64,000 nucleotides of DNA, from assembly GCF_003932855.1 (NCBI RefSeq), contig NZ_RQYZ01000004.1:1-64000 (forward strand), in the 5' to 3' direction. The position numbers and the translations under genes were made by a program. Below are positions 1-64,000 of the stretch, piece by piece. How positions within the stretch are numbered: the stretch's first letter is position 1; every line of letters starts with the position of its first letter. The notes beneath the pieces were generated by a model, which worked only from the letters and a program-made list of their open reading frames with translations, ran no database searches and was not told where the DNA came from. This DNA comes from Tessaracoccus sp. OH4464_COT-324 (lineage in GTDB: Bacteria > Actinomycetota > Actinomycetes > Propionibacteriales > Propionibacteriaceae).

Positions 1-40
1 CGTCATCAGCGATGACGTCAGTCGTGTCAGACACGGCCAT
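1..40 (-). CDS. N-terminus of a probable IS256-family transposase (partial)
   Basis: The minus strand starts with ATG preceded by GAGAGGAG, a good ribosome binding site, and encodes MAVSDTTDVIADD before leaving the window. The short peptide resembles the start of actinobacterial IS256 transposases, which often begin with a TDV.(A/V)DDEA stretch, and the fragment at 3713-3943 begins MTDVVVDDEA. Only 13 residues are visible, so the product rests on this similarity and on the IS-like end upstream. Confidence 0.4.
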   Translation of the reverse strand, partial: MAVSDTTDVIADD

Positions 41-90
41 CTCCTCTCGGATCAGGCCAGACCCTCACACACCGTTTTCCTTACAGTCTC
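1..90 (-). mobile_element. End of an IS256-type insertion sequence, cut by the window edge
   Basis: The minus strand carries the start of a transposase gene (ATG at 40-38). About 20-50 bases further upstream, at roughly 61-90, lies a segment reading GAGACTGTAAGGAAAACGG on the minus strand, which resembles the terminal inverted repeats of actinobacterial IS256-family elements. The sequence just before the ATG (GGCCTGATC...GAGG.GATG) is nearly repeated before the ATG of the IS256-like fragment at 3943, which supports a shared family. The rest of the element is outside the window, so the family call is an inference. Confidence 0.45.
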
Positions 91-176
91 GGGTCGCGAG
101 TCATGGCCTACTACCCGGCCTCGAACCCCTTCGCGGTTTCCCCGTATGATGAAGCGTCCTGAGTTTCGTTCTGTGG

Positions 177-1092
177 TTAGGGCGCAGCGGGTGTTGGGTT
201 CTGGTTGTGGGTGTGGGCGGCTTCGGCTTCTGTGGGGGTGTGGTAGTCCAGGGCTTGGTGCGGGCGGGTCGTGTTCCACCGGTGGACCCAGCCCATCGTG
301 GCCAGTTCGACGGCCTTGATGGACTCCCACACACGTTTGGAGCCGATGAGTTCGGTCTTGTAGAGCCCGTTCACCGGCTGGGGTCAAGGCGTTATGGGAG
401 GCGCCCACGGTGCCCACTGAAGCTGTCACCCCTCGTGGTGATGAGTGCCTGCGAGTAGGCCAGGCTGACGTGCTGGGAGCCTTTGTCGCTGTGGTGGATC
501 AGGCTTGCATGGCCGCGGCTGGCGCCCGTGCACTGTAGGGCGTGTTTGAGAGCCAGCAGCGGTAGTCTGGTGGTGTGCGGGCTTGCTGAGACGGCCCAGC
601 CCACGATGCTGCGGGTGGTAGACGTCGGTGATGAACGCGACGTAACACAATCCCGTCAGGACACGCACGTAGGTGATGTCAGCAACCCACAGCTGGTTCG
701 GGCGTTCAGCAGTGAACCGGCGTTCGACGAGATCGAGGCGGGTATCGGGTTGCCCGGTAGGGCGTGTGGTGCGTGGGTTGCGGCCACGGCGCACGCCCTG
801 GAGGCCGGCGATCCTCATTAGGTGGGCGACCTGGTCACGACCGATCTGCCAGCCGGCACGCAGCATGGCGTGGTACGTCTTCCGTACCCCTGTAGACGCT
901 GTAGTTCTCCTGGTGGATCCGTTCGATCTCAGGCAGCAGGACCTCATCTCGCACCGCCCGTGGCGAAGTGGGGCGGGTCTTGGCGGCGAGGTCACCGCGG
1001 GAGGTGATGAACCCACACGTAGTCGCACGCAGAGTACGGCAGGTTGGCTCGACCCCGAAACGGTCACGGTGTTCGTTGATGAACCGGATCAT
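177..1092 (-). pseudogene. IS3 orfB (DDE transposase), frameshifted
   Basis: Pieces of an IS3 orfB are spread over three minus-strand frames. An N-terminal piece begins MIRFINEHRDRFGVEP (1092 down). A middle piece contains WVADITYVRVLTGLCYVAF, the first catalytic Asp region of the rve/DDE integrase fold. A third has HSDKGSQ with the second Asp. A C-terminal piece (374 to 177) reads ...KRVWESIKAVELATMGWVHRWNTTRPHQ..., holding the catalytic Glu region and the conserved N..RPH tail. All three DDE parts are present but not in one frame, so the gene is dead. Confidence 0.85.
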
Positions 1093-1411
1093 CTCGTCGT
1101 GGGGCGGTCGAGTTCCCTGGCGAAAAAAGCCGAAGCGGCCTTGAGGATCTCATTGGCCCGGCGGGCTTCGGCAAGCTCACGCTTGAGGCGCTTGTTTTGC
1201 TCCTCCAAGGACTCGGCCACAGGCGTTGGGGCCACCTCGGGGACGTATCGGTCGCACCACAACCGCAAGGCCTCCTCACCCACACCGACGCCGATCTGCG
1301 CGGCGATAAGCCCGGATCGCGCGCGAACGAGGACCTCCCTGGGCCGCTTGACGTTCAAGAACCAATCGGACCGCGCGCCCACGCAGCTCCGGGGGTGTAC
1401 TTCTTGGGCAT
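1089..1411 (-). pseudogene. IS3 orfA (HTH protein), frameshifted near its start
   Basis: The minus strand opens with ATG at 1411 (MPKKYTPGAAWARGPIGS), the typical start of an IS3 orfA helix-turn-helix protein, but hits a stop after 18 codons. The following frame carries the rest of orfA: LIAAQIGVGVGEEALRLW, then a leucine-zipper-like stretch EEQNKRLKRELAEARRANEI and the usual end ILKAASAFFARELDR. In intact IS3 elements orfA and orfB overlap and are joined by programmed frameshifting; the overlap at 1089-1092 survives here, but the N-terminal break disables orfA. Confidence 0.8.
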
Positions 1412-1478
1412 GTTCCAATTCTCCTTCAGCTGGATCAGAACCAAACCCAGGACGGTTCGCATTAATCCACGGCCGGTG

Positions 1479-1509
1479 TTGACTTTGACGTAACGTCAAG
1501 GTTTACCTT
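1479..1509 (+). promoter_or_regulatory. MerR-type promoter with 19-bp spacer and embedded operator
   Basis: A -35 TTGACT (1479-1484) and a -10 TACCTT (1504-1509) are separated by exactly 19 bp, the over-long spacing that MerR-family activators need. The palindrome TTGACGTAACGTCAA (1485-1499, 7-bp perfect arms) sits inside the spacer, exactly where a MerR dimer binds. The -10 ends 7 bases before the ATG at 1517, so the transcript may be leaderless. The regulator is probably the MerR/TipAS protein at 2432-3211, the second gene of the same unit. Confidence 0.8.
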
Positions 1510-1516
1510 CGAGGGC

Positions 1517-2422
1517 ATGACAGTTACGATGACCGATAGTGCGGCCGGAATGAGGGAGATGCTCGACGCATCTCCTGAGCAATGGCACGAGGCGGCCAGC
1601 AGGATGTGGGAGCCGGTGGCGGGGATGTACTTCTTCATCCCAGGCGGCCCGGACCTGGCGGCGGTCCATAGGCAGAACTTCGGCTTCAGTCCTGGCACAC
1701 CGAAGGACGAGGTACGCAACGCCATCAAGGTACTGGAGCAGGCAGATGCGTGGGGCCGGGTCGAACGAGCCCTGACCGCCGGCCTAGATGATCTCGCCTC
1801 GGCGAATCCAGAACTGACCATGCCGGACCTCACGGTGCTGCTCGTGCTCGGGGACCCCTCGAACACGCACTTCATGGACGAGATCCGTGGCCTGTCAGCC
1901 CTTGGCGGCATCAGCGGCTACATCGCCATCACGATCTGGCCGACCGACGAGGTTCTGGATCGGCTGGAGGGAATTGCTCTGCACGAGCTGCATCACAACG
2001 TGCGCTACTCCCCAGGCGGCATCGTGTGGAACCCGCAGACCGTCGAGGTCGGTGAACACGTAGTCGCCGAAGGTCTCGCAGACCTCTTCGCCGTCGACTC
2101 AGTCGGGAGACGAGGATTCACCCACTTCGTCAGCGACCAGACCAGACTGAGCGACGAGGTCTTACGACGTGTCACCGACGGTCTAGACGTGACCGGTATG
2201 CAGAACTTCGCAGCTTGGGTGCTCGGCGACGCGAGCGCCCGGCTCTTCGGTTCGACCCCGGTCGGACTTCCTACCGGGGCTGGGTACGCGGCAGGAACAC
2301 GTCTCGCCAAGGTCTATCTGGAGACCACCGGCCAGACGGCAGCCACGGCGGTGACGACACCTGCCGCTGAGATACTGGCAGTGGCACTGCCACAACTGGG
2401 ACTAGCATCACCAACGCATTGA
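1517..2422 (+). CDS. DUF2268-type putative zinc-dependent protease
   Basis: The 301-residue protein has an HExxH zinc motif (HELHH, residues 156-160) followed about 25 residues later by AEGLADLF (Glu185), the plausible third zinc ligand. This is the arrangement of the DUF2268 'predicted Zn-dependent protease' family. No signal peptide or membrane segment is visible, so it should be cytosolic. The ATG at 1517 follows a weak purine run and lies 7 bases after the -10 box, suggesting leaderless translation. It is the first gene of a two-gene unit with a MerR/TipAS regulator that starts 9 bases after its stop, so it is likely induced by that regulator's ligand. Substrate unknown. The pair sits between IS remnants and was probably acquired by transfer. 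Confidence 0.75.
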   Translation: MTVTMTDSAAGMREMLDASPEQWHEAASRMWEPVAGMYFFIPGGPDLAAVHRQNFGFSPGTPKDEVRNAIKVLEQADAWGRVERALTAGLDDLASANPELTMPDLTVLLVLGDPSNTHFMDEIRGLSALGGISGYIAITIWPTDEVLDRLEGIALHELHHNVRYSPGGIVWNPQTVEVGEHVVAEGLADLFAVDSVGRRGFTHFVSDQTRLSDEVLRRVTDGLDVTGMQNFAAWVLGDASARLFGSTPVGLPTGAGYAAGTRLAKVYLETTGQTAATAVTTPAAEILAVALPQLGLASPTH

Positions 2423-2431
2423 CAGGAGGTC

Positions 2432-3211
2432 ATGATCGTAGAGTGGACCGTCCAGGAACTCGCTGACCGCGCCGGCATCAGCGCCAGGACGCTGCGCCAC
2501 TATCACCAGCTCGGCCTGCTGACCCCGGACCGAATCGGCGCGAATGGCTATCGCTACTACGGCCCCACCGCTGTCGCACGCCTGCAACGAGTCCTGCTGC
2601 TTCGTGAAGCGGGTCTCAGCCTGGCCGCCATCGGCGACGTGCTGGCGACAGATGCGGATCCAAACGACGAGATCGCCGCGTTAGAAGCGCACCTGACGCG
2701 TCTTGAGAATGAGCAGGAAACGCTGGGGCGGCGCATCGCCTCCGTCGAACACACCCTGGCGATGCTCCGCGAGGGACGCCAGCCGCGCATGGACATGATG
2801 CTCGAAGGGTTCAACGACCGCTACGAAGCCGAGGTCGTTGAACGGTGGGGGCGCGAGGTCTTCGAGAAGTCCAATCAGTGGTGGCACGCCAAGAGCCTCG
2901 GCCAGCAGCGCCAGTTTCAAGCGGATGCCGATCGGCTCCTGGCTCGCTGGGGGGAGCTTCACCGATCTGGCGTCACCCCGTTCAGCGACGCGGCCCAACG
3001 GCATGCAGCGGCCCACGCCGCATGGTTCGCCCAGATCCCCGGAACTCCCGGGGACGCCGGCGACACGGACAAGACTCGCGCCATGATCACCGGCATGGCC
3101 AACCTTTATGCCACCAACCCCGACTTCCACCCAGGCTTTGGCGGGGCCGAGGCCGCCGACTTTGCGGCCCAAGCGCTGCGCCACTACGCCCAGCACAACC
3201 CCCTCGCGTGA
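2432..3211 (+). CDS. MerR-family regulator with TipAS-like ligand domain
   Basis: The 259-residue protein begins with a MerR winged helix-turn-helix (WTVQELADRAGISARTLRHY, then YRYYGP) over residues 4-70. A coiled coil follows (about 80-112, ALEAHLTRLENEQETLGRR), then a helical C-terminal domain with features of TipAS antibiotic-binding domains (RYEAEVVERWG, and ...TNPDFHPGFGG...AA.F...AL..YA). TipAS domains in Streptomyces bind thiopeptides and activate the promoter. A strong ribosome site (AGGAGGT) precedes the ATG. Being downstream of its own MerR-type promoter implies positive autoregulation. The ligand cannot be read from sequence. Confidence 0.88.
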   Translation: MIVEWTVQELADRAGISARTLRHYHQLGLLTPDRIGANGYRYYGPTAVARLQRVLLLREAGLSLAAIGDVLATDADPNDEIAALEAHLTRLENEQETLGRRIASVEHTLAMLREGRQPRMDMMLEGFNDRYEAEVVERWGREVFEKSNQWWHAKSLGQQRQFQADADRLLARWGELHRSGVTPFSDAAQRHAAAHAAWFAQIPGTPGDAGDTDKTRAMITGMANLYATNPDFHPGFGGAEAADFAAQALRHYAQHNPLA

Positions 3212-3287
3212 GAGCCCTTTCGGGGAAAGTGGCGCACTTCCCGGAAGGGTCATATGACCCACGCCGTTGCCACTTGGTAAGCCGTCA

Positions 3288-3655
3288 CCGTCAGATCGTC
3301 GCGGGACTCTTCGTTGGCGAAGGCTCGCGGATCAGCGAGGTCGCGGCGCCATGCTTGGTCTCCTAGCCGGCTGCGAAGCGCTGGGCCGACGGTTACCACG
3401 CAGGCACACCCAGGCAGGACGATTTCTACCGGCCGAAGTGGTCATCACAGAAGGTCAACGCTGGCACGACGAAGCGTTGCACCTACCTTCTGCCTGCTTC
3501 GCCGAGAAGAATCAATCTAGCTGGCCTGCAAGCTCGGCATCGTCCGGTGGTCGGTCCACCTCGTCTTGACCGACGCCTTTCTCAACCGCCTCTCCACTGT
3601 CGACCACGCCACCGGAGAGCACTCAGCCGCTACGAGCAGGACAAGGCTGGCGCCA
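3288..3655 (+). pseudogene. Degenerate IS481-family transposase fragment
   Basis: In shifting plus-strand frames the sequence encodes IVAGLFVGEGSRISEVAA, like the N-terminal HTH of IS481 transposases. Further on it has RYEQDKAGAIV, matching the conserved RRYE(R/H)(E/D).PG.L(I/V) stretch that normally leads into H(I/V)D(I/V)KKLG, followed by a stop. No complete frame survives. Two better preserved IS481 corpses in the window (27398-28113 and 54262-55242) helped me recognise it. The call rests on short motifs only. The remaining bases of 3212-4014 outside this and the next entry show nothing I can identify. Confidence 0.4.
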
Positions 3656-3712
3656 TAGTTTGATAGGCAGGGCCCACGTCCGCACGTCCATTGATGGCCA
3701 CCCCACCGCTAC

Positions 3713-3943
3713 TCAGAGACCCGCGACGGCGACACCGTCCAGACAGCCTCTGCCGTGACTATCAGGGCTGCAGGATGGTCCGACGCTCGCGACGTGACCT
3801 CCGGAGCGGATTCTCACACCGGCAGCGCCGCCCACACCCTGCTCCCTCGCCAGCATGAGCAAACGGTCAGCGAGTTCCTTCTGATCAAGAATCTCCCCAG
3901 TCGCGGGGCCAATCGCCTCGTCGTCAACGACGACATCGGTCAT
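3713..3943 (-). pseudogene. N-terminal fragment of an IS256-family transposase
   Basis: The minus-strand frame starts with ATG at 3943 after GAGGGG and encodes MTDVVVDDEAIGPATGEI, then LDQKELADRLLMLAREQGV. This matches the beginning of actinobacterial IS256 transposases, in which TGE..D.KELAE.LL..A.EQGV leads into the conserved GLLTGLTK region. After residue 37 (about position 3830) the similarity ends and the frame soon stops, so this is a truncated relic. The bases before its ATG resemble those before the transposase start at the left window edge. Confidence 0.6.
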
Positions 3944-4014
3944 CCCCTCACAGATCAGGCCGCGCTCTCAGCCGCCGCTATTCGGAAAACCCCGAGCTGC
4001 GGCAATGACACGCC

Positions 4015-4566
4015 TCAGCTGTACACCGACTGTTTGAGCGTGCCCACGTCGCGCAGGTTGCGGTACTTGTCCGCGTAGTCCAGGCCGTAGCCCACGACGA
4101 ATTCGTTCGGGATATCGAAGCCCACGTACTTGACCGGCACCTCGATCTTGGCGGCGTCGGGCTTGCGGAACATCGTCATGATCTCCACGCTGGCGGGCCC
4201 GCGCGACGCGAGATAGTTCACCAGGTAGCTCAGGGTGAGGCCGGTGTCGATGATGTCCTCGACAACGATGACGTGCCGGTCTTTCAAGTCTTGGGAGAGG
4301 TCCTTCAGGATGCGCACCACGCCGCTGGACTGTGTGCCCGCGCCATAGGAGGACACCGCCATCCAATCCATCTGGACGTGACTCTTCATCGCCCGCTGCA
4401 GGTCGGCCATCACCATGACCGCACCGTTCAACACCCCCACCAGCAGAATGTCTTTGCCTGCGTAGTCGGCATCGATCTGGGCCGCCACCTCGGCCACCCG
4501 TCGCCCGATCTCGTCGGAAGTGAATAGCACTCGCTCCAGGTCTTCAGAAATGTCCCTTGCATCCAC
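4015..4566 (-). CDS. hpt: Hypoxanthine phosphoribosyltransferase
   Basis: This 183-residue cytosolic enzyme salvages hypoxanthine and guanine to IMP and GMP with PRPP. The PRPP-binding loop VIVVEDIIDTGLTL lies at residues 99-112, and the C-terminal purine-binding part (KYVGFDIPNEFVVGYGLDYA) is typical of bacterial HPRTs. Translation starts at GTG 4566, only 6 bases after a TAGGCT box (4578-4573) that overlaps the stop of tilS, so it may have its own leaderless promoter in addition to read-through from tilS. In most actinobacteria ftsH follows hpt; here the gene is followed by IS debris, which marks a rearrangement. Confidence 0.97.
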   Translation of the reverse strand: MDARDISEDLERVLFTSDEIGRRVAEVAAQIDADYAGKDILLVGVLNGAVMVMADLQRAMKSHVQMDWMAVSSYGAGTQSSGVVRILKDLSQDLKDRHVIVVEDIIDTGLTLSYLVNYLASRGPASVEIMTMFRKPDAAKIEVPVKYVGFDIPNEFVVGYGLDYADKYRNLRDVGTLKQSVYS

Positions 4567-4570
4567 GCAA

Positions 4571-5485
4571 TCAGCCTAGCAATTCAAGCCCGGCCCCGCT
4601 TCGGCGAACGCGCCCGCCGGGCACATCAATCGGGCCCTGGCCGCGCCACGCGCTCACCAGCCGCGCCACCTCGCTGACGTGCACCTGCGTCGGCCGGCAG
4701 CCGTTCGCGCTCAGCCAGGCCTTGATCCGGCGCTCACGCAGGGCGGGATGGCAATCGAGCCGGCTCAACGGCAGGGGCTCGCCCACCGGCGGCGGGCCCG
4801 CCAACTCGTCGAGCAGGTCGGCGTCGGCGCGGGCCAGCTGGGCGGTCCGCGCCAGGTTGGCGCGCACGTCGCGGCCGAGGGCGCGCTCGAAGTCGGCCAG
4901 CCAGCCACGCACCTGCACGCGCCGGAAGCGCTCGTCGGAGTTCATCGGGTCCTCCCACGCCTGCAACCCCCACTGCGCGACGGCAGCCAGCGTGGTGGCG
5001 CGCCGAATGCCGAGCAGCGGACGCAGGAAAACGCCCCGGCGCTCCGGGATGCCCGCCAGCGAACGCAGGCCGGACCCCCGCAACAGCCCGAGGAAAACCT
5101 GCTCGGCCTGATCGTCGAGGGTGTGGCCGAGCAGCACCGGCGAGCCGAAACTCTCCAGCGCGGCCAGCCTGGCCCGACGGGCGGCGGCCTCGACGCCGCC
5201 CGCACCCGCCACCCGCACGGGCCGCACCGTCGTCGGGATCCCGCGATCCAGCAACTGCTGCGCGACGCGGGCGGACACCTCGTCGGAGCCCGGTTGCAGG
5301 CCGTGGTCGACGATCACCGCCAACACCTCGCCGCCCTGGCGGCGCGCGCACCACTCGGCGCCGGCGGCCAGCGCCAGCGAGTCCGCTCCGCCGGAAACCC
5401 CGACGACGACCCGCCCGCCCGGCCACATCCGAGCCACGGCGCGCGACACCTGAAGCGCCGCGGCCCCCAGCTCTCGCCTAGCCAT
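4571..5485 (-). CDS. tilS: tRNA(Ile)-lysidine synthetase
   Basis: TilS converts the wobble cytidine of the CAU anticodon of tRNA-Ile2 to lysidine using ATP, making the tRNA read AUA. The N-type pyrophosphatase loop VVVGVSGGADSLALA lies at residues 26-40, and the family pattern GHTLDDQAEQVFLGLLRGSG follows near the middle, as does FLRPLLGI. At 304 residues it matches the short actinobacterial form. The start at 5485 was chosen because MARRELG immediately precedes the conserved region; it overlaps the end of the DUF2342 gene by 8 bases (shared AATGGCTAG), implying translational coupling. Upstream in-frame Met codons lie inside that gene. Confidence 0.95.
   Translation of the reverse strand: MARRELGAAALQVSRAVARMWPGGRVVVGVSGGADSLALAAGAEWCARRQGGEVLAVIVDHGLQPGSDEVSARVAQQLLDRGIPTTVRPVRVAGAGGVEAAARRARLAALESFGSPVLLGHTLDDQAEQVFLGLLRGSGLRSLAGIPERRGVFLRPLLGIRRATTLAAVAQWGLQAWEDPMNSDERFRRVQVRGWLADFERALGRDVRANLARTAQLARADADLLDELAGPPPVGEPLPLSRLDCHPALRERRIKAWLSANGCRPTQVHVSEVARLVSAWRGQGPIDVPGGRVRRSGAGLELLG
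4573..4578 (-). promoter_or_regulatory. -10 box for leaderless hpt start
   Basis: TAGGCT on the minus strand with 6 bases (GATTGC) to the GTG start of hpt. This is the same geometry as at 11431, 22825, 50341, 61070 and 63837. Assigning it as an active promoter is inference. Confidence 0.5.
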
Positions 5486-6335
5486 TGACCCGCCCCCACC
5501 ACGCGAGCGGGTCCGCCAGCTCACTGCGGCGCGGCAGATGCCACGGGCTCGCCAGCGCGCGCAGCGGTGCTCGTTCCCCGCCGACGCCGGCCACCGCCTC
5601 GCAGAACGCCAGCCCCTGCCGGTACTGCCCGGACTTGCCGATCAGCCCGGCACGGCGGTGGCCGCGCGCGAAGGCCGCCCGCATCCGCGCGACGTCGGGG
5701 ATCGGGCAGCGGTCCGCCACGAAGTCGGCGTGCCCCTCCAGGAAGGACATGGCCCCCACCAGCCGGTCGACGGTGCCCGGCTCGTCGGCTCGGACGAGGC
5801 CCGTGATGTGCCCAGCCAGCCAGTCGGCGTGCGCGAACTGCAGGGCGTGCGTGTGCTCGTGTGCCGCCACCCAGCGGCGGAAATGCTGTGGTTCGAAGCC
5901 GTGCGCCCGCTCCAGGCCCACCAGGTTCGGCGCAATCAGATAGAGCGCACGCGAACCCGTGTAGGCGTCGTACTGGCCCAGCAGCCACCGCCCGGCCACC
6001 GCCAGGCCACCGCCCAGTAGGCCGCCGAGCAACACCCGGGAGGTGCGCCGCACCGGGCCGTCGGGCCGCTGCGGCCAGCCGAGTCCGGCGAACACGCTCT
6101 CCGCGATCCCCGCCGCCGCCCGAGCCCACGTTGCGCGGTCCACGACGCGCACCGTGACCCTGGTCATCGGCAGGCCCACGGCCTCGGCCGCCAGCTCCGC
6201 GGCCTCCCGTGCCGCCAGTTTGATGCCCGCCACCGCTTCGGCGGCCTCGCGCCTCGACACCGCCGGCAGCCGCCCCCCACCCAGGTCGGCCACCCTGCCG
6301 GCCAGGCCCCAGTCGATGTCGAACGCGTAACGCAT
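5478..6335 (-). CDS. DUF2342 zincin-like metalloprotease family protein
   Basis: This 285-residue protein is found between dacB and tilS across actinobacteria and belongs to the DUF2342 / 'zinc-dependent metalloprotease' family, also named coenzyme F420 biosynthesis-associated protein in some annotations. The zinc motif HEHTH lies at residues 159-163 (RWVAAHEHTHALQFAHADWL), and EGHADFVAD supplies the likely third ligand. A Gly-rich hydrophobic stretch (VLLGGLLGGGLAVAGRWLLG, about 101-120) may associate with membrane. The start ATG (6335-6333) overlaps the dacB stop as TGATG. Proteolysis has not been proven for the family; the role is unknown. Confidence 0.85.
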   Translation of the reverse strand: MRYAFDIDWGLAGRVADLGGGRLPAVSRREAAEAVAGIKLAAREAAELAAEAVGLPMTRVTVRVVDRATWARAAAGIAESVFAGLGWPQRPDGPVRRTSRVLLGGLLGGGLAVAGRWLLGQYDAYTGSRALYLIAPNLVGLERAHGFEPQHFRRWVAAHEHTHALQFAHADWLAGHITGLVRADEPGTVDRLVGAMSFLEGHADFVADRCPIPDVARMRAAFARGHRRAGLIGKSGQYRQGLAFCEAVAGVGGERAPLRALASPWHLPRRSELADPLAWWGRVNG

Positions 6336-7777
6336 CAGCACCCGCAGCCGGTGATGACGCCCACCAGCTGGTCGGCCCACACCTTCGCGCGGTAGCCGTC
6401 CACCTGCCCGTTGGCGATGATGCCGAAGGCGACGACGGCGCCGTCGGCGGTGGTGGTGACGCCGCCCAGCGAGGTGACCTGGCTGAGCGTGCCGGTCTTG
6501 GCTCGCGCAATCCCCCTGGCCTGCACAGCGGGGCCGTCGCGGAAACGATCGTGCAGCGTGCCGGTGACTCCGGCCACCGGCAGCCCATCAAATACGTTGT
6601 TCAGCCGCGCGACGTTCACCAGCCGCGCGTTGGCGGTGGCGAGCATCCGCGCCGAGAAGCGGTTGCTCCTGGAAAGCCCCGACGCGTCGTCCAGGCGGGC
6701 CCCTTCCTCCCAGATCCCTTGGGCCACGAGGGACTCGCGGATCGCCTCCGTGGCCCCCGCGAAGGTGGTGGGTTTGCCCAGCTTTCCCGCCAGCTGGCGG
6801 CCCAGCACCTCGGTGAACGAGTTGTTGGAGCGCTGCATCGCCTGCTCGGCCAGGACGTGCACCGTCGGTGATTCGACGCGCGCCAGCTCCTGCCCGGTGG
6901 CGCGGGCCGCCGCGATCCCCTCCACCGTGACGCCCAGCTCGCCCAGCTGGGCGGCAAACACCTGGGCTGCGGCAAGCGCCGGGTCGGCCTGCCGGACTCC
7001 CCCGACCTTGCCCTCGTCGGCCCACAGCGCGCTGATCGGGCTCACCTGGTCGCGGTAGTTGCCCGGCCAGGCGTCGTTCCACGGATCGTCGGCGAAGTGG
7101 CTGGTGTCGTAGCCAAGCCGAACCGTCGTCAGGCTCCGCGCGCTCAGCTTCGCCGCCGTCGCCTCCGCCAACGCCCTCAGCGAGGCGGGCGCCGGGTAGC
7201 CGGCCACCGGCTCCGCTGTGAGCAGCGGATCACCGCCGCCAACCAGCACCACCGTGCCGTCGGGCTCGACGACGGTGCGGGTCGCGAAACGCTCCGTGCC
7301 GTCGAACGCGGTGAACAGCGCCACAATGGTGAGCGTCTTCGTGTTGGAGGCCGGGATCAGGGCCGACGTGGGGTTGCGCGACGCGAGGACCTCGCCCGAG
7401 GCAACATCCACCACCTCCCAGGCCAGCACAGCCGGGGCGCCCGCCGGGTCGGCAAGCCCGGAGGCGTCCACGGCCGCCAGCTGGCTGGCCAGGGCGTCAG
7501 GGTCCACGGCCTTCGACGGTTTCGGGGGCTGCGCCGACTGGAGGAGGTTCTTCGGCTGCTCCGACGGTGTGGGCGACGGGAAAGCGGTGGGGGCCACCGT
7601 CGAGGCGGCGGCGGGGAGATCCAGCCCCGTCGCGGCAAGCAGCGGAGCGCGAAACGCCACCCCGAGCGCAGCGACGGCGCCGAATAGGAGAGTCAGCACT
7701 CCGGCGGTCACCAATTGAGCAATTCGCGACTTCAGCGCGCTCACCTCCAACACGGTATTCTTCCTAGGAAAGACCAC
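6335..7777 (-). CDS. dacB: D-alanyl-D-alanine carboxypeptidase/endopeptidase (PBP4 family)
   Basis: This class C penicillin-binding protein trims or cross-cuts peptidoglycan outside the membrane. The three serine-hydrolase motifs are visible: SNTK (residues 144-147, in [12 protein letters not shown]), SNN (in MQRSNNSF) and KTG (in [16 protein letters not shown]). The family's extra domain between motifs 1 and 2 is present. An N-terminal membrane anchor or signal ([21 protein letters not shown]) is followed by a Pro/Ser-rich linker. The start is uncertain: GTG at 7777 lies 5 bases after a TATGAT box (leaderless option), while GTG at 7744 lies directly after GGAGG. First gene of the dacB-zincin-tilS-hpt run, divergent from ppa. 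Confidence 0.93.
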
Positions 7778-7800
7778 CGAACATCATAGGAGTCCCGGCC

Positions 7801-8361
7801 GTGAGCCAAGACATTCACGCCTCCCTGGAGCCCATCGAACCCGGTAAGCAGGTCCTCTTCGACGTTACCGTTGAGATCCCTAAGGGTACCAAGCACAAGT
7901 ATGAGATGGACCACAACACGGGCCGCATCCGCCTGGACCGCACGCTGTTCACCTCCACGCAGTATCCCTACGACTACGGTTTCGTCGAGTGCACCCTCGG
8001 TCAGGACGGCGACCCGCTGGACGCGATGGTCATCGGCGGCGACCCGACCTTCCCCGGTTGCCTCATCGAATGCCGGGCCATCGCGATGTTCCGCATGACC
8101 GACGAGATGGGCGGCGACGACAAGGTGCTGTGCGTGCCGACGGCGGACACCCGGCGCCAGCACCTCGTCGACCTGGACTCGGTGCCCGAATACATGCTGC
8201 TGGAGATCGAGCACTTCTTCTCGGTCTACAAGGACCTGGAGCCGGGCAAGTCGGTCGAGGGCGCCACCTGGACCGGCCGGGAGGCGGCCGAGGCGGAGAT
8301 CCTCGCCTCGCTGGAGCGGGCCAAAGGCACCCCGTTCGAGCACCAGCACGGCGCGCACTGA
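7801..8361 (+). CDS. ppa: Inorganic pyrophosphatase
   Basis: This family I soluble pyrophosphatase hydrolyses PPi to phosphate in the cytosol, pulling biosynthetic reactions forward. The metal-binding signature DGDPLDAMV is present near residues 64-72, together with [15 protein letters not shown] and [12 protein letters not shown], all hallmarks of the family. 186 residues is slightly longer than the usual ~165-175 because of a C-terminal tail. Translation begins at GTG 7801 after TAGGAG. Divergent arrangement with dacB is common in actinobacteria. Confidence 0.97.
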
Positions 8362-8370
8362 GCAACCGGC

Positions 8371-8402
8371 CGGGAGGGCGCGCAGCGCGGCGAGCCCTCC
8401 CG
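8371..8402 (+). terminator. GC-rich hairpin after ppa
   Basis: CGGGAGGGC (8371-8379) pairs with GCCCTCCCG (8394-8402) ten bases after the ppa stop. No T-run follows, so it may be a weak or factor-assisted terminator. The rest of 8403-8555 shows no gene. Confidence 0.4.
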
Positions 8403-8555
8403 AGCATCGGCGCGGTCCCGGGCGGTGTTCGCGCGGGGCGTGCGCCGGGCCGGTGCGAGGAGCACGCCTTCTCGTCCGGCGTGTCCAGTGCAGGCGACAG
8501 CCACTCGGGGCCGAGTTCGTTGAGGACGGAGGCCCGTACCCCGCCGGTCCCTCTC

Positions 8556-8957
8556 CTAGTTGATCACGGCGGCGCTCATCCCGGTGAAGTACGGCACCAG
8601 CCAGACGAGCCACACGCCCAGCGAGAACCTGTGGAAGACTGCCTTCTCCCGCTCCCTCCCCCGCCACAGCACCGTCAGCGCCCAGGCGAGGTGCAGGGCC
8701 ATCAGTAGCAGAGCGGCCGCACCGGTGATCGCCATCACCTCCGACAGACCCTGCGCCACCGCTGAGGTGCCGAGCGTCTCCGCCCCAGACCGGGCGATGT
8801 CGCTCATGATCCAGGTGCCGGTGGCGTCAAAGAGGAGACCCACGGCGAAGGCCGCAGCATGCCACCACCGCAGCACACGGCCGCGATGCTCCGCCAACAC
8901 CCCGACGGTGTAGCTCGCCAACGCGAGCGAGATCAGCACGATGGACAGCGCCAGCAT
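8556..8957 (-). CDS. HsmA-like (TIGR03987) small membrane protein
   Basis: The 133-residue protein has four hydrophobic segments (LALSIVLISLALASYTVGVLA; the WWHAAAFAVGLLFDATGTWI region; ITGAAALLLMALHLAWALTV; VWLVWLVPYFTGMSAAVI). The patterns AEHRGRVLRWWH, FDATGT and a C-terminal FH..S..VWL.W..PY.TG are features of the TIGR03987/HsmA family of integral membrane proteins of unknown function. It starts one base after the stop of the upstream DUF2871 gene, so the two are probably co-transcribed and may act together in the membrane. Confidence 0.75.
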   Translation of the reverse strand: MLALSIVLISLALASYTVGVLAEHRGRVLRWWHAAAFAVGLLFDATGTWIMSDIARSGAETLGTSAVAQGLSEVMAITGAAALLLMALHLAWALTVLWRGREREKAVFHRFSLGVWLVWLVPYFTGMSAAVIN

Positions 8958-8958
8958 C

Positions 8959-9381
8959 TCACGCCTCCTGCCGGGCCAGCCGAAGCTTGATCGGCGCGGA
9001 CAGACTGACCATCAGCGCCGCGATCGCCACGGTGAGCAGGATGTGCCCAATGCCCGCGAGACCCGCGATCATCGCGTTTCCGGTGCCGCCCCGAAGTTGG
9101 ATGATCCCGTGCCAGATCATCACGCCTGCGGTGATGACCAGGCCCGAGCTGTAGGTCCAGAAGAACACCCGAAACGAGCGCGACCCGCTCACCCCGAGCG
9201 CGGCGTCGAGCACCAGCACCACCAGCATCACGATCATGCCCAGCGTCAGGAGGTGAGTATGGGTAGTGGACAGCTGGTTTCGCCCGACGTCCGCCATGCC
9301 GTGGGTCAAGGCGCGATAGAACAGGCCCGAGGTCAGGCCCAGCGCGGCGTAGGCAATTGCCGCGTACCAGAGTCGTTTCAT
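8959..9381 (-). CDS. DUF2871-family membrane protein
   Basis: The 140-residue protein has four predicted membrane helices and conserved His residues in helix contexts (THTHLLTLGMIVMLVVLVL, VMIWHGIIQLRGG, GHILLTVAIA), as in DUF2871. Several His in or near the membrane hint at metal or haem contact, but no function is established. It has its own ribosome site (GAAGGAG) and is directly followed by the HsmA-like gene; together they form a two-gene membrane unit divergent from the sensor kinase at 9529. Confidence 0.75.
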   Translation of the reverse strand: MKRLWYAAIAYAALGLTSGLFYRALTHGMADVGRNQLSTTHTHLLTLGMIVMLVVLVLDAALGVSGSRSFRVFFWTYSSGLVITAGVMIWHGIIQLRGGTGNAMIAGLAGIGHILLTVAIAALMVSLSAPIKLRLARQEA

Positions 9382-9516
9382 GGGTTCTCCTTCTGCGTTG
9401 CGTCAACTCTCCCGCGTCAGGCCGTTTCGGTCATCGGGCTCCCGGGCGAATCCGGGCCGCCGTTGAGTCGGTTTCTCGATCATCCTTTTGGCTGATGTGC
9501 ACCCCCAACCGAGACC

Positions 9517-9528
9517 TAGACTGGGGGC
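9517..9528 (+). promoter_or_regulatory. -10 box directly before the kinase start
   Basis: TAGACT (9517-9522) then GGGGGC then ATG 9529: the TAnnnT-N6-ATG geometry seen repeatedly in this window. There is no separate ribosome binding site except the G-run, so a leaderless transcript is likely. Inference. Confidence 0.5.
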
Positions 9529-10719
9529 ATGCGAGGCTTGGCTGGCGCGACAAGGTGGCTGCTGCTCGGCCTCGACATGCTGTTCCTGCTGCTCATCGCC
9601 GTGACCGCGATCACCAGCGCAGCGGCAAGCCACGGCGCGTGGCCGGTGGCCCTGTGCGGCGGCGGCTTCCTCGCGCTGTACGCCGTCGGCCGGTTCCAGC
9701 TGGCCCCTCAGCCCCGCCCCCTGGATTCCGGCCGTGCGCGGCTGTGGCCCGACGGGGTGTGGCTGGGCGCGCTCACCGCCTGCTGGGTGTGGCTCCTGAC
9801 CCTCACCGGCCAGGCGTTGTGGCTCGCTTTTCCGCTGATGCTGCTCGCGCTGCACACGCTGGGCCCCCGGTGGGGGGTGACTGCGGTAGCTGCGCTCAGC
9901 ATGCTGGCCGTCGCGCCGCAGCTTTCGCGCATCGGAAGTTGGGCGGACCTGGCACCCGTGCTAGGGCCGCTGATCGGGGCGGCAGTGGCGGTCGGCGTCG
10001 TGCTCGGCCTAGAGGCGCTGGCACGGGAAGCCCACGAGAAACAGCAGCTGATAAACGAGTTGAGTGCGGCCCACGACTACCTGGCCGAGGCCGAGCGGGA
10101 GCGCGCGGTGCTGGGCGAGCGGGAGCGGCTCGCCCGCGAGATTCACGACACGCTCGCCCAAGGCTTCTCCGGGATCGAGCTGCTGCTGCGCGCGGCCCGC
10201 GCCCAGCTGCCCGACAGCCCAGCAGCCCAGCTGATCGACACCGCGGCCGAAACCGCGCGCGACAACCTCACCGAGGCTCGCCGCTTCGTGCGGGCGCTGG
10301 CGCCGGCGGAGCTTGACGGCGACACGCTCGTCGCGGCGCTTCGCCGGGAGGCTGAGCGGGTGCGGCTACGCGCGCCCCAGCTCGACGTTTCCTTCGAGGT
10401 GCTGGGCGAGCCGACAGCGCTGCCGATGCCGGTCGAAGCAGCGCTGCTGCGCATCGCGCAGTCCGCGCTGGGCAACGTGGTGCAGCACGCCGCAGCCACG
10501 TCGGCCCGGTTGGTCCTGGACTTTGCCGAGGCCGAGATCCGCCTCAGCATCGCCGACGACGGCGCGGGTTTCGTCGAAGGGGCGCGCTCCCCAGGTGGCG
10601 GTTTCGGCATCCCGGGAATGCGCTCCCGGGTGCGGGAACTCTGCGGCACCCTCACCGTAGTCTCCGTTCCCGGTGAGGGCACCACCGTGCAGGTGACGAT
10701 CCCCAAGGAGCAAGAATGA
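9529..10719 (+). CDS. Sensor histidine kinase (NarL/DesK type)
   Basis: The N-terminal third has about six hydrophobic helices (for example WLLLGLDMLFLLLIAVTAI, LIGAAVAVGVVLGLEAL), a membrane sensor without a large extracellular domain. A short coiled coil follows, then HisKA_3 with the phospho-acceptor in REIHDTLAQGFSGIELLL (His206). The ATP-binding domain has an N box AQSALGNVVQHA, G1 ADDGAGF and G2 GGGFGIPGMRSRV. It passes phosphate to the regulator encoded at 10716, whose ATG overlaps this stop. The signal is unknown; a multi-helix sensor of this sort often monitors the membrane. Confidence 0.93.
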   Translation: MRGLAGATRWLLLGLDMLFLLLIAVTAITSAAASHGAWPVALCGGGFLALYAVGRFQLAPQPRPLDSGRARLWPDGVWLGALTACWVWLLTLTGQALWLAFPLMLLALHTLGPRWGVTAVAALSMLAVAPQLSRIGSWADLAPVLGPLIGAAVAVGVVLGLEALAREAHEKQQLINELSAAHDYLAEAERERAVLGERERLAREIHDTLAQGFSGIELLLRAARAQLPDSPAAQLIDTAAETARDNLTEARRFVRALAPAELDGDTLVAALRREAERVRLRAPQLDVSFEVLGEPTALPMPVEAALLRIAQSALGNVVQHAAATSARLVLDFAEAEIRLSIADDGAGFVEGARSPGGGFGIPGMRSRVRELCGTLTVVSVPGEGTTVQVTIPKEQE

Positions 10720-11339
10720 TCGAAGTGGTGATAGCCGACGACCACCCGGTGGTCCGCGCAGGGCTGCGGGCGCTCGTCGAGGCGCAGCCCGACATGACGG
10801 TGGTTCGCGACTTTGACCGGGCCGAGGCGCTCGTCGACTTCGTGATTTCCGGCGGGCAGGCGTCGGTGCTGCTGCTCGATCTCCGCTTCGGGGCCGGGCT
10901 CTCGGGAGCCGAGGCTACGCGAGCCATCGTCGCGGGCGGCGGGCCACCGGTGCTGATCCTCACCACCTACGACACCGACGGGGACATCTTGTCGGCCATC
11001 GAGGCTGGCGCCACCGGCTACCTGCTGAAGGACTCCCCCACCGAGGAGCTGACCGCTGCGATCCGCGCGGCGGCCGCGGGCGAGGTGACGCTCGGGCCGA
11101 GCGTGCAACGTCGGCTACTCGGCCGGATGCGCGCCCCGATGCTGGCACTCAGCGCACGCGAGTTGGAGGTGCTGCAGCTGGTGGCGGACGGAGCATCCAA
11201 CGACGCCATCGCGGCCCGGCTCGTGCTGAGCCGCGCCACCGTGAAGACCCACCTGACGCACATCTACGAGAAGTTGGGCGTGGGTTCACGAACCGAGGCG
11301 GTCGCAGTGGCCAGAAGGCGAGGCGTGCTCGCGCCCTGA
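10716..11339 (+). CDS. NarL/FixJ-family response regulator
   Basis: The 207-residue cytosolic transcription factor has a receiver domain with acidic pocket ADDH, phospho-acceptor Asp55 (LLLLDLRFG) and the conserved Thr and Lys (LILTTYDTD, YLLKDSP). A LuxR-type helix-turn-helix follows (LSARELEVLQLVADGASNDA ... SRATVKTHLTHIYEKLGV). It is the partner of the kinase encoded just upstream (ATGA overlap). Targets are unknown; the small membrane-protein pair upstream and the ABC transporter downstream of the second system are candidates by position only. Confidence 0.94.
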   Translation: MIEVVIADDHPVVRAGLRALVEAQPDMTVVRDFDRAEALVDFVISGGQASVLLLDLRFGAGLSGAEATRAIVAGGGPPVLILTTYDTDGDILSAIEAGATGYLLKDSPTEELTAAIRAAAAGEVTLGPSVQRRLLGRMRAPMLALSARELEVLQLVADGASNDAIAARLVLSRATVKTHLTHIYEKLGVGSRTEAVAVARRRGVLAP

Positions 11340-11430
11340 CCCTCGACCGCGCACTCCGGGGCTTGCCCTACGACGCAGGTGGGATGGCGAATCAGCCCGG
11401 GGAAGGACGTCGGCACCTGCCCGGGACGCC

Positions 11431-11442
11431 TAGGCTGATGCC
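11431..11442 (+). promoter_or_regulatory. -10 box directly before the second kinase start
   Basis: TAGGCT (11431-11436), GATGCC, ATG at 11443. The same 12 bases precede the start of the small protein at 50334 on the other strand. A leaderless start is likely (inference). Confidence 0.5.
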
Positions 11443-12603
11443 ATGCTCGGTAAGTACAGACCGGTAGACGCCTTGCTGGCTATCGTGGCGAGTGCGTTGT
11501 TTCCCCTGCTCCTCCTGTTGACCGGAGACAGCGGGGCGTCGTACTCCCCGTTGGCCGTGGCGTTTACGCTGCTGATCCCCCTGCCGCTGGCGGCGCGGCG
11601 AACCCACCCGGGGCTGTCAATGTTTGCCATGTTCAGCCTGTTCGCGCTGCAAGCGTTGCTGTACTCCCGTCCACTGCTGGTTGATGTGTTGGCCCTGCCG
11701 TCGATCTACAGCGCGGCCGCCCACGGCTCTCGCCAGGTGCGTTTTCTCGCCGGGCTGGCGGGATTCGTCGGCTGCATCGGATTCACGGCACTACTCAGGC
11801 CAAACGACACGCGCCAGCTGCTGGGCATCATGGCGGTCGCCCTGCCCGTGGTGCTGCTGGCGTGGGCGCTCGGCTGGGCCAAAGCCAGCTGGCTGAACGC
11901 GCAGCGCGCCACCCAGCACAGGCAGCAGGCGGAGGAGCTGGCCCGCGCGCAGGACGCTGAACTTGCGGTCGCCGCCGAGCGTTCCCGGATCGCCCGGGAG
12001 ATGCACGACATCGTCGCCCACTCGCTGGCGGTCATCATCGCCCAGGCAGACGGCGGGCGCTACGCCGCGCAGGCGGACCCGGCCAAGGCCGCCGCCACGT
12101 TGGAGACGATCTCGGATCTGGGCCGGGGAGCGCTCGCGGACATCCGCCGGATCTTGGGCGTGCTGCGCTCCGACGACGTGTCCGCCCCGCTGGTGCAACC
12201 ACAACCCACGGGCGAGGATCTGGCGGAGATCATCAACCGGGTCAGGGCCACGGGTGTGGAGGTGGCGTTTACGACGATGGGAGCCCCGCGCGCGCTCCTA
12301 CCCGGGATGGGGCTTACTCTGCAGCGGGTATGTCAGGAGGCGCTGACCAACTCCTTGAAGCACGCTGGCGTCGGCGCGCGGATGGCCGTGATGCTCAAGT
12401 GGGAACCCGAGCGGGTGGTGCTGCAGGTTGATGACGACGGTCGCGGCGCCGCCGCGCTCAGCGACGGCCGGGGAGGCGGTATCGTCGGTATGCGCGAGCG
12501 CGCGCAGCTGTTCGGCGGCACCCTGTCGGCCGCGCCTCGGCCCACGGGCGGCTACCGGGTCTCGCTGACGCTGCCGCTCACCGCAGACCAACCGGAGGAA
12601 TGA
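11443..12603 (+). CDS. Sensor histidine kinase (NarL/LiaS-like type)
   Basis: Residues 1-150 form about six membrane helices with short loops (ALLAIVASALFPLLLLLTGD, FALQALLYSRPLLVDVLALP and others). A linker coiled coil (QRATQHRQQAEELARAQDAE) leads to the HisKA_3 box SRIAREMHDIVAHSLAVIIA with phospho-acceptor His188. The ATPase domain has N box QEALTNSLKHA, G1 DDDGRGAAA and G2 GGGIVGMRERA. The DIVAHSL form and the intramembrane sensor are typical of actinobacterial kinases that control ABC transporters. Stop and next start overlap (GAATGATG). Confidence 0.94.
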   Translation: MLGKYRPVDALLAIVASALFPLLLLLTGDSGASYSPLAVAFTLLIPLPLAARRTHPGLSMFAMFSLFALQALLYSRPLLVDVLALPSIYSAAAHGSRQVRFLAGLAGFVGCIGFTALLRPNDTRQLLGIMAVALPVVLLAWALGWAKASWLNAQRATQHRQQAEELARAQDAELAVAAERSRIAREMHDIVAHSLAVIIAQADGGRYAAQADPAKAAATLETISDLGRGALADIRRILGVLRSDDVSAPLVQPQPTGEDLAEIINRVRATGVEVAFTTMGAPRALLPGMGLTLQRVCQEALTNSLKHAGVGARMAVMLKWEPERVVLQVDDDGRGAAALSDGRGGGIVGMRERAQLFGGTLSAAPRPTGGYRVSLTLPLTADQPEE

Positions 12604-13262
12604 TGATTCGAGTCGCCCTCGTCGACGACCAACAACTGGTTCGTGCTGGCTTCGCGATGGTGATCGACTCCCAGCCCGACCTTCGGGTGGTGGTGCAGGC
12701 CGGAGACGGGGAGGAAGCCGTTGATCGAGTAGCTACAGCCGACGTTGACGTCGTCCTGATGGATGTGCGCATGCCGAAGCTGGACGGCATCTCCGCCACC
12801 AGCGCGATCACCGCCCGCGAACACCCGCCCAAGGTCATCATCCTCACCACCTTCGACCTCGACGAATACGTGCTGCGCGCGATCAAGGCCGGGGCCTCGG
12901 GCTTCCTCTTAAAGGATGCCCCACCCGAGTCGATGCTTCAGGCCATCCGCACGGTGCACTCCGGTGAGGCCGTCATCGCGCCTTCCGCCACCAAGCGGCT
13001 CTTCGACCACCTGATGACCACGCTGCCCGACACGCAACGCGCCCGCCCGGAGCAGTTGAACTGCCTCACCGACCGGGAGCGGGAGGTGCTGCAGCTCATC
13101 GCGCGCGGCCTGAGCAACACCGAGATCGCGCAGTCCCTCGTCGTGGCCGAAGCGACGGTGAAGACCCACGTCGGACGCATCCTGATGAAACTTGGCGCGC
13201 GCGACCGGGTGCAGGCGGTCGTCATCGCCTACGAGACCGGGCTCGTGGCCCCTGGGCAGTAG
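12603..13262 (+). CDS. NarL/FixJ-family response regulator
   Basis: This 219-residue regulator has receiver residues VDDQ near the N-terminus, Asp54 (VVLMDVRMPKLDG), Thr in ILTTFDLDEY and Lys in FLLKDAPPE. The C-terminal LuxR HTH is LTDREREVLQLIARGLSNTE ... VAEATVKTHVGRILMKL. Two adjacent ATGs exist at 12600 and 12603; I prefer 12603 because GGAGG at 12594-12598 then has 4 bases spacing rather than 1. It is coupled to the kinase upstream and placed 112 bases before the ABC transporter genes, which it may activate (inference). Confidence 0.94.
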   Translation: MIRVALVDDQQLVRAGFAMVIDSQPDLRVVVQAGDGEEAVDRVATADVDVVLMDVRMPKLDGISATSAITAREHPPKVIILTTFDLDEYVLRAIKAGASGFLLKDAPPESMLQAIRTVHSGEAVIAPSATKRLFDHLMTTLPDTQRARPEQLNCLTDREREVLQLIARGLSNTEIAQSLVVAEATVKTHVGRILMKLGARDRVQAVVIAYETGLVAPGQ

Positions 13263-13332
13263 TCGCGCGTACTACCCGGGGATGAGGCGGGAACCATCCC
13301 ACAGCCAGACGCCTCGGGCGGTGCTGCGGCAC

Positions 13333-13378
13333 TAGCGTCGGTGTCATGTTCACCCCCACCGAAAGGCAACTGGCATGA
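13333..13378 (+). promoter_or_regulatory. -10 box plus candidate 10-codon leader peptide of the ABC operon
   Basis: TAGCGT (13333-13338) is followed after 7 bases by an ATG at 13346 that opens a 10-codon frame ([10 protein letters not shown]). Its TGA (13376-13378) overlaps the ATG of the ATPase gene (13375) as ATGA. By the spacing used elsewhere in this window, transcription would start at the leader ATG itself. Translation of the leader could couple to, or attenuate, the ATPase. Sequence is seen; function is inferred. Confidence 0.4.
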
Positions 13379-14133
13379 CCACCCCACCCGACATGAGTTC
13401 CTACGCCGCAGCCGCCGTCGATTTGACGAAGGTGTACGGCAGCGGTGCCGCCACCGTGCATGCCCTGGCCGGAGTCGATGTTCGCCTGGCCAAGGGCGAG
13501 TTCACGGCCATCATGGGACCATCCGGCTCGGGCAAGTCCACGCTCATGCACCTGCTGGCCGGCCTGGATCGTCCGACGGCGGGCGACGTCTACCTGGCCG
13601 GGTCCTGGCTGGGCAAGCTCAGTGATAAGCAGGCCACCTTGCTGCGCCGCGAGCGCGTCGGCTTCATCTTCCAGAACTTCAACCTGCTGCCCATGTACAC
13701 CGCGAAGCAGAACATTCTGCTGCCGCTCGACCTAGCGGGCCGGAAGCCCGACCCGGAGTGGTTCGACCAGCTAATCCAGCTGCTCGGCCTCGACGATCGG
13801 CTCACCCACCTGCCATCCGAGCTCTCCGGCGGCCAGCAGCAGCGGGTGGCGATCGCCCGCGCGCTCATCACCCGCCCCGACGTGATCTTCGCCGACGAGC
13901 CCACGGGCAACCTGGACTCGCGCTCGGGCGGTCAGGTGCTGTCCTTTCTGCGCACCTGCGTGCGCGAGCTGAGCCAGACGGTGATCATGGTGACCCACGA
14001 CGCCGTCGCCGCCTCGCACGCGAGCCGGGTGCTGCTCATCGCCGACGGCCTGCTGGCCGGCGAGATCACCGATCCGACGCCTGAGGCCGTCAACCGCAGC
14101 CTCGACCTGCTGCGCACGGAGGAGGTGGCCTGA
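13375..14133 (+). CDS. ABC transporter ATP-binding protein (LolD/MacB-like)
   Basis: This 252-residue ATPase powers the FtsX-type permease encoded next. It has Walker [10 protein letters not shown] (48-56), Q-loop [10 protein letters not shown], signature [15 protein letters not shown], Walker [11 protein letters not shown] and H-loop VTHD, all canonical. The Q-loop and the NLLP pattern place it in the MacB/LolD/FtsE group, which drives mechanotransmission rather than conventional import. A ribosome site AAAGG lies 8 bases before the ATG. Its TGA overlaps the ATG of the permease. It follows two two-component systems, as transporters that respond to envelope attack often do. Confidence 0.95.
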
Positions 14134-16694
14134 TGCGGCGGTTCGCTTTCGCGCAGTTGCGCTCCTCCTGGTCACGCTACGTCGCTGCGGGCATCGCGAT
14201 CATCCTGGGGACGGCCTTCCTTGCCGCCGCTCTGCTGACGAGCGATGTGTTCCGCGCAACGGCCTACACCACCGCCTCCAGCGACCTGAAGGGCGCTGGG
14301 GTACTGGTCGGGCCGGCGGATCACGAGCGCCACAAGGCGTACGCGGAGGAGGCCGAGAAGATCGGCCAGATTCCCGGGGTCCGGGCGGTGGAGCCTCAGG
14401 GCGCCGCTGACCTTCGGATCAATCGCTCGGGCAGCAACTTCTTTCTCACGGTTTCCCCCCTGACTGATGCCGGCACCCGCCCCAAGCTGGATTCGGGGGA
14501 ATACCCCAGCGGCCCCGGGCAGGTGGCCCTGGAACGGAACATGGCCGAGGCGCTGGGCGCCAAGCCGGGTGATTCGGTATCGGCCAGGATCTTCGACTAT
14601 TCACCACAGAATGATTCGGCTCCCGATGAAGAAGGCTACACGCTGAAAGAACACTCGATCGACTTCCTCGTCACCGGCGTTTACTTCGAGCCGAAACTTG
14701 TGTTCACTGGTACATCGGCCTACGCCACTGCAGCGCAGACTGACCTATGGGCCAAACTCAGCTCCAACGAGGATGAGGCCGAGGACCTGCTCGTCTTCCT
14801 GAACGATGGCGCAAACGCCGACGAGGTGGCCGCAGAGATCGGGAAAGTCACGCGGGGCCTCGCCGAGGCACGAACCTCCGACGAGGTTGTGGCAGACCGC
14901 GTGGAGGAGTTGCTGGACAGCTCCAGCTTCTTCACGCTGTTCGGGCTGAGTTTCGCGGCGGTGGCCATCATCGTCGCGGGAATGGTGATCGCCAACACCT
15001 TCGAGGTGCTGGTGGCTCAGCGTACGAAGCTGCTGGCGCAGCTGCGCTGCAGCGGCGCCACCCGGGGGCAGATCGGCGGCTCGGTCCTGCTGGAAGCGGC
15101 CGTGTTCGGGCTGCTCAGCGCGGGCCTCGGCACTCTGGGCGGCATCGGTTTCGGGCTGGGCGCATCCTGGGTGGTGAGCAGGCTGGATCTGGGCTTCGAA
15201 GCCGTGGGCATCGCCGACGTGGCCTGGCCGGTGTTCGTGGTTCCGGTGATCGTCGGCGCGGTGGTCACGGTGCTGGCCGCGCTGCGACCGGCCCTGTCCG
15301 CCACCGGGGTGAGCCCGGTGGAGGCGCTACGCCCGTCCACCGTCGGCCTCGGCCGCGGCGGCAGCAAGGGCCGTGCTGTTGTCGGCTCCCTGACGTTGCT
15401 GCTGGGTGCAGTGCTGCTGCTGGCGCCAGCGGTGACAGTGCTGGTCCTCGCGTCCTCCAACAAGGACGATCTCGACATGATGGTCGGCCTGGCTCTGACA
15501 GCGTCCGTGCTGGGTGGGCTCATTCTGGTGGGCGGCTTCCTCGTCTCGGCGGTGTTTCTGGTCCCCCCGACGGTTCGCGCGCTGGGCGGATTCGCGGCTC
15601 GGCTGCTGCCCAAGAATCGGGCCGCCACGGTGCGTCTGGCCACGGCGAACGCCGCCCGCAACCCGCGGCGCACCTCTGCGACGGCTTCCGCAGTCGTGCT
15701 GGGTGTCGGGCTGGTGACGATGATGGCGACGGGGGCCGCCACGGCTCAGGCCACCGCCGCCAAGTCGCTGGACTCCCTGATCCCCGCCGATGTGTTCGTG
15801 AGTTCTCCCGACGGGCCGCTCACCAAATCGCAGCTGGACGCACTGCACAAGGTGGAGGGAGTCGAGGCTTTCGCCCACGCGTGGTTCGCTCAGTCAACCG
15901 GCCACGATCTGCGAATATTGATCGCCGACTTCGACCAGTTGCGCACGGCGGTCAATCCGCCGATCACGGCCCCTAAGCCCGACCATATCCGGTTGCTTGA
16001 CGGTTCCCTGTCAAACAGCCTGCGCACGGGAAAGATGGAGATTCGGTTCTCCGACGGCACTCTGGCGTCCTACTCGACCGAGATTCGACCCGATTCCGAG
16101 TTCAAGTCGTTCCTCGACAAGTCGAGCGTGCCGAAGGATACGGATCTCGGCTCCCCGCACCTGTTCGTCGCGAAAGTGCAGGACGTGAAGACGGTGCGGA
16201 AGATCCAGGAGGCGGTGTCGAAAGCCGACGGAGGCGCCTTCGCCGAGATCCAGGCCCCGATCGAGCAGCGCGCGATGCTCGATCAGGTCATCAACGCGCT
16301 GTTGTCCATCCTGCTGGGCCTGCTCGGGGTGGCTGTGGTGATCGCGCTGGTCGGCGTGGCCAACACGCTGTCTCTGTCGGTGATCGAGCGACGTCGTGAG
16401 CTGGGCACGCTACGGGCCGTGGGTGTCACCCGGGGACAGGTGCGCAGCTTGCTCACCGTGGAGGGGGTCCTCATCTCCCTCACTGGCGCGGTGATCGGCA
16501 TCGCGCTGGGGCTGTTGTGCGGCTTCGCGGGAACGGCGGTACTGCTGGGCATGGCCAACTACGCGTTCGCCGTACATTGGTCGGTGACGCTGGGCGCGAT
16601 CGGGGTTGCCCTGCTGGCGGGCTTCGTCGCGTCTGTGTTCCCGGCCAGGAGTGCGTTGAGGGTGCCGGTGGTGGCTGCGCTCGCCACGGAGTGA
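14133..16694 (+). CDS. FtsX-family ABC permease (MacB/antibiotic-efflux type)
   Basis: The 853-residue permease has an N-terminal helix (YVAAGIAIILGTAFLAAALL), a large extracellular domain (about 40-260), then three helices with the FtsX core (FAAVAIIVAGMVIANTFEVL; LLEAAVFGLLSAGLGTL; VFVVPVIVGAVVTVLAAL). A second half repeats the pattern: helices near 415-480, a second extracellular domain and a final FtsX core (LLGLLGVAVVIALVGVANTL, LISLTGAVIGIALGLLCG, GAIGVALLAGFVASVFPARS). RRRELGTLRAVGVTRGQV is the typical coupling region. Two FtsX repeats in one chain suggest it works as a functional dimer by itself. Likely roles are efflux of peptide antibiotics or lipoprotein/lipid handling. Confidence 0.92.
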   Translation: MRRFAFAQLRSSWSRYVAAGIAIILGTAFLAAALLTSDVFRATAYTTASSDLKGAGVLVGPADHERHKAYAEEAEKIGQIPGVRAVEPQGAADLRINRSGSNFFLTVSPLTDAGTRPKLDSGEYPSGPGQVALERNMAEALGAKPGDSVSARIFDYSPQNDSAPDEEGYTLKEHSIDFLVTGVYFEPKLVFTGTSAYATAAQTDLWAKLSSNEDEAEDLLVFLNDGANADEVAAEIGKVTRGLAEARTSDEVVADRVEELLDSSSFFTLFGLSFAAVAIIVAGMVIANTFEVLVAQRTKLLAQLRCSGATRGQIGGSVLLEAAVFGLLSAGLGTLGGIGFGLGASWVVSRLDLGFEAVGIADVAWPVFVVPVIVGAVVTVLAALRPALSATGVSPVEALRPSTVGLGRGGSKGRAVVGSLTLLLGAVLLLAPAVTVLVLASSNKDDLDMMVGLALTASVLGGLILVGGFLVSAVFLVPPTVRALGGFAARLLPKNRAATVRLATANAARNPRRTSATASAVVLGVGLVTMMATGAATAQATAAKSLDSLIPADVFVSSPDGPLTKSQLDALHKVEGVEAFAHAWFAQSTGHDLRILIADFDQLRTAVNPPITAPKPDHIRLLDGSLSNSLRTGKMEIRFSDGTLASYSTEIRPDSEFKSFLDKSSVPKDTDLGSPHLFVAKVQDVKTVRKIQEAVSKADGGAFAEIQAPIEQRAMLDQVINALLSILLGLLGVAVVIALVGVANTLSLSVIERRRELGTLRAVGVTRGQVRSLLTVEGVLISLTGAVIGIALGLLCGFAGTAVLLGMANYAFAVHWSVTLGAIGVALLAGFVASVFPARSALRVPVVAALATE

Positions 16695-16707
16695 GCCAGG
16701 AAGTTGC

Positions 16708-16742
16708 GGGGAGGGGCGCCAGAGTCGCGTCCCTCCCCTTTT
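16708..16742 (+). terminator. Intrinsic terminator after the ABC operon
   Basis: GGGGAGGG (16708-16715) pairs with CCCTCCCC (16731-16738), followed by TTTT. It lies 13 bases after the permease stop. A second strong hairpin (CCCCGCGGCG / CGCCGCGGGG, about 16758-16783) follows. The rest of the gap to 17058 shows no convincing gene on either strand. Confidence 0.7.
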
Positions 16743-17058
16743 CCTTCTTCTTCCGGTCCCCCGCGGCGGCCTCGCCGCGGGGGCGTCTTCGCCGGGTGGC
16801 GTCTAACCGGGCCCTGATCCGGGCGTGCCCGGCTGGCGCTATTGGAGGACGGCCGCCCCGGGATCGGCAAGATGCGCCCGGGGCGATCACCTTCACGTAC
16901 TGGGCCTACTGGTTGATGGGGTTCGAGGCGCGTTCTCACCCGTTCTGGTGTGCCGTTCGGCGGTGTTTCAGGGCAGGTCCCGGCCAGAGCATGACCCTTC
17001 GCCCGGCGGAGTCGTGTCCCCGTCATCCACTGGTCTTCGTCCGCCCCCACACAGCACT

Positions 17059-17093
17059 CAGGCGGTGGGCTTGATCACAAAGCCCACCGCCTG
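17059..17093 (-). terminator. Long hairpin after the galactosidase gene
   Basis: AGGCGGTGGGCTT (17060-17072) pairs perfectly with AAGCCCACCGCCT (17080-17092); a 13-bp stem with a 7-base loop, 18 bases past the GH35 stop. There is no T-run on either side, so termination without a U-tract is inferred from position. Confidence 0.6.
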
Positions 17094-17110
17094 AACAGCC
17101 TTTCGCCGGC

Positions 17111-20100
17111 TCAGCGGCCCGTCTTGGGCAACCCCGGCCGCTTCGGCGTCGGCTTCACCGACGGAACTGGCGCGGGCTTCGGCTCGCTGGGCCTGGGCTC
17201 ACTTGGCCTGGGCTCACTTGGCCTGGGCTCACTGGGCTTCGGCTCACTTGGCCTGGGCTCACTCGGCTTCGGCTCACTCGGCTTCGGCTCACTCGGCTTC
17301 GGCTCACTGGGCCTGGGCTCGCTCGGCTTCGGCTCACTGGGCCTGGGCTCGCTCGGGTCGGCGGCCACGACGGTCAGCTCACCCAGATCGGCCTCCGCCA
17401 CCAGCTGACCACGCACGAGAGCGCTGGCCCGCACCCGGTAGCGGCCCGCGACGGCGTAGGTGTGGCTCAGCTCCTCGGAATCGATCGCCTGCGGGGTTCG
17501 GCCCAGGGCCGCCGAGTCGCCCCAATCGACCCGGAACCGCACGTCGGCCTCGTCAGCGTCAACGCCCCGCAGCGTGAGCCGAACGCTCACCTTCTCCCCC
17601 ACCTTCACGCTCCGGCCCTTCAGTTCGGGGGAGGCGCTCAGCGTGGGCGTCGGAGCGGGCGAACCCTCGCCCACCTCGACGGTGCCCAGCTGCGTCGAAG
17701 CCAGCAGCTGGCCGGAGACTGCGTCGCGCGCCTCCGCCACCACGTCGAAACGACCCTTACCCGGGTAGATGTGCTTCAGATCGGCCACCGCCGCGCCAGC
17801 CTCGCCCCAGTTGACGGTGAGCTTCACCCGCTCGCCCGCCGCCAAGTTCAGCTCGGCGAGCGAGACGTCAGCCGAAACCTCCGCGCCGGGCTGCACCTTC
17901 GTCGCGGACAGGCTGCCGGTCAGCTTCCGCTCCGGGTAGGCCGGGGCGTCGAGTTGCTTCGCGATCACCGAGCCCGTGGTGGCAGCGGTCGGCACGACAC
18001 GCACAGCTTCCGGGCCCATCCCCGGTTCCTTGGCCGCCACCGCCAGGGTCAGGCGGTTCTTGCCGCGCAAATTCAAGAACTGCGTCGGGATGGTGAAGTT
18101 CGTCTGCGGGCCGATGTCGCCGATGTAGACGCCCGTATTCCATCCGTTGACAAAGATCGTCACCTGCGAGCCGTCGCGGCCGATGCCGCCGCGCGGGGTG
18201 ATCTGCACCTGGTAGGCCTGGTCCTGGCCCTCCGGCACCGCCAACTCGAAGTCGGTGGCGTACCAGTTGACGCCAGCCGCCTCCGCAGCAAAGCCCGTTG
18301 CTGGAGCCCAGTCGGAGATCGGATACTCGGGCAGGTACCAGCCGGCGCGCTCGCCGTAGAGGCCGCCGGAGTTGTACATGCCGCGTTCCTTGTCGGCCGG
18401 GCTCGTCTTGCCCTGAGCGCCCTGGATCCGCCACACCACGTCACCGCGGGCGCTCAGCCGCGCGTCATACAGGCCCCGGTTCTGCCGGGACAGCCCGTCG
18501 TCCGACCAGTCGAGATTCTGGCCCAGGTTGTGCACCAGCACCGCCAGCTCAACCTGCTCCCCGGCCGCCACCGGGAGCTGCATCGGCACCGGACGCCCCT
18601 TGGCGGCGAAGGAGCCAACATATTTGCCGTTCGCCCACACCTGCCCGAAAGCCGGGTCCTTGCCGTGGCCGGGCACCCCGGAGCCACCGTTGCCGGTCAG
18701 CACGATGGTGTTGCTCTCAGCGACGTAGGAGGCCCGGTACCAGACATCGCCCTCATAGAAGCCGTAGTGGTTCGAGTCGAGCACCACACCGGCCGACGGA
18801 CCCGGGCCCTGGCGGTGATTCTCCGCGCTCTTCGAGTCGGCCACGCGCCAGCCACTGACGTCGAAGCCCGGCATCGCCTCCGGGGCCCCGACGGTGGTGC
18901 GCCAGGACAGTTCGGGCGCGGTTTGCGCCACCGGGCCTGGCACCGCGCCCGTGGTCCCGACGCCGTTCCAGGTCCACTCCGCGAGGCGTGAGAGCACCTT
19001 GAGGTTGCCGGGCGCGGACATCGACCCGGTCAGGTGCAGCTTGCCATCGGCTACCCGGGCACCCCGCACCAGGGTGGCGCCCTCGACGCTGACCACGTCG
19101 CCGTCGGCGTCGGTCTGCCAGACGTTGGCGGCGTAGCCGCGGCTGATCGCGCGGAACGTGGTGCGCTGCCCGCCCACGTTCACCGTGATGTCCTGCGGCT
19201 CGGCGCCGGTGGTCCAGCCGATGAGCAGCTGGTCCTTGGCCGCGTTCCAGCGGTGTCTGACCCCCGACGGCAGCTCCAGCCGCGTCTCGCTCTCCTTGGC
19301 GTAGAGCACGATCTCCGCCGGGTCGCCCTCCACGCCCATCAGGTACTGCACGAGGCCGTCGGAGACGGGCTGCGGCTCGCCGAAGAGCTGGGCGGTGGTG
19401 TACCCCACCCGCTGCTTGCCCACGGGGAAGTTTGCGGCCAGGGCTAGTGCGTCGCGGCCGTGCAGGCGCAGCTTGGTGTCCTCAAACTGTGGCACGCGTC
19501 CCCAGCCGGTGCGTCCCCCGCCAGCGTTCGGCAGCGAAGCCGCGGTCGGGTACACGCGCACCGCGTCGAGCGAGACGTAGGAGCCGCTGGAACCCGGGAA
19601 CCGCTCCCCCGTGACGACAACCCGCACCTTATGCTGGCCGGGAGACAGATCGTGCTTGCTGAACACCACCTGCTGCGGAGTGGCGGAACCCGTCACCCGC
19701 TCCTCGGTCCGGCCGACCGGCGCATCAGAGTCGTCGATGTAGACCTCTGCCGGGCCGTGGTTGCCGGAGAAGGGACCGATCAGGTCGAAACCGACGCCGT
19801 CGAAAGTGAACTCGTAGGAGTCACCCCGGTTGGGGCTGTAAGTCTCGTCCCCGCCGATATCACCGCGGGTCCAGCTCTGGCCCTGGCCAACCTGCCAGCT
19901 GCCCTTGAATGTCACGAAGCCGCTCGTGTCATTGTGCACCTGCGGCGCGTCCGGGTTCGGGGCGCCGACCACCTCGAAGGCGTCCACGGAGATGCGGGTC
20001 CCCGTGCCACCTTCCGCGGCCTCACCTAGGGCTCGGACCGTGATGGTGTGCTGGCCGGGCGTCAGCCCGGAGCGCTGGAACAGCACCTGCTGGGCGGGCT

Positions 20101-21751
20101 TGTTCTGGTCGGAGTCGACGTGGCCCGTCACCACCTCAGGGGTGCCCTCATCCACCCGCACCTCGGCCTTGCCGAAATCGGTGCCCGTCGCGGACAGGTA
20201 GCGGATGCCGGTGCCGGTAAAAGTGAAAGTGGCGGTGGCGCCCGCCGCCGAGGCCAGCTTCAGCGTGCCCTCCGCGGCCGTGGAGTCCTCGGCCTCCTCC
20301 CAGTCGCCGGCGTAGTCGATACCTGCGGCGCGGTCGTCCACCAGCAGGTTCACCGTGGCGGGCGGCTCCCCGTCAAGCCACAGCGAGGAGGTAAAAGTGG
20401 TGTCCTGGGTGGCGTTGCTGTCCGCCAACCGGTAGGCGACGAACCGCGGCGCACTGGCCGAGTCGCCGTCGGCCGCGAGCCGCATGTACGATTTGACGTT
20501 CCCGCCGACGACGTCCGCCACCGGCGGGGCCGCGACCGGATCCATCGCGGCCAGCGAGGGCAGCGCCTTGTGGAAATAGCCCGCCTCCTTCTGCGCGGCC
20601 AGCTTCGGCGTGATGGTGCGGGCCTCGTTGAGCGCCGCGCCGTAGTCGTAGCTGGTGAAACCCGACGCGGGCGCACCCGTCCAGCCCCAGTTCGTGCCGC
20701 CGTGGGTCATGTAGTAGCTGAACGCGGTGACGCCGTTGGCCATCCCCATGACGCTCCACTGCCGGGTGAACGCCTCATCGGCGAACACTGCGCACTGCTC
20801 GGTGTTGAAGTTGGCGCCCCACGGTGTGAAGGCCCCGCCCTGGGTCTCCGCGATGAAGTGCGGCGAATTGGCGGCAAAACCACGGAACGCGCGCTCGTTG
20901 TCGGGCAGCTGTCCCCGCCCCGCACCGCAGTTGAAGTGCAGCGGGTAGATATCGGAGGCATAGAAGTCGGTGCCGTAGCGCTCCGTGTCCTTGAATCGGC
21001 CGCCGTAGCCCCAGTCGTTGTGGAAGAGCGGCACGTTGATCCCGTCGGCCTTGACGCTCTTCACCAGCTCGGCAAGGAAGTCGCCGTAGCGCTTCGCGTC
21101 GTTCGGCAGCTCGTTCTCCACCTGGTAGAGGAAGATCGATCCACCCCCGTCGGTGAGTTGGTGTTTGCTCGCGATCTTGTTGAACTCGCTGAGCCACCGT
21201 TTGGAGGCCTCCACCACCTGCGGGTGCTCCAGCGTGCGCAGCGAACCGCCCCCCACATTGGACATGTAGGCGGGCAGTCCACCCATCGACACCTCGGCGT
21301 TGATGTACGGGCCGGGGCGAGCGATGACGTAGAGCCCTTCCTCCTCGCAGATGCGCAGCAGCAAATCGATGTCGCGGATGCCGGTGAAATCGAACGGGCC
21401 GTTCTCCTCACTCTGGTGCAGCCCCCAGAAGAAGTACAGTGACACGGCGTTGAAACCGGCACCCTTGATCTTCTGCAGTACGTCGCGCCAAGCCTCGGGG
21501 GATGGGAGCCGCCAGTAGTGGAACTCGCCCGAGTAGACGTTGATTCGTTCCCCATCAATCTTGAAGCTGTACTTGTCGAATTCGATGCGATGCTGTTTCC
21601 CGTCTGCAAGCGAGGCTCGCGCGGGCAGGGGAAGCGGCGCGGCATCGGCCGCGACCGGCCCAACCACCGCCATCCCGGTCAGGGCAAGCGCTGTGGTCAT
21701 CGTGGTCGCTACGGCGCGACGCCACCCGCCTGCCAAGGAGACCTTGGACAT
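17111..21751 (-). CDS. Secreted multi-domain GH35 beta-galactosidase
   Basis: This 1546-residue exported enzyme should release beta-linked galactose from glycans. A signal peptide covers about 1-38 (RRAVATTMTTALALTGMAVV ... ADAAP). The GH35 barrel follows: FHYWRLP and GFNAVSLYFFWGLHQ near the start, acid/base Glu214 in YQVENELP and nucleophile Glu302 in FIAETQGGAFTPWG. Then come two similar jelly-roll carbohydrate-binding-like modules (each ...VL/VFxxxxLxPGQHxxxV...), beta-galactosidase jelly rolls, two PKD-like domains, and a long Ser-Glu-Pro-Lys/Arg linker ending in LPKTGR. The start at 21751 has GGAAGGA upstream. The tail carries a sortase-like LPKTG but lacks the hydrophobic helix and charged end needed for classic anchoring. 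Host-mucin or plant-galactan substrate is open. Confidence 0.93.
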   Translation of the reverse strand: MSKVSLAGGWRRAVATTMTTALALTGMAVVGPVAADAAPLPLPARASLADGKQHRIEFDKYSFKIDGERINVYSGEFHYWRLPSPEAWRDVLQKIKGAGFNAVSLYFFWGLHQSEENGPFDFTGIRDIDLLLRICEEEGLYVIARPGPYINAEVSMGGLPAYMSNVGGGSLRTLEHPQVVEASKRWLSEFNKIASKHQLTDGGGSIFLYQVENELPNDAKRYGDFLAELVKSVKADGINVPLFHNDWGYGGRFKDTERYGTDFYASDIYPLHFNCGAGRGQLPDNERAFRGFAANSPHFIAETQGGAFTPWGANFNTEQCAVFADEAFTRQWSVMGMANGVTAFSYYMTHGGTNWGWTGAPASGFTSYDYGAALNEARTITPKLAAQKEAGYFHKALPSLAAMDPVAAPPVADVVGGNVKSYMRLAADGDSASAPRFVAYRLADSNATQDTTFTSSLWLDGEPPATVNLLVDDRAAGIDYAGDWEEAEDSTAAEGTLKLASAAGATATFTFTGTGIRYLSATGTDFGKAEVRVDEGTPEVVTGHVDSDQNKPAQQVLFQRSGLTPGQHTITVRALGEAAEGGTGTRISVDAFEVVGAPNPDAPQVHNDTSGFVTFKGSWQVGQGQSWTRGDIGGDETYSPNRGDSYEFTFDGVGFDLIGPFSGNHGPAEVYIDDSDAPVGRTEERVTGSATPQQVVFSKHDLSPGQHKVRVVVTGERFPGSSGSYVSLDAVRVYPTAASLPNAGGGRTGWGRVPQFEDTKLRLHGRDALALAANFPVGKQRVGYTTAQLFGEPQPVSDGLVQYLMGVEGDPAEIVLYAKESETRLELPSGVRHRWNAAKDQLLIGWTTGAEPQDITVNVGGQRTTFRAISRGYAANVWQTDADGDVVSVEGATLVRGARVADGKLHLTGSMSAPGNLKVLSRLAEWTWNGVGTTGAVPGPVAQTAPELSWRTTVGAPEAMPGFDVSGWRVADSKSAENHRQGPGPSAGVVLDSNHYGFYEGDVWYRASYVAESNTIVLTGNGGSGVPGHGKDPAFGQVWANGKYVGSFAAKGRPVPMQLPVAAGEQVELAVLVHNLGQNLDWSDDGLSRQNRGLYDARLSARGDVVWRIQGAQGKTSPADKERGMYNSGGLYGERAGWYLPEYPISDWAPATGFAAEAAGVNWYATDFELAVPEGQDQAYQVQITPRGGIGRDGSQVTIFVNGWNTGVYIGDIGPQTNFTIPTQFLNLRGKNRLTLAVAAKEPGMGPEAVRVVPTAATTGSVIAKQLDAPAYPERKLTGSLSATKVQPGAEVSADVSLAELNLAAGERVKLTVNWGEAGAAVADLKHIYPGKGRFDVVAEARDAVSGQLLASTQLGTVEVGEGSPAPTPTLSASPELKGRSVKVGEKVSVRLTLRGVDADEADVRFRVDWGDSAALGRTPQAIDSEELSHTYAVAGRYRVRASALVRGQLVAEADLGELTVVAADPSEPRPSEPKPSEPRPSEPKPSEPKPSEPKPSEPRPSEPKPSEPRPSEPRPSEPRPSEPKPAPVPSVKPTPKRPGLPKTGR
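17174..17352 (-). repeat. Tandem SEPKP/SEPRP-coding repeats
   Basis: About twelve 15-base units coding Pro-Ser-Glu-Pro-(Lys/Arg) in the C-terminal linker of the GH35 protein. Lys and Arg versions alternate irregularly, so the array may vary in length by slippage. Such stiff Pro-rich stalks usually cross the cell wall. Confidence 0.9.
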
Positions 21752-21879
21752 CTTCGTCCTTCCGTTTATCCAACTTGAGCTCTGCACACGATGGTGCAAG
21801 GTATGTCGTACACGCTTCGCGCGGCTGCGTGAAGCTTTTGGCCCAAGATGATTGATGAGACTGAGCGTTTACGTTGCGC

Positions 21880-22818
21880 TCAGCGCACGACGTTGCGCAG
21901 CGGCCTCCCCTCGGCCAGGGCGCGCACCTGCTCGCTGATCAGCCGGGCAGCTCCGATCGGTCGGCCCCCCGCCGAGTGGGGCGAGACGAGCAGCCCCGGC
22001 GCCCGCCACAGCGGGGAGTCCGCGGGCAACGGCTCCTGCCGGAACACGTCGAGCGCGGCACCGGCCAGCCTTCCCGCCTCCAGCGCCGCCACCAGCGCGT
22101 CCTCGTCCACCGTCCGGCCGCGGCCCACATTGACGAGGTAGGCGTGCTCGGGCAGCTGCGCCAACCTCCGCGCGTCGAGCGCCCCGGTGGTCTCGGGGGT
22201 ATCCGGCAGGATCATGACCAACAGATCAGTGTCGGCAAGCGCCGCGTCCAACCCGTCGGGGCCGAGCACCTCGAACCCGCCACGCTCGCCCGCCGAGCGC
22301 GCCGCACCCCGCACGCGCGCGCCGAACGCGCTCAGTAGCCGCGCGAGCGCGCAGCCGATCGACCCGAAGCCCCAGATCAACACCCGGGCCTCCAGCAGCG
22401 TGGTAATCGGCTTTGTGTGCAGCTCCTGCCGCCCGCTCATCTCCCACAGCCACTGACCCGACCGTTGCGCCGCCACCAGCTGCGGCACCTTGCGCAGCAG
22501 CGCCAGGATCAGGGCCATCGCGTGCTCCGCCACCGGGCCGTCGTGCAGGCCGACGCCGTTGGCGAGCACCACGTCGTCGGCGAAGCCGGCGCCCAGCAGC
22601 GCATCGGCGCCCGCCATCACCGTCTGCGCCAGCCGCAGCCCGCGAAGCTGCTCGGCCGCCCCCGCAAGCTGGGCGCGACCGTTGCCCCACACCACGAGCA
22701 CCTCCGCATCCCGATGCTCCTCAGGGATGTCCGCCCGCACGTCGTAGCAGACCACCTCACCCGCCACATCCAGCTCGGCGGGCAGCGTGGGCAGGGTGTT
22801 CGGTACCAGGATCTTCAT
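21880..22818 (-). CDS. D-isomer-specific 2-hydroxyacid dehydrogenase
   Basis: This 312-residue NAD(P)-dependent oxidoreductase is related to phosphoglycerate dehydrogenases. The Rossmann motif appears as LIWGFGSIGCALARLL (GxGxxG at 150-155). NVGRGRTVDEDALVAALEAG and ALDVFRQEPLPADSPLW are the conserved C-terminal signatures, and SPHSAGG carries the catalytic His. The substrate is not readable; 2-ketoacid reduction is likely. The ATG lies 6 bases after TAGGCT, so it may be leaderless. It is divergent from the methyltransferase at 22850 with only 31 bases between the starts. Confidence 0.9.
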   Translation of the reverse strand: MKILVPNTLPTLPAELDVAGEVVCYDVRADIPEEHRDAEVLVVWGNGRAQLAGAAEQLRGLRLAQTVMAGADALLGAGFADDVVLANGVGLHDGPVAEHAMALILALLRKVPQLVAAQRSGQWLWEMSGRQELHTKPITTLLEARVLIWGFGSIGCALARLLSAFGARVRGAARSAGERGGFEVLGPDGLDAALADTDLLVMILPDTPETTGALDARRLAQLPEHAYLVNVGRGRTVDEDALVAALEAGRLAGAALDVFRQEPLPADSPLWRAPGLLVSPHSAGGRPIGAARLISEQVRALAEGRPLRNVVR

Positions 22819-22824
22819 GCCCCC

Positions 22825-22830
22825 AGCCTA
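22825..22830 (-). promoter_or_regulatory. -10 box for the dehydrogenase (divergent pair)
   Basis: TAGGCT on the minus strand, 6 bases before ATG 22818. It overlaps the region upstream of the divergent box at 22838, so the two promoters must share DNA. Inference from geometry. Confidence 0.45.
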
Positions 22831-22837
22831 GGGGCGG

Positions 22838-22843
22838 TAGCGT
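22838..22843 (+). promoter_or_regulatory. -10 box for the RNA methyltransferase (divergent pair)
   Basis: TAGCGT, then TTGACC, then ATG 22850; the TAnnnT-N6-ATG geometry again. A TTG at 22844 could also start translation two codons earlier but would sit right behind the -10 box. Confidence 0.4.
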
Positions 22844-22849
22844 TTGACC

Positions 22850-23809
22850 ATGCCCGATTACCTGATGCTGCTTTCCCCATCCGCCAACCGGGTCTACGCC
22901 GGCACGGCCCCCGAGCTGGCGGCGGCCGAGCTCGGTGCCTGCTGGGCCGCCGCCCGGGATGTGATCCCGAAACGGCTCGCGGGCGTCGACTACCTCTCCT
23001 TCAGCGCCGAACCGGCCGCGCTGCCCATCCTCGCCCGCCAGTCCGCCTGCTTCGCGCTGTTCGAGGCTGAGGAGGACCTGCTGCGCCCCGTGCCACTGCC
23101 CGACGTCTACAAGCTCGACGACGACCTCGTCACCATCCCCAAATACCAGGGGAAAACCAACGAGCAGTTCACCCAGCTGCTGCTCAACGTCACCCTGGCC
23201 GCCGTCACCCGCGCGCCCGACGGGCCGCGCCAAATACTGGATCCCCTCGCCGGGCGCGGCACCACGATCTCGACGGCGCTGCGGCTCGGCCACGACGGCT
23301 ACGGCATCGAGCTCGACGAGAAAGCGTTCGAGGCGATGGCGTCATTCTACAAGACCTACCTGCGACGCAAGCGGATCAAACACAGCGCCGAGATCTCGCC
23401 AGTTCGCCGAAACGGGCGCGCCGTCGGACGCCGATTCGACGTCGAGGTCCCCGGCAACAAGGCGAGCGTGTTCACCGGCGACGCCCGCCAGTCGGCGGAG
23501 CTGTTCGGGAAGAAACGCTTCGACGCGATCGTCACCGACGCGCCCTACGGCGTAGCGCATGGCTCGTTGGCGAGCAGCGGCAAGGACCGCTCGCCGCGGC
23601 AGCTGTTGTCCGAGGCGATCCCGATCTGGGCAAATCAGCTGAAACGCGGCGGTGCCCTCGGCATTTCGTGGAATACTTTTGGTGTCACGCGTGAGGATCT
23701 GGCAGGCATCGTCGCAAAGGCAGGCCTTGAGCCTCTTGAATGGGGGTTTGCCCACCGAGTCGATTCCGCGATCAAGCGCGACATAGTCGTCGCCCACAAA
23801 CCACTATGA
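22850..23809 (+). CDS. TRM11-like nucleic-acid (probably tRNA) methyltransferase
   Basis: The 319-residue protein has an N-terminal THUMP-like half (MPDYLMLLSPSANRVY...) and a C-terminal SAM-dependent methyltransferase. The SAM motif is ILDPLAGRGTTISTAL (131-139 core), the acidic loop YGIELDEKAF, and the catalytic motif TDAPYG (D230-A-P-Y), a variant of (D/N)PP(Y/F) used for N2-guanosine or N6-adenine methylation. The layout resembles the archaeal/eukaryal Trm11 family, which makes m2G10 in tRNA, and scattered actinobacterial relatives. The exact RNA target is inference. Confidence 0.8.
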   Translation: MPDYLMLLSPSANRVYAGTAPELAAAELGACWAAARDVIPKRLAGVDYLSFSAEPAALPILARQSACFALFEAEEDLLRPVPLPDVYKLDDDLVTIPKYQGKTNEQFTQLLLNVTLAAVTRAPDGPRQILDPLAGRGTTISTALRLGHDGYGIELDEKAFEAMASFYKTYLRRKRIKHSAEISPVRRNGRAVGRRFDVEVPGNKASVFTGDARQSAELFGKKRFDAIVTDAPYGVAHGSLASSGKDRSPRQLLSEAIPIWANQLKRGGALGISWNTFGVTREDLAGIVAKAGLEPLEWGFAHRVDSAIKRDIVVAHKPL

Positions 23810-23832
23810 CGCTCCAATGAGGTGAGCCTCCG

Positions 23833-24321
23833 ATGAGAATTGTTTTTCTCCGCCACGCCCAGGCAACGAGCCATCATCCCGGCGGCGACTTCACGCGCCC
23901 CCTCACCGCCCGCGGCCGCAGACAGGCAGCCTCCGCAGGCAGGGCGCTAGCTGAACTGGGGCTGGAGCACGCCTTCGTCTCAGGCGCCACCCGCACGCGG
24001 CAAACCTTCGCCGGACTCGGCCTCGACATCCCGGCCACCTACACCGACGACCTGTACTCCGCCTACGACGATGAGATCTTCGACGTTTTGAACAGCGCCG
24101 ACGGCGTCTCCGCCCGGGCGGTGCTCGTCGTCGGGCATGCACCCAGCATTCACAGCTGCTCGATCGCCTTCGCGCGGGCGGCCGCCGACGACGAGGCTTT
24201 CGACGCGCTGACCAGGCGTTTCCCCACGGGCACCTTTGCCGCCTTCGACATCGCCGAGGAACTCGGGAACATCGATGCCAACCCCACCGGCTGCCGGGTG
24301 GTTACCTACAGCTTCGGCTAA
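23833..24321 (+). CDS. Histidine phosphatase, SixA-like
   Basis: The 162-residue protein of the phosphoglycerate-mutase/histidine-phosphatase superfamily has the catalytic RHA motif at residues 7-9 (IVFLRHAQATSHH) and the second His in VVGHAPSIH. Small size and the ..LT.RG..QA...G..L pattern resemble SixA, which dephosphorylates histidine phosphocarrier domains. It starts after GAGGTGAG, 23 bases downstream of the methyltransferase stop, so both are probably in one transcript. The natural substrate is uncertain. Confidence 0.88.
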   Translation: MRIVFLRHAQATSHHPGGDFTRPLTARGRRQAASAGRALAELGLEHAFVSGATRTRQTFAGLGLDIPATYTDDLYSAYDDEIFDVLNSADGVSARAVLVVGHAPSIHSCSIAFARAAADDEAFDALTRRFPTGTFAAFDIAEELGNIDANPTGCRVVTYSFG

Positions 24322-24364
24322 CTCCTGTTTCGCAAGCGCCGATAGGTGGGGCCTAGGACCCGGT

Positions 24365-25435
24365 TCACTCGCCCACGAACGGATACTGCTCGAAGCGGCG
24401 CCGCAGGCCGGGGCCGGCGGACTTCGGCAGTGTGGCCAACTCCTCCAGTTCCAGGCGACGCCTGCCCGCCGCGCCGGCGCGCGTCCAGGTGCCCCGCACC
24501 TGGCCATCAACCACCACCGACTTCTTGAACACGCCGTTGTTGCCCGGCACCAGCCGGGTGTGGGTGTGCTCATCCATCGCGAACAGGCGATCCCGGTAGC
24601 CCAGGACGAACTCGTCGAATCCGGGCAACAGCAACCCAGATCGGGCCTCCTTAGCACACGCCGCCAGCTCATCCGGCAGGCTCGCCCGGGCGAAGGTCTC
24701 CTCGCCGAGGTGCGCCACGTCGGGCGAGAACAGGCCGACGGCGCGCCGAGCCTTCGTGAGCGGCAGCTTGGACCACCACACGAAATCGCGCAGGGTGGCC
24801 GGCCCATGGGTCAGGAAGTAGCGGCTGGCCAGCTCCGCGACTGCGGCGATCTCGTCGCCACCGAAGCGTTCAGCGAGCCCAGGACCGAGCAACTCGTCGG
24901 CGAGCATGATCTGCTGTTCCCGGCCGCTCCAGCGGCCGTAGCACAGGCGGCATTCGGCGATCAGGGTGTACAGCGTGTGGTAGCTGCGTCCCCCGCTCGG
25001 CTCCACACCCACTTCCGCCATGATCTCCTGATACTCGGCCCGGCTGATTCCCACCCCGGCGGCGCGCTCCCGAACCGCCGCGTAGATGCGGTCAATGTCG
25101 TCGGCGGTGAAATCGTAGTTGCGTTCCCGACGCATTCGGGCGTTCCTGAGCGCCGCCGTCCCGCACAGCTCGCTCAGCCAGCGCAGATCCGCCGCAGGCG
25201 TCAGGAAGACCGTGCCCCGCATCGGGTATCCGCGCACGATGAGGCCCGCGTCCAGCGCGGCGAGCACATCGTCGATACGCCCCGTGGATCTGAGCGCCGC
25301 CGAGGCCAGCGCCCCCGGCAGATCCTGACCCTGCATGGCGCCGAAGGCCACGACGGCGGCCGTCGGAGTCGGGTGGCGTTCACCCACCAGACGTTGCGCG
25401 ACGAGGCGCGAGCGGGCCAGCTGCCGGTCAACCAT
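24365..25435 (-). CDS. Winged-helix DNA-binding domain protein (HTH_42 family)
   Basis: The 356-residue protein begins MVDRQLARSRLVAQRLVGER and contains tandem winged helices typical of the HTH_42 / YcaQ-AlkX-like family: GYPMRGTVFLTPAADLRWLS, then LCYGRWSGREQQIMLADELL, RYFLTHGPATLRDFVWWSKL, and the C-terminal PGFDEFVLGYRDR plus NGVFKKSVVVDGQV..TW. Related proteins (YcaQ, AlkX, AlkZ) act on damaged or crosslinked DNA, and one subgroup are glycosylases, but I see no specific catalytic Q.Q motif. The ATG at 25435 overlaps the stop of the amine oxidase gene by 8 bases, so it is translationally coupled to it. Confidence 0.82.
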   Translation of the reverse strand: MVDRQLARSRLVAQRLVGERHPTPTAAVVAFGAMQGQDLPGALASAALRSTGRIDDVLAALDAGLIVRGYPMRGTVFLTPAADLRWLSELCGTAALRNARMRRERNYDFTADDIDRIYAAVRERAAGVGISRAEYQEIMAEVGVEPSGGRSYHTLYTLIAECRLCYGRWSGREQQIMLADELLGPGLAERFGGDEIAAVAELASRYFLTHGPATLRDFVWWSKLPLTKARRAVGLFSPDVAHLGEETFARASLPDELAACAKEARSGLLLPGFDEFVLGYRDRLFAMDEHTHTRLVPGNNGVFKKSVVVDGQVRGTWTRAGAAGRRRLELEELATLPKSAGPGLRRRFEQYPFVGE

Positions 25436-26774
25436 GCGCGAGCACCTGGGCAGCCGTCGCCTGGCCAGAACGGATTGCGCCTTCCATGTACCCATTGAAC
25501 TTGGTTGCGTATTCGGCTCCCGCCCAGTAGAGGGGCCCGACCGGCTCGGCAAGCGTCGGCCCCACCACCGACCAGATGCCCGGCGAGAAATGCGCGCCGT
25601 GGCAGCCCTTGGAATACGGTTCGGCTGCCCAAAGACGCTCGGCGTAGCCCACGGGTTTCGGCACCTCACCGAACGCCGCCCGCAGGCTCTCTAGAAACGC
25701 GCGTTGGCGAATCTGCGGCGTCCGTTTCGCCAACGACTGCGCCTCGCCGCCCGCGAAGAAGCCCATCATGTGGCCCTGAGTCGCATCCGCCAGTGTGGTA
25801 TCGAACGTGACCCTGACCGCGCCCTCGTCGGCGCTGGACTGCCCGGACAGGCCGCGTTCTCGCCAGAATGGCTGCTCGAACAGCAGGTAGGCCTTGATGA
25901 TGTTTCCGGGGCTCATCTTGTCGTTCTCGTCGATGCGCCACTGGGGCAGCGGTGGATCGTAGTCGAGCGCTGCCGCGAGCCGGGGAGGCATGGTGTTGAT
26001 CACCGTCCTGGCGGCGATCTCTTCCCCTGAAGACAGCACGACGGTGGCTTGCGACTCGTCGTAGCGCACCCCGACGACGGCGCAGCCCAGCCGCACCGAG
26101 TCACCGAGCTCGTCGGCCAGCACCCTGGCCAGCTGCCAGGCTCCGCCTTTGATGCGCTCCTGCATCAGCTTCCCGTCGGTGGCAAGCATCGACTCCAGGT
26201 CGGGCCCGGTCAGCACCCGCCCGAGGCCCTCCAGCAGAGTGGTCTCGTCGCTCAGATCGAGAAAAGCGGACGTGTACACCTCTCCGAAACGCACGCAGGC
26301 AGCCTTGGTACGGAAGTTGGTCTGCGCCCAGCGACGCATCCCCTGCCGGAGCCAGGCATCGTTGGCCTTGCGCCAAACCTCGTCGTCGCGGTAGCGCCTG
26401 GCCAGCCTGCGCAGGCGCAGCAGCCCCTGTCCCAGGTCGGCCATCTCGAAGGGGTTCAGCTCGGGAGCGTCCTCGTCGGTGCTCGCCTCGATGGCCTCGC
26501 CACGGATCCGAACGATGAACTTACCCCCGGGCGAGGGAACCCCGATGGTCTCCAACCCATACTTACGAATCAGCTCCTGCATCACGTCGAAGCCCGGGCC
26601 CACCCATTGGCCCCCCATCTCCAGGTAACTGCCGTCCGGCAGGTCGATGTTCTCCACGCGGCCGCCGACGCGATCCCGCGCCTCCAGCACAACAACACTC
26701 TTCCCCCGGGATTTCAGCTCCTGTGCCGCAACGAGACCCGCATAGCCAGCACCAATGACGGCGCAGTCGAACAT
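25428..26774 (-). CDS. FAD-dependent flavin monoamine oxidase
   Basis: The 448-residue flavoprotein has an N-terminal dinucleotide fold VIGAGYAGLVAAQELKSRG (GxGxxG at 8-13), the FAD signature VVLEARDRVGGRVENIDL, substrate-domain sequences and the C-terminal FAD contact GPLYWAGAEYATKFNGYMEG with SGQ.AA. It oxidises an amine (unknown) to aldehyde, ammonia and H2O2. GGAGGG stands 7 bases before the ATG. In one unit with the winged-helix gene downstream. The 420 bases upstream (26775-27195) hold no convincing gene or RNA. Confidence 0.92.
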   Translation of the reverse strand: MFDCAVIGAGYAGLVAAQELKSRGKSVVVLEARDRVGGRVENIDLPDGSYLEMGGQWVGPGFDVMQELIRKYGLETIGVPSPGGKFIVRIRGEAIEASTDEDAPELNPFEMADLGQGLLRLRRLARRYRDDEVWRKANDAWLRQGMRRWAQTNFRTKAACVRFGEVYTSAFLDLSDETTLLEGLGRVLTGPDLESMLATDGKLMQERIKGGAWQLARVLADELGDSVRLGCAVVGVRYDESQATVVLSSGEEIAARTVINTMPPRLAAALDYDPPLPQWRIDENDKMSPGNIIKAYLLFEQPFWRERGLSGQSSADEGAVRVTFDTTLADATQGHMMGFFAGGEAQSLAKRTPQIRQRAFLESLRAAFGEVPKPVGYAERLWAAEPYSKGCHGAHFSPGIWSVVGPTLAEPVGPLYWAGAEYATKFNGYMEGAIRSGQATAAQVLAHG

Positions 26775-27195
26775 GCCAGCCCTCCAAAGTTTCAGGAATC
26801 TCTTTGAACGGACACCACACTACAAAAGGCCCCGCCGCCGCCTGAACGAGGCCCCGGGTAGCACCCCACGGGAAAATCGGCAGCCTCCTAGCGGCATTGT
26901 GTCTGGGTGGTCCCCGATCCGGTGGGCCCCGCCCGAGGTCCGATCAGCTCCCGAGGGACCGAGACGTTCGGGCATTGCCAGTTTCAAATCACGAAGCGAA
27001 ATATGTTGCGCTCCGACCGTTGACTGGCTTCCCAATTCGGATACACAACACCGCCTCAACCAAACGCGGATAACGGATTCGTCGAGGAGCCCGACGGTTC
27101 CCGCAGCCCGCGAATCGGGGCGCACCACAACCGCCCCACCCCGGCGACGATGGACGGATGCCCGGTGCGGGGCAGCGCCCGAGATCTGGGCAACA
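26775..27195. other. Stretch without a recognisable gene
   Basis: Between the amine oxidase start and the island scar. Frames on both strands have random-looking composition and no family resemblance; near 26829-26856 there are two direct copies of AGGCCCCG. It may hold the promoter of the oxidase gene. I see nothing more specific. Confidence 0.5.
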
Positions 27196-27238
27196 TTCAG
27201 GCCCCTGATCGGCCGTTGAGCCTAGCCAGGGGCCTGAA
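27196..27238. terminator. Perfect 12-bp hairpin at the outer edge of the island
   Basis: TTCAGGCCCCTG (27196-27207) pairs with CAGGGGCCTGAA (27227-27238). It sits directly next to the distal tRNA-Thr repeat and could be the original terminator of the tRNA-Thr transcript that was displaced when an element inserted. No U-run. Confidence 0.5.
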
Positions 27239-27239
27239 C

Positions 27240-27278
27240 TTGCCGAGCCACCCACGAGACTCGAACCCGTGAACTACG
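27240..27278 (-). repeat. Distal att-like copy of the tRNA-Thr 3' end
   Basis: 37 of 39 bases match 28946-28984, which spans the 3' part of the intact tRNA-Thr (T arm and acceptor) and the bases after it. Only the 3' third of the tRNA is present, so it is not a gene. Such a truncated copy is what integration by a tRNA-targeting integrase leaves at the far end of an island. Confidence 0.85.
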
Positions 27279-27337
27279 TGTACTGACCGGACAGGTTGGC
27301 TGAAGGGGGCGTGACGACGCGGTCTGACCGGTACGCG

Positions 27338-27400
27338 CATGGGAGGACTTTCCCCTGAGCGGAACTGCCAGGGACCCGCTCAGGGGAAAGTCCTCCCATG
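27338..27400. repeat. 25-bp perfect inverted repeat at the start of an IS481 relic
   Basis: The arm 27338-27362 (begins CATGGGAGGACTTTCCCC) is perfectly complementary to 27376-27400, with a 13-base loop. The right arm includes the ATG (27398) of the decayed transposase. It could be part of the IS end, or a hairpin that hides the transposase start in read-through RNA. Confidence 0.9.
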
Positions 27401-28113
27401 TCCCGCAAGAATGCAGCCCTACCCCGGAAGCAGCGGCTGATTTAGTGCTCAACTCGTGGTCGACAACGGTATCCCAACCAGCGAGGTCGCTGCTAGGTTC
27501 TGGTGCTCGTGGCCCGCCGTGAAACGTTGGGCTAAGCCGGCACCGGGCTGGCGAATCAACGCAGAAACGGTCCGCACGGCCACACCACAGCCCAAACGCC
27601 CCCGCCTCGCGTGATCAACCGCTGCGTGAGCCTGCGACTGCGCTTGCGTGAAGGGCCGATCCAACTCGCGGCCAAGACCAGGCTACCGGCGAACCCGTCC
27701 GCCGTTACGAGCATGATCATTCTAGCTCCCTGATCCATATCGACGTGAAGAAACTTGACAGCATCCCTCATGGCGGTGGCTGGCGATATGTCGGCCGAGC
27801 TTAAAGTGATCGGAGCCGGGCCGCGCCGCCTCACAAGCTGCGCAGCCCGTGACACGACCCCACGATGGGCCATACGCTCATGCACACTGTCATCGACGAT
27901 CACTCCCGCGTCGCTTACGCCGAGACGCACAGGCAAAATCGAACGATTCCACAAGGCACTCACCGACGGCTGGGTCTACACCCGCCGCCATACCACCGAC
28001 ACCCAACGACGCGACGCCCTGCCCGGCTGGGCCCACCTCTACAACCCCCACACAGCGGTCAAGAACAAGCCGCCCGCACACGCTTAACCGACCTCCCCGA
28101 CCAGTACACCTAG
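27398..28113 (+). pseudogene. Decayed IS481-family transposase
   Basis: Plus-strand pieces in different frames reconstruct an IS481 transposase. The start MSRKNAALPRKQRL is followed by a stop; then VVDNGIPTSEVAARFWCSWP with AVKRWA (HTH), GEPVRRYEHDHSSSLIHIDV then KKLDSIPHGGGWRYVGRA (first catalytic Asp), LMHTVIDDHSRVAYAETH (second core strand), GKIERFHKALTDGWVY (catalytic Glu region) and the C-terminal LTDLPDQYT ending at TAG 28113. At least three frameshifts plus a deletion in the catalytic core make it non-functional. It lies inside the tRNA-Thr island. Confidence 0.85.
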
Positions 28114-28432
28114 AGGAGCCGTCGGTCGAGCCAGATGATGCGGTGACGATGATTGATGAACCCCACCAGATCGTCGGACAGCAACGCCCAGCGTAGTTCC
28201 AGTCGGTATGCTCTCGGAGCAACCACCGGAAGGCTATCCACGAAGATTTACCAACACAAGGCCCCGCAACCGGAGGTTAGCTCCGGCCACGGGGCAGGTA
28301 TGTGGGCGTGACCTTTTTGCACGCAACGGCTCGCGGTGTCCCGCAACCGATCAGCCGGGTGCTGGGAACGGAACCCAAAACCGCCTGACAGCCCCATCAT
28401 GCCACAGTAGGCGGGCCAGCACTAGGATGGGT

Positions 28433-28813
28433 CTAGATTCGGTTCATCGTCAGGATGTTCACCTTGCCGATACGCACGTCCCTGAAGTCATGCGACCCGA
28501 ACGCACGCTTCAGTCTTCCGGAGACCCGCGCTTTCGGGGCAGTCTCCGAGCCCGGCGCGTCGAGAACCTCTCCGCGCCATTGTCTCCGCTCGTATGCGAT
28601 GGCGCCTGCGACGACATCAGCAACCTGAAGGAGGATGGTGGATCTCGAGTCAAGGTCGTAGCACCCAAGGACGCTCCTGGCGCCGAGGGCTCGGTTCGCT
28701 GACTCTTTAACTTCGGAAGCGAGCTCTCTACCCTTTGGCGTTTGGACGAGGTCCAGGAATACGTTCACAAGCTCGCCGCGATTCACGTTCGCCACAACCA
28801 GCCGCTTGGCCAT
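28433..28813 (-). pseudogene. C-terminal part of a DUF3800 protein
   Basis: From MAKRLVVANVNRGELVNVFL to the stop at 28433 the 126 residues match the C-terminal half of DUF3800: ILLQVADVVAGAIAYERRQW, PKARVSGRLKRAFGSHDFRD and the closing VNIL. DUF3800 proteins are usually 220-300 residues and begin with an IDESG-type N-terminus, probably an RNase H-like fold; that half is missing here, and the upstream frame (to 28957) is unrelated. The family is common on mobile elements and near defence genes. Probably a truncated relic of the island cargo. 28114-28432 between it and the IS relic contains hairpin 28262-28297 but no gene I recognise. Confidence 0.65.
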
Positions 28814-28900
28814 TAGTGCTTGCGTTTCCCAGGTTGGCCGTTTACCGAAATCCCCGCAAAGCCCCACTTTCCGCGGTGGAAAAGCCCCCGCATCAAGAAG

Positions 28901-28944
28901 AAAAGCGGCTTCGCCAGGAGAAACACCTAGCGAAGGCCGCTTTT
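28901..28944 (-). terminator. Terminator of the tRNA-Thr gene
   Basis: AAAAGCGGCTTCGCC (28901-28915) and AGCGAAGGCCGCTTTT (28929-28944) form a strong stem with a U-run on the minus strand (and on the plus strand), just after the tRNA 3' end. Confidence 0.75.
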
Positions 28945-28945
28945 G

Positions 28946-28984
28946 TTGCCGAGCCACCCACGGGACTCGAACCCGTGACCTACG
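28946..28984 (-). repeat. Proximal att-like repeat overlapping tRNA-Thr
   Basis: Matches 27240-27278 at 37 of 39 positions. It covers the 3' end of tRNA-Thr, so insertion at this place keeps the tRNA intact. Confidence 0.85.
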
Positions 28985-29024
28985 CTTTACGAGAGCGTCG
29001 CTCTACCACCTGAGCTAGGGTGGC
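28952..29024 (-). tRNA. tRNA-Thr (anticodon CGT)
   Basis: The minus strand folds into a full cloverleaf: acceptor GCCACCC/GGGTGGC, D stem GCTC/GAGC, anticodon stem ACGCT/AGCGT with loop CTCGTAA (anticodon CGT, reading ACG), T stem ACGGG/CCCGT with TTCGAGT. The discriminator base is T and no CCA is encoded. Its 3' end was the insertion site of the now decayed element at 27240-28984. Confidence 0.96.
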
Positions 29025-29073
29025 AACGAGACGAAACTATAGCGCAACCGCACCCTCGTTGAAAAGCCGCCGG

Positions 29074-30747
29074 TCAAGAGCAGGTTTTCCCGTCCTCGGG
29101 CAGCGCGCCACTTTCGAAGTAGGCGTTAACCACCTCGTCCACGCAGGAGTTCCCGCCCGTCGTGATGCCGTGCCCCGGGCCGTCGTAGGTGAGCAGCTTC
29201 GCGCCCTCCAACTGCCCGGCCATCCGCACGGCCTGCTGGTAGGGGGTCGCGGAGTCGCCGGTGCTGCCCACGACGAGGATGGGAGCCGCGCCCTTCGCGT
29301 CGAGCTTGTAGGTAGGAAGCGGGCGCGCGCCCCAGTACTCGCACGTGTACTCGATGCCCATATGCTTGCCGAGCATCGGAGCCTTCGCCTCGGCCTCGCT
29401 CCGGTAATCGCCGACGTAATCCGCGCCACGGTCGGGGCCGTCAACGCAACGCATCGCCGGAAACGCGAAGGCCAACGTGTCCCACCCGCGACCGCTACGG
29501 CCGTTGAGCTGATCCGCTGCATCGAGCAGCCCGCTCCCCTCACCTGCCATCGCATCGGAGATCATCTGGGCGAGCACGGAGTACATTCCGGCGTCCGCGT
29601 ACAGGAAGAAGGCGATGCCGATTGCTGCGTGCGTCTGGGTTAGCTTGCGCTCCCCGACGTTCACCGGATGCTGGTCGAGAGTCTCCAGCCAGTCGCTGAT
29701 CTCGCGCTGCACACTCTCAGCGGTGCCATCGCCCAGCTGGCATCCCTCCTCCTTGGCGCACCACTCGCTCCAGTTTCTAAAGGCCAACTCGAACCCCTCG
29801 ACCTGCAGAACCGGTTCAGCGTTCGTGATCTCGACGGCCGCGTCGAGCACCAGCCGGCCGGCGGTATCGGGGAACAGCGTCGCGTACATTGCACCGATAT
29901 AGGTGCCGTAGGACACGCCCAGGAAGTTGAACTTCTTCGCCCCCATCAGGTGGCGCAACAGGTCCATGTCGCGCACCACGTCGACGCTCGTGACATGGTC
30001 CAGCAGCTTGCCGGAGTGCTCGCGACACTGTGCCGCGAAGTCGCGGGCCCCCTGACGCAGCGCCTCCAGTTCGGTATCGTCATCGGGGGTGCCGTCCAGA
30101 TCCTTGATGGCATCGGTCTGCTCGGTGCTGCCGCACACGACGTGCGTCGACTGCCCGGTTCCGCGCGGATCCCAGCCGATGATGTCGTGGTTTGGGAGCT
30201 TCGTGGGGCCGAAGGCAAACAGGAACTCAGTCCCGGGCGCCCCCGGCCCACCGGGGTTGATGAAGATCGGGTCGTGCTTCGGCTCACGCGCAGGGCGACG
30301 CATCACGTTGAGCCGGACCGCAGCCTCTGCCGGGTTGTCCCAGTCCAGCGGGGCCAGCACCGTCGCGCATAGCCGGCCGCCGCAGTCCTTCCACTGAATC
30401 TCCTGAGCGGCGTAGGCACCCAGGTCACCCAGCGGGGCCTCGAACTCGACGCTCTTTCCCTCGCCCTCGCCCAGATCCAGCTGCCGATCCTCGCTGGAGT
30501 ACTCGGGATCCTCGAACAGCGTCAGGTCGGTGAGCGGGCGCGCCAACTCGCCGGGCAGCCGGCCTACCGTATTCTTCGCGTCAGGCGTGCTCACCTCTAC
30601 CTGCTTGGGCTGCAGATCAATCGGTACCGGCTCAGGGCTCGGCGCGGAGCTATCCTGACCACGCAGCGTCGCGAAAAGCCCGAATCCGAGAAGGCTCGCG
30701 CACAGCAGCAGGACTATGACGATGGTGAGTACTCTGCGTCGGTTCAT
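29074..30747 (-). CDS. Secreted alpha/beta-hydrolase peptidase (tripeptidyl aminopeptidase type)
   Basis: This 557-residue protein has an N-terminal signal or anchor (RRVLTIVIVLLLCASLLGFGLF), a Pro-rich linker, and an alpha/beta hydrolase fold of peptidase family S33. It shows the oxyanion part FINPGGPGAPGTEF, nucleophile Ser in FLGVSYGTYIGAMYA, Asp in VGSTGDSATPYQQA and His in DGPGHGITTGGNSCVD. The C-terminal TAP-like domain with Cys residues is typical of SlpD/SlpE-like aminopeptidases. I chose ATG 30747: a TAGGAT box (30760-30755) lies 7 bases upstream, and the ATG at 30756 falls inside that box. It probably trims peptides outside the cell. It ends 49 bases before tRNA-Thr. Confidence 0.9.
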   Translation of the reverse strand: MNRRRVLTIVIVLLLCASLLGFGLFATLRGQDSSAPSPEPVPIDLQPKQVEVSTPDAKNTVGRLPGELARPLTDLTLFEDPEYSSEDRQLDLGEGEGKSVEFEAPLGDLGAYAAQEIQWKDCGGRLCATVLAPLDWDNPAEAAVRLNVMRRPAREPKHDPIFINPGGPGAPGTEFLFAFGPTKLPNHDIIGWDPRGTGQSTHVVCGSTEQTDAIKDLDGTPDDDTELEALRQGARDFAAQCREHSGKLLDHVTSVDVVRDMDLLRHLMGAKKFNFLGVSYGTYIGAMYATLFPDTAGRLVLDAAVEITNAEPVLQVEGFELAFRNWSEWCAKEEGCQLGDGTAESVQREISDWLETLDQHPVNVGERKLTQTHAAIGIAFFLYADAGMYSVLAQMISDAMAGEGSGLLDAADQLNGRSGRGWDTLAFAFPAMRCVDGPDRGADYVGDYRSEAEAKAPMLGKHMGIEYTCEYWGARPLPTYKLDAKGAAPILVVGSTGDSATPYQQAVRMAGQLEGAKLLTYDGPGHGITTGGNSCVDEVVNAYFESGALPEDGKTCS

Positions 30748-30754
30748 GCCCGAC

Positions 30755-30760
30755 ATCCTA
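30755..30760 (-). promoter_or_regulatory. -10 box for leaderless peptidase start
   Basis: TAGGAT, then GTCGGGC, then ATG 30747 on the minus strand; near-identical to the ponA2-type gene start (TAGAAT, GTCAGGC, ATG 50739). Confidence 0.5.
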
Positions 30761-30773
30761 GCGTCGCCGAGGG

Positions 30774-32633
30774 CTACCCCCTCTTCGCCGCCTTGGCCTC
30801 CTGACGAGCGGAGTAGATCGCCCCATCGATGCTGAACCGCCCAGCACCGAACGTGAGGATCACCAGGGCCGCCGCCGCGGTAAGCAGCGTGCGATCACCC
30901 AGGAATCCCTCCATACCGGGCTGGAAGATGCTGAACTGCCCCCAGCGGATCACGGACAGCGACGCGATCGACACGACAAGCAGCAGGAAGGCCGCGATTC
31001 GCGCACCGAAGCCGAGCACCAGCATCGCCGCCATCGCCGCCAGCCCGAAGCCGAGGATCCACGCCACGAGTTGTGGCTCGGGCACCACGGTGCGCGCCAG
31101 GAACCGCGTCGCGCCATCGATGTCCTGCAGCGTCTGGTAGGCCAGCACGCCGATGATGCCCGCCGCCACGACGCGCAGCACGAACAGCGAGAACGCCCCG
31201 AAGAAGCGATCAGCCTGCCGCTTCACGGGCTTCCCCACCTCGCGCACACCGCCCTCGGCGGCCGCGGGTAGCACCCCGAGCATGGCGTCGCGGGCCTCGC
31301 GCTGCTCCTGCAGCCGCTCCGCGGCCTCCCGCTCGGCGGCCTCCTCCGCAGCCAGCCTCTGCTGCTCGATCACCTGGGTCTGCTGCGGGTCGATCTGCTC
31401 GGTGGGCTCCGCCTCCTCACGGAACAGCCCCACCGGGGCGGCCAGCCCGCCGGGCACGACGCTAGGTCGGGGTCGCACCTGGGTCTCGTCCGCGTCGGGC
31501 ACCACCGCCATCAGCTCCGTATCATCGCCCACTTGCTCGGGCACCGGCTCTGGCTGCATCTCGACGATGGGCGACGGTGCGGCCTGGGGTGCCTCCTCCG
31601 ACTCCGGCTGCGCCATCAGCTGGGGCTCCGGCTGCTCCACTGGCTCCGGCGGCGCCGTCACCTGAAGCGCCGCTTCCAGCTCCGGCTCGGGCCGGGCGGC
31701 CGTGACCGGATCCGGCAACACCTCAACGGGGGGAGCCCCAGCAGATTCCACCGCCTCGACGACCGGCTCCGACTGCGTAGCCGGCGCGTCCTCGACGAGG
31801 CCCTCGGGTTCCGCCGCGACGACAGAGACCTCGGGCATCGCGGCCTCCGACGCAGCATGAGCCCCACCCCACCCGGACGCCGTCTGCCGTGCCGGCTCCA
31901 GTATCTCCTCGACAGCCGCCGGCTCGACCCTCGCCGATTCCTCGACCTCCGGCTTCCGGGTCGGCTGCGGCTCCAACTCGCCGCTGCCATCAGCGATCTG
32001 CTCCCCGACGGCGGGTTCCGGCACGTCGGAAACCTCCGGCTGGTCCTCGACCGGCTGATAGTCCCCCCGCTCCTCCTGCGCCATCCCCGCCCAGGAACCG
32101 GCCTGCACGGCTTCCTCCGCCGGGGCGGCTGAGCCCTCAGCCGGTTCCTCCCTCGCGGGCTCGCCCTCGTGGGCGGGCGCCTCCTGCGCCGCGAACCACT
32201 CGGACTCCGCCGGACTCAGCGGCTGCGGCTCCGGCGCGAAGAAGCCCTCCTCGACATGGGGCTGGCCCTGGCCGTCAACCGCCCGGGCCGAGGCGTCGTC
32301 GGGCTGCTCCTGGCCACCCGACGGCCCCTCGTCCGCGCCCACATTCTCTTCCCAGAAGTTTGAGTCCTCCTCCGCAAGTCGAGCCGGGACTGCGACGGGG
32401 TGGTCGCCCTCAGCCTCGGGGGATTCCTCCCCTCCCCCTACGCCCTCCGCAGTCAAGCTCCTGGCCCTGTGGTAGTCCCGCGCCGCCGCCGGCGTCGGTA
32501 CGGGTACTGCTTGCTCGGCCGAGTCGTCGTTCCACTGAGCAGGGTCGACTTCAACCCCGTAGTCCGTAGTGGCATCCCAGTCTTCCTTGGGGGTGCCTTC
32601 AGAAACCCAGTTGTCGGAATTGTTGGTCGTCAT
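30774..32633 (-). CDS. DoxX-like membrane protein with a long acidic Pro-rich N-terminus
   Basis: The 619-residue protein has two parts. Residues 1 to about 440 are low-complexity, rich in Glu, Pro, Ala and Gln (EPQP, EPVV, EEAP runs), with no Cys and no signal peptide; they are probably disordered and cytosolic. A basic, Glu/Arg-rich coiled coil (EEAAEREAAERLQEQREARD) leads into the C-terminal domain with four membrane helices (FVLRVVAAGIIGVLAYQTL, LVAWILGFGLAAMAAMLVLG, FLLLVVSIASLSVI, LLTAAAALVILTFGAGRFSI), which has the DoxX pattern. The function of such fusions is unknown. The start MTTNNSDNW (32633) is preceded by GAGG. Confidence 0.75.
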   Translation of the reverse strand: MTTNNSDNWVSEGTPKEDWDATTDYGVEVDPAQWNDDSAEQAVPVPTPAAARDYHRARSLTAEGVGGGEESPEAEGDHPVAVPARLAEEDSNFWEENVGADEGPSGGQEQPDDASARAVDGQGQPHVEEGFFAPEPQPLSPAESEWFAAQEAPAHEGEPAREEPAEGSAAPAEEAVQAGSWAGMAQEERGDYQPVEDQPEVSDVPEPAVGEQIADGSGELEPQPTRKPEVEESARVEPAAVEEILEPARQTASGWGGAHAASEAAMPEVSVVAAEPEGLVEDAPATQSEPVVEAVESAGAPPVEVLPDPVTAARPEPELEAALQVTAPPEPVEQPEPQLMAQPESEEAPQAAPSPIVEMQPEPVPEQVGDDTELMAVVPDADETQVRPRPSVVPGGLAAPVGLFREEAEPTEQIDPQQTQVIEQQRLAAEEAAEREAAERLQEQREARDAMLGVLPAAAEGGVREVGKPVKRQADRFFGAFSLFVLRVVAAGIIGVLAYQTLQDIDGATRFLARTVVPEPQLVAWILGFGLAAMAAMLVLGFGARIAAFLLLVVSIASLSVIRWGQFSIFQPGMEGFLGDRTLLTAAAALVILTFGAGRFSIDGAIYSARQEAKAAKRG

Positions 32634-32725
32634 GGCAGACCTCGCTTCTATGAATTCGTCCGTACCATTCTGGCAGCCGCGAGCCGGATTTTTATCGGGA
32701 CACACGCCGAAAACCCGCGTTTGGG

Positions 32726-33865
32726 TTAACCGCGGGTCACGCCGATGAGAAGCGCCTCGAAGGCCAATTGGGGCGAAACATTACCCTCAAGCTTGCGCCT
32801 GGTGTCCAGAATCACATCCAGCGCACGAACGGTTTGCTCCGGAGTTCTTCGGCTTGCAATGGGCTCTATCACGTCGCGCAGGTCGGCATTGATCAGCTTC
32901 GCATCCGCGCCGCATTGGATCGCCAACACGTCACGATAGAAAGAGGTCAACTCCGTGAGGGTCCGATCCAAGCAGTCGCGCACCATCCGCTTGCGGCGCG
33001 TCTTCTGCTCCTCCTCCAGGTCCTTGATCGCTCCAGCCGTGTTCCGGGGCCGCGCGCCGCGCGTGCCCACACCCAACGACTGCTGCAACGCAGCCATCTC
33101 CCGCTGGTCCAGGGGTTCGCAGATCCCGTCGGCTTCCTCCTTGGCCGCCGCCACCAGATTCTCCGCCGCCACCAGGCAGTCCGTGAGCGAACGCAGCCTG
33201 CCCGGCAGCGAAAGCACCTCGAAACGACGCCGCCAGGCATCCTCGTTGCGAGCCAGCGCACGCGCCCGCCCCACATGCCCCTGGGCCGCGCGTGCCGCGT
33301 GCCAGGCCATGGCCTCGTCGACTCCGTCACGCGCCATCAGCAGCTGGGCCACCGCCGCGTCGGAGGGCGTGAGCAGCTGCACCACCCGGCAGCGCGACCG
33401 AATTGTGATGATCACGTCATCCGGATTCGGCGCACACAGCAGCCAGACCGTGCGCGGGGCAGGCTCCTCCAGCCCCTTCAGCAGCGCATCCGCGCCCCGC
33501 TCCGTCACCCGGTCGGCGTCCTCCACGACGACGACCTGATACCGTCCCTGCACCGGGGAGACGTTGGCGCGCGACACCATCTCTCGGGTCTCCTTCACCC
33601 CGATAGACAGCTGCTCCGTGCGGACCAGGGTCACGTCGGGGTGTGCCCCGGCCAGCGAGGTTCGGCACTGCTCGCACCGACCACACCCGCCCTCGGGACA
33701 CTGCAGCGCGGCAGCGAACGCCCGGGCGGCGTTGGAACGGCCGCTACCGGGCGGCCCGACGAACAGCCAGGCATGCGTCATGGCGTGCCGGGCACCCGCC
33801 ACCGCACGCCGCAGGGTGTCCACCACCCGTTCCTGCCCCACCAACTCAGAGAAAACGTCCGCCAT
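32726..33865 (-). CDS. holB: DNA polymerase III delta' subunit
   Basis: HolB is part of the clamp loader that opens the beta clamp at replication forks. The 379-residue protein starts FSELVGQERVVDTLRRAV and has the P-loop position GPPGSGRSN (37-45; Lys replaced by Arg, usual for the non-ATPase delta'), a zinc module CPEGGCGRCEQC (Cys55, 60, 63, 66), VVVEDADRVTERGADALLKG and SRCRVVQL. The long C-terminal collar domain is actinobacterial in style. It lies 31 bases downstream of tmk, as in many bacteria, so both DNA-synthesis genes are likely co-transcribed. Confidence 0.94.
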   Translation of the reverse strand: MADVFSELVGQERVVDTLRRAVAGARHAMTHAWLFVGPPGSGRSNAARAFAAALQCPEGGCGRCEQCRTSLAGAHPDVTLVRTEQLSIGVKETREMVSRANVSPVQGRYQVVVVEDADRVTERGADALLKGLEEPAPRTVWLLCAPNPDDVIITIRSRCRVVQLLTPSDAAVAQLLMARDGVDEAMAWHAARAAQGHVGRARALARNEDAWRRRFEVLSLPGRLRSLTDCLVAAENLVAAAKEEADGICEPLDQREMAALQQSLGVGTRGARPRNTAGAIKDLEEEQKTRRKRMVRDCLDRTLTELTSFYRDVLAIQCGADAKLINADLRDVIEPIASRRTPEQTVRALDVILDTRRKLEGNVSPQLAFEALLIGVTRG

Positions 33866-33896
33866 GAACCCAATCCTTGCACGCTCCGCAGACGAT

Positions 33897-34508
33897 TCAT
33901 CGCCCGAGCAGGCCGCGGACCTTACTCTCCACCCGGTCCGCTATCTCGCCGCACGGCTCCCGGCCGTTGATTATCAGGTACTCGCCCGGACGCTCCGCCG
34001 CCAGATCCAGGAAATGCTGGCGGGCGCGCTCATGGAAGTCCGCGCCTGCAGCCTCCAACCGGTCCTTGGCCGCGATCCGTTCCACCGCATCCCCCGGTGC
34101 AACGTCCAGCAGCACCGTCAGGTGCGGCCGCAAACCCCCGACGGCCCACCACCCGACGCGGCTGACCTCCCCCATATCCAGCGCCCGCCCCGCGCCCTGG
34201 TACGCGATCATCGAGTCGACGTAGCGGTCGCACACCACCACCTCGCCCCGGCTAAGGGCCGGGCGGACCACTTCATGAACGTGTTGCGCCTTGTCAGCGG
34301 CGTACATCAAGGCCTCGGCACGCGGGTCAACGTCCCGCTCCGGATCCAGCACGAGGCCGCGCAGCGTCGCGCCCAGGCCGGTGCCCCCGGGCTGGCGGGT
34401 GACGATGTGCGCGATGCCTGCCCGCGCCAGCCGCTGCGCCAGTTCGGTGACCTGCGTCGTCTTGCCGACGCCGTCGCCACCCTCGAACACCACGAATAGG
34501 CCGGTCAC
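33897..34508 (-). CDS. tmk: Thymidylate kinase
   Basis: Tmk phosphorylates dTMP to dTDP with ATP, feeding DNA synthesis. The 203-residue protein has the P-loop FVVFEGGDGVGKTTQ near residues 5-19, the TRQPGGT (DRX-like) substrate loop and the signature VVVCDRYVDSMIAYQGAGR. The LID region has few Arg, as expected for this class. The start is GTG 34508, overlapping the stop of the upstream gene as GTGA; the in-frame Met codons further upstream lie inside that gene and give no family similarity. holB follows. Confidence 0.95.
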   Translation of the reverse strand: MTGLFVVFEGGDGVGKTTQVTELAQRLARAGIAHIVTRQPGGTGLGATLRGLVLDPERDVDPRAEALMYAADKAQHVHEVVRPALSRGEVVVCDRYVDSMIAYQGAGRALDMGEVSRVGWWAVGGLRPHLTVLLDVAPGDAVERIAAKDRLEAAGADFHERARQHFLDLAAERPGEYLIINGREPCGEIADRVESKVRGLLGR

Positions 34509-35839
34509 AGCAGCTTCTTCCGGATCTTGCCCAGTTGCTTCCGCCCGCTCTCCACATGGCCGGGCCATTCGCCGACGAACTCGTAGCGCGCAGACGTGAC
34601 CGTCCACTGCGCATGTTCCATATCCCGGCCCAGCTGAAACGCCTCGGCGACGCTCAACCCCACCAACTCGATGTCCTCCGGCGGGCGCAGCGACGACCGC
34701 AACGCGTCGAGCAGCCCGAGGTGTTCCTTCCGCAACCGGCCGAAGCCCTTGGGCCACAGCGGCTCTAAGACCTGCGTCGTGGCATCAAGCTGCTCCGCAG
34801 AGCGCAGTGCCGCAGACCAGGACTCCTCCGGCCCGTTGACCGCCAAACCACGGCACCTGTCAAACAGGATCAGCAGCTGCTGCTCCAACCGGGAGTAGAG
34901 CACCTCACCCACCGGCCGACGCGCGAGGTCACCCAGCTTCGGAGCCCGAACGGCGCTCACCAGGGACGCCATGAGCTTGGGCAAGACGCTGTGGCGATCA
35001 ACCTCCGACCCGGCCCGGTCCAGGCGTGCCTCACACTCCGTCCGCCAGGTCGGTTCCAGCACGGAGGACAGGCCGCGCAGCGTCACCCGGATGGCTGCCA
35101 ACTCCGAGCATCGCCCGCTACCGGTCAGCTCGGCCGCCATCAGGCGATTCAGGTGGCCGAGGAACCGCTCCGCGACGAACTCCTCCAAGGTCATGTCCCG
35201 CTTCACCGGCAGCGGCTGCCGGTAAGGCGTCGGCCCCGTTGCCGGCGGACCGATCCGGCAGGCGAGCGTGGGTTCCTCGTCAAGCTGGACCGCCTCCGCT
35301 GCCGTCATCGCTGCGGTGAGGAACGCCCGCTGCTGGGCGGTGAGCGTGACCAGAGGGGTCATCTTTATCTCGCGGACCCGGTTTACCAGCTCGCCACCGC
35401 GGAAAATGCTGAAACGGTCCTCGACGATGTCGATCAGGTCCTCGGCCGCCCCGCGCAGCGTGAACTCGCGCCGGTCGTGCTCGATGGTCGCGAACGGAGC
35501 CAGCTCGTGGGTGCGCAGGAACAGTTGCAGCTTCCGCCGAATATCGCCCGGCAGGTCACCACTAGCGTCGATCGGATAGACGGCCTCGTCGGGCAGCCCC
35601 GGCCACCCCGGCGCCGCCACGTACCAGTGGCCGGGTTCGTCGCCGCGAAGCCGGTGCGCGACAGTGATGCCGGCGCGCAGCAGGCGCGCTAACGGCGAGT
35701 CCAGCACACTCACCCGCGTCCTGCGCTCCCCAGTGCCGTGGGCCACCAGCCGCTCGAAGCCCACCGTCGGAGAGACCAGCGGGGGCGGCCCGGAGTCCAC
35801 CGGCAGATGGAACCACAAGGGAGCCCTCCGCTTGCTCAT
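34505..35839 (-). CDS. CYTH/CHAD-like protein of unknown function
   Basis: The 444-residue protein has an N-terminal half reminiscent of a CYTH domain: RVSVLDSPLARLLRAGITVA, then GHWYVAAPG, EHDRREFTLR and GGELVNRVREIKM are like the beta strands of a triphosphate tunnel enzyme, though the EXEXK start is missing. The helical C-terminal half is CHAD-like (EEFVAERFLGHLNRLMAAEL ... IRVTLRGLSSVLE ... QLDATTQVLEPLW). CHAD domains bind polyphosphate. Key acidic CYTH residues look lost, so it is probably not an active triphosphatase. Starts as TGATG on the topA stop, ends in GTGA on tmk: tightly coupled on both sides. Confidence 0.55.
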   Translation of the reverse strand: MSKRRAPLWFHLPVDSGPPPLVSPTVGFERLVAHGTGERRTRVSVLDSPLARLLRAGITVAHRLRGDEPGHWYVAAPGWPGLPDEAVYPIDASGDLPGDIRRKLQLFLRTHELAPFATIEHDRREFTLRGAAEDLIDIVEDRFSIFRGGELVNRVREIKMTPLVTLTAQQRAFLTAAMTAAEAVQLDEEPTLACRIGPPATGPTPYRQPLPVKRDMTLEEFVAERFLGHLNRLMAAELTGSGRCSELAAIRVTLRGLSSVLEPTWRTECEARLDRAGSEVDRHSVLPKLMASLVSAVRAPKLGDLARRPVGEVLYSRLEQQLLILFDRCRGLAVNGPEESWSAALRSAEQLDATTQVLEPLWPKGFGRLRKEHLGLLDALRSSLRPPEDIELVGLSVAEAFQLGRDMEHAQWTVTSARYEFVGEWPGHVESGRKQLGKIRKKLL

Positions 35840-38436
35840 CAGGACTTCTTCCGCGTCACGCGCTTGGCGGGCGTCTTCGTCGCCTTCGGCTTGGCTCGCT
35901 TCTCGGCCAGCAGATCAAAGGCCCGCGCCGCAGTCAGCGTCGCTGGGTCCTCGCCACGCGGGACCGTCACGTTCGTCTCGCCATCGGTGATGTACGGACC
36001 GAACCGGCCGCTCTTCACCACCACCGGCTTGCCATTGGCCGGGTCGGCACCCAGCTCCAGAAGCGGAGCAGCGGCGGCCTGCCGACCGCGTGTCTTGGGA
36101 GCCGCGTAGATCGCCTCGGCAGCCTCCAACGTGATCGTGAAAATCTCGTCCTCGCTGCCCAGCGAACGCGAGTCAGTGCCCTTCTTGAGGTAGGGGCCGT
36201 AGCGGCCGTTCTGGGCGGTGATTTCCACCCCGTCCGCGGCGGTGCCCACCACCCGCGGCAGGCTCATCAACTGCAACGCCGTAGCCAGGTCGATGGCGTC
36301 GAGCGACATCGACTTGAACAGCGAGCCGGTTCGGGCCTTTAGTGTCTTGGGCGCGTCCTCCGGCAGCACCTCCGTCACGTAAGGCCCAAACCTGCCGTTC
36401 TTCGCGACGATCATCCGGCCCGTTGCCTCATCCACGCCGAGTTCGCGCTCCGCGTCCAGCGGCTGAGCCAGCAGCTCCTCGGCCAGGTGGACCGTCAGCT
36501 GGTCCGGGGGCAGATCGTCAGGCACGTTGGCCCTACGCCCCTGAGCATCCTCGACATAGGTGCCGTAGCGCCCGACCCGCACGTCGATGCCGGAGTCGGC
36601 CAGTGGGAAGGTGGACAACCCGCGAGCATCGATGTCGCCGAGTTCGCTCACCAGGGTCTCCAACCCCTGGCCGCTCTCCCCCTCCGGGCCGAAGTAGAAG
36701 TCCTGCAGCACCTTCAGCCGCTCGGCCTTACCACCGGCGATCTCGTCCAGCTGGTCCTCCAGCTGCGCGGTGAACTCGTAGTCAACCAGCTCTGTGAAGT
36801 GCTCCTCCAGCAGGCGCGTCACCGCGAACGCCAGCCAGGTAGGCACGAGCGCTGAACCCTTCTTGAACACGTAGTCGCGGGCGGTGATGGTGCGGATGAT
36901 CGACGCGTAGGTGGACGGGCGCCCGATCTCCAACTCCTCCAGCTTCGCCACGAGGGAGGGCTCCGTGTAGCGCGCCGGCGGCCGCGTCTCGTGCCCCGTG
37001 GCCGCCACCGCGTGCGCCGTCACCCGCTCACCTTGGCCGAGCTGCGGCAGCCGCGACTGCTGATCGTCGGCGGTGCCCTCGTCGACGCTGACCACGTAGG
37101 CCTTCAGAAAGCCGGGGAAGGTGATGGTGCGCCCCGAAGCCGCCAGCTCCAGGCTCTCCTCGGCCTGCGCGGAGAGCTGGATGGATACCTGCTCGCCCAA
37201 CGCGTCGGCCATCTGCGACGCGATCGTGCGCATCCAGATCAGGCGATACAGCTTCTCGTGATCGCCGCTCAGCCCGGTGCGATCCGGGTGCACGAACTCG
37301 TCGCCCGCCGGGCGGATGGCCTCGTGCGCCTCTTGCGCGTTCTTCACCTTCGACGTGTAGACGCGCGGCCTGGGCGAAAGGTAACGCTCCCCGAACAGTT
37401 CCTTCACGTGTGCCCTAGCCGCGCTGACCGCCTCCGTGGACAGCGCGATCGAATCGGTACGCATGTAGGTGATGAAGCCCTGCTCATACAGATCCTGCGC
37501 GACGCTCATCGCGCGCTGCGCCGAGAAACCCAGCTTCCGGCCGGCCTCCTGCTGCATCGTCGTGGTACGGAACGGTTCGTAGGGGCGCCGGGTGTAGGGC
37601 TTAGCCTCCACCGCGTCGACCGTCACCTGAGCCGAACGCAACTGATCCGCCACCCGCTTCGCGCCCACCTCGTCAAGCACCAGAAGGCTCTCGTCCTTGA
37701 GCGCGCCCACGGAATTGAAATCGCGCCCGAGAGCCACCCGGCGGCCCGAGACCCCCACCAGGCGACCGGGGAAGAGTTGCGGTTCCTTGCCCGGCCCCGC
37801 ATCGAGGGTGATGTCCAGATCCCAGTAGCTGGCAGGCACAAATGCCATGCGCTCCCGCTCCCGGGCAACGACGAGCCGGGTCGCCACCGACTGTACCCGA
37901 CCAGCGGACAGCTTCGGCATCACCTTCTTCCACAGCACCGGGGACACCTCGTAGCCGTAGAGCCGATCAAGTATGCGCCTGGTTTCCTGCGCATCCACCA
38001 GGTCCTCGTCGATGTCGCGCGGATTCTCCACCGCCTCAAGGATGGCCTGCTTCGTGATCTCGTGGAACACCATGCGCTTGACCGGAACCTTCGGCTTCAA
38101 CTCCTCACGCAGATGCCAGGCGATCGCCTCGCCCTCCCGGTCACCATCAGTGGCGAGCAGGAGTTCGTCGGCGGCCTTCAACATCTCCTTGAGTTCGCGG
38201 ATCGTCGCCTTCTTGTCCGCCGCCACCACATAGATGGGCTGGAAGCCACCCTCGACGTTGACGCCCGTGCGCGCCCACTTCTCGCCCTTATATTTCGCGG
38301 GAACCTCCGCCGCCTTCGTCGGCAAGTCGCGGACGTGTCCACGGCTGGAGGTGACTACATAGTCCTTTCCTAGGAAACCAGCGATCTTGCTGGCCTTTGT
38401 CGGGGACTCGACGATGACGAGACGCTGTGGGCTCAT
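35839..38436 (-). CDS. topA: DNA topoisomerase I
   Basis: This type IA enzyme relaxes negative supercoils behind moving polymerases. The 865-residue protein has an N-terminal TOPRIM domain (RLVIVESPTKASKIAGFLG, DGDREGEAIAWHL with Asp and Glu metal ligands) and the strand-cleaving Tyr in QGFITYMRTDSIALS, then HEAIRPAG and GRPSTYASIIRTI. The C-terminus has no Cys-type zinc fingers but repeated GRFGPY(I/V/L) modules (about four), followed by a basic tail KRAKPKATKTPAKRVTRKKS, the standard actinobacterial form. A good ribosome site AGGAAGAG precedes the ATG. It heads the topA / CYTH-CHAD / tmk / holB run. Confidence 0.97.
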   Translation of the reverse strand: MSPQRLVIVESPTKASKIAGFLGKDYVVTSSRGHVRDLPTKAAEVPAKYKGEKWARTGVNVEGGFQPIYVVAADKKATIRELKEMLKAADELLLATDGDREGEAIAWHLREELKPKVPVKRMVFHEITKQAILEAVENPRDIDEDLVDAQETRRILDRLYGYEVSPVLWKKVMPKLSAGRVQSVATRLVVARERERMAFVPASYWDLDITLDAGPGKEPQLFPGRLVGVSGRRVALGRDFNSVGALKDESLLVLDEVGAKRVADQLRSAQVTVDAVEAKPYTRRPYEPFRTTTMQQEAGRKLGFSAQRAMSVAQDLYEQGFITYMRTDSIALSTEAVSAARAHVKELFGERYLSPRPRVYTSKVKNAQEAHEAIRPAGDEFVHPDRTGLSGDHEKLYRLIWMRTIASQMADALGEQVSIQLSAQAEESLELAASGRTITFPGFLKAYVVSVDEGTADDQQSRLPQLGQGERVTAHAVAATGHETRPPARYTEPSLVAKLEELEIGRPSTYASIIRTITARDYVFKKGSALVPTWLAFAVTRLLEEHFTELVDYEFTAQLEDQLDEIAGGKAERLKVLQDFYFGPEGESGQGLETLVSELGDIDARGLSTFPLADSGIDVRVGRYGTYVEDAQGRRANVPDDLPPDQLTVHLAEELLAQPLDAERELGVDEATGRMIVAKNGRFGPYVTEVLPEDAPKTLKARTGSLFKSMSLDAIDLATALQLMSLPRVVGTAADGVEITAQNGRYGPYLKKGTDSRSLGSEDEIFTITLEAAEAIYAAPKTRGRQAAAAPLLELGADPANGKPVVVKSGRFGPYITDGETNVTVPRGEDPATLTAARAFDLLAEKRAKPKATKTPAKRVTRKKS

Positions 38437-38511
38437 GTGCTCTTCCTGATCAGTTGGGGCTCCTCGACAATAGCGAAGATTCGCCGGCTATCCGCAGTGC
38501 AGTTCGCGCTC

Positions 38512-39951
38512 TCAGCGAATTATCAGGTACTGCTCCTCCAGCGCGCCACGGATTTCCGGCAGCACCTGGCGCGCCACGCTGGCCGGTTCCCGGCCCAGCA
38601 GTTGAGCCACCGCCGAGCACACCTGCCCCACCGTCAGCTCCCCATCCAGCGCGCCCAGTACCGCCGCGACGACGGTGTCAGCCCGCATGCCCCGCAGCAG
38701 GCCCGTTGTCTGCCGGAAAACGATGTACTCCGGGTCCTCCGCGCCGGGCACACCCATCGTCTCTTGGCGCACGTTGACTAGCTCCGGCCGGGACGCCCAC
38801 AACTCCTCGTCGCTCAGCAGCGCCGCGTCGACGGCGGCGCGGTGCCGCGCGAACACCTCGCCCACCGGTTGCTGCACGGCGTGCGGCCAGGACTCGATCC
38901 GAATGTGTGCCTCGGCTCGCCCGGCCTTGGTGAGCAGGATCCACCCCATGCCCACCTCGACGATGCCCAGCTCCTCGAAGTAGTCGAGCCACTGCTCGTA
39001 CGCGGGACGCCACTGGGGTGTTCCGGCCAGCCCTGCGTCGGCGAGCCATAGCTCGATGTAGCTGAACTTGTCCATTCGCTCGCGTTCGATTACCCACGCG
39101 TCGCAGCCGGTGTCCGCCAGCCACGGTCGGAGACGCTCGGCCCAGTCCATCCCTTCGACGATGGCCCAGTTCGTGAGCAGTTGCAGGCTTCCACCGGGCG
39201 CAAGGTGTCGGGGCGCGTCGCGCAAGATCGCCTGCAGCAGACCGTCGCCGGCGAAGTTGGTTTCCCGGTAGGAGAGGGTGTCGCCGTCGCGCGTCGGAGG
39301 GCTCATCACGTAGGGCGGGTTAGAGATGATCAGATCGAATTGCTCGCCGGCCACGGGCTCGAACAGCGACCCCAGCCGAAACTCCACCCGGGCGTCGGAC
39401 AGCTCCGCCGAGGCCTGCGCCAACGTCAGCGCCCGCTCATTGATGTCCGTTGCGACGACGCGGCGCGCGTGTCGGGCCAGGTGCAGCGACTGCACCCCGC
39501 AGCCGGTGCCCAGATCCAGGGCCGCGCCCACTTCCCGGCGGATCACGAGTTGGGCAAGGGTGGTCGACGCGGGCGAAGCCCCCAGCACGTAGTCGGCGCG
39601 GGTGGGCGTCGTCGCGTGGTCGAGCCCTGGGGTGAGGTCGGAGACCAGCCAGCCCGTGGCGCCGTCGTCGTCGGAGCCGTAGGGGCGCACATCGACGACG
39701 GCCCGCGCTCGGCCCTGTTCGTGCGTGAGGAACGGGCTCGCGCCGAGGAAGGCTGCGTCCTCACTGGGCACCTCCTGCTGCAAGATAAACAGCCGGATCA
39801 GCGTTGCCAACTCGTCGCTGTCCCCGGCGAGAGCCCGGCTGGCGGGCACGGTCACGTTGCGACCCAGCCCCGCCTGCCCGGATTCCCCGATCCGGCCGAG
39901 CACCCCGTCGGCGGTGTAGCCGCACGCCGTGAACGTTGCACGCAGAGACAT
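38512..39951 (-). CDS. Class I SAM-dependent methyltransferase (N5-glutamine/HemK-like)
   Basis: The 479-residue protein starts with an N-terminal helical domain. The Rossmann methyltransferase then shows VGAALDLGTGCGVQSLHLAR (SAM loop), VVATDINERALTLAQ, and the catalytic FDLIISNPPYVMSPP. NPPY methyltransferases modify exocyclic or side-chain amide nitrogens, for example in release factors or rRNA. The C-terminal 170 residues are an extra domain without a clear name. This gene sits between the pilus genes and topA in many actinobacteria. AGGAGGAG precedes the start. Target not known. Confidence 0.85.
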   Translation of the reverse strand: MSLRATFTACGYTADGVLGRIGESGQAGLGRNVTVPASRALAGDSDELATLIRLFILQQEVPSEDAAFLGASPFLTHEQGRARAVVDVRPYGSDDDGATGWLVSDLTPGLDHATTPTRADYVLGASPASTTLAQLVIRREVGAALDLGTGCGVQSLHLARHARRVVATDINERALTLAQASAELSDARVEFRLGSLFEPVAGEQFDLIISNPPYVMSPPTRDGDTLSYRETNFAGDGLLQAILRDAPRHLAPGGSLQLLTNWAIVEGMDWAERLRPWLADTGCDAWVIERERMDKFSYIELWLADAGLAGTPQWRPAYEQWLDYFEELGIVEVGMGWILLTKAGRAEAHIRIESWPHAVQQPVGEVFARHRAAVDAALLSDEELWASRPELVNVRQETMGVPGAEDPEYIVFRQTTGLLRGMRADTVVAAVLGALDGELTVGQVCSAVAQLLGREPASVARQVLPEIRGALEEQYLIIR

Positions 39952-39996
39952 TTCTTCTCCTCCTGATCAGCCCCTACCGTATCCCGTACCGCGCTG

Positions 39997-40356
39997 TCAC
40001 ATGGTGCCGGCGCTGGCCAGCCGCAAGATCCTGTCCGGGACGATGCCGAGCGTGTAGTGCAGGTGGGCATCGACCCCCACCTCCACCACCACGTCCGGCC
40101 CCGAGCCGCGCACCAGGCACCGCGCGACCACCGCCCGGTTGCGTGCCGCGGCGTCGCGCACGGCAGCACACACGTCCGCGGACCGGGTGGCCGCGCCGGC
40201 ACCCGCCAGCGCCGCCAGCTCCGCCACCTGTTCGGCCCGCCGGATGGCCGCGAACCAGCCGACGACGATGCACGCCATCGTGGCCACTCCGATCAGCGTC
40301 AGCGACACCGCCGCAGTCAGGACGGTGCCGGCGCCGCGTTCGCCCCGCCTAAGCAT
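39997..40356 (-). CDS. Rv3654c-type TadE-like protein (pilus accessory)
   Basis: The 119-residue protein has a short basic N-terminus and one helix with a Gly-Ala-Gly-Thr entry (MLRRGERGAGTVLTAAVSLTLIGVATMACIVVGWF), followed by an extracytoplasmic part rich in Ala and Val. This is the form of Rv3654c-like 'helicase/secretion neighbourhood TadE-like' proteins, which are probably minor pseudopilins cut by a prepilin peptidase before or after GAG. The ATG overlaps the end of the TadE gene by 8 bases. It is the last gene of the tad run. Confidence 0.78.
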   Translation of the reverse strand: MLRRGERGAGTVLTAAVSLTLIGVATMACIVVGWFAAIRRAEQVAELAALAGAGAATRSADVCAAVRDAAARNRAVVARCLVRGSGPDVVVEVGVDAHLHYTLGIVPDRILRLASAGTM

Positions 40357-40711
40357 GTTGGCCCGGCTCGTATGCGGCCCAGGCGGTGGCGGTCACCGGC
40401 ACCTTGCCGATGCCCAACACCGGGGCCTCGGCCACGACAGTCACCGAGACCCCGCCCGAGCGTTGCTCGACCCGCACCGAGCCGGGTGCCCGCTCAGAGG
40501 CTTGCCGGGCTGCCTGCTGATCCCCGCGGGCCAGCTGCCGGGCGATCTGTGCCGAGGACTCGGCCACTCCCGCCTGCGCCACCCCCAGCATGGTCAAGGT
40601 GATGAGCAACGCGGCAAGCACCGTCACGGTAACCAACCCCACCGCCAGCTCGACGGTGGACATGCCACGGGCGCCGGGCGCCATGCGCAAGCTCGAAATG
40701 CTGCTGCTCAT
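40349..40711 (-). CDS. TadE-family minor pseudopilin
   Basis: The 120-residue protein has a prepilin-like N-terminus: a basic leader, then RGMSTVELAVGLVTVTVLAALL with the diagnostic Glu five residues after the presumed cut at G|MSTVE, a single membrane helix, then a small outer domain. TadE-type proteins assist assembly of Flp/Tad fibres. The start (ATG 40711) overlaps the stop of the pilin gene as TGATG; longer in-frame extensions run through the pilin gene and are shadows. Confidence 0.82.
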   Translation of the reverse strand: MSSSISSLRMAPGARGMSTVELAVGLVTVTVLAALLITLTMLGVAQAGVAESSAQIARQLARGDQQAARQASERAPGSVRVEQRSGGVSVTVVAEAPVLGIGKVPVTATAWAAYEPGQHA

Positions 40712-40920
40712 CAGCCTGTGATCCGGGGCAGGCCAGAGGAGCCGGCGACGTTGTTGAAGATGTTCGACACCCAGTCGAAGAGCATCTTGAAAAAGGAGCT
40801 GTCGTTGAAGATCCTCAATAGGACGAGGGCCACGGTGGCGGCGGCCAGCAGACCGATCGCGTATTCGACGGTGGTGAGGCCCCGCTCCCACAGCTGGCTT
40901 CGCGAAGCGTCGGGTTCCAT
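40711..40920 (-). CDS. DUF4244-type Flp pilin
   Basis: The 69-residue pilin has a charged leader ending RG, prepilin cleavage site G|LTTVEYAIGLLAAATVALVL with the conserved Glu-Tyr pair, and a short C-terminal half (DWVSNIFNNVAG...). It is the size and shape of DUF4244/Flp major pilins in actinobacteria. It is preceded by GGAGGAAGA and by a 135-base gap that could hold its own promoter, fitting its need for high expression compared with the assembly genes. Confidence 0.88.
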   Translation of the reverse strand: MEPDASRSQLWERGLTTVEYAIGLLAAATVALVLLRIFNDSSFFKMLFDWVSNIFNNVAGSSGLPRITG

Positions 40921-41055
40921 TCTTCCTCCTGCGGTGCTTTCGCCCGGGACTGTCCCGGGGCATCCTCACTAGAGGTCACGGATCACCGATGGTCGCCACT
41001 TTTGCACGGCCGAGATTCTCCCGGCCCGAGCCGCGCATGGCACCGCGGCAAGGAG

Positions 41056-43296
41056 TCAGGGAAGCAACGCGGCCAGCAGTTGGGCGGCGTCGGCCTTATT
41101 CAGCACCTGGTTCGCGTTGCCGCATTTCGGGGAGACGACGCAGGCGGGGCAACCGTCTGGGCAGGGGCAATGGGTGAGGCGCGCGAGCACCGCGGTCAGC
41201 CAGTCTTGGATCACTTCGAAGGCGCGGTGGGCGAACCCGGCCCCGCCGGGCAGCGAGTCGTGGATGAAGATGGTGGCCCGGCCGGTGTCTTCGTGATGGG
41301 CCGTCGAGACGCCGCCGATGTCCCAGCGGTCGCAGGGAGCAAACGCCGGCAACAGACCGATTGCGGTGTGCTCCATCGCGTGCACCGCCGCCGCAGTGCG
41401 TGACGGCTGCCAGCCGAGCCCGGCGAGCGTCCGCTCGGGCACCGTCCACCAGATCGCCTGGGTGGCCAAGGTTCGAGAGGGCATCTCCAGCTCAGTCTGG
41501 TCCCACACCTCGTGCGTCACATCGTCGCGACGCAGGTAGCCCAGAACCCGGCGGGTGAGCCGCACGTCGCCGCGATGGATCTGGGTTGTACCAAGGTCGC
41601 GCTGCTCTTTGTCGGCCAACACCCGGATTGCGGAGGAGGTGACCGGCTGGGTGTAGTAGCGGGGGCGGGCCGCCACGACGCTGGCGCGCAGGTCGGCTCG
41701 GTCCAGCTCATCCACGACGAAGGTCTCCCCCTGGTGCAGGTAGACCGCGCCGGGATGCACCGCCACATCGGCCCGATTCTCGTCGACGGTGCCGACCACC
41801 CGTCCCGTTTCCCGCTCGATGATGTCGTATTCTCGGCTGCCGGCAGTGCGCAGCGAAATGAAGTCGACGGCCCGGTCGGGGCGGGTCCAGAACCATCGGC
41901 CGCCTCTGTCGCGCAGCACGCCTTGCTCCGCGAGTGTCCGGGCGAGCCCGGCGACGCTGGGACCGAACCAGCGCTCATCATCCTGCGTGATCGGCAGCTC
42001 CTGTGCTGCCGCAGCCAGGTGCGGGCCGAAAACATGGGGGTTGCCGGGAAAGAGCACCGCGTTCTCCACGGGGGCGCTGAAGATTGCCTCCGGGTGGTCC
42101 AGCAGGAAACCGTCTAGCGGGTCCTCCCTCGCGACGAGCACCACCAGCGCGTCGGCGCCGCGACGGCCCGCCCGCCCCGCCTGCTGCCACAGGGAACTCA
42201 ACTTCCCCGGGTAACCCGCGATCACTACCGCGTCCATGCCGGAGATGTCCATCCCCAGTTCGAGCGCGTTGGTCGAGGCCACGCCGCGCAACCGACCGCT
42301 GTGCAGTTCGCGCTCCAACGCGCGCCGCTCCTGGGGCAGATGACCGCCCCGGTAGCTGGCCAGCGGCTGAGCGGTGACCTCCCGCGCCTCACGAGCCACC
42401 AATTCCACACCGCTGCGAGAACCGACGAAGGCGATGGTCTGCGCGCCGCCCTCGACGAGTCCGCCGAGCAGGAGGGAAGTTTCGCGGTAGAGACTGTTCT
42501 TCGGCCTCCACAGCACCACGGTGCGCCGCGGCTTGGGTGCGCTGTCCGCCGCCACGACCTCGACCGTTGGCTCGCCAACCAGCCTACCGCCGAACTCCGC
42601 CGCGTTCGGGGAGGTCGCGGAGGTGAGCAGCATCGTCGGGGCGGAGCCGTGGTGTGCTGCGAGCCGACGTAGCCGCCGTAGCACGTGCGCCACGTGCGCG
42701 CCGAATACTCCCTGGTAGCGGTGCGCCTCGTCGACAACGACATAGCGCAGGTTCGCGAGCAGCCTCGACCAACGCCGGTGGCCGGGCAGCAGCGCGTAGT
42801 GCAGCATGTCCGGGTTGGTGAACAGACAGGATGCGTGCTCCCGCGCGAAGCGGCGCTCATCCGGGGAGGAGTCGCCGTCCAGCACGCAGGCACGCCACCC
42901 CTTCGGGCCCAGTTCCTTCGCCGCACGGAGTTGGTCGTGGGCGAGGGCCTTGGTCGGAGACAGGTACAAGGCGGTGTGCTCGGGCTTGCGAACCCGAGGA
43001 AGGCTGACTTCCACTCCCAGCCGGCCCTCCGCGGTTGCGGCGAGCACCGGCAGCAGGTAGGCCAGCGACTTGCCCGACCCGGTGGCGGTCGTCAGGGCTG
43101 CGTGGCGGCCGGAGTAGGCCAGCTCGGCGAATTCGCGCTGGTGCTTCCACGGCCGATGCACCCCGAGGTCCGCGGCCCGCGCGCGCACCTCGTCGGAGAC
43201 CCACTCGGGCCACTCGACAGTTTCCCCGGGACTCGCGGGGCGCTCGTCGGAGGCGCACACCTCCTCCGCATTCAGGAACCGAGACCAAGCAACCAT
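41056..43296 (-). CDS. DEAD/DEAH-box helicase with DUF1998 (Rv3649 type)
   Basis: The 746-residue superfamily 2 helicase has motif I ATGSGKSLAYLLP, motif II DEAH (VVVDEAHRYQG), motif III LLTSATSPN, and motifs V/VI TNALELGMDISGMD and WQQAGRAGRRG. The C-terminal DUF1998/MrfA-type zinc region carries four Cys in CPCPDGCPACVVSPKC. The Bacillus homologue MrfA repairs mitomycin C damage, so DNA repair is a reasonable role. It is embedded between tad pilus genes, as in mycobacteria, but has its own TACAGT box 6 bases before the ATG, so regulation can be separate. Confidence 0.93.
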   Translation of the reverse strand: MVAWSRFLNAEEVCASDERPASPGETVEWPEWVSDEVRARAADLGVHRPWKHQREFAELAYSGRHAALTTATGSGKSLAYLLPVLAATAEGRLGVEVSLPRVRKPEHTALYLSPTKALAHDQLRAAKELGPKGWRACVLDGDSSPDERRFAREHASCLFTNPDMLHYALLPGHRRWSRLLANLRYVVVDEAHRYQGVFGAHVAHVLRRLRRLAAHHGSAPTMLLTSATSPNAAEFGGRLVGEPTVEVVAADSAPKPRRTVVLWRPKNSLYRETSLLLGGLVEGGAQTIAFVGSRSGVELVAREAREVTAQPLASYRGGHLPQERRALERELHSGRLRGVASTNALELGMDISGMDAVVIAGYPGKLSSLWQQAGRAGRRGADALVVLVAREDPLDGFLLDHPEAIFSAPVENAVLFPGNPHVFGPHLAAAAQELPITQDDERWFGPSVAGLARTLAEQGVLRDRGGRWFWTRPDRAVDFISLRTAGSREYDIIERETGRVVGTVDENRADVAVHPGAVYLHQGETFVVDELDRADLRASVVAARPRYYTQPVTSSAIRVLADKEQRDLGTTQIHRGDVRLTRRVLGYLRRDDVTHEVWDQTELEMPSRTLATQAIWWTVPERTLAGLGWQPSRTAAAVHAMEHTAIGLLPAFAPCDRWDIGGVSTAHHEDTGRATIFIHDSLPGGAGFAHRAFEVIQDWLTAVLARLTHCPCPDGCPACVVSPKCGNANQVLNKADAAQLLAALLP

Positions 43297-43302
43297 GGCC
43301 GA

Positions 43303-43308
43303 ACTGTA
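43303..43308 (-). promoter_or_regulatory. -10 box for leaderless helicase start
   Basis: TACAGT, then TCGGCC, then ATG 43296 on the minus strand, lying in the 16-base gap after tadC. Inference from the repeated geometry. Confidence 0.45.
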
Positions 43309-43312
43309 ACCG

Positions 43313-44011
43313 CTAACCGAGGAATCCCCTGAGCAGGCCAGCGATGATCGGCACGATTCCGACGGCGATGAAAGCGGGCAGGAAGCAAACCATGAGCGGC
43401 CCCACGGCCTTCACTCCGGCGGTTCGTGCCCTGCGCAGCTGCTCCTCCCTCGCGTCGTGGCGAGCCTCAGCGGCCAGGCCCCGCAACGCCTCCGCCAGGC
43501 TGCAGCCCGACCTGGCGCTGCGAACGAACTCGCGGGCTGCGCCGGCCCACGCCGGGTGGCTGCGAAGCTCCGCCCAAGCCCGGCCCGCGCCGCAGCCGAC
43601 CTCCAGGTGAGCAAGCACCCGCTGCAGCAGCTCACGGGTGGCCGGAGGAGATGCTTCCGCCACTGCCCGAACCGCGGCGACGGTCGGGGCGCCAGACTCC
43701 AGACAAACGGCCAGGAGGTCGAGCGTCAGGGGCAGCTGGGCCAGGCACGGGTCCGCGCCACGCGGCAGCTTCACCCGAGGCGCGATGAACCAGCCCGCGA
43801 CCGCTGCCGCCAGCGGCGCGAGCGGCCAATCCGGCAGGAAAAGGGCCGCCAGCAGGGTGCATGCGCACGTCACGGCCAGGCGCTGGACCAGCGCTGTCCC
43901 AGCCAGCCGCCTACGTGGGCTCGGCGCCCGGGATAGTCGCTCCAGCGGTGCGGGCGGCCAGGCCAGGAGACAGCCTAGGCCGCCGAGTACCGCCAGGAAC
44001 AGCGCATTCAT
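43313..44011 (-). CDS. tadC: Tad pilus inner-membrane platform protein, TadC-like
   Basis: This 232-residue T2SS-F domain protein has N-terminal helices (LFLAVLGGLGCLLAWP, LAVTCACTLLAALFLPDW) and the F domain (LPLTLDLLAVCLESGAPTVA ... REFVRSARSGCSLAEALRGL), ending in two more helices (VGPLMVCFLPAFIAVGIVPI). It should pair with the TadB-like protein to form the base that the ATPase turns. The start ATG 44011 overlaps the end of tadB. A longer upstream reading frame is a shadow of tadB. Confidence 0.88.
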   Translation of the reverse strand: MNALFLAVLGGLGCLLAWPPAPLERLSRAPSPRRRLAGTALVQRLAVTCACTLLAALFLPDWPLAPLAAAVAGWFIAPRVKLPRGADPCLAQLPLTLDLLAVCLESGAPTVAAVRAVAEASPPATRELLQRVLAHLEVGCGAGRAWAELRSHPAWAGAAREFVRSARSGCSLAEALRGLAAEARHDAREEQLRRARTAGVKAVGPLMVCFLPAFIAVGIVPIIAGLLRGFLG

Positions 44012-44784
44012 CGCGCCAACCTTTCGATCCAGAGGACGCCGAGTGACGTACACCCGAGTGCGAAGGCGACCAGCCACTGGCCCAGCTGGTCCAACAGCAA
44101 GAACTCCATCGGGTTGGCACCGGCGAAGGAACCGACGGCGACAGCCCCGAACGGCAGCAGCGCCATGATGTGGCCCGAGGCGCGAGCGGCCGACAGCTCC
44201 GTTTCGACGCTCTGCGCAACCCGCCGCTGGTCGCGCAGACCCTCCGCCACCGATTTCAGTACGCCGGCTATGGGGGCGCCGGAACGTTCCGCAACCTGCC
44301 AGGCAGCAGCGAGCGCGGCCATCCCCTCCGCTCCGGCTTCGGTAGATTTCGTCGCGAGAGCAGCGGTCACGTCGCCGCCGAGCGCACCGACGGCTGCGGA
44401 TTCCGCCAGAATCGGATGCTCGTTCGCGGCCTCGCGCAGCGCCGTCGCCGGGATGGCCCCGGAGCGCAGGAGCTGCGCCAGCAGTTGCGCGGCCGCCGCG
44501 ACCTCTCCTTCCCGGGCACGGACCCGACCGCGCCGCGCCCGGTCCCGCGCCAGCCACGCCCCGGAGCCGACGACGGTGCCGATGGCCAGTGCCCAGCCCA
44601 GCCCGGCGTTTCCCGTGATGAGATAGCTGCCCCCGGCAGCTGCAACTGCCCCGGCGAGCGGAACCGGCAGGCGCCGCCGGCCTGCGCGTCGAGCAGGACG
44701 AGCAGTCACACGGGCCAGCTTCGCGGCCGAGCTGATGGGTAGGGCAAACCAGACGGCGAGCGCGCCAAGGACCGCCGCTAGCAC
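44008..44784 (-). CDS. tadB: Tad pilus inner-membrane platform protein, TadB-like
   Basis: This 258-residue membrane protein has a T2SS-F domain: helices near the N-terminus (MLAAVLGALAVWFALPISS; LGWALAIGTVVGSGAWLA), a cytosolic helical core (AAQLLAQLLRSGAIPATALR ... GVLKSVAEGLRDQRRVAQSV) and C-terminal helices (IMALLPFGAVAVGSFAG; LGQWLVAFALGCTSLGVLWI). I place the start at GTG 44784, which overlaps the last codons of tadA and begins right at the first membrane helix; the longer frame from 44841 runs over the tadA coding region. Confidence 0.87.
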   Translation of the reverse strand: MLAAVLGALAVWFALPISSAAKLARVTARPARRAGRRRLPVPLAGAVAAAGGSYLITGNAGLGWALAIGTVVGSGAWLARDRARRGRVRAREGEVAAAAQLLAQLLRSGAIPATALREAANEHPILAESAAVGALGGDVTAALATKSTEAGAEGMAALAAAWQVAERSGAPIAGVLKSVAEGLRDQRRVAQSVETELSAARASGHIMALLPFGAVAVGSFAGANPMEFLLLDQLGQWLVAFALGCTSLGVLWIERLAR

Positions 44785-45908
44785 AGCAACTCCTCGACGA
44801 GGTGCGCGCCGGGCAGTCGCGCCCAGCCCGTCGGCGCCCACCCGAGCCCCGGCTCGATGCGCACGAAGTTTCCGTCGCGCACCACGGCCCCGATCTCCTC
44901 CACCCGCCGCTTTCCCGACGGGCCGCGCCCGACGTGGATCACCAGGCGCAACGCGGCGGCCACCTGGCTGTGGCAGGCCTCTCTGCCCAACCCGCCCAAC
45001 GCAGCCAGCGCCTCCAATCGCGCGGGCACGTCAGCCACAGAATTGGCGTGAATGGTGGCGCACCCGCCCTCGTGGCCGGTGTTCAGCGCGCGCAGGAGGT
45101 CGGTGATCTCGCCACCGCGCACCTCACCCAGCACCACCCGATCAGGCCGCATCCGCAGCGCCTGCCGGATCAGGTCCGTCATCGTTATCGCGCCCGCACC
45201 CTCCGCGTTGGCCGCACGGCCTTCCAGCCGGACGCAGTGCGGATGGTCCGGGGTGAGTTCGCGGGCGTCCTCCACCACCAGTAGCCGCTCGGAGTGCGGC
45301 ACCTCCGCCAGCAGCGCTGCCAGCAAAGTGGTCTTGCCTGAGCCAGTACCACCCGAGATCAGGAAGGGCGCCTTCCTGAGCATCAGCCGCCGCAGCAACT
45401 CCGCCCCCTGGGCGCTGACCGAGCCTGCGTTCACCAGGCCGACGAGCGAGAAATTGCGCCGCGCCGGCACCCTGAGCGACAGACAGGTCCCGGGCTCCGC
45501 GATCGGCGCCAGCACCGCATGCAGGCGGGTGCCATCGGCCAGTTTTCCGTCAACGAAGGGCTGGGCGTCGTCCAGCCGACGCCCAGCTGCGGCAGCCAGG
45601 CGGATGGCCAGGCGACGCACCTGCTCGTCGTCGACGAAGGTAACCGGGGCCCGCTCCAGCCCCCTACCCCGATCGACGAAGACGTTCCGCGGGCCGTTGA
45701 CCACCACGTCCGTCACGTTCGGGCTGCGCAGCAGCTCCTCCAGCGGGCCCGCACCCGTGGAATTGCGCCTGAGGCGCTCCATCGTCTGCAGCATGGCGGC
45801 GTCGGTGACCACCTCGTCCATCTCGCGCAGAACCTGCGCCACGTCGGCCGTGGTATAGGGCCTGCCCAGCGCACCCAGCCTGGCCTGGACCTCGCTCAGT
45901 TCAGCCAT
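44778..45908 (-). CDS. tadA: Tad pilus assembly ATPase, TadA/CpaF type
   Basis: This 376-residue secretion ATPase forms a hexamer that powers pilin insertion. It has an N-terminal domain with NVTDVVVNGPRNVFVDRGRG, Walker A ISGGTGSGKTTLLAALLAEV, Asp box VVEDARELTP, Walker B RMRPDRVVLGEVRGGEITDL and the His box NTGHEGGCATIHANS, all typical of CpaF. The start overlaps the end of the upstream CpaE/Ssd-like gene by 8 bases. Complete and in normal order for an actinobacterial tad locus. Confidence 0.95.
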   Translation of the reverse strand: MAELSEVQARLGALGRPYTTADVAQVLREMDEVVTDAAMLQTMERLRRNSTGAGPLEELLRSPNVTDVVVNGPRNVFVDRGRGLERAPVTFVDDEQVRRLAIRLAAAAGRRLDDAQPFVDGKLADGTRLHAVLAPIAEPGTCLSLRVPARRNFSLVGLVNAGSVSAQGAELLRRLMLRKAPFLISGGTGSGKTTLLAALLAEVPHSERLLVVEDARELTPDHPHCVRLEGRAANAEGAGAITMTDLIRQALRMRPDRVVLGEVRGGEITDLLRALNTGHEGGCATIHANSVADVPARLEALAALGGLGREACHSQVAAALRLVIHVGRGPSGKRRVEEIGAVVRDGNFVRIEPGLGWAPTGWARLPGAHLVEELLC

Positions 45909-46908
45909 CCTTCAGCCCCGCCCAAACCCGCCGGCAGTCCTTGACGTGCTTGCGGCTGTGCGGCCCGAATGGCGGCTCGCCCAGTTCTGCGGCGCGCGCT
46001 ACCGCTCGGTCGTCGCGCACCACCCCCAAGGGGCGCAGCCCCAGCGCGGAGCCGACGGCGCTGGCCGACAGCCGCCGCCCAAGGCCCCTGCGCACAAGCA
46101 GCCCGCCCGGGACCAGCCCCGACGATGCGGCCAGGGCGCGCGCGGCCGCCACCGAGCGCACGTCGGCCCCGACCACGAGGAGTTGGGTGTCGGCGTCCGG
46201 GAAGGGCTGGCATCCCGCGTCCACGAGGACCACGTCGAAGTCACGTCTCAGCGAACCGAACACTGCGGACACTGCGGGGGGCTCCGGCAGGCCGGGTCGC
46301 TCGCGACTGAGTGGCAGGATGCGCGCCCCACCGACGGCCAACAGGGCACCGTCGAGCGCCCCGAGTTCACCAGAGGCCCCGCTGAGGTCAGCCCAGCGAA
46401 GGCCGCGCGTCGCTTCCAACCCCAGAAGTAGGTCGAGGCCCGCCCCGTTCCTCGCTAGTTCCACGATGCCCACCCGCTTGGCGTCCCGGGCGGCGCACAA
46501 CCCGAGGCTGACTGCGAGCGTCGAGACGCCGAGCCCACCGGAGGCCCCGACGAGGGCCACCACCCGCGCGCCACGCCCGACCCCACCTGCACCGTTCAGC
46601 AGGCCGGCCAGGCGTCGAGAGCCGCCGGGCAGCAGCACCACCGGGTAACCCAACTCCGCGGAGGCCGCCGCCAGCTCCACCGGGTCTCGGCCGACGACAA
46701 AGGAGTTGGGCTGCGTACCCAGCAGCGCAGCCGCGGGCGACAAGTCCGGCTCCAGCAGACGCATCGACGCGCCCAGCCAGACGCGCGTCATCTGCTGCGC
46801 GTCGCGCACCACGAGCAGCTCAACTCCCAACGTCAACGCCAGCGCCTCGACTGCCTCGATCAGGGCAGGGTCGCGGGCGGCGAGCACAACCACACGTTCC
46901 TCAGACAT
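45901..46908 (-). CDS. CpaE/Ssd-like MinD-family protein
   Basis: The 335-residue protein is a receiver-like N-terminal domain fused to a ParA/MinD-type P-loop fold. The deviant Walker A is GASGGLGVSTLAVSLGL, where the lysines are missing; VGIVELARNGAGLDLLLGLE and FDVVLVDAG follow. This resembles septum-site determining protein Ssd of mycobacteria and CpaE, thought to place the Tad machine at the pole or septum. The loss of the lysine suggests weak or no ATP hydrolysis. ATG 46908 preferred; a TTG two codons earlier is also open. First gene of the tad run. Confidence 0.85.
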   Translation of the reverse strand: MSEERVVVLAARDPALIEAVEALALTLGVELLVVRDAQQMTRVWLGASMRLLEPDLSPAAALLGTQPNSFVVGRDPVELAAASAELGYPVVLLPGGSRRLAGLLNGAGGVGRGARVVALVGASGGLGVSTLAVSLGLCAARDAKRVGIVELARNGAGLDLLLGLEATRGLRWADLSGASGELGALDGALLAVGGARILPLSRERPGLPEPPAVSAVFGSLRRDFDVVLVDAGCQPFPDADTQLLVVGADVRSVAAARALAASSGLVPGGLLVRRGLGRRLSASAVGSALGLRPLGVVRDDRAVARAAELGEPPFGPHSRKHVKDCRRVWAGLKDG

Positions 46909-47012
46909 GCCCAACTATCGGACTGGGCGGGGCGGAGTTTGCATCTCGCCTGCCCCCTGTGGATAAGTAGGTTCCCCGCGGAGTAGGTAAGGTGGTCCCG
47001 AAGGAGGCAGCA

Positions 47013-47744
47013 GTGAGTTCATTCCCACCGGAGGCTTTGGATTGGCTCGCGGTTTGGGGCGAGGTGCGGGGACTCGTCGTGGGTACGGATCCGTCGCTGC
47101 CCCAGCGGCTCAGCCGTCGGGGGCACCACATTTTTGCGCTGACCCCCGACGAGGACCTCCTAGCCCGCTTCCAGGAGGCCTGCGTCGTGGCCTTGAACGC
47201 CCGACCCGAAGCCATTCCTCTCGACCCATTCCAGTTCGAGGTGGTGTTCACACACCAGAGCTTCCACACCCTGCCGGAGGGCGCGCTGTCCCAGATCGTT
47301 CGGGTGCTGCGCCCCGGCGGGTGCCTGTCGGCGTCGTATCTGATCCGCGACGATTCGGTGCCGTGGGTGCGTCGGCTCGCCGCGCTGCTGCGCCGTTACG
47401 ACCCCACGGCGATGCGTGGCGACTACGGACATCAGTCACTGGAGCGGCTGCGCGAGTCCAACTACTTCCCCGAGGTGGAGCAGCGGGCTTTCCGCATCTG
47501 GCAGCGTCTGCCCCGGGAGGCGATGGCGGACATGGTCCGCAGGCAGCCGCTGGCCCGGAGCCTCGACGACGCCCAACTGAATCGGCTGGTCGCCTCTGTC
47601 CTGGAGCTCTACGACTCGGCCGCTCGGCCCGGCGACGACCTGCGGCTGCCGTTCCAGCTCATCTGCTGGCGCGCCTGGGTGGACCACGCGGAGCTGACCA
47701 ACCCGGTGCGGCTCCCGGACGACGCGCTCAAGATCAATCTCTAG
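47013..47744 (+). CDS. Class I SAM-dependent methyltransferase-like protein
   Basis: The 243-residue protein looks like a weak methyltransferase fold: GLVVGTDPSLPQRLSRRGHH (SAM-loop position), FEVVFTHQSFHTLPEGALS and IVRVLRPGGCLSASYLI (the strand-4 and strand-5 regions of Methyltransf_11). The Gly-rich motif is poor, so SAM binding is uncertain. I chose GTG 47013 because AGGAGG at 47002-47007 is ideally spaced; the earlier GTG at 46992 would have no ribosome site. It is divergent from the tad genes; mycobacteria carry a similar protein at this place. Confidence 0.7.
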   Translation: MSSFPPEALDWLAVWGEVRGLVVGTDPSLPQRLSRRGHHIFALTPDEDLLARFQEACVVALNARPEAIPLDPFQFEVVFTHQSFHTLPEGALSQIVRVLRPGGCLSASYLIRDDSVPWVRRLAALLRRYDPTAMRGDYGHQSLERLRESNYFPEVEQRAFRIWQRLPREAMADMVRRQPLARSLDDAQLNRLVASVLELYDSAARPGDDLRLPFQLICWRAWVDHAELTNPVRLPDDALKINL

Positions 47745-47793
47745 CCCCCGGCCCGAGCGGTGACGCAATAGGCTAGGGGCAGAAAGGATCGAC

Positions 47794-48243
47794 ATGGCTG
47801 ACAATGTGACTGACATCAAGGACCTGTTGAGCGACTTCGCCACGAAGGAGGCCGAGCTCGCCAAGGCTGAACTCGTGCCCGCAGCAAAGAATGCCGGCGT
47901 CGGCACCGGATTCCTCGCCGTGTCCCTCGCCTTCGTCCTGCACGCGGTTTGGATGCTGGTGATCGCACTGTCGGCTCTGTTCACCTGGCTGGTCAGCCTG
48001 ACCGGGCTCAGCGTGCCACTGTCGATCGTGCTGGGCTTCCTGATCGCATTCGTGCTGGCTCTCGCCTTCGGCGGGTTGTTCGGGCTGCTGGGCTGGCACC
48101 GGTTCAAGCGAGTCCGCGCACCAAAGGCCACCATCGCGGAGGCGAAGAGCCTAGTGGACGCGATTTTCGCCGGCTGGGGACGGAAGGAACCCGAGATCAT
48201 GCTGCGCTCCTCCGCCTCCGAGCTGGAGCAGGACGGATCCTAG
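47794..48243 (+). CDS. Phage-holin-family (Holin-X-like) membrane protein
   Basis: This 149-residue protein has an N-terminal amphipathic helix (IKDLLSDFATKEAELAKAEL), two membrane helices (GFLAVSLAFVLHAVWMLVIALSAL... and VPLSIVLGFLIAFVLALAFG) and a basic to acidic tail. It matches the actinobacterial Holin-X / 'putative superfamily III holin' group, which are chromosomal proteins not tied to prophages. Role unknown. TAGGCT at 47771 and an AAAGGA ribosome site precede the ATG. Confidence 0.78.
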   Translation: MADNVTDIKDLLSDFATKEAELAKAELVPAAKNAGVGTGFLAVSLAFVLHAVWMLVIALSALFTWLVSLTGLSVPLSIVLGFLIAFVLALAFGGLFGLLGWHRFKRVRAPKATIAEAKSLVDAIFAGWGRKEPEIMLRSSASELEQDGS

Positions 48244-48326
48244 GCCCTGCTACGAGGGTGCTGTCGGGACGGGGAAGCCCCGCGCGGGTGAGCTGGGCGG
48301 CAAACGTCTGCCTTCTGAGGCTGGCG

Positions 48327-48944
48327 CTAGTCGCGCAGATATTCGTCGGGGATCGGCAGCACACGCCCCTGCTCCCAGGGGCGGGCCCACCCGCCCAGGT
48401 CCAGTAGCCAGTCAATGAGGTGCGCCGTCAGGCCCCAGATGAAGGCACCGCGCAGCACGAATGCCGGCCCGGTGAAGCCCAGCGGGTGGCGCGCGGTGAC
48501 GCGCGTCGAGTCGTCAGCGAGTTCGGAGACGGGGCAGTGCAGCACGCTCGCGGTCTCGGCCGGGTCCATCGCCTGCAGCCTTCCACCCGGCCAGTTGGCC
48601 ACCACAGGAGTCACATCGTAGTCAGATTTGGGCACCCACAGCGGCGGCAGTTGACCAAGCACCTCGACGACTCGCCCGGTCAGGCCGACCTCTTCTTCGG
48701 CCTCCCTGAGCGCAGCTTCGACGACGCTCTCGCCGGGCTCGATTCGCCCGCCCGGCAGCGCGTACTGCCCCGCGTGTCGGCGCATCGTGTGCGCGCGCTC
48801 ACACAGCACCAGCTCGGGGTCAGGTTCGTCGCTGAGCAGCATCAGCACAGCCGCGCTCCGCTTCCCGCGGGGGCTGCGATCGAAGTCGAATGTCCGCCGG
48901 GGACGCGGATCGAGCATGGCCAGACGCAGGGTGCTCAGTGTCAC
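48327..48944 (-). CDS. NUDIX hydrolase, CoA-pyrophosphatase type
   Basis: The 205-residue enzyme has the NUDIX box GGRIEPGESVVEAALREAEE followed by EVGL, with the UPF0035-like RRHAGQYALPGGR just before it and VVANWPGGRLQAMDPAETAS behind. This is the CoA diphosphatase (NudL/PCD1) subgroup, which cleaves CoA or oxidised CoA. The start is GTG 48944, overlapping the TlpA stop as GTGA, with GAGGAG upstream. Part of a coupled run nth - tlpA - nudix. Confidence 0.9.
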   Translation of the reverse strand: MTLSTLRLAMLDPRPRRTFDFDRSPRGKRSAAVLMLLSDEPDPELVLCERAHTMRRHAGQYALPGGRIEPGESVVEAALREAEEEVGLTGRVVEVLGQLPPLWVPKSDYDVTPVVANWPGGRLQAMDPAETASVLHCPVSELADDSTRVTARHPLGFTGPAFVLRGAFIWGLTAHLIDWLLDLGGWARPWEQGRVLPIPDEYLRD

Positions 48945-49504
48945 AGGTGCTCCTCGATCAATGATGCCAGCTCCTGCGCACTGTGCAGCTCCCCCGCGTG
49001 CCGGTGGGCGATCCGCCCGTCGGCGGTGACGAGCAGAGTCAGCGGAAGCCCTGGCACGTTGAGGGGTCCCGCCAGCTGTTTATCCAGGTCCTGAATGTGC
49101 GAGTACCGCCAGCCAACGAGGGCGGCGAACTCCAGTGCCCAGTCCGGCTTGGGATCGTTGTAATTGATGCCATAGAAGTCGACGCCTTGTTCGTCGCTCA
49201 CTGCCTTTAGGATGGCGGCCTCGGCTCGGCAGGGGGCGCACCATTGGGCCCAGAGGTTGACCACCATCGGGCGGCGCGGCAGCCCGGCCAGGTTAACCTG
49301 CCTGGTGGAACCCAAACAGGGCAGGCTCGTCTTCGGCAGCCCGCCTGGCACGGCTCCGGCGTCGGGGTCGGTCTCCGGGCAGTCAGGCACGCCGAACCGT
49401 TCACGCAGGGCGCTGAGCGAGGCCACCTCCGCCGGGTCGGATGCTGTGCTTGCGCAGGCCGCCAGCGCGATGGCTGCCGCAGTCGCCAGCGCCAGGGCTC
49501 TCAT
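48941..49504 (-). CDS. TlpA-like thioredoxin-fold lipoprotein
   Basis: This 187-residue exported protein has a lipoprotein signal MRALALATAAAIALAAC (lipobox LAAC, Cys17) and a thioredoxin fold with redox motif WCAPC in VVNLWAQWCAPCRAEAAILK, plus the cis-Pro region VPGLPLTLLV. Two further Cys (PDCPE, LPCLG) may form a structural pair. It probably reduces or oxidises disulfides outside the membrane, for cytochrome c or wall proteins. The start overlaps the stop of nth as ATGA. Confidence 0.92.
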   Translation of the reverse strand: MRALALATAAAIALAACASTASDPAEVASLSALRERFGVPDCPETDPDAGAVPGGLPKTSLPCLGSTRQVNLAGLPRRPMVVNLWAQWCAPCRAEAAILKAVSDEQGVDFYGINYNDPKPDWALEFAALVGWRYSHIQDLDKQLAGPLNVPGLPLTLLVTADGRIAHRHAGELHSAQELASLIEEHL

Positions 49505-50172
49505 GCCCGGGGCTCCCGAATCAGTTTGGCGGCGGCCGCCGGATCCTGCTCGCCCTCGCTGGAGCTCGGGCACAGCCCCCGGACTACGCAGGCGCCGCAG
49601 GCCGGGCGTCGCGCGTGGCAGACTCGTCGTCCGTGCCAGATCACCTCGTGACACAGCTGCGTCCACCGCTGCGGAGGGAAGAGTTGCATGACAGCGCGCT
49701 CCACGTCGTCGGGCTTCGTGGACGTCACCCAGCCAAACCGGTTTGCGAGCCGGATCAGGTGCGTGTCCGGGGTCACTCCCGGCACGCCGAACGCGTTGCC
49801 GAGCACGACGTTCGCCGTTTTCCGACCAACGCCGGGCAGTTTGGTAAGTTCCTCCAGGGTTTCCGGCACCCGCCCGTCGTGGTCGTCAACGATGGCGCGG
49901 GACAGGCCGGTGATCGCGGCGGCCTTGTTGCGGAAGAACCCCACCGGCCGGATGATTTCCTCCACCTCGGCAACGTCCGCCTCCGCCAGGTCAACGGGAT
50001 CGGGGTAACGCGCGAAGAGCAGTTTGGTGACTTCGTTGACGCGGCGATCCGTGGACTGAGCGGAGAGCACGGTGGCAACCAGCAACTCGAACGGGTTGCG
50101 GAAGTCTAGCTCGCACTCGGCTTCCGGGTAAGCTGCGGCCAGCGCCTTAGCCAGAGTTTCGACCCGGGTCAA
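49501..50172 (-). CDS. nth: Endonuclease III
   Basis: Nth excises oxidised pyrimidines and nicks abasic sites in base-excision repair. The 223-residue protein has LLVATVLSAQSTDRRVN near the N-terminus, the helix-hairpin-helix LPGVGRKTANVVLGNAF with catalytic Lys, catalytic Asp in VTPDTHLIRLANR, and the [4Fe-4S] loop C-x6-C-x2-C-x5-C (VCHARRPACGACVVRGLC). The likely start is TTG 50172, 3 bases after the stop of the small upstream gene, with AAGGG as ribosome site. The same nth-whiB-PBP neighbourhood is known in mycobacteria. Confidence 0.95.
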   Translation of the reverse strand: MTRVETLAKALAAAYPEAECELDFRNPFELLVATVLSAQSTDRRVNEVTKLLFARYPDPVDLAEADVAEVEEIIRPVGFFRNKAAAITGLSRAIVDDHDGRVPETLEELTKLPGVGRKTANVVLGNAFGVPGVTPDTHLIRLANRFGWVTSTKPDDVERAVMQLFPPQRWTQLCHEVIWHGRRVCHARRPACGACVVRGLCPSSSEGEQDPAAAAKLIREPRA

Positions 50173-50175
50173 GCG

Positions 50176-50334
50176 TTAGCCCTTCAGCGGCCGCTTGAAG
50201 TATCCGACGAGGGTGTCCGGGTTGGGGCCCGGCGCGAGCGTCACCAACTCCCAGCCGTCGGCACCAAAGTTGTTCAGAATCTGCTGCGCCACATGCGACA
50301 GAATCGGCGCCACGAAGTATTCCCACTTAGTCAT
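50176..50334 (-). CDS. Small DUF4177-like protein (52 aa)
   Basis: This gene encodes MTKWEYFVAPILSHVAQQIL then NNFGADGWELVTLAPGPNPD and ends FKRPLKG. The pattern KWEY...P......Q.LN..G.DGWELV......... YFKRP is characteristic of DUF4177-like small proteins that are common upstream of nth/crp in actinobacteria. The ATG lies 6 bases after a TAGGCT box, identical in sequence to the second kinase's start region at 11431. Function unknown; codon use is normal for the neighbourhood. Confidence 0.85.
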   Translation of the reverse strand: MTKWEYFVAPILSHVAQQILNNFGADGWELVTLAPGPNPDTLVGYFKRPLKG

Positions 50335-50340
50335 GGCATC

Positions 50341-50346
50341 AGCCTA
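50341..50346 (-). promoter_or_regulatory. -10 box for the leaderless small protein / nth unit
   Basis: TAGGCT, then GATGCC, then ATG 50334 on the minus strand. It lies 10 bases from the end of the whiB gene. Confidence 0.5.
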
Positions 50347-50355
50347 GCTCTCGTT

Positions 50356-50616
50356 TCAGCAGCCCAGTACCTTGCTCCAGTTCTTGATGTCAGGACGGGC
50401 CCTGAGCAGTGCGCGCCGCTCGCGTTCAGTCATTCCTCCCCAAACCCCCCACTCGATGCGGTTATCGAGCGCCTCAGCTAGGCACTGCGAACGCACGGGG
50501 CAATCCCGGCACACCACACGAGCGCGTTTCTGATCCTTCCCCTCCGGGAAGAGGGCGTCTGCCATGTTGCGGCAGTTGGCTCGGAGCGTCCATTCGCTGA
50601 CTCCCGCGAGAGACAT
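50356..50616 (-). CDS. WhiB-family iron-sulfur regulator
   Basis: This 86-residue protein has the four cluster Cys (C15, C36, C39, C45), the GVWGGMTERERRALLR turn and a basic tail. WhiB proteins bind [4Fe-4S] and RNA polymerase sigma factor and answer to redox signals. Its location next to a PBP gene and the nth group matches the whiB4 locus of mycobacteria, so a WhiB4-like role is likely (inference). AAAGGAGG lies 6-8 bases before the ATG. Divergent from the PBP gene at 50739. Confidence 0.95.
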   Translation of the reverse strand: MSLAGVSEWTLRANCRNMADALFPEGKDQKRARVVCRDCPVRSQCLAEALDNRIEWGVWGGMTERERRALLRARPDIKNWSKVLGC

Positions 50617-50725
50617 ATCTGCCCTCCTTTGCGCAGTATCTGTCCGACCAACCCCAACCTATCGCATGGCCCGCTCACTCCGGAAGCCCCATAAGCGCTA
50701 GAAATTGGGGTGCTGCGGCTTCACG

Positions 50726-50738
50726 TAGAATGTCAGGC
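50726..50738 (+). promoter_or_regulatory. -10 box for leaderless PBP gene
   Basis: TAGAAT (50726-50731), GTCAGGC, ATG 50739. The alternative ATG at 50730 lies inside the box, so 50739 must be the start if this promoter is used. Confidence 0.55.
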
Positions 50739-53108
50739 ATGAAGTCAGCGAAACTGAGCCAGAAGGCCTATGCGGCCTTCATGTTTTTGCTGGTCAGCCT
50801 CCTGAGCGGAGTCCTGCTGGCTGGTGTCGCCGTGCCCTTTGTGGCCATGGCCAGCGGGCTGGCGAGGGAGGCCGCGAGTTCGATCGACCGGATTCCCACC
50901 GACTTCCGGCCCCCGCCGCAGTCGCAGCGCTCGCGGATCCTGATGGCCAACGACGAGGTGCTCGCCACTTTCTTCGATGAGAACCGCATCTACGTCAAGC
51001 TGCCACAGATATCGCAGCACATGCGCGACGCGCAGGTCGCCATCGAGGATCACCGCTTCTACCGGCACGGTGCGATCGACCCGGAAGGTTTCGCGCGCGC
51101 CTTCGTGCGCAACCTGGCCGGCGACACGCAGGGTGCTTCGACGCTGACTCAGCAGTACGTGAAGCTGGTTCGGCTGGAGCAGGCTAGAGCGGCCGGCGAC
51201 AAGGAGGCCGAGCGGGCCGCCGTCGAGGTCACCATCGAACGCAAGATCATTGAGGCTCGGGCTGCGTTCGCCGTCGAGGAGCGGATGTCGAAGGACGAGA
51301 TCCTTGAGGGTTACCTGAACATCGCCTACTACGGCAACGGTGCCTACGGTGTCGAGGCCGCCGCCCTGACCTACTTCGGGGTGCACGCCGCCGATCTGAC
51401 TCTCGACCAGGCGGCGCTGCTGGCCGGCATCGTGCAGAACCCGGTGGCCTATGACCCGGTGCGGCAGACGGAGCGTGCGCTCAAACGCCGCAGCCAGGTT
51501 TTGCTGCGCATGCAGGAGGAGAACTACATCACCAAGGAGCAGGCTGACGCGGCCCGCGAGGCCCCCTTCGACGTGTCCAAGGTGGCTCGAACCCCCAACG
51601 GCTGCACCACCGCCCGCTACCCGTTCCTGTGCGACTACGTGGTGCGGGCGATCGCGAAGGGCGAGGTCCCTGCGTTGGGTGACACGCCGGAGGAGCGGGT
51701 CAACCGGCTGCGCCGCGGCGGCCTGACGATCAAGACGCTGATCGACCCGGCCACCCAAGACGCGGCCGAGGCGGCTGTCGCCGAGTTGGTCGCGCCCACC
51801 GACCCGGTGATCGCCAACGCGGTCCTCCTGCAGCCCAGCTCAGGCCTGATCGTCGCGATGGCCCAGTCGCGGCCAAAGATGGGCGACCAGCCCGGCGAGA
51901 CCTGGTTCAACTACAACGTGCAGGGTGGCAAGAACGGCTGGGGCGGCGCCGAGGGCTACCAGTCGGGTTCGACGATGAAGGTCTTTGCGGCAGCGGCCGC
52001 TCTGGAGGCCGGGCTGCCCGTGAGCCATACGATCGACGCCCCCGGCAAGCTGACCGATCTGGCAGGCAAGACGATGAAGGGCTGCGGCGGCACAGATCGG
52101 ATCCCGCGAAACTACAAACCGGGCAACCTGGGCGGCAGGGGCTACGGTCCAATCAACATGGTGGAAGCCACGAAGAAGTCCGTGAACACCTACTTCCTGC
52201 GTCTCACGCACGCGATGGGCAACTGCCCAGCCGTGGAGATGGCGCTGAAGACGGGGGTCGTGCTCGCCAACGGCGAGGACATGCGAACCAGGGACTCCTT
52301 CAACGCCTCGTGGGTGCTGGGCACCAGCTACGTCACCCCGCTGTCCATGGCTGAGGGCTACGCGACGTTCGCCAACCGAGGCACGCACTGCAAGCCGCGC
52401 ATCCTGCAGTCCATCACCACCGACAGCGGAAACGAGATTCCGGTGCCGTCCGATAACTGCAAGCAGGTTGTTGACCCGGAGGTGGCCGATGGCGTCAGTC
52501 ACTTGCTGAGCGCGGTCATGGGCCCTGGCGGCACCGGCAACGTGGCTGCCATCCGCGACGGCCGCCCGCAGGCAGGCAAGACCGGCACCACCAACGGCAG
52601 CCAGGCCGTGTGGTTCGCGGGATACACCCCGGAGATGGCCGGCGTGGCCATGATCGCCGTCGACACCGCGGCCAAGGAGAATCGCCCGAAGTCCCTGGAC
52701 GGGTTCCGGCTGCAGACCGGCGAACGGCTGCAGGGCACCGGTGGCGGTGACGCGGGCCGGATCTGGCGGGCCGCGATGACTTCTTCCGTGCGCGACTTGC
52801 CGAAGACCCCGTTCACGAAGATTGGTTCCCGGGTGCAGGAGGGCAAGAAGGTCCCGGTGCCGAGCGTGGCTGGCCTGTCTTACAACCAGGCGAAAGAAGT
52901 GCTGGAAAACGCGGGCTTCAACACGCGCCACATGCAGGTCTATTCCTCGCGCGCCCCGGGCACTTTCCTGGGCATCACGCCTTCGGTGGAGGCGCCGATG
53001 CATTCAACGATCTCGCTTCGGGTTTCGGGCGGCCCACGTCCGCAGCCTAAGCCTGAGGAGCAGGCGCCCGCCAACCCGCCAGACGGCGGCTCCGAGGGCG
53101 ATAACTAG
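50739..53108 (+). CDS. Class A penicillin-binding protein (PonA2-like)
   Basis: The 789-residue bifunctional wall synthase has a short cytosolic start, a membrane helix (FMFLLVSLLSGVLLAGVAVPFV), the glycosyltransferase domain with EDHRFYRHGAIDPEGFARAF and QGASTLTQQYVKL, then the transpeptidase with SxxK in QSGSTMKVFAAAAAL, SxN in KKSVNTYFL and KTG in QAGKTGTTNGSQAVWFAGYT. A C-terminal PASTA domain (VPVPSVAGLSYNQAKEVLEN) follows, with a Pro-rich tail. Domain order and the single PASTA match actinobacterial PonA2. Its last base overlaps the start of the phosphoesterase gene. Confidence 0.95.
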   Translation: MKSAKLSQKAYAAFMFLLVSLLSGVLLAGVAVPFVAMASGLAREAASSIDRIPTDFRPPPQSQRSRILMANDEVLATFFDENRIYVKLPQISQHMRDAQVAIEDHRFYRHGAIDPEGFARAFVRNLAGDTQGASTLTQQYVKLVRLEQARAAGDKEAERAAVEVTIERKIIEARAAFAVEERMSKDEILEGYLNIAYYGNGAYGVEAAALTYFGVHAADLTLDQAALLAGIVQNPVAYDPVRQTERALKRRSQVLLRMQEENYITKEQADAAREAPFDVSKVARTPNGCTTARYPFLCDYVVRAIAKGEVPALGDTPEERVNRLRRGGLTIKTLIDPATQDAAEAAVAELVAPTDPVIANAVLLQPSSGLIVAMAQSRPKMGDQPGETWFNYNVQGGKNGWGGAEGYQSGSTMKVFAAAAALEAGLPVSHTIDAPGKLTDLAGKTMKGCGGTDRIPRNYKPGNLGGRGYGPINMVEATKKSVNTYFLRLTHAMGNCPAVEMALKTGVVLANGEDMRTRDSFNASWVLGTSYVTPLSMAEGYATFANRGTHCKPRILQSITTDSGNEIPVPSDNCKQVVDPEVADGVSHLLSAVMGPGGTGNVAAIRDGRPQAGKTGTTNGSQAVWFAGYTPEMAGVAMIAVDTAAKENRPKSLDGFRLQTGERLQGTGGGDAGRIWRAAMTSSVRDLPKTPFTKIGSRVQEGKKVPVPSVAGLSYNQAKEVLENAGFNTRHMQVYSSRAPGTFLGITPSVEAPMHSTISLRVSGGPRPQPKPEEQAPANPPDGGSEGDN

Positions 53109-54007
53109 TGCCCCGCCTGCTTGGCGCCGTCGGCGCGGTTGCCGCGCTCGGCGCGTCCTGTTTCGCCTGGGGCCTGGTTGAGGCGCACTGGTTCAAGCTG
53201 CGCCACGCTCAGCTCCCCGTGCTGCCGCCGGGCGGGCCGACGGTGCGGGTCCTGCACATCGCGGACCTGCACCTGATGCCCGGCCAGCGCGACAAGCTGC
53301 GCTTCGTCGAGTCCCTGGCGCATCTGAGCCCGGACCTGGTGATCAACACCGGGGACAACATTTCGTCCCCCGAGGCCATCGGCGCCCTGCACGACGCGCT
53401 GTCGGCTCTGTCCGATGTTCCCGGCGGGTTCGTTTTCGGCTCTAACGACTTCGTCGCCCCCCGGTTCAAAAATCCGCTCAACTATCTGCTGCACGGCCGG
53501 AGCACTCCCGACGAGCATCCGGTCGAACTGCCCACACCCGCGCTCAGGGCGATGCTCGTCTCGCACGGCTGGGCCGATCTGAACGAACAGCGCACGCTGC
53601 TGGAGGTTTGCGGCTATCGGTTCGAGTTGCGCGGCACGGGAGATGCCCACCACGACCGCGCCGACTACTCGTCGGTGGCGGGGCCACCCCGGCCGGATGC
53701 CGACGTGGCGCTGGGGGTCACGCACGCGCCCTACCTGCGGATCCTCGACGCCATGACCGCCGACGGCGTGGACGCGATCTTCGCGGGCCACACACACGGC
53801 GGCCAGGTCTGCGTGCCCGGCTACGGAGCATTGATCACGAACTGCGACATCGAGCCTGCCCGCGTCAAGGGCCCCAGCACCCACTCGTTCCGGGGTAGAA
53901 CCGCGCAGCTGCACATCTCCGCCGGGCTGGGCACCTCCCCCTACGCCCCGTACCGGTTCTTCTGCCGCCCGGAGGCCACCTTGGTGACCCTGACTAGCCG
54001 ACATTGA
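53108..54007 (+). CDS. Metallophosphoesterase
   Basis: The 299-residue calcineurin-like phosphoesterase has an N-terminal hydrophobic anchor, the metal sites VLHIADLHLMPGQ, LVINTGDN, a GNH-like position changed to FGSNDF, and the final GHTHGGQVCVPGYG. The GNHD motif variation (Ser-Asn-Asp) is common in this YkuE-like group. It starts at GTG 53108, sharing the last base of the PBP stop (TAGTG), so it is translationally coupled to the PBP gene as in mycobacteria (Rv3682/Rv3683). Perhaps a wall-lipid or nucleotide phosphodiesterase. Confidence 0.9.
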   Translation: MPRLLGAVGAVAALGASCFAWGLVEAHWFKLRHAQLPVLPPGGPTVRVLHIADLHLMPGQRDKLRFVESLAHLSPDLVINTGDNISSPEAIGALHDALSALSDVPGGFVFGSNDFVAPRFKNPLNYLLHGRSTPDEHPVELPTPALRAMLVSHGWADLNEQRTLLEVCGYRFELRGTGDAHHDRADYSSVAGPPRPDADVALGVTHAPYLRILDAMTADGVDAIFAGHTHGGQVCVPGYGALITNCDIEPARVKGPSTHSFRGRTAQLHISAGLGTSPYAPYRFFCRPEATLVTLTSRH

Positions 54008-54064
54008 GCCGATTGGCGCTGGGTCGAGGTTCTACGCTAAGCTGAGCGTCGGCTCACCGGCCAC

Positions 54065-54141
54065 CGGGGTGTGGCGCAGCTTGGTAGCGCGCGTCGTTCG
54101 GGACGACGAGGCCGCAGGTTCAAATCCTGTCACCCCGACCA
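54065..54141 (+). tRNA. tRNA-Pro (anticodon CGG)
   Basis: Full cloverleaf: acceptor CGGGGTG/CACCCCG, D stem GCGC/GCGC, anticodon stem CGTCG/CGACG with loop TTCGGGA (anticodon CGG, reading CCG), T stem GCAGG/CCTGT with TTCAAAT. Discriminator A, and CCA is encoded (54139-54141). It marks the edge of the accessory region to its right. Confidence 0.96.
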
Positions 54142-54154
54142 AAAGTGAAACGTT

Positions 54155-54184
54155 AAAACCTCCGTCCGCAGGGCGGAGGTTTTT
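54155..54184 (+). terminator. Intrinsic terminator of tRNA-Pro
   Basis: AAAACCTCCG (54155-54164) pairs with CGGAGGTTTT (54174-54183) and ends in a T-run; classic bidirectional terminator 13 bases past the tRNA. Confidence 0.88.
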
Positions 54185-54261
54185 CGTGCCTTCAGGAGTT
54201 GGGCTGGTCCAGTTCTGAAACTCCCGCTTCAGGACGGGACTGTCCTAGGTAGGATGCCTAG

Positions 54262-55242
54262 TCAGGTTGTCAGTCTCGTGATCGGTGGTTGCTTTCCGAT
54301 CGCGGAGTGGGGTCTGTAGTGATTGTAGGGGCAGACCCAGCCCGGTAGTGCGGCGAGGCGGTCTGCTTCTGCAGGGTAGAACTTCTTGAAGGCCCAGCCC
54401 TCGGCCAGCGTGCGGTGGAAACGTTCGATCTTCCCGCTGGTCTGAGGCAGATACCGCCTGGCGCGGTTGTGAGTGATACCCAGTTCGACGCAGGCGTCAC
54501 GTCAGAGGCGGGGACCGGTAGCAGCCGCCGCTATCGGTTGACCGTGATGCTGCGGGCAGCGAATCAGGCGAGCGCGCGAACGAGCACGGCGGTCGCGGTG
54601 CGGACGGTCTCGCCCGTGGGCCTCGACGTAAGCGACCAGCGAGTAGCCGTCAATGACGGTGTGCAGGTAGCACCTCTCGACCAGCAGCCGGCAGCAGACA
54701 CTCCTTGGCCGCACCCGTCCGAGCCGACATGGCTACACGGCTACGGAGGCCCCTTGCCCGCACCCGACGTAGCGCCAGCCACCACCATCGGGAATTCTGC
54801 CGAGCTCCCTCACATCCACGCGGAACAACCCGCCGGTCACGCTCGTAATGGCAGATCAGTTCGCCCGTAACACCCTCAACGTGAGTGAAGCGGCTCACAA
54901 CCGGCAACAAACCAGCACCGCCTGACCAGTGGAGCCGGCCATACCCAGCCGGTAGACCATCGCGACTGGCCCCAACCGCAGCCTGACCTCAACTCCACGA
55001 TCCTCTTCACCAGACGGGTCAGGGGTCTCGCCGAGACTGACGCAGGGGCCGCGATGACCTGCCAAACACGCCCGCCGCGTCCTGGCCACGCTAACGTCTC
55101 GACCACTTCTCCGCAGACTTACAGGACACGTCATAACGCCCAGCCACCCGGCTATTGACCAGCCCCCGCTCGACCACGACCCGGGCCAGCCCAGTCGGGT
55201 TCGTGATATCAAAACAGCCTTCGAACGGACAGTGTGAGACAC
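54262..55242 (-). pseudogene. Decayed IS481-family transposase
   Basis: The minus strand holds a full-length but frameshifted IS481 transposase. The start MSHTVRSKAVLISRTRLG (ATG 55242) leads to GRYDVSCKSAEKW (HTH), HYERDRRVVPRGCEGARQ (the RRYERERPGELVHVD region), CYLHTVIDGYSLVAYVEAHG (core strand), GKIERF...LAEGWAF in mixed frames (catalytic Glu) and the C-terminal LPGWVCPYNHYRPHSAIGKQ with PPITRLTT to TGA 54262. Many frame breaks and stops exist. A hairpin lies just upstream of the start (about 55247-55305). The adjoining gap 55306-55460 shows no further gene. Confidence 0.8.
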
Positions 55243-55460
55243 GAAGGCCTCCCCGACGGTGGCGCTGGCTTCTATACAGCCCCAACTCCACCACAGGAGG
55301 CCCTCACCTCACATGCCCACACCACACGAACCACACCAACCCGACCGGACATCACAACTAGCCCTTCCCGATCCGCACAGAGTCCGCAAGGATCTAGAGT
55401 GACGAGTTCGATCCAGCCGTTCGGAGGACCGGTTTCGGACCCCGAGTGCTGCCAACGGTT

Positions 55461-58400
55461 TCAGTCCAGATCTTGGTCCAGTTGGGCTTGTTCGTCCTCA
55501 CGGATGGCATAGCGTTCGTAGGACTCTGCAATGGCGCGCAGAATTCGCGCAGTTCGGGGCCAATGCACCTGGACCGCCAGACCCCACTGCTTGTACTGCT
55601 CAGCCAGCGTTCGCTCCTGGCTGCCGCCGTCGTATACACCACGCCAGGTGACACCGCGGCTGTTCAGTCGGCCGATCATTGCGCCGTTCTCTAGCTGGCG
55701 ACTACCGATCGACTCGATGAGTTCTCGAACTGGAACGGGTGGCCAGATTCCGTCGGCGTCAACTGGAGCGTGAGCAAAGGTTTGGCCAATCAGTTCGTCA
55801 CCGATGTCTGCTCGGTCAAGGTCGGATAGTTGCAGACGAGCCTGCCTAACCCACTCCTGCATCGTAGCTTGATCAAGTGTGCCGTCCTCTTGTCGTCCCG
55901 GGAAGCCGTGCCAGCCGTTAAGGACACGCCAAGCGTGCTCGGCTAGCTGATCCACTCTCTTGCTCTGACGGTGAGATTCGTTTGCACTCCGGAACGCGCG
56001 CTTAACGAGATCAACGAACAGGGCAGGGTTCGAGGAGAGAGCCTGGTTAAGGGCACGTGGTTCGCGGTCGTGCTGGAGGAGCCCGAAATAGTAGAACTCC
56101 AGAGATGCGAGGTCGGCGACTGGCACGTCGGCTGCGGCTAGGTAGTCCAGCAATGTCCCGACGTAGTAGCCGGTCATCTGTGATTTCCTCGCCCGCCCTA
56201 GGTCCTGGGTGATCGCCGCGCGCAAGACGGATAGGAGCAGCGCTGCGCTCGGGAGACGCTTCTTCTGGTCCACTGTCGGCTCGAAGATGCCGTGGCTCGC
56301 GATCGCAATCGCCGACCAAGCTCGTGCTCGTTCGAGGAGCGCCTCGATAGCACTGACAAGATCTTCATAGGGAACTACATCGAAAGGCGCCTCGGACCAG
56401 AAGAGCTCTTCAGCGGCTGGGAACTCGCGGAGAACCTCCCAGAACCGGCTTTCCGTCGGGACATTAAGCACCAACCTTCTCAGGGCCTCGCCCCCTAGGT
56501 TGCCCCGTTCGAGCGCTCGCCTGAGATCCGCTGGTCCATTGACAGCGAGATGGCTACGGGCCCAGGTTGTCGCGGCTTCCTGAAGCGCTGTGTTATTCGA
56601 TGACAGCCAGTCCAGCATGGTGTCGAGAGCATCAATCGGCTCATAGGTTGACAGAGTCCGGCCGACTTCTGCCGGAGCCTCGGCACGGGCCGTTAGCGCG
56701 CCGAGCTGTTCCCACGCGTCATGGCGGGCGAAGAGAAGGTCAAATGTTTCGCGCCGTTTGGCTTCCAGCGCTGTCTGGTAGCGCTCGTAGTCATTCGAGT
56801 CTGCACCCGACAGGTACGAGCGCCAATCAAAGAGATATGCGAACCGGCGGAGGTCATCAGCAGGTTGGAGAAATTCGGCTAGTTTGTGTAAGCGGACGCA
56901 TCGCTCCGCCGGCATTGCCCAGTCCGCGTCCTGAAAACGCTCGTGCCGCGCCGCGGTCTCTCGGGCCTGTTCGAACAGAGCCAGCCGAACGTCATCATCC
57001 AAGTCGCCGCGCGATGCCTCGCCCTCGAGGAACTCGATGATCCGATTCGCTTCATCCGGGCCAACCGTGGACAGTGCTTCCGCAAGCCACGGCAAGGCCG
57101 TGCGATCATCTGTGCCCCATTCGATAGCTCGGTCGACCATACTTTTCACGAAAGCAACCCATTCGTTGATCGACATCTGGTCATTTGAGGACTTCCAGAG
57201 GCGATAACGCGGCTCATGGGGTGGCGAAACCGAGGTGTTCCTGTCAGGCCACAAGGCCTTGAGTAATGCCCACCCTATCGTCTCGCTCACGGCCCGGCAG
57301 GCATCGATCGCTCCGAGTCGGGTCTCAAGATCTGCTCCGGTGTTCCGAATCCATCCGCAGAGGACGGTGGACATGCTCACGAAGGGCGTGTTACCCGAGT
57401 TCTTCGGCAGTTCGTAACGGCAAAGTCTGGCCAGGATCTGTGTTGCGCGAACGAGGTGGTCGGGCGACCAGCAGAGCCCTTCCAAGGCCCACAACAGGTG
57501 ATGCTGTTGACCCGAAGGCCACAGCGTCAGCGCGTTGTCAATGGCTTGGAACAAGCGGCCGACGGTCGGATCGCTGGTTGCAAGGTCATCCTCCAGTGCA
57601 GAAAGGAAGGTGTCCGGAGCGGCCTCGGCAAGAAGCGGAAGCACGTCAGCGATCGCTCCCCAAGTGTGGCCCTCGGAGCCGGTCGTGACCTGACGCAGCA
57701 CGTCGCGCACAACCCGTTCGGCCACTGAGGACAGGAGATTAGTGTCGCCGGGGCATGACTCGATCGATCCCGCCAGGGCGAGGCTCTCGGCGATACCGCG
57801 CCGCAGCTCAGGCGAGTAGGTTCTTCGCTCCCCCTTCGATTGGGCGACGATCTGCTCGTGCGAACTGAGGCCTTCATATGGATCCGGGTCCAGGAGAACG
57901 CTGGTTGCGATCTCCGCCCACCGCGATGCCAGTTCTGTTGACGTCAGGTTGCCAAGCTCCAGGAACGCCTCCTCCAGGGACGTGAATACGAAGACATTCC
58001 GCACGCTCCGGATCGCCGGATCTGATCCGCGACTGGCATCGGCGATGGCGCACTGTAGGTCGGCTAAGGAGATGGCAGCCAGTTCACTCAGGACTCGCAG
58101 GTCCTCGGGTTGATCGGTCCACCGACTGGCCAGCATCAGTGCGGCGAGCGTACCGGCCAACGGTGTCCGAGACCACGTTGGCTGCTGCACGCGAGGTGAG
58201 CGCGAAAGCCGTCGGACCAATGCGGGCATGCTCCGACGAGCAAGTACCGCGAGGTGATCGGCTTGGCACCAATCGACGTCGTCTGCTCTGAATGCCTCGG
58301 CCGCCTCATTCCGGCCAACCCTCGGCAGTCGGATGTCGACACTGCGGCGCATGGCAGAGTCACTATCGACGATAGATACGACATGCCTACCACTAGCGAG

Positions 58401-59438
58401 GGCGCGGGCTACATCTGCATTGTCGAATTCGGGCACCAAGATCCCAGGCCCTGGGAGTGTCACTATTCGGTCCCAGACGTCTGCCGAGCGGACGATTGTG
58501 ACGGCGCCGGGTTCGCTCGACTCATCGTCGTCTGGTGTGAGGCACGCGTGCAGGAACCCTAAGGCGTCGTTGATCCACTCGGTCTGGATCGACGTAATTC
58601 TCGGCTCGCCACTAAGCAGAGAGCGTAGTTGCTGCGTCTCCTTAGTTCTCCCTGCGACGAAAAGATTCAGCGGAAGAGCCGGTTCGGTTGCAGCGGAGAA
58701 GCGGTCCCACCATGTCTCCAGGGTCAGCGCGTCCCGAGGCCGAAGACCGAGAGTTTCCGAGATCCACAGGTGTGCGGCGGGCGCAACCTGCAGCCAAGCT
58801 TCGAGGTCATCCGCATCAAGAACGAGGACATCCCTGAAGAATTTCTCGGCTCGTCGCTCGGCGGCCCACGAGTCTTTGCCCTGCCATCGACGGACTGTCA
58901 CGAAGACGAAGGTGACATCTTGCGATGCCTCGCCCTTTCTTCCGTCGTAGTCCTTGGTGGCTTTGCCCTTGGAATCCTTGTCGGTGCCGAGCTCGAACCA
59001 GATTTGTCCGGCGGGCAGCAAGAGCGTTTGCCTCTCAAGGGTCGCGACCCCGTCCTTGCCGGCCAGAGCAACTCCGTCACCTGTCCGAAACGAGATCTGG
59101 CCAGCACCGGGAGTCTCGAACAACAGCCTACGCACCAACTCTGGAAGCCGATCCTGAGCTTCTCGAGCGTTGATCTGTGGCCACAGCGCGAGCCGGCTCG
59201 CAGTCGCATACTCGGGACTGGCGGTTCGTCGTTCGGCAGACAGGCTCACGGCCGGCGCTCCGCGCTGCGCTTTGAGACGCTCCACGTCGCTCGCACGGAA
59301 CCTGTAAAACGACGTCCCCGGCAACCGCGCATCCGGTAGTAATCCTTTCTTTGCATACGCCCGCACGGTGTTCTCGTGCACGGCCAGTCGCCTGGCTGTC
59401 TCACGCACACTCAGGAACTCAGAAGCAGCATCATCCAT
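55461..59438 (-). CDS. Giant HTH - nuclease-like - degenerate STAND-like protein (putative defence protein)
   Basis: This 1325-residue protein has four visible parts. Residues 6-58 are an excisionase/MerR-type HTH (FLSVRETARRLAVHENTVRA then FYRFRASDVERLKAQR). Residues 85-225 look like a restriction-endonuclease-like domain: GDGVALAGKDGVATLE, LLPAGQIWFELGTDKD, then TFVFVTVRRWQGKDSWAAE and DADDLEAWL; candidate catalytic residues are Asp129 and Glu149. At about 259-300 a STAND/NACHT entry motif FVAGRTKETQQLRSLLSG occurs, but where Walker A should be I read RITSIQTEWINDALGFLHAC, without a P-loop. From about 430 to the end it is a long helical-repeat region (ARM/TPR-like sensor). I chose ATG 59438 because the HTH begins there; 36 further in-frame residues upstream are atypical. 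Base composition is less GC-rich than the neighbours. Function is inference. Confidence 0.55.
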   Translation of the reverse strand: MDDAASEFLSVRETARRLAVHENTVRAYAKKGLLPDARLPGTSFYRFRASDVERLKAQRGAPAVSLSAERRTASPEYATASRLALWPQINAREAQDRLPELVRRLLFETPGAGQISFRTGDGVALAGKDGVATLERQTLLLPAGQIWFELGTDKDSKGKATKDYDGRKGEASQDVTFVFVTVRRWQGKDSWAAERRAEKFFRDVLVLDADDLEAWLQVAPAAHLWISETLGLRPRDALTLETWWDRFSAATEPALPLNLFVAGRTKETQQLRSLLSGEPRITSIQTEWINDALGFLHACLTPDDDESSEPGAVTIVRSADVWDRIVTLPGPGILVPEFDNADVARALASGRHVVSIVDSDSAMRRSVDIRLPRVGRNEAAEAFRADDVDWCQADHLAVLARRSMPALVRRLSRSPRVQQPTWSRTPLAGTLAALMLASRWTDQPEDLRVLSELAAISLADLQCAIADASRGSDPAIRSVRNVFVFTSLEEAFLELGNLTSTELASRWAEIATSVLLDPDPYEGLSSHEQIVAQSKGERRTYSPELRRGIAESLALAGSIESCPGDTNLLSSVAERVVRDVLRQVTTGSEGHTWGAIADVLPLLAEAAPDTFLSALEDDLATSDPTVGRLFQAIDNALTLWPSGQQHHLLWALEGLCWSPDHLVRATQILARLCRYELPKNSGNTPFVSMSTVLCGWIRNTGADLETRLGAIDACRAVSETIGWALLKALWPDRNTSVSPPHEPRYRLWKSSNDQMSINEWVAFVKSMVDRAIEWGTDDRTALPWLAEALSTVGPDEANRIIEFLEGEASRGDLDDDVRLALFEQARETAARHERFQDADWAMPAERCVRLHKLAEFLQPADDLRRFAYLFDWRSYLSGADSNDYERYQTALEAKRRETFDLLFARHDAWEQLGALTARAEAPAEVGRTLSTYEPIDALDTMLDWLSSNNTALQEAATTWARSHLAVNGPADLRRALERGNLGGEALRRLVLNVPTESRFWEVLREFPAAEELFWSEAPFDVVPYEDLVSAIEALLERARAWSAIAIASHGIFEPTVDQKKRLPSAALLLSVLRAAITQDLGRARKSQMTGYYVGTLLDYLAAADVPVADLASLEFYYFGLLQHDREPRALNQALSSNPALFVDLVKRAFRSANESHRQSKRVDQLAEHAWRVLNGWHGFPGRQEDGTLDQATMQEWVRQARLQLSDLDRADIGDELIGQTFAHAPVDADGIWPPVPVRELIESIGSRQLENGAMIGRLNSRGVTWRGVYDGGSQERTLAEQYKQWGLAVQVHWPRTARILRAIAESYERYAIREDEQAQLDQDLD

Positions 59439-59520
59439 ACCAACAGCATACCTGATTGTAGACTTTGTGCACTTGAAGGCGACGGGCTTGGTGTAGAAAA
59501 GCAGAGGCTGAGGAGCAGAC

Positions 59521-59577
59521 ATGGATCCGGTGAGCGACGCGATCAACCCGCTGTGCTGTGCTGCTGATGTCGGTTGA
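59521..59577 (+). pseudogene. Leader of a lost ArsR-type regulator gene
   Basis: After a strong site GAGGAG (59508-59513) an ATG opens MDPVSDAINPLCCAADVG and then stops. The pattern M..V...I.PLCCA is typical of the N-terminus of some metal-sensing ArsR regulators, where the Cys pair helps bind metal. The HTH that should follow is missing; the next 15 bases run into the end of the aph gene on the other strand. Probably a truncated gene left by a deletion. Confidence 0.35.
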
Positions 59578-59592
59578 GGTCAAGCAGCTTGA

Positions 59593-60513
59593 TCATTGAT
59601 CTATGAACATCGCCCCCGCAATGTCCCAAGAAACTTCCGCTTGAGTCTCGTAGCCGTTCTCGTGACACCACATCGCGTCATCCACGCTGCGCACGAGACA
59701 CCACCAGCGCACGGTTGATGGCTCCAGCTCGGCCTTCTCGGCGAAGCGTTCCAGCCGATGCAGTACCGTGGCATTCGTGTCGTCACCGCCCCGGAATTCG
59801 CTCCAGCGGTTGCGCAGCAGTGGAACCACCTCAAACGCGGCATCGCCTTTCAGCGGCTTCGGGTCGATGACTGCCCACGCATCCTCACCGCGGCCGAGGA
59901 TGTTGGCGTAATGGAAATCGCCGTGCAGCAGCGAGGGCTCCGACGGTAGGGCGGCCAGCTCTGCGCACAAATCGATGGCCGCGGAGACGAGCTTCTCGGG
60001 GCACGGTTTGCCGAGCCGCCGCCAGTCCTCGCGGAACTCCACACCCCACCGAGCAGCGATGTCGCCGACGCTGCGCAGCCCAGCGGGCGCAGGGACGCGC
60101 AGCTCACGAAGGAGATTGGCGGCAACGTCGAGCGCTTCCTGAATCGGGGCGTCCAGCAGGACCCGCCGTTCATCCAGCCGCTCCAGCAGCATGGCGCCGG
60201 CCCCTTCGTCGGCGCGCAGCACCGAGACTGCCCCATGACCGCCCCACTCGCGTAACGCAACGGGTTCGAGCCGAGTCTCATCATCGAGCCAACTCACCTT
60301 CAAAGCGCTGCGCTGCCCGTCTTCGCAACGGACAGGCAGAACCACGGCGCACATCCCGTACATCGGCGGCCCCTCCCGACGAAGGCACCACCTGTCGAGC
60401 AAGCTCTCCACAGTGCAAGGCAACGCCTCCAACCATTCTCGGGCGGCCTCCCCCTCCCTGCCCAGGATCGTGGCAGAAAAGTCAGCTGATACGTGAACCA
60501 CTTCTACTCTCAC
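59593..60513 (-). CDS. APH(6)/hydroxyurea-phosphotransferase-type aminoglycoside kinase
   Basis: The 306-residue kinase belongs to the APH_6_hur family, which includes streptomycin 6-phosphotransferases. Visible are ALKVSWLDDETRLEPVAL (Lys of the ATP site), AMLLERLDERRVL, the Brenner motif SLLHGDFHYANILGRGEDAW (catalytic Asp) and VIDPKPLKGDAAFEVVPLLR (metal-binding Asp-Pro-Lys pattern characteristic of the family). Which drug it phosphorylates, if any, cannot be told; streptomycin-type is the best guess. It is upstream of, and in the same direction as, the giant putative defence gene, 155 bases away. Confidence 0.85.
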   Translation of the reverse strand: MRVEVVHVSADFSATILGREGEAAREWLEALPCTVESLLDRWCLRREGPPMYGMCAVVLPVRCEDGQRSALKVSWLDDETRLEPVALREWGGHGAVSVLRADEGAGAMLLERLDERRVLLDAPIQEALDVAANLLRELRVPAPAGLRSVGDIAARWGVEFREDWRRLGKPCPEKLVSAAIDLCAELAALPSEPSLLHGDFHYANILGRGEDAWAVIDPKPLKGDAAFEVVPLLRNRWSEFRGGDDTNATVLHRLERFAEKAELEPSTVRWWCLVRSVDDAMWCHENGYETQAEVSWDIAGAMFIDQ

Positions 60514-61069
60514 ATTCTGGTGCGGTTGAGGGCAATGCTACCGCTCAGGAGATCAGCAAAGCGGTCGATAGTGAATTGGCTAGGGGTTTTGTCTGCCAGG
60601 AGACGTTGTCAGTGGGATGAAGTGGGCTGGGTAGCGCGTCAGTGATCAGCTGTGCTCTAGGTCTAGCCGCTTCCCCAAGATGGCAGGATTCTGGAGCCTG
60701 TTAGGTAGCCTGGCAGAGCTAGTTTGGATGCAGGACAGCAAAGGGCCGGAAGAAGGCTCCCTGCGCAGACAGTAACCGATTATGTTTTTGGAGGGGCACC
60801 CTGACAGCTATCCGCATCAGCGACGATCGGGCGCGCAGGCCCCGGACAAGTTTGCCTTCCCACTGGTCGATAGCTACCACCGTTGCAGACACCAGTCAAT
60901 CGCTGGGCGGGTGTTCGGGTCCACGATCCGCCCGTGCTCGAATCGCCGGCTGATGAACTGGCCGACGAAGGTCCGGCTCGCACCGTCGGCTCCAGCGCCC
61001 CGCGAGCCGGCGCTCCCGGCCCACTGGAGCCCATCCCTGAGCAACGCCCCGCCCTCAGCGGATGTCGGC
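60514..61069. other. 556-bp stretch without an established gene
   Basis: Between the aph start and pabC. The left part (60520-60780) is AT-richer and shows no frame. The right part contains a minus-strand frame with strong GC3 bias (see next entry). No tRNA, hairpin or repeat stands out. Confidence 0.5.
60874..61044 (-). CDS. Short frame or 3' gene remnant, 56 codons
   Basis: The minus-strand frame ends at TAG 60874-60876 and reads ...ASRTFVGQFISRRFEHGRIV then DPNTRPAIDWCLQRW. Third codon positions over the last 35 codons are nearly all G or C, as in the real genes nearby. No ATG precedes it; TTG 61044 is the first plausible start, and the frame is closed by a stop a few codons before. I do not recognise it; it may be the tail of a deleted gene. 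Confidence 0.25.
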   Translation of the reverse strand: MLRDGLQWAGSAGSRGAGADGASRTFVGQFISRRFEHGRIVDPNTRPAIDWCLQRW

Positions 61070-61081
61070 TAGGCTCGGCCA
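61070..61081 (+). promoter_or_regulatory. -10 box for leaderless pabC start
   Basis: TAGGCT (61070-61075), CGGCCA, ATG 61082. Confidence 0.5.
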
Positions 61082-61954
61082 ATGGACATTGTTGTCATGC
61101 TCTCCCCCAGCCACCCCGACGGGGTGCTCACCGACGCACACCAGCCGCAGCTCAGCGCGCTCGCCCAAGGGCTGAGCCGCGGCGACGGCATCTTCGAAAC
61201 CCTGCTGTTTGACGGCAGTCGGGTGAAGAAGGTGTCCGAGCACCTGTGGCGGCTTCAACATTCGGCCCGGATCACCGGCATCTCGCTGCCGGCGGAAGAG
61301 GCGTGGCATCGGGCGATCCGCACCGCCGTCGCCGCCTGGCGCCCGGAGGATCTGCCCGGCGTCCAGCCCGGCCAGGCGCTCGTGAAGCTGATCGTCGTGC
61401 GCGGTTACGCGCCGGAGAACCCCGCAGGCTACGCCTGGGTCAGCGTCACCCCGATGCCCGCCGCGCTGCGCCCCACCCGCCCCATCCGCGTCGCGCTCCT
61501 GGAACGCGCCTTCGACTCCGGCGCCGCCAAGCGGGCCCCCTGGCTGCTCCTGGGCGCGAAGACGCTCAGCTACGCCAGCAACATGGCCGCGCTGCGGGAG
61601 GCCGCGCGTCGCGGGGCCGACGATGTGCTGTTCACCACGACCGACGGGCTGGTGCTGGAGGGGCCCACCTCCACCGTCGTCGCGCTGGCGGGTGGCAGGC
61701 TGCTGACCCCGCCGACGGAGATCGGGGTACTGCCCGGCACCACCCAGCGGGTGCTGTTCCGCGCGGCGGAGCAGGCGGGTTGGGCCACCGGCGTCGCGCG
61801 CCTCACCCCGCAGGACCTGCGCGAGGCGGACGCGGTGTGGCTCACCTCCAGCGGCCGGCTAATGAGCCAGGTGCGGTTCCTCGACGACGCGGAACTCCGG
61901 ATGGACGACGAGGCCCACCGGCAGCTGATGGCGCTCCTGCTCGCCACCGAGTAG
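61082..61954 (+). CDS. pabC: Aminodeoxychorismate lyase (class IV aminotransferase)
   Basis: PabC turns 4-amino-4-deoxychorismate into para-aminobenzoate plus pyruvate in folate synthesis. The 290-residue PLP enzyme has SRGDGIFETLLFDGSRV near the N-terminus, the PLP lysine Lys160 in LLLGAKTLSYASNMAALREA, DDVLFTTTDGLVLEGPTSTV and the phosphate-binding LPGTTQR. Fold-type IV branched-chain or D-amino acid transaminases are related, but SRGDG.FET and the YASN motif favour PabC. It is a single gene facing the lipoprotein gene with 5 bases between the stops. Confidence 0.88.
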   Translation: MDIVVMLSPSHPDGVLTDAHQPQLSALAQGLSRGDGIFETLLFDGSRVKKVSEHLWRLQHSARITGISLPAEEAWHRAIRTAVAAWRPEDLPGVQPGQALVKLIVVRGYAPENPAGYAWVSVTPMPAALRPTRPIRVALLERAFDSGAAKRAPWLLLGAKTLSYASNMAALREAARRGADDVLFTTTDGLVLEGPTSTVVALAGGRLLTPPTEIGVLPGTTQRVLFRAAEQAGWATGVARLTPQDLREADAVWLTSSGRLMSQVRFLDDAELRMDDEAHRQLMALLLATE

Positions 61955-61959
61955 GCGCC

Positions 61960-62553
61960 TCAGTAGGAGGTGAGGCCGCTTTCCCCGACGCACGCCAGGC
62001 CGTCGGGGAGCATCCGCGTCTTCGGCACCCCCGTGGGTATGTTGGCTGCGCTCAGCGAGGCGCAGTCCGAGGCCGTGGTGAACTCCACCAGCTGATCGAT
62101 CGCGTCGCCGCTCGGCCCGTAGACGAACAGCCCGGCCCCGTCGCAACTGCCCTGCTCCTCCGCCAGCAGGAAGCCATCGGAGTGTGCGGCGAAGAGCTTG
62201 AACGACAGCTCGCACGGCTCCTGCAACCTGCTCGCCAGATAGGCCGCGAGGCTCTCGTGCAGACCCAGCGATTCCACCTCGGCGCGCTCCCGCACCTCAA
62301 GGTCCACGGCGCGCCACTCGGCTGGGCTGGCGCTCGTCCCGGCGTCAACCCCCGACGATGCCCCGCCCGGGGCGGGACTGGCCGGGCTGGGCGTGCTGGT
62401 GGTGGCGGCGTCGGCGGGCTCCACCGTCGCGGGTGAGGCGGATGGGCTGGGGCCGGCGGAGGACGTCCCGGCCGGCGCCGGCGACACCTCTGCCAGCGGG
62501 GCGGGTGCGCAGCCTGCCGCCAGCAGGGCCACCGCCCAGGCCGCGCGCCGCAT
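61960..62553 (-). CDS. Lipoprotein of unknown function
   Basis: The 197-residue protein has a lipoprotein signal with lipobox LAAGC (Cys15), a Ser/Pro/Ala/Thr-rich linker (about 16-70) and a small C-terminal domain with four Cys (EPCELSFKLF, GSCDGAGLFV, SDCASLS, LACVGES), probably two disulfides. I see no named family. It begins as TGATG on the stop of the phosphorylase gene, so the two are coupled, although a functional link is not evident. The longer frame up to 62919 lies inside the phosphorylase gene and is a shadow. Confidence 0.8.
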   Translation of the reverse strand: MRRAAWAVALLAAGCAPAPLAEVSPAPAGTSSAGPSPSASPATVEPADAATTSTPSPASPAPGGASSGVDAGTSASPAEWRAVDLEVRERAEVESLGLHESLAAYLASRLQEPCELSFKLFAAHSDGFLLAEEQGSCDGAGLFVYGPSGDAIDQLVEFTTASDCASLSAANIPTGVPKTRMLPDGLACVGESGLTSY

Positions 62554-63830
62554 CAGTCGACCCGGCCGAGCACGATGCCACCCAGCTCCGGGGCTTGGTC
62601 GGCGTACTCGACGGCACCGGCCAGCGCCTCCTGGGCGCGCGCGAACCGCTCCGGGGTGTCGGTGTGCAGGGTCAGCAGCGGCTGGCCGGCCTCGACGCGG
62701 TCGCCTGGCTTTGCGTGCAGTTCGACGCCCGCCACGGCCTGCACCTCGTCCTCCTTGCGCGCGCGTCCCGCCCCCAGCCGCCAGGCCGCGACACCCACGG
62801 CGAGGGCGTCCAGGCGGGTGATGTAGCCGGAGCGCTCGGCGCGCACCTGCTCCTGGTGTTTCGCCTCGGGCAGCTGCGCGTCCGGGTCGCCGCCCTGCGC
62901 GGCGATCATCCGCCGCCACACATCCATCGCGCGCCCGTCGGCGAGGGCCGCCTCGACGTCCACGTCGGTCTTCCCCACCGCCGCCAGCATTTCGCGCGCG
63001 AGGGTGCAGGTGAGCTGCACCACGTCGGCCGGTCCACCGCCGGCGAGCACCTCGACGGATTCGCGCACCTCAAGCGCGTTGCCCGCGGTGCGCCCCAGCG
63101 GGGTGTCCATATTGGTCAGCAGCGCCACGGTCTTCACCCCGGCGTCGGTGCCGAGGTCCACCATGGTGCGCGCAAGCTGCTGGGCGTCGTCGAGCGACTT
63201 CATGAACGCGCCGCTACCCACCTTCACGTCGAGCACCAGCGCGCTGGTGCCTTCCGCGATCTTCTTGCTCATGATGGAGCTGGCGATCAGCGGGATGGCC
63301 TCCACGGTGCCGGTAGTGTCGCGCAGCGCGTAGAGCTTCTTGTCGGCGGGTGCCAGGCCGGAGCCGGCGGCGCAGATCACGGCGCCCACCTCGTCGAGTT
63401 GGCGCAGCAGTTCATCGTTGCTGAGCGCGGCCCGCCAGCCCGGGATGGATTCCAGCTTGTCGAGGGTGCCGCCCGTGTGGCCCAGCCCCCGGCCGGAGAG
63501 CTGCGGAACCGCGACGTCGAACACCGCCACGAGCGGCGCCAGCGGCAGGGTGATCTTGTCGCCGACGCCCCCCGTCGAGTGTTTGTCGGCAGTGGGCTTG
63601 CTGAGGGTCGAGAAGTCCATGCGTTCGCCGGAGTCGATCATCGCCCGGGTCCAGCGCGCGATCTCGGCCCGGTCCATGCCGCGCAGCAGGATCGCCATCG
63701 CCAGCGCGGACATCTGCTCGTCGGCGACGTGGCCGCGCGTGTAGGCGTCGATCACCCAGTCGATTTCCGCCGGCGACAAGGTGCCGCCGTCGCGCTTGGT
63801 ACGGATCAGGTCCACTACATCGAATTGCAT
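62553..63830 (-). CDS. deoA: Pyrimidine-nucleoside (thymidine) phosphorylase
   Basis: The enzyme cleaves thymidine, deoxyuridine or uridine with phosphate to base and (deoxy)ribose-1-phosphate. The 425-residue protein has the phosphate loop DKHSTGGVGDK (82-92), the signature SGRGLGHTGGTLDKLESIPG, Lys/Ser of the pyrimidine site in LIASSIMSKKIAEGTSALVL, DVKVGSGAFMK, and the C-terminal PYNP domain (GVELHAKPGDRVEAGQPLLT, TDTPERF). The ATG is 6 bases after TAGGCT, hence probably leaderless. Nucleoside salvage; pairs logically with the amidase-side genes outside the window only by position. Confidence 0.95.
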   Translation of the reverse strand: MQFDVVDLIRTKRDGGTLSPAEIDWVIDAYTRGHVADEQMSALAMAILLRGMDRAEIARWTRAMIDSGERMDFSTLSKPTADKHSTGGVGDKITLPLAPLVAVFDVAVPQLSGRGLGHTGGTLDKLESIPGWRAALSNDELLRQLDEVGAVICAAGSGLAPADKKLYALRDTTGTVEAIPLIASSIMSKKIAEGTSALVLDVKVGSGAFMKSLDDAQQLARTMVDLGTDAGVKTVALLTNMDTPLGRTAGNALEVRESVEVLAGGGPADVVQLTCTLAREMLAAVGKTDVDVEAALADGRAMDVWRRMIAAQGGDPDAQLPEAKHQEQVRAERSGYITRLDALAVGVAAWRLGAGRARKEDEVQAVAGVELHAKPGDRVEAGQPLLTLHTDTPERFARAQEALAGAVEYADQAPELGGIVLGRVD

Positions 63831-63836
63831 CCCCCC

Positions 63837-63842
63837 AGCCTA
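63837..63842 (-). promoter_or_regulatory. -10 box for leaderless deoA start
   Basis: TAGGCT, then GGGGGG, then ATG 63830 on the minus strand; the box overlaps the stop codon of the amidase gene. Confidence 0.5.
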
Positions 63843-64000
63843 CAAGGCACCGGGTGGGCTGGGCGGGGTTCCCGGGCGACAGACGCGCTCCAGTTCGGCG
63901 CCCAACTGCAGCAGCGCATCCTCCCCGCCCGGGCGGCCGATCAACTGCACGCTCATGCTGAGCCCGCCCCGCCACCACGTGGGCAGGCTGAGCGCGGGCA
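63840..64000 (-). CDS. C-terminus of an amidase-signature enzyme (partial)
   Basis: The visible 52 residues read PALSLPTWWRGGLSMSVQLI, GRPGGEDALLQLGAELERVC and a Pro-rich tail to TAG 63842-63840. PALSLP.....GLP.(S/G)VQL(I/V)GRPGGE..LL.L...LE is the C-terminal pattern of amidase-signature hydrolases (GatA relatives). The catalytic Ser-Ser-Lys part is outside the window, so the substrate is unknown. Confidence 0.88.
   Translation of the reverse strand, partial: PALSLPTWWRGGLSMSVQLIGRPGGEDALLQLGAELERVCRPGTPPSPPGAL

Follow-up and report, generated by a model that had tools for sequence, protein, structure and literature searches.

The gene at positions 55461-59438 (minus strand) of the window, by which we mean the whole 64,000-nucleotide stretch analysed here (Tessaracoccus sp. 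OH4464_COT-324, assembly GCF_003932855.1, contig NZ_RQYZ01000004.1, positions 1 to 64,000), encodes a 1325-residue protein that joins, from N to C terminus, a helix-turn-helix (HTH) domain, a PD-(D/E)xK-like nuclease fold, a STAND fold devoid of Walker A and an alpha-solenoid. We consider this gene to be probably a one-gene anti-phage or anti-mobile-element system of NLR/Avs-like design, whose nucleotide switch is disabled and which regulates its own synthesis.

An intact gene in a tRNA-associated island

The frame runs from an ATG at 59438 to a stop codon at 55461-55463 without internal stops, and thus agrees with the open reading frame of 1325 residues noted in an earlier sequence-only reading, which had given no strand; every sequence motif quoted there is found in the protein. 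A full-length homologue with 38% identity (E 6e-247), together with relatives encoded by 260 of 272 pattern stretches in the genome collection, excludes a chance origin of the frame.

Comparison with empty sites places the gene in an accessory island of about 6.9 kb (54143-61066) at the 3' end of tRNA-Pro(CGG) (54065-54141, plus strand, located with ARAGORN), which forms the left island edge. Three relatives from the genus have the two flanks separated by 466, 102 and 254 bp. Direct repeats enclosing the island were not reported, and an Rfam search yielded the tRNA as its sole match. Degenerate repeat debris at 54243-55361, probably insertion-sequence remains, matches several places in the same genome, most at 85-91%. 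The gene has a GC content of 61.2%, whereas the window without the island reaches 68.3%. The tRNA-Pro neighbour, the adjacent mobile debris and the lowered GC content had all been recognized beforehand from the sequence.

A nuclease fold with conserved putative catalytic residues

In the AlphaFold2 model (pLDDT 92.7), residues ~73-231 adopt a PD-(D/E)xK core fold; the domain (about residues 80-231; 58746-59201, minus strand) matches FokI, MspJI and VC1899, and FokI, MspJI and AspBHI rank as its best fold matches. The putative catalytic acids Asp129 (codon 59052-59054, minus strand) and Glu149 (58992-58994, minus strand) are present in 83 of 83 distinct family rows, obtained from 96 rows by removing duplicates, and in 96/96 with the duplicates retained; Gly130 is likewise found in 83/83 distinct rows. 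Lys159 (58962-58964, minus strand), the putative catalytic lysine, is kept in 81 of the 83 and according to the predicted secondary structure resides in the helix that follows strand three, outside canonical ExK spacing. Hence, the core fold and the conserved D, D/E and K expected of a PD-(D/E)xK enzyme are all there, albeit with non-canonical spacing of the lysine. Both points on which the sequence-only reading had staked its nuclease assignment, a nuclease core in this region and conservation of Asp129 and Glu149, are borne out by the predicted structure and the alignment. Compared with the cleavage domains of FokI and MspJI, the lysine is displaced to the following helix, and the nuclease is fused to a pseudo-STAND module and a solenoid. 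The modelled fold and the conserved residues suggest that this domain would cut DNA.

A STAND fold lacking Walker A

In the usual view of STAND and NLR immunity, nucleotide exchange drives oligomerisation. Residues 239-520 (57879-58724, minus strand; VIA-align to Dark, CED-4 and Avs5) are predicted to form a STAND fold with a P-loop Rossmann core and a winged helix. Yet, the Walker A pattern GxxxxGK[ST] occurs between residues 62 and 520 in 0/83 family rows, and in the window protein FVAGRTKETQQLRSLLSG is not followed by a Walker A. One row (1/83) has a bare GK[ST] close to where it would be expected, and five (5/83) have a Walker B pattern, hhhD[DE], in the expected stretch, with none visible in the row of the window protein. 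The earlier description of a STAND entry motif lacking Walker A is therefore confirmed, and the fold combined with the missing motif supports its interpretation as an NTPase-dead relative of STAND proteins.

With an N-terminal effector and a C-terminal repeat region, the protein shares the order effector, STAND fold, repeat C terminus with the Avs/AVAST proteins Avs5 and Avs2, and Avs5 structures are among its fold matches. It differs from Avs proteins in an additional HTH at the N terminus, for which there is a putative operator, and in the absence of Walker A from all 83 family rows, whereas Walker A residues are described as essential in PaAvs5 (PMC12931631).

The solenoid and its relation to GAPS6

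The long helical-repeat-like C-terminal region noticed earlier is an alpha-solenoid in the model (pLDDT 91.8 for residues 425-1325). It spans residues 521-1325 (55464-57878, minus strand) and resembles HEAT/ARM scaffolds, many of which bind proteins; on the basis of the model, the fold matches and the homology described below we presume it to be the sensor. Near its end, residues 1259-1311 (55506-55664, minus strand) carry the signature N-x-RGV...GG.QER...Y, the columns of which are invariant or near-invariant in both a 10-row and an 80-row alignment.

Residues 511-1308 are homologous to the product of the gene that follows gapS6a (BLASTP, E 3e-51; 24% identity over 825 aligned positions), and in a tree these gapS6a partner genes nest among members with nuclease and pseudo-STAND modules. 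GAPS6 is presumably protective against phages, as the NCBIfam name 'antiphage_GapS6a' suggests. In GAPS6, HetE-N is a separate protein and the partner is devoid of the nuclease and of most of the pseudo-STAND domain, whereas here effector and solenoid are fused and an HTH is added. A phmmer search with the GapS6a of locus L115 against all frames of at least 40 aa from 97 sources found no GapS6a-like frame in the window; matches were confined to L115 and L024. The claim of the sequence-only reading that the system is undescribed calls for qualification, since its C-terminal module is common to the gene beside gapS6a.

Elsewhere, the C-terminal module is joined to a second nuclease-like domain or to SLFN_AlbA_2, and some sensor relatives are without most of the STAND module. 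The nuclease-like N terminus of L107, L108, L119 and L138 recalls, to our eyes, DUF4297/Cap4 nucleases; searches with Pfam (L107, L108, L119, L151) and PADLOC (L107, L108) gave no support for this identity, a Pfam match to L107 (E 0.068) falling under the cut-off.

An HTH paired with a class-matched putative operator

The excisionase/MerR-type HTH noted earlier at the N terminus is detected at residues 8-59 (59262-59417, minus strand) by Pfam HTH_17 (E 2.5e-8) and MerR_1 (E 2.3e-6). At 59455-59469 (minus strand), 16 nt 5' of the start codon, we find the putative operator CACAAAGTCTACAAT, a direct repeat with a 9-bp period that recurs at 10 of 11 scanned MerR-class loci, that is, at 9 of 10 distinct ones, as L002 and L029 are one locus. 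The 2.76-Mb genome contains a single perfect copy, the gene's own, and two further copies with 2 mismatches. In 2/5 pairs of relatives with matches, the shared DNA extends from the first base of the operator to 33 bp past the frame. A -10-like TATGCT (59445-59450, minus strand), read from the sequence, lies six bases ahead of the ATG and would point to a leaderless transcript.

The domain resembles BldC, which binds direct repeats head to tail (PMC5859096), in being a short MerR-like HTH next to a putative direct-repeat site; unlike BldC, it belongs to a 1325-aa protein and scores far under the NCBIfam HTH_BldC cut-off (E 3.3e-4; 20.4 bits versus 77). A PADLOC match to mad1 (E 3.6e-9) spans the HTH alone (residues 6-61), and the MAD1 equivalog NF047737 scores 14.6 bits against a cut-off of 80, so that membership in MADS was rejected.

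With HTH classes assigned by regex, a palindrome lies upstream at 20/22 loci with a HigA-type HTH and at 0/63 others, whereas MerR/BldC-type HTHs pair with the 9-bp direct repeat: operator type tracks HTH class. The class differs from clade to clade, and 49/85 loci display none of the three HTH types. The self-regulation that had been suggested earlier gains support from this match, and the fused HTH with its class-matched operators clearly marks the protein as a candidate immune effector that acts as repressor of its own gene.

Patchy distribution and defence neighbours

The family is spread patchily over many phyla and is found on plasmids and islands. Copies occur in 2/35 other genomes of the genus, one of them broken, and a third genome gives a weak, partial match; 12/296 genomes of the phylum match the query P0001, nine of them merely over a short N-terminal or weak stretch; and 10/5,426 Escherichia coli genomes, a species in which strain HS carries a relative, match an Enterobacter-type query. 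Homologues fixed in core genomes, which the sequence-only reading had named as contrary evidence, are not what these counts describe. Among 50,697 phage records, P0001 has a match in one and the gapS6a partner protein in none.

The relatives' neighbours match models of Avs2, Olo, DarTG, Lmu, AbiD and AriA (among the best 25 of 102 families); we take Olo, Lmu and AriA to stand for Olokun, Lamassu and PARIS. The same-contig control returned mad2, mad3, mad8, a UvrD-like GajB, RTasHel (E 2.5e-103) and HEC-01A among its best 25 of 77 families, models that we judge to be generic; one helicase can match many PADLOC models. The test comprised 133 of 144 ORFs at 24 loci, which were taken from 42 loci flanked by 5 kb or more on either side because their contigs left room for a control region; L028 and L030 were left out. 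The control covered 139 of 172 ORFs in 24 regions, minus L153, L155, L157, L168, L169 and L173, a 1576-aa ORF from L154 and the final ORF from L175; owing to these omissions, test and control are incompletely paired and the control contains too few large genes. With the control generic by our judgement, the co-occurrence with defence genes that had been anticipated is observed.

Annotated defence genes are present at 4/8 annotated plasmid loci with the HTH-nuclease-pseudo-STAND-solenoid architecture, and in three close relatives the gene is immediately followed by a NACHT gene; two of these NACHT genes seem to be the Avs2 matches mentioned above. Further copies, on large contigs that are presumably chromosomal, have defence genes next to them. 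The window copy has no system-specific PADLOC neighbour, nor is there such a match elsewhere in the window. For the window protein itself, no model of the PADLOC 2023 families extends beyond the HTH up to E 1, and for the E. coli HS relative PADLOC matches the HTH alone up to E 0.1. Sequence searches of the PDB produced no useful match.

Discussion

Taken together, the sequence-only reading was essentially right, as none of the three observations it had set against itself was made. We infer defence, cleavage and autoregulation along the following lines. The N-terminal HTH would bind the direct repeat ahead of the gene's start codon, thereby keeping synthesis low, while the C-terminal alpha-solenoid would recognise a component of an invader. 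Binding might then rearrange the pseudo-STAND module, which would serve as a scaffold or a surface for oligomerisation independently of nucleotides, so that the PD-(D/E)xK domains would be brought together as in FokI, cut DNA and stop the invader or the infected cell.

Other explanations assign different roles to the same domains. A giant toxin-antitoxin or addiction protein, with the HTH as fused antitoxin, the nuclease as toxin and plasmid maintenance as its role, is suggested by the HigA-type HTH of the E. coli HS relative (TIGR02607, E 8e-18), by pipeline annotations as 'HigA family addiction module antitoxin', by the palindromic operators of HigA-class loci, which recall toxin-antitoxin promoters, and by plasmid-borne copies. 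We regard it as unlikely, since the loci devoid of all three HTH types and the change of class between clades show that the HTH is not a dedicated antitoxin; moreover, a solenoid of 800-900 aa exceeds the needs of an addiction toxin, and copies on large contigs sit next to defence genes. The variable and often absent HTH also speaks against a restriction-like nuclease, type IV or anti-plasmid, that would read modified or foreign DNA through HTH and solenoid without sensing protein. Its best nuclease matches, the ability of HTHs to read DNA and the plasmid-borne copies fit such an enzyme, but the solenoid resembles scaffolds that often bind proteins, and we know of no STAND-like module in FokI or MspJI, which renders this explanation improbable as well.

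The HTH on a STAND fold and the operators that match the HTH class would fit a STAND-type transcription factor similar to MalT or AfsR. That the protein is such a regulator with an inactive, relic nuclease-like domain is nevertheless very doubtful: a relic would not be expected to keep Asp129 and Glu149 invariant and Lys159 nearly so, the family can do without the HTH, the genome has no perfect site other than that of the gene itself, and related sensors are joined to different effector-like domains.

We thus favour the one-gene defence system. In the literature found, no title or abstract opening names a family of HTH-nuclease-pseudo-STAND proteins, and a text search of PMC12137116 returned no mention of GAPS. 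The DefensePredictor report (PMC13092281) validated 13 systems with PD-(D/E)XK domains, among which there may be a relative of this family.

On a broader view, to which we give an even chance, these proteins represent a widespread class of NLR-like receptors without nucleotide switch, in which a sensor solenoid with a dead or mostly missing STAND module is combined with swappable N-terminal effectors (FokI-like nuclease, second nuclease-like domain, Schlafen/AlbA_2 or a separate HetE-N partner) in a self-repressed one-gene cassette of about 4 kb that is mobile between genera. A large family that keeps the STAND fold and lacks Walker A in each of 83 rows raises the testable question of whether NLR-like receptors can signal without ATP, and the relative in E. 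coli HS makes this question readily accessible in laboratory strains.

An intact gene in a tRNA-Pro island

The 1325-residue frame is intact in the window sequence (59438 to 55461, minus strand) and encodes an N-terminal HTH that matches the Pfam models HTH_17 (E 2.5e-8) and MerR_1 (E 2.3e-6). The PADLOC mad1 match of the protein is confined to residues 6-61, no NCBIfam model scores above its cut-off, and the ~1250 residues beyond the HTH have no above-cut-off match in the curated libraries (Pfam, PADLOC, NCBIfam). What the analysis shows is a set of predicted folds and conserved residues, the lack of a Walker A motif, upstream elements that go with the HTH class, and relatives in the company of defence genes.

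The gene sits in an accessory island that starts at the 3' end of tRNA-Pro. The island flanks lie ~6.93 kb apart in the window versus 466, 102 and 254 bp in three relatives of the genus, and the GC content of the gene is 61.2%, compared with 68.3% for the window minus the island. Degenerate repeat debris lies in the same island, as does an APH(6)-like kinase gene (59593-60513, minus strand; Pfam APH_6_hur, E 6e-38, under NCBIfam cut-offs), to which five other genomes of the genus carry DNA of 76-84% similarity. Homologues of the 1325-residue protein among 35 other genomes of the genus comprise a full copy in G011, a broken copy in G004 and a weak partial match in G031. The G004 copy (C1:1922017-1925747) is in two pieces with one in-frame TGA; further copies split in two frames occur at L060 (Ktedonobacter racemifer) and L138 (genome G400).

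A patchy, accessory family

Relatives are encoded by 260 of 272 pattern stretches in the genome collection, spanning many phyla and an archaeal MAG; the best 80 from this survey were kept. Plasmid homologues were found in 22 of 72,556 records, 7 of which cover at least 80% of the query, and an Enterobacter gene used as query matched 10 of 5,426 E. coli genomes, four being HS or LAM_HS records. At E 1e-3 the C-terminal profile matched 13/398 genomes from one phylum and 5/346 from the window's own; both counts include the centre genomes and a small number of weak matches. Given these scattered matches in plasmids, E. coli and phylum samples, the family is patchy and accessory. The E. coli HS relative (L113:17780-23756) lies in an integrated element beside guaA with integrase, repA and trb genes. 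It immediately follows a PIN_12-domain gene and a HigA-domain gene, of which the former may belong to the system.

Upstream elements matched to HTH class

Upstream alignments revealed that each HTH class, as assigned by regex, has its own conserved element. In MerR/BldC-type members it is CACAAAGTCYACAAT, a direct repeat with a period of 9 bp. It is present at 9 of 10 distinct loci of this type (the exception is L033), among them the window copy, where it stands 16 nt upstream of the start codon ATG. For BldC, head-to-tail binding to direct repeats with the 9-bp unit AATTXXXX(C) is described (PMC5859096). In the 2.76-Mb genome, CACAAAGTCYACAAT has one site without mismatch and two more at 2 mismatches, and the reversed-pattern control yielded two sites as well. 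A GTGTnnCnnnACAC-like palindrome occurs at 20/22 HigA-type loci, compared with 0/8 MerR-class loci, 0/6 XRE-short loci and 0/49 loci of no recognised class. The XRE-short group has a common TGANGTCATA-like element, read by eye from 3 distinct sequences.

Six pairs of relatives were compared by blastn, one of them without a match. Between L029 and its counterparts L027 and L032 from other genera (94-95%), the shared gene block begins exactly at the first base of the putative operator and ends 33 bp beyond the frame. The shared block begins 19 bp before that base in L029/L031 and 31 bp before it in L026/L028, a pair from one genus; L029 and L030 have 12.3 kb in common. These comparisons suggest that the gene moves together with its putative operator.

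Defence company of relatives

PADLOC families (E <=1e-10) were counted, as families rather than loci, in 133 ORFs within 5 kb on each side of 22 loci and in 139 control ORFs taken from other parts of the same contigs. The neighbour matches listed (25 of 102 families) include Avs2 (two proteins, best E 9e-262), OloA, OloB, DarT, DarG, LmuA, LmuC, AbiD, Old, AriA, AbiTii, PD-T4-6, GajA, mad6 and several PDC models. Those listed for the control (25 of 77 families) include mad2, mad3, mad8, UvrD-like GajB models, RTasHel and HEC-01A, which we judge to be generic. The window copy has no system-specific PADLOC neighbour.

Three actinobacterial genera share a conserved pair, in which the family gene (L029:14193-18359; L030:14208-18374; L032:14229-18461) lies directly upstream of a gene for ~1,390-1,410 residues with a NACHT-domain match, under the Pfam cut-off in two of the three. 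This downstream gene is apparently Avs2-like; those of L029 and L032, both in the PADLOC scan, seem to account for the two Avs2 hits. Clear defence genes occur at four of the eight annotated plasmid loci inspected for this architecture (type I restriction at one; one gene with a reverse transcriptase domain and one with a Shedu domain at another; Abi, SIR2, RES and AbiEii at a third; AbiEi/AbiEii at the last) and none was seen at the other four; a ninth plasmid locus carried no annotation. L119, a locus of the second nuclease type described below, adjoins Abi and SieB genes.

A presumed sensor module with different N-termini

The C-terminal region is homologous to the product of the gene after gapS6a in E. 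coli and Buttiauxella, with which residues 511-1308 align (24% identity over 825 positions, E 3e-51). GapS6a was recognised there by NF047935 and Pfam HetE-N. Of the 97 sources compared, a GapS6a-like frame occurs at those two loci only, and none was found in the window.

The sensor module is also joined to other N-termini. At L107, L108, L119 and L138 it follows another nuclease-like region of ~290 residues with STGGGGxxFE...DTDD...QxKxS-like motifs, which is possibly a nuclease and which Pfam does not recognise at L107, L108 and L119. At L150:3262-6480 (minus strand), from the same phylum as the window, it is joined to SLFN_AlbA_2 (Pfam E 3.1e-9). In all these proteins and the GapS6 partners the N-terminal profile is matched only from near its last quarter, so they lack the greater part of the pseudo-STAND module. 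A distant match, L148:1383-5177, has an apparently intact Walker A (GEAGLGKT) ahead of a weakly matching helical region and, by our reading of its motifs, a PD-(D/E)xK-like N-terminus; it possibly represents a nucleotide-switch ancestor type.

A tree built from 86 rows unites the GapS6 partners with the second nuclease type in a single group (SH-aLRT 99), which is nested within a 21-row group that also contains nuclease/pseudo-STAND members. With the root placed at the midpoint only, the simplest reading would be that nuclease plus pseudo-STAND is the older state in the 21-row group and was later replaced.

Relation to known systems and proposed mechanism

The sensor is common to GAPS6 and the window protein, whereas the GapS6a partner is a GAPS6 feature that is absent here. 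Recent screens may contain a relative (PMC13092281). The 1325-residue protein fails the defining NTPase test of Avs/NLR receptors and is therefore not filed as a STAND NTPase, yet in the proposed reading it would work like such a receptor: the HTH would repress its own promoter, the alpha-solenoid would sense an invader, the pseudo-STAND module would relay the signal without nucleotide, and paired nuclease domains would cut DNA.
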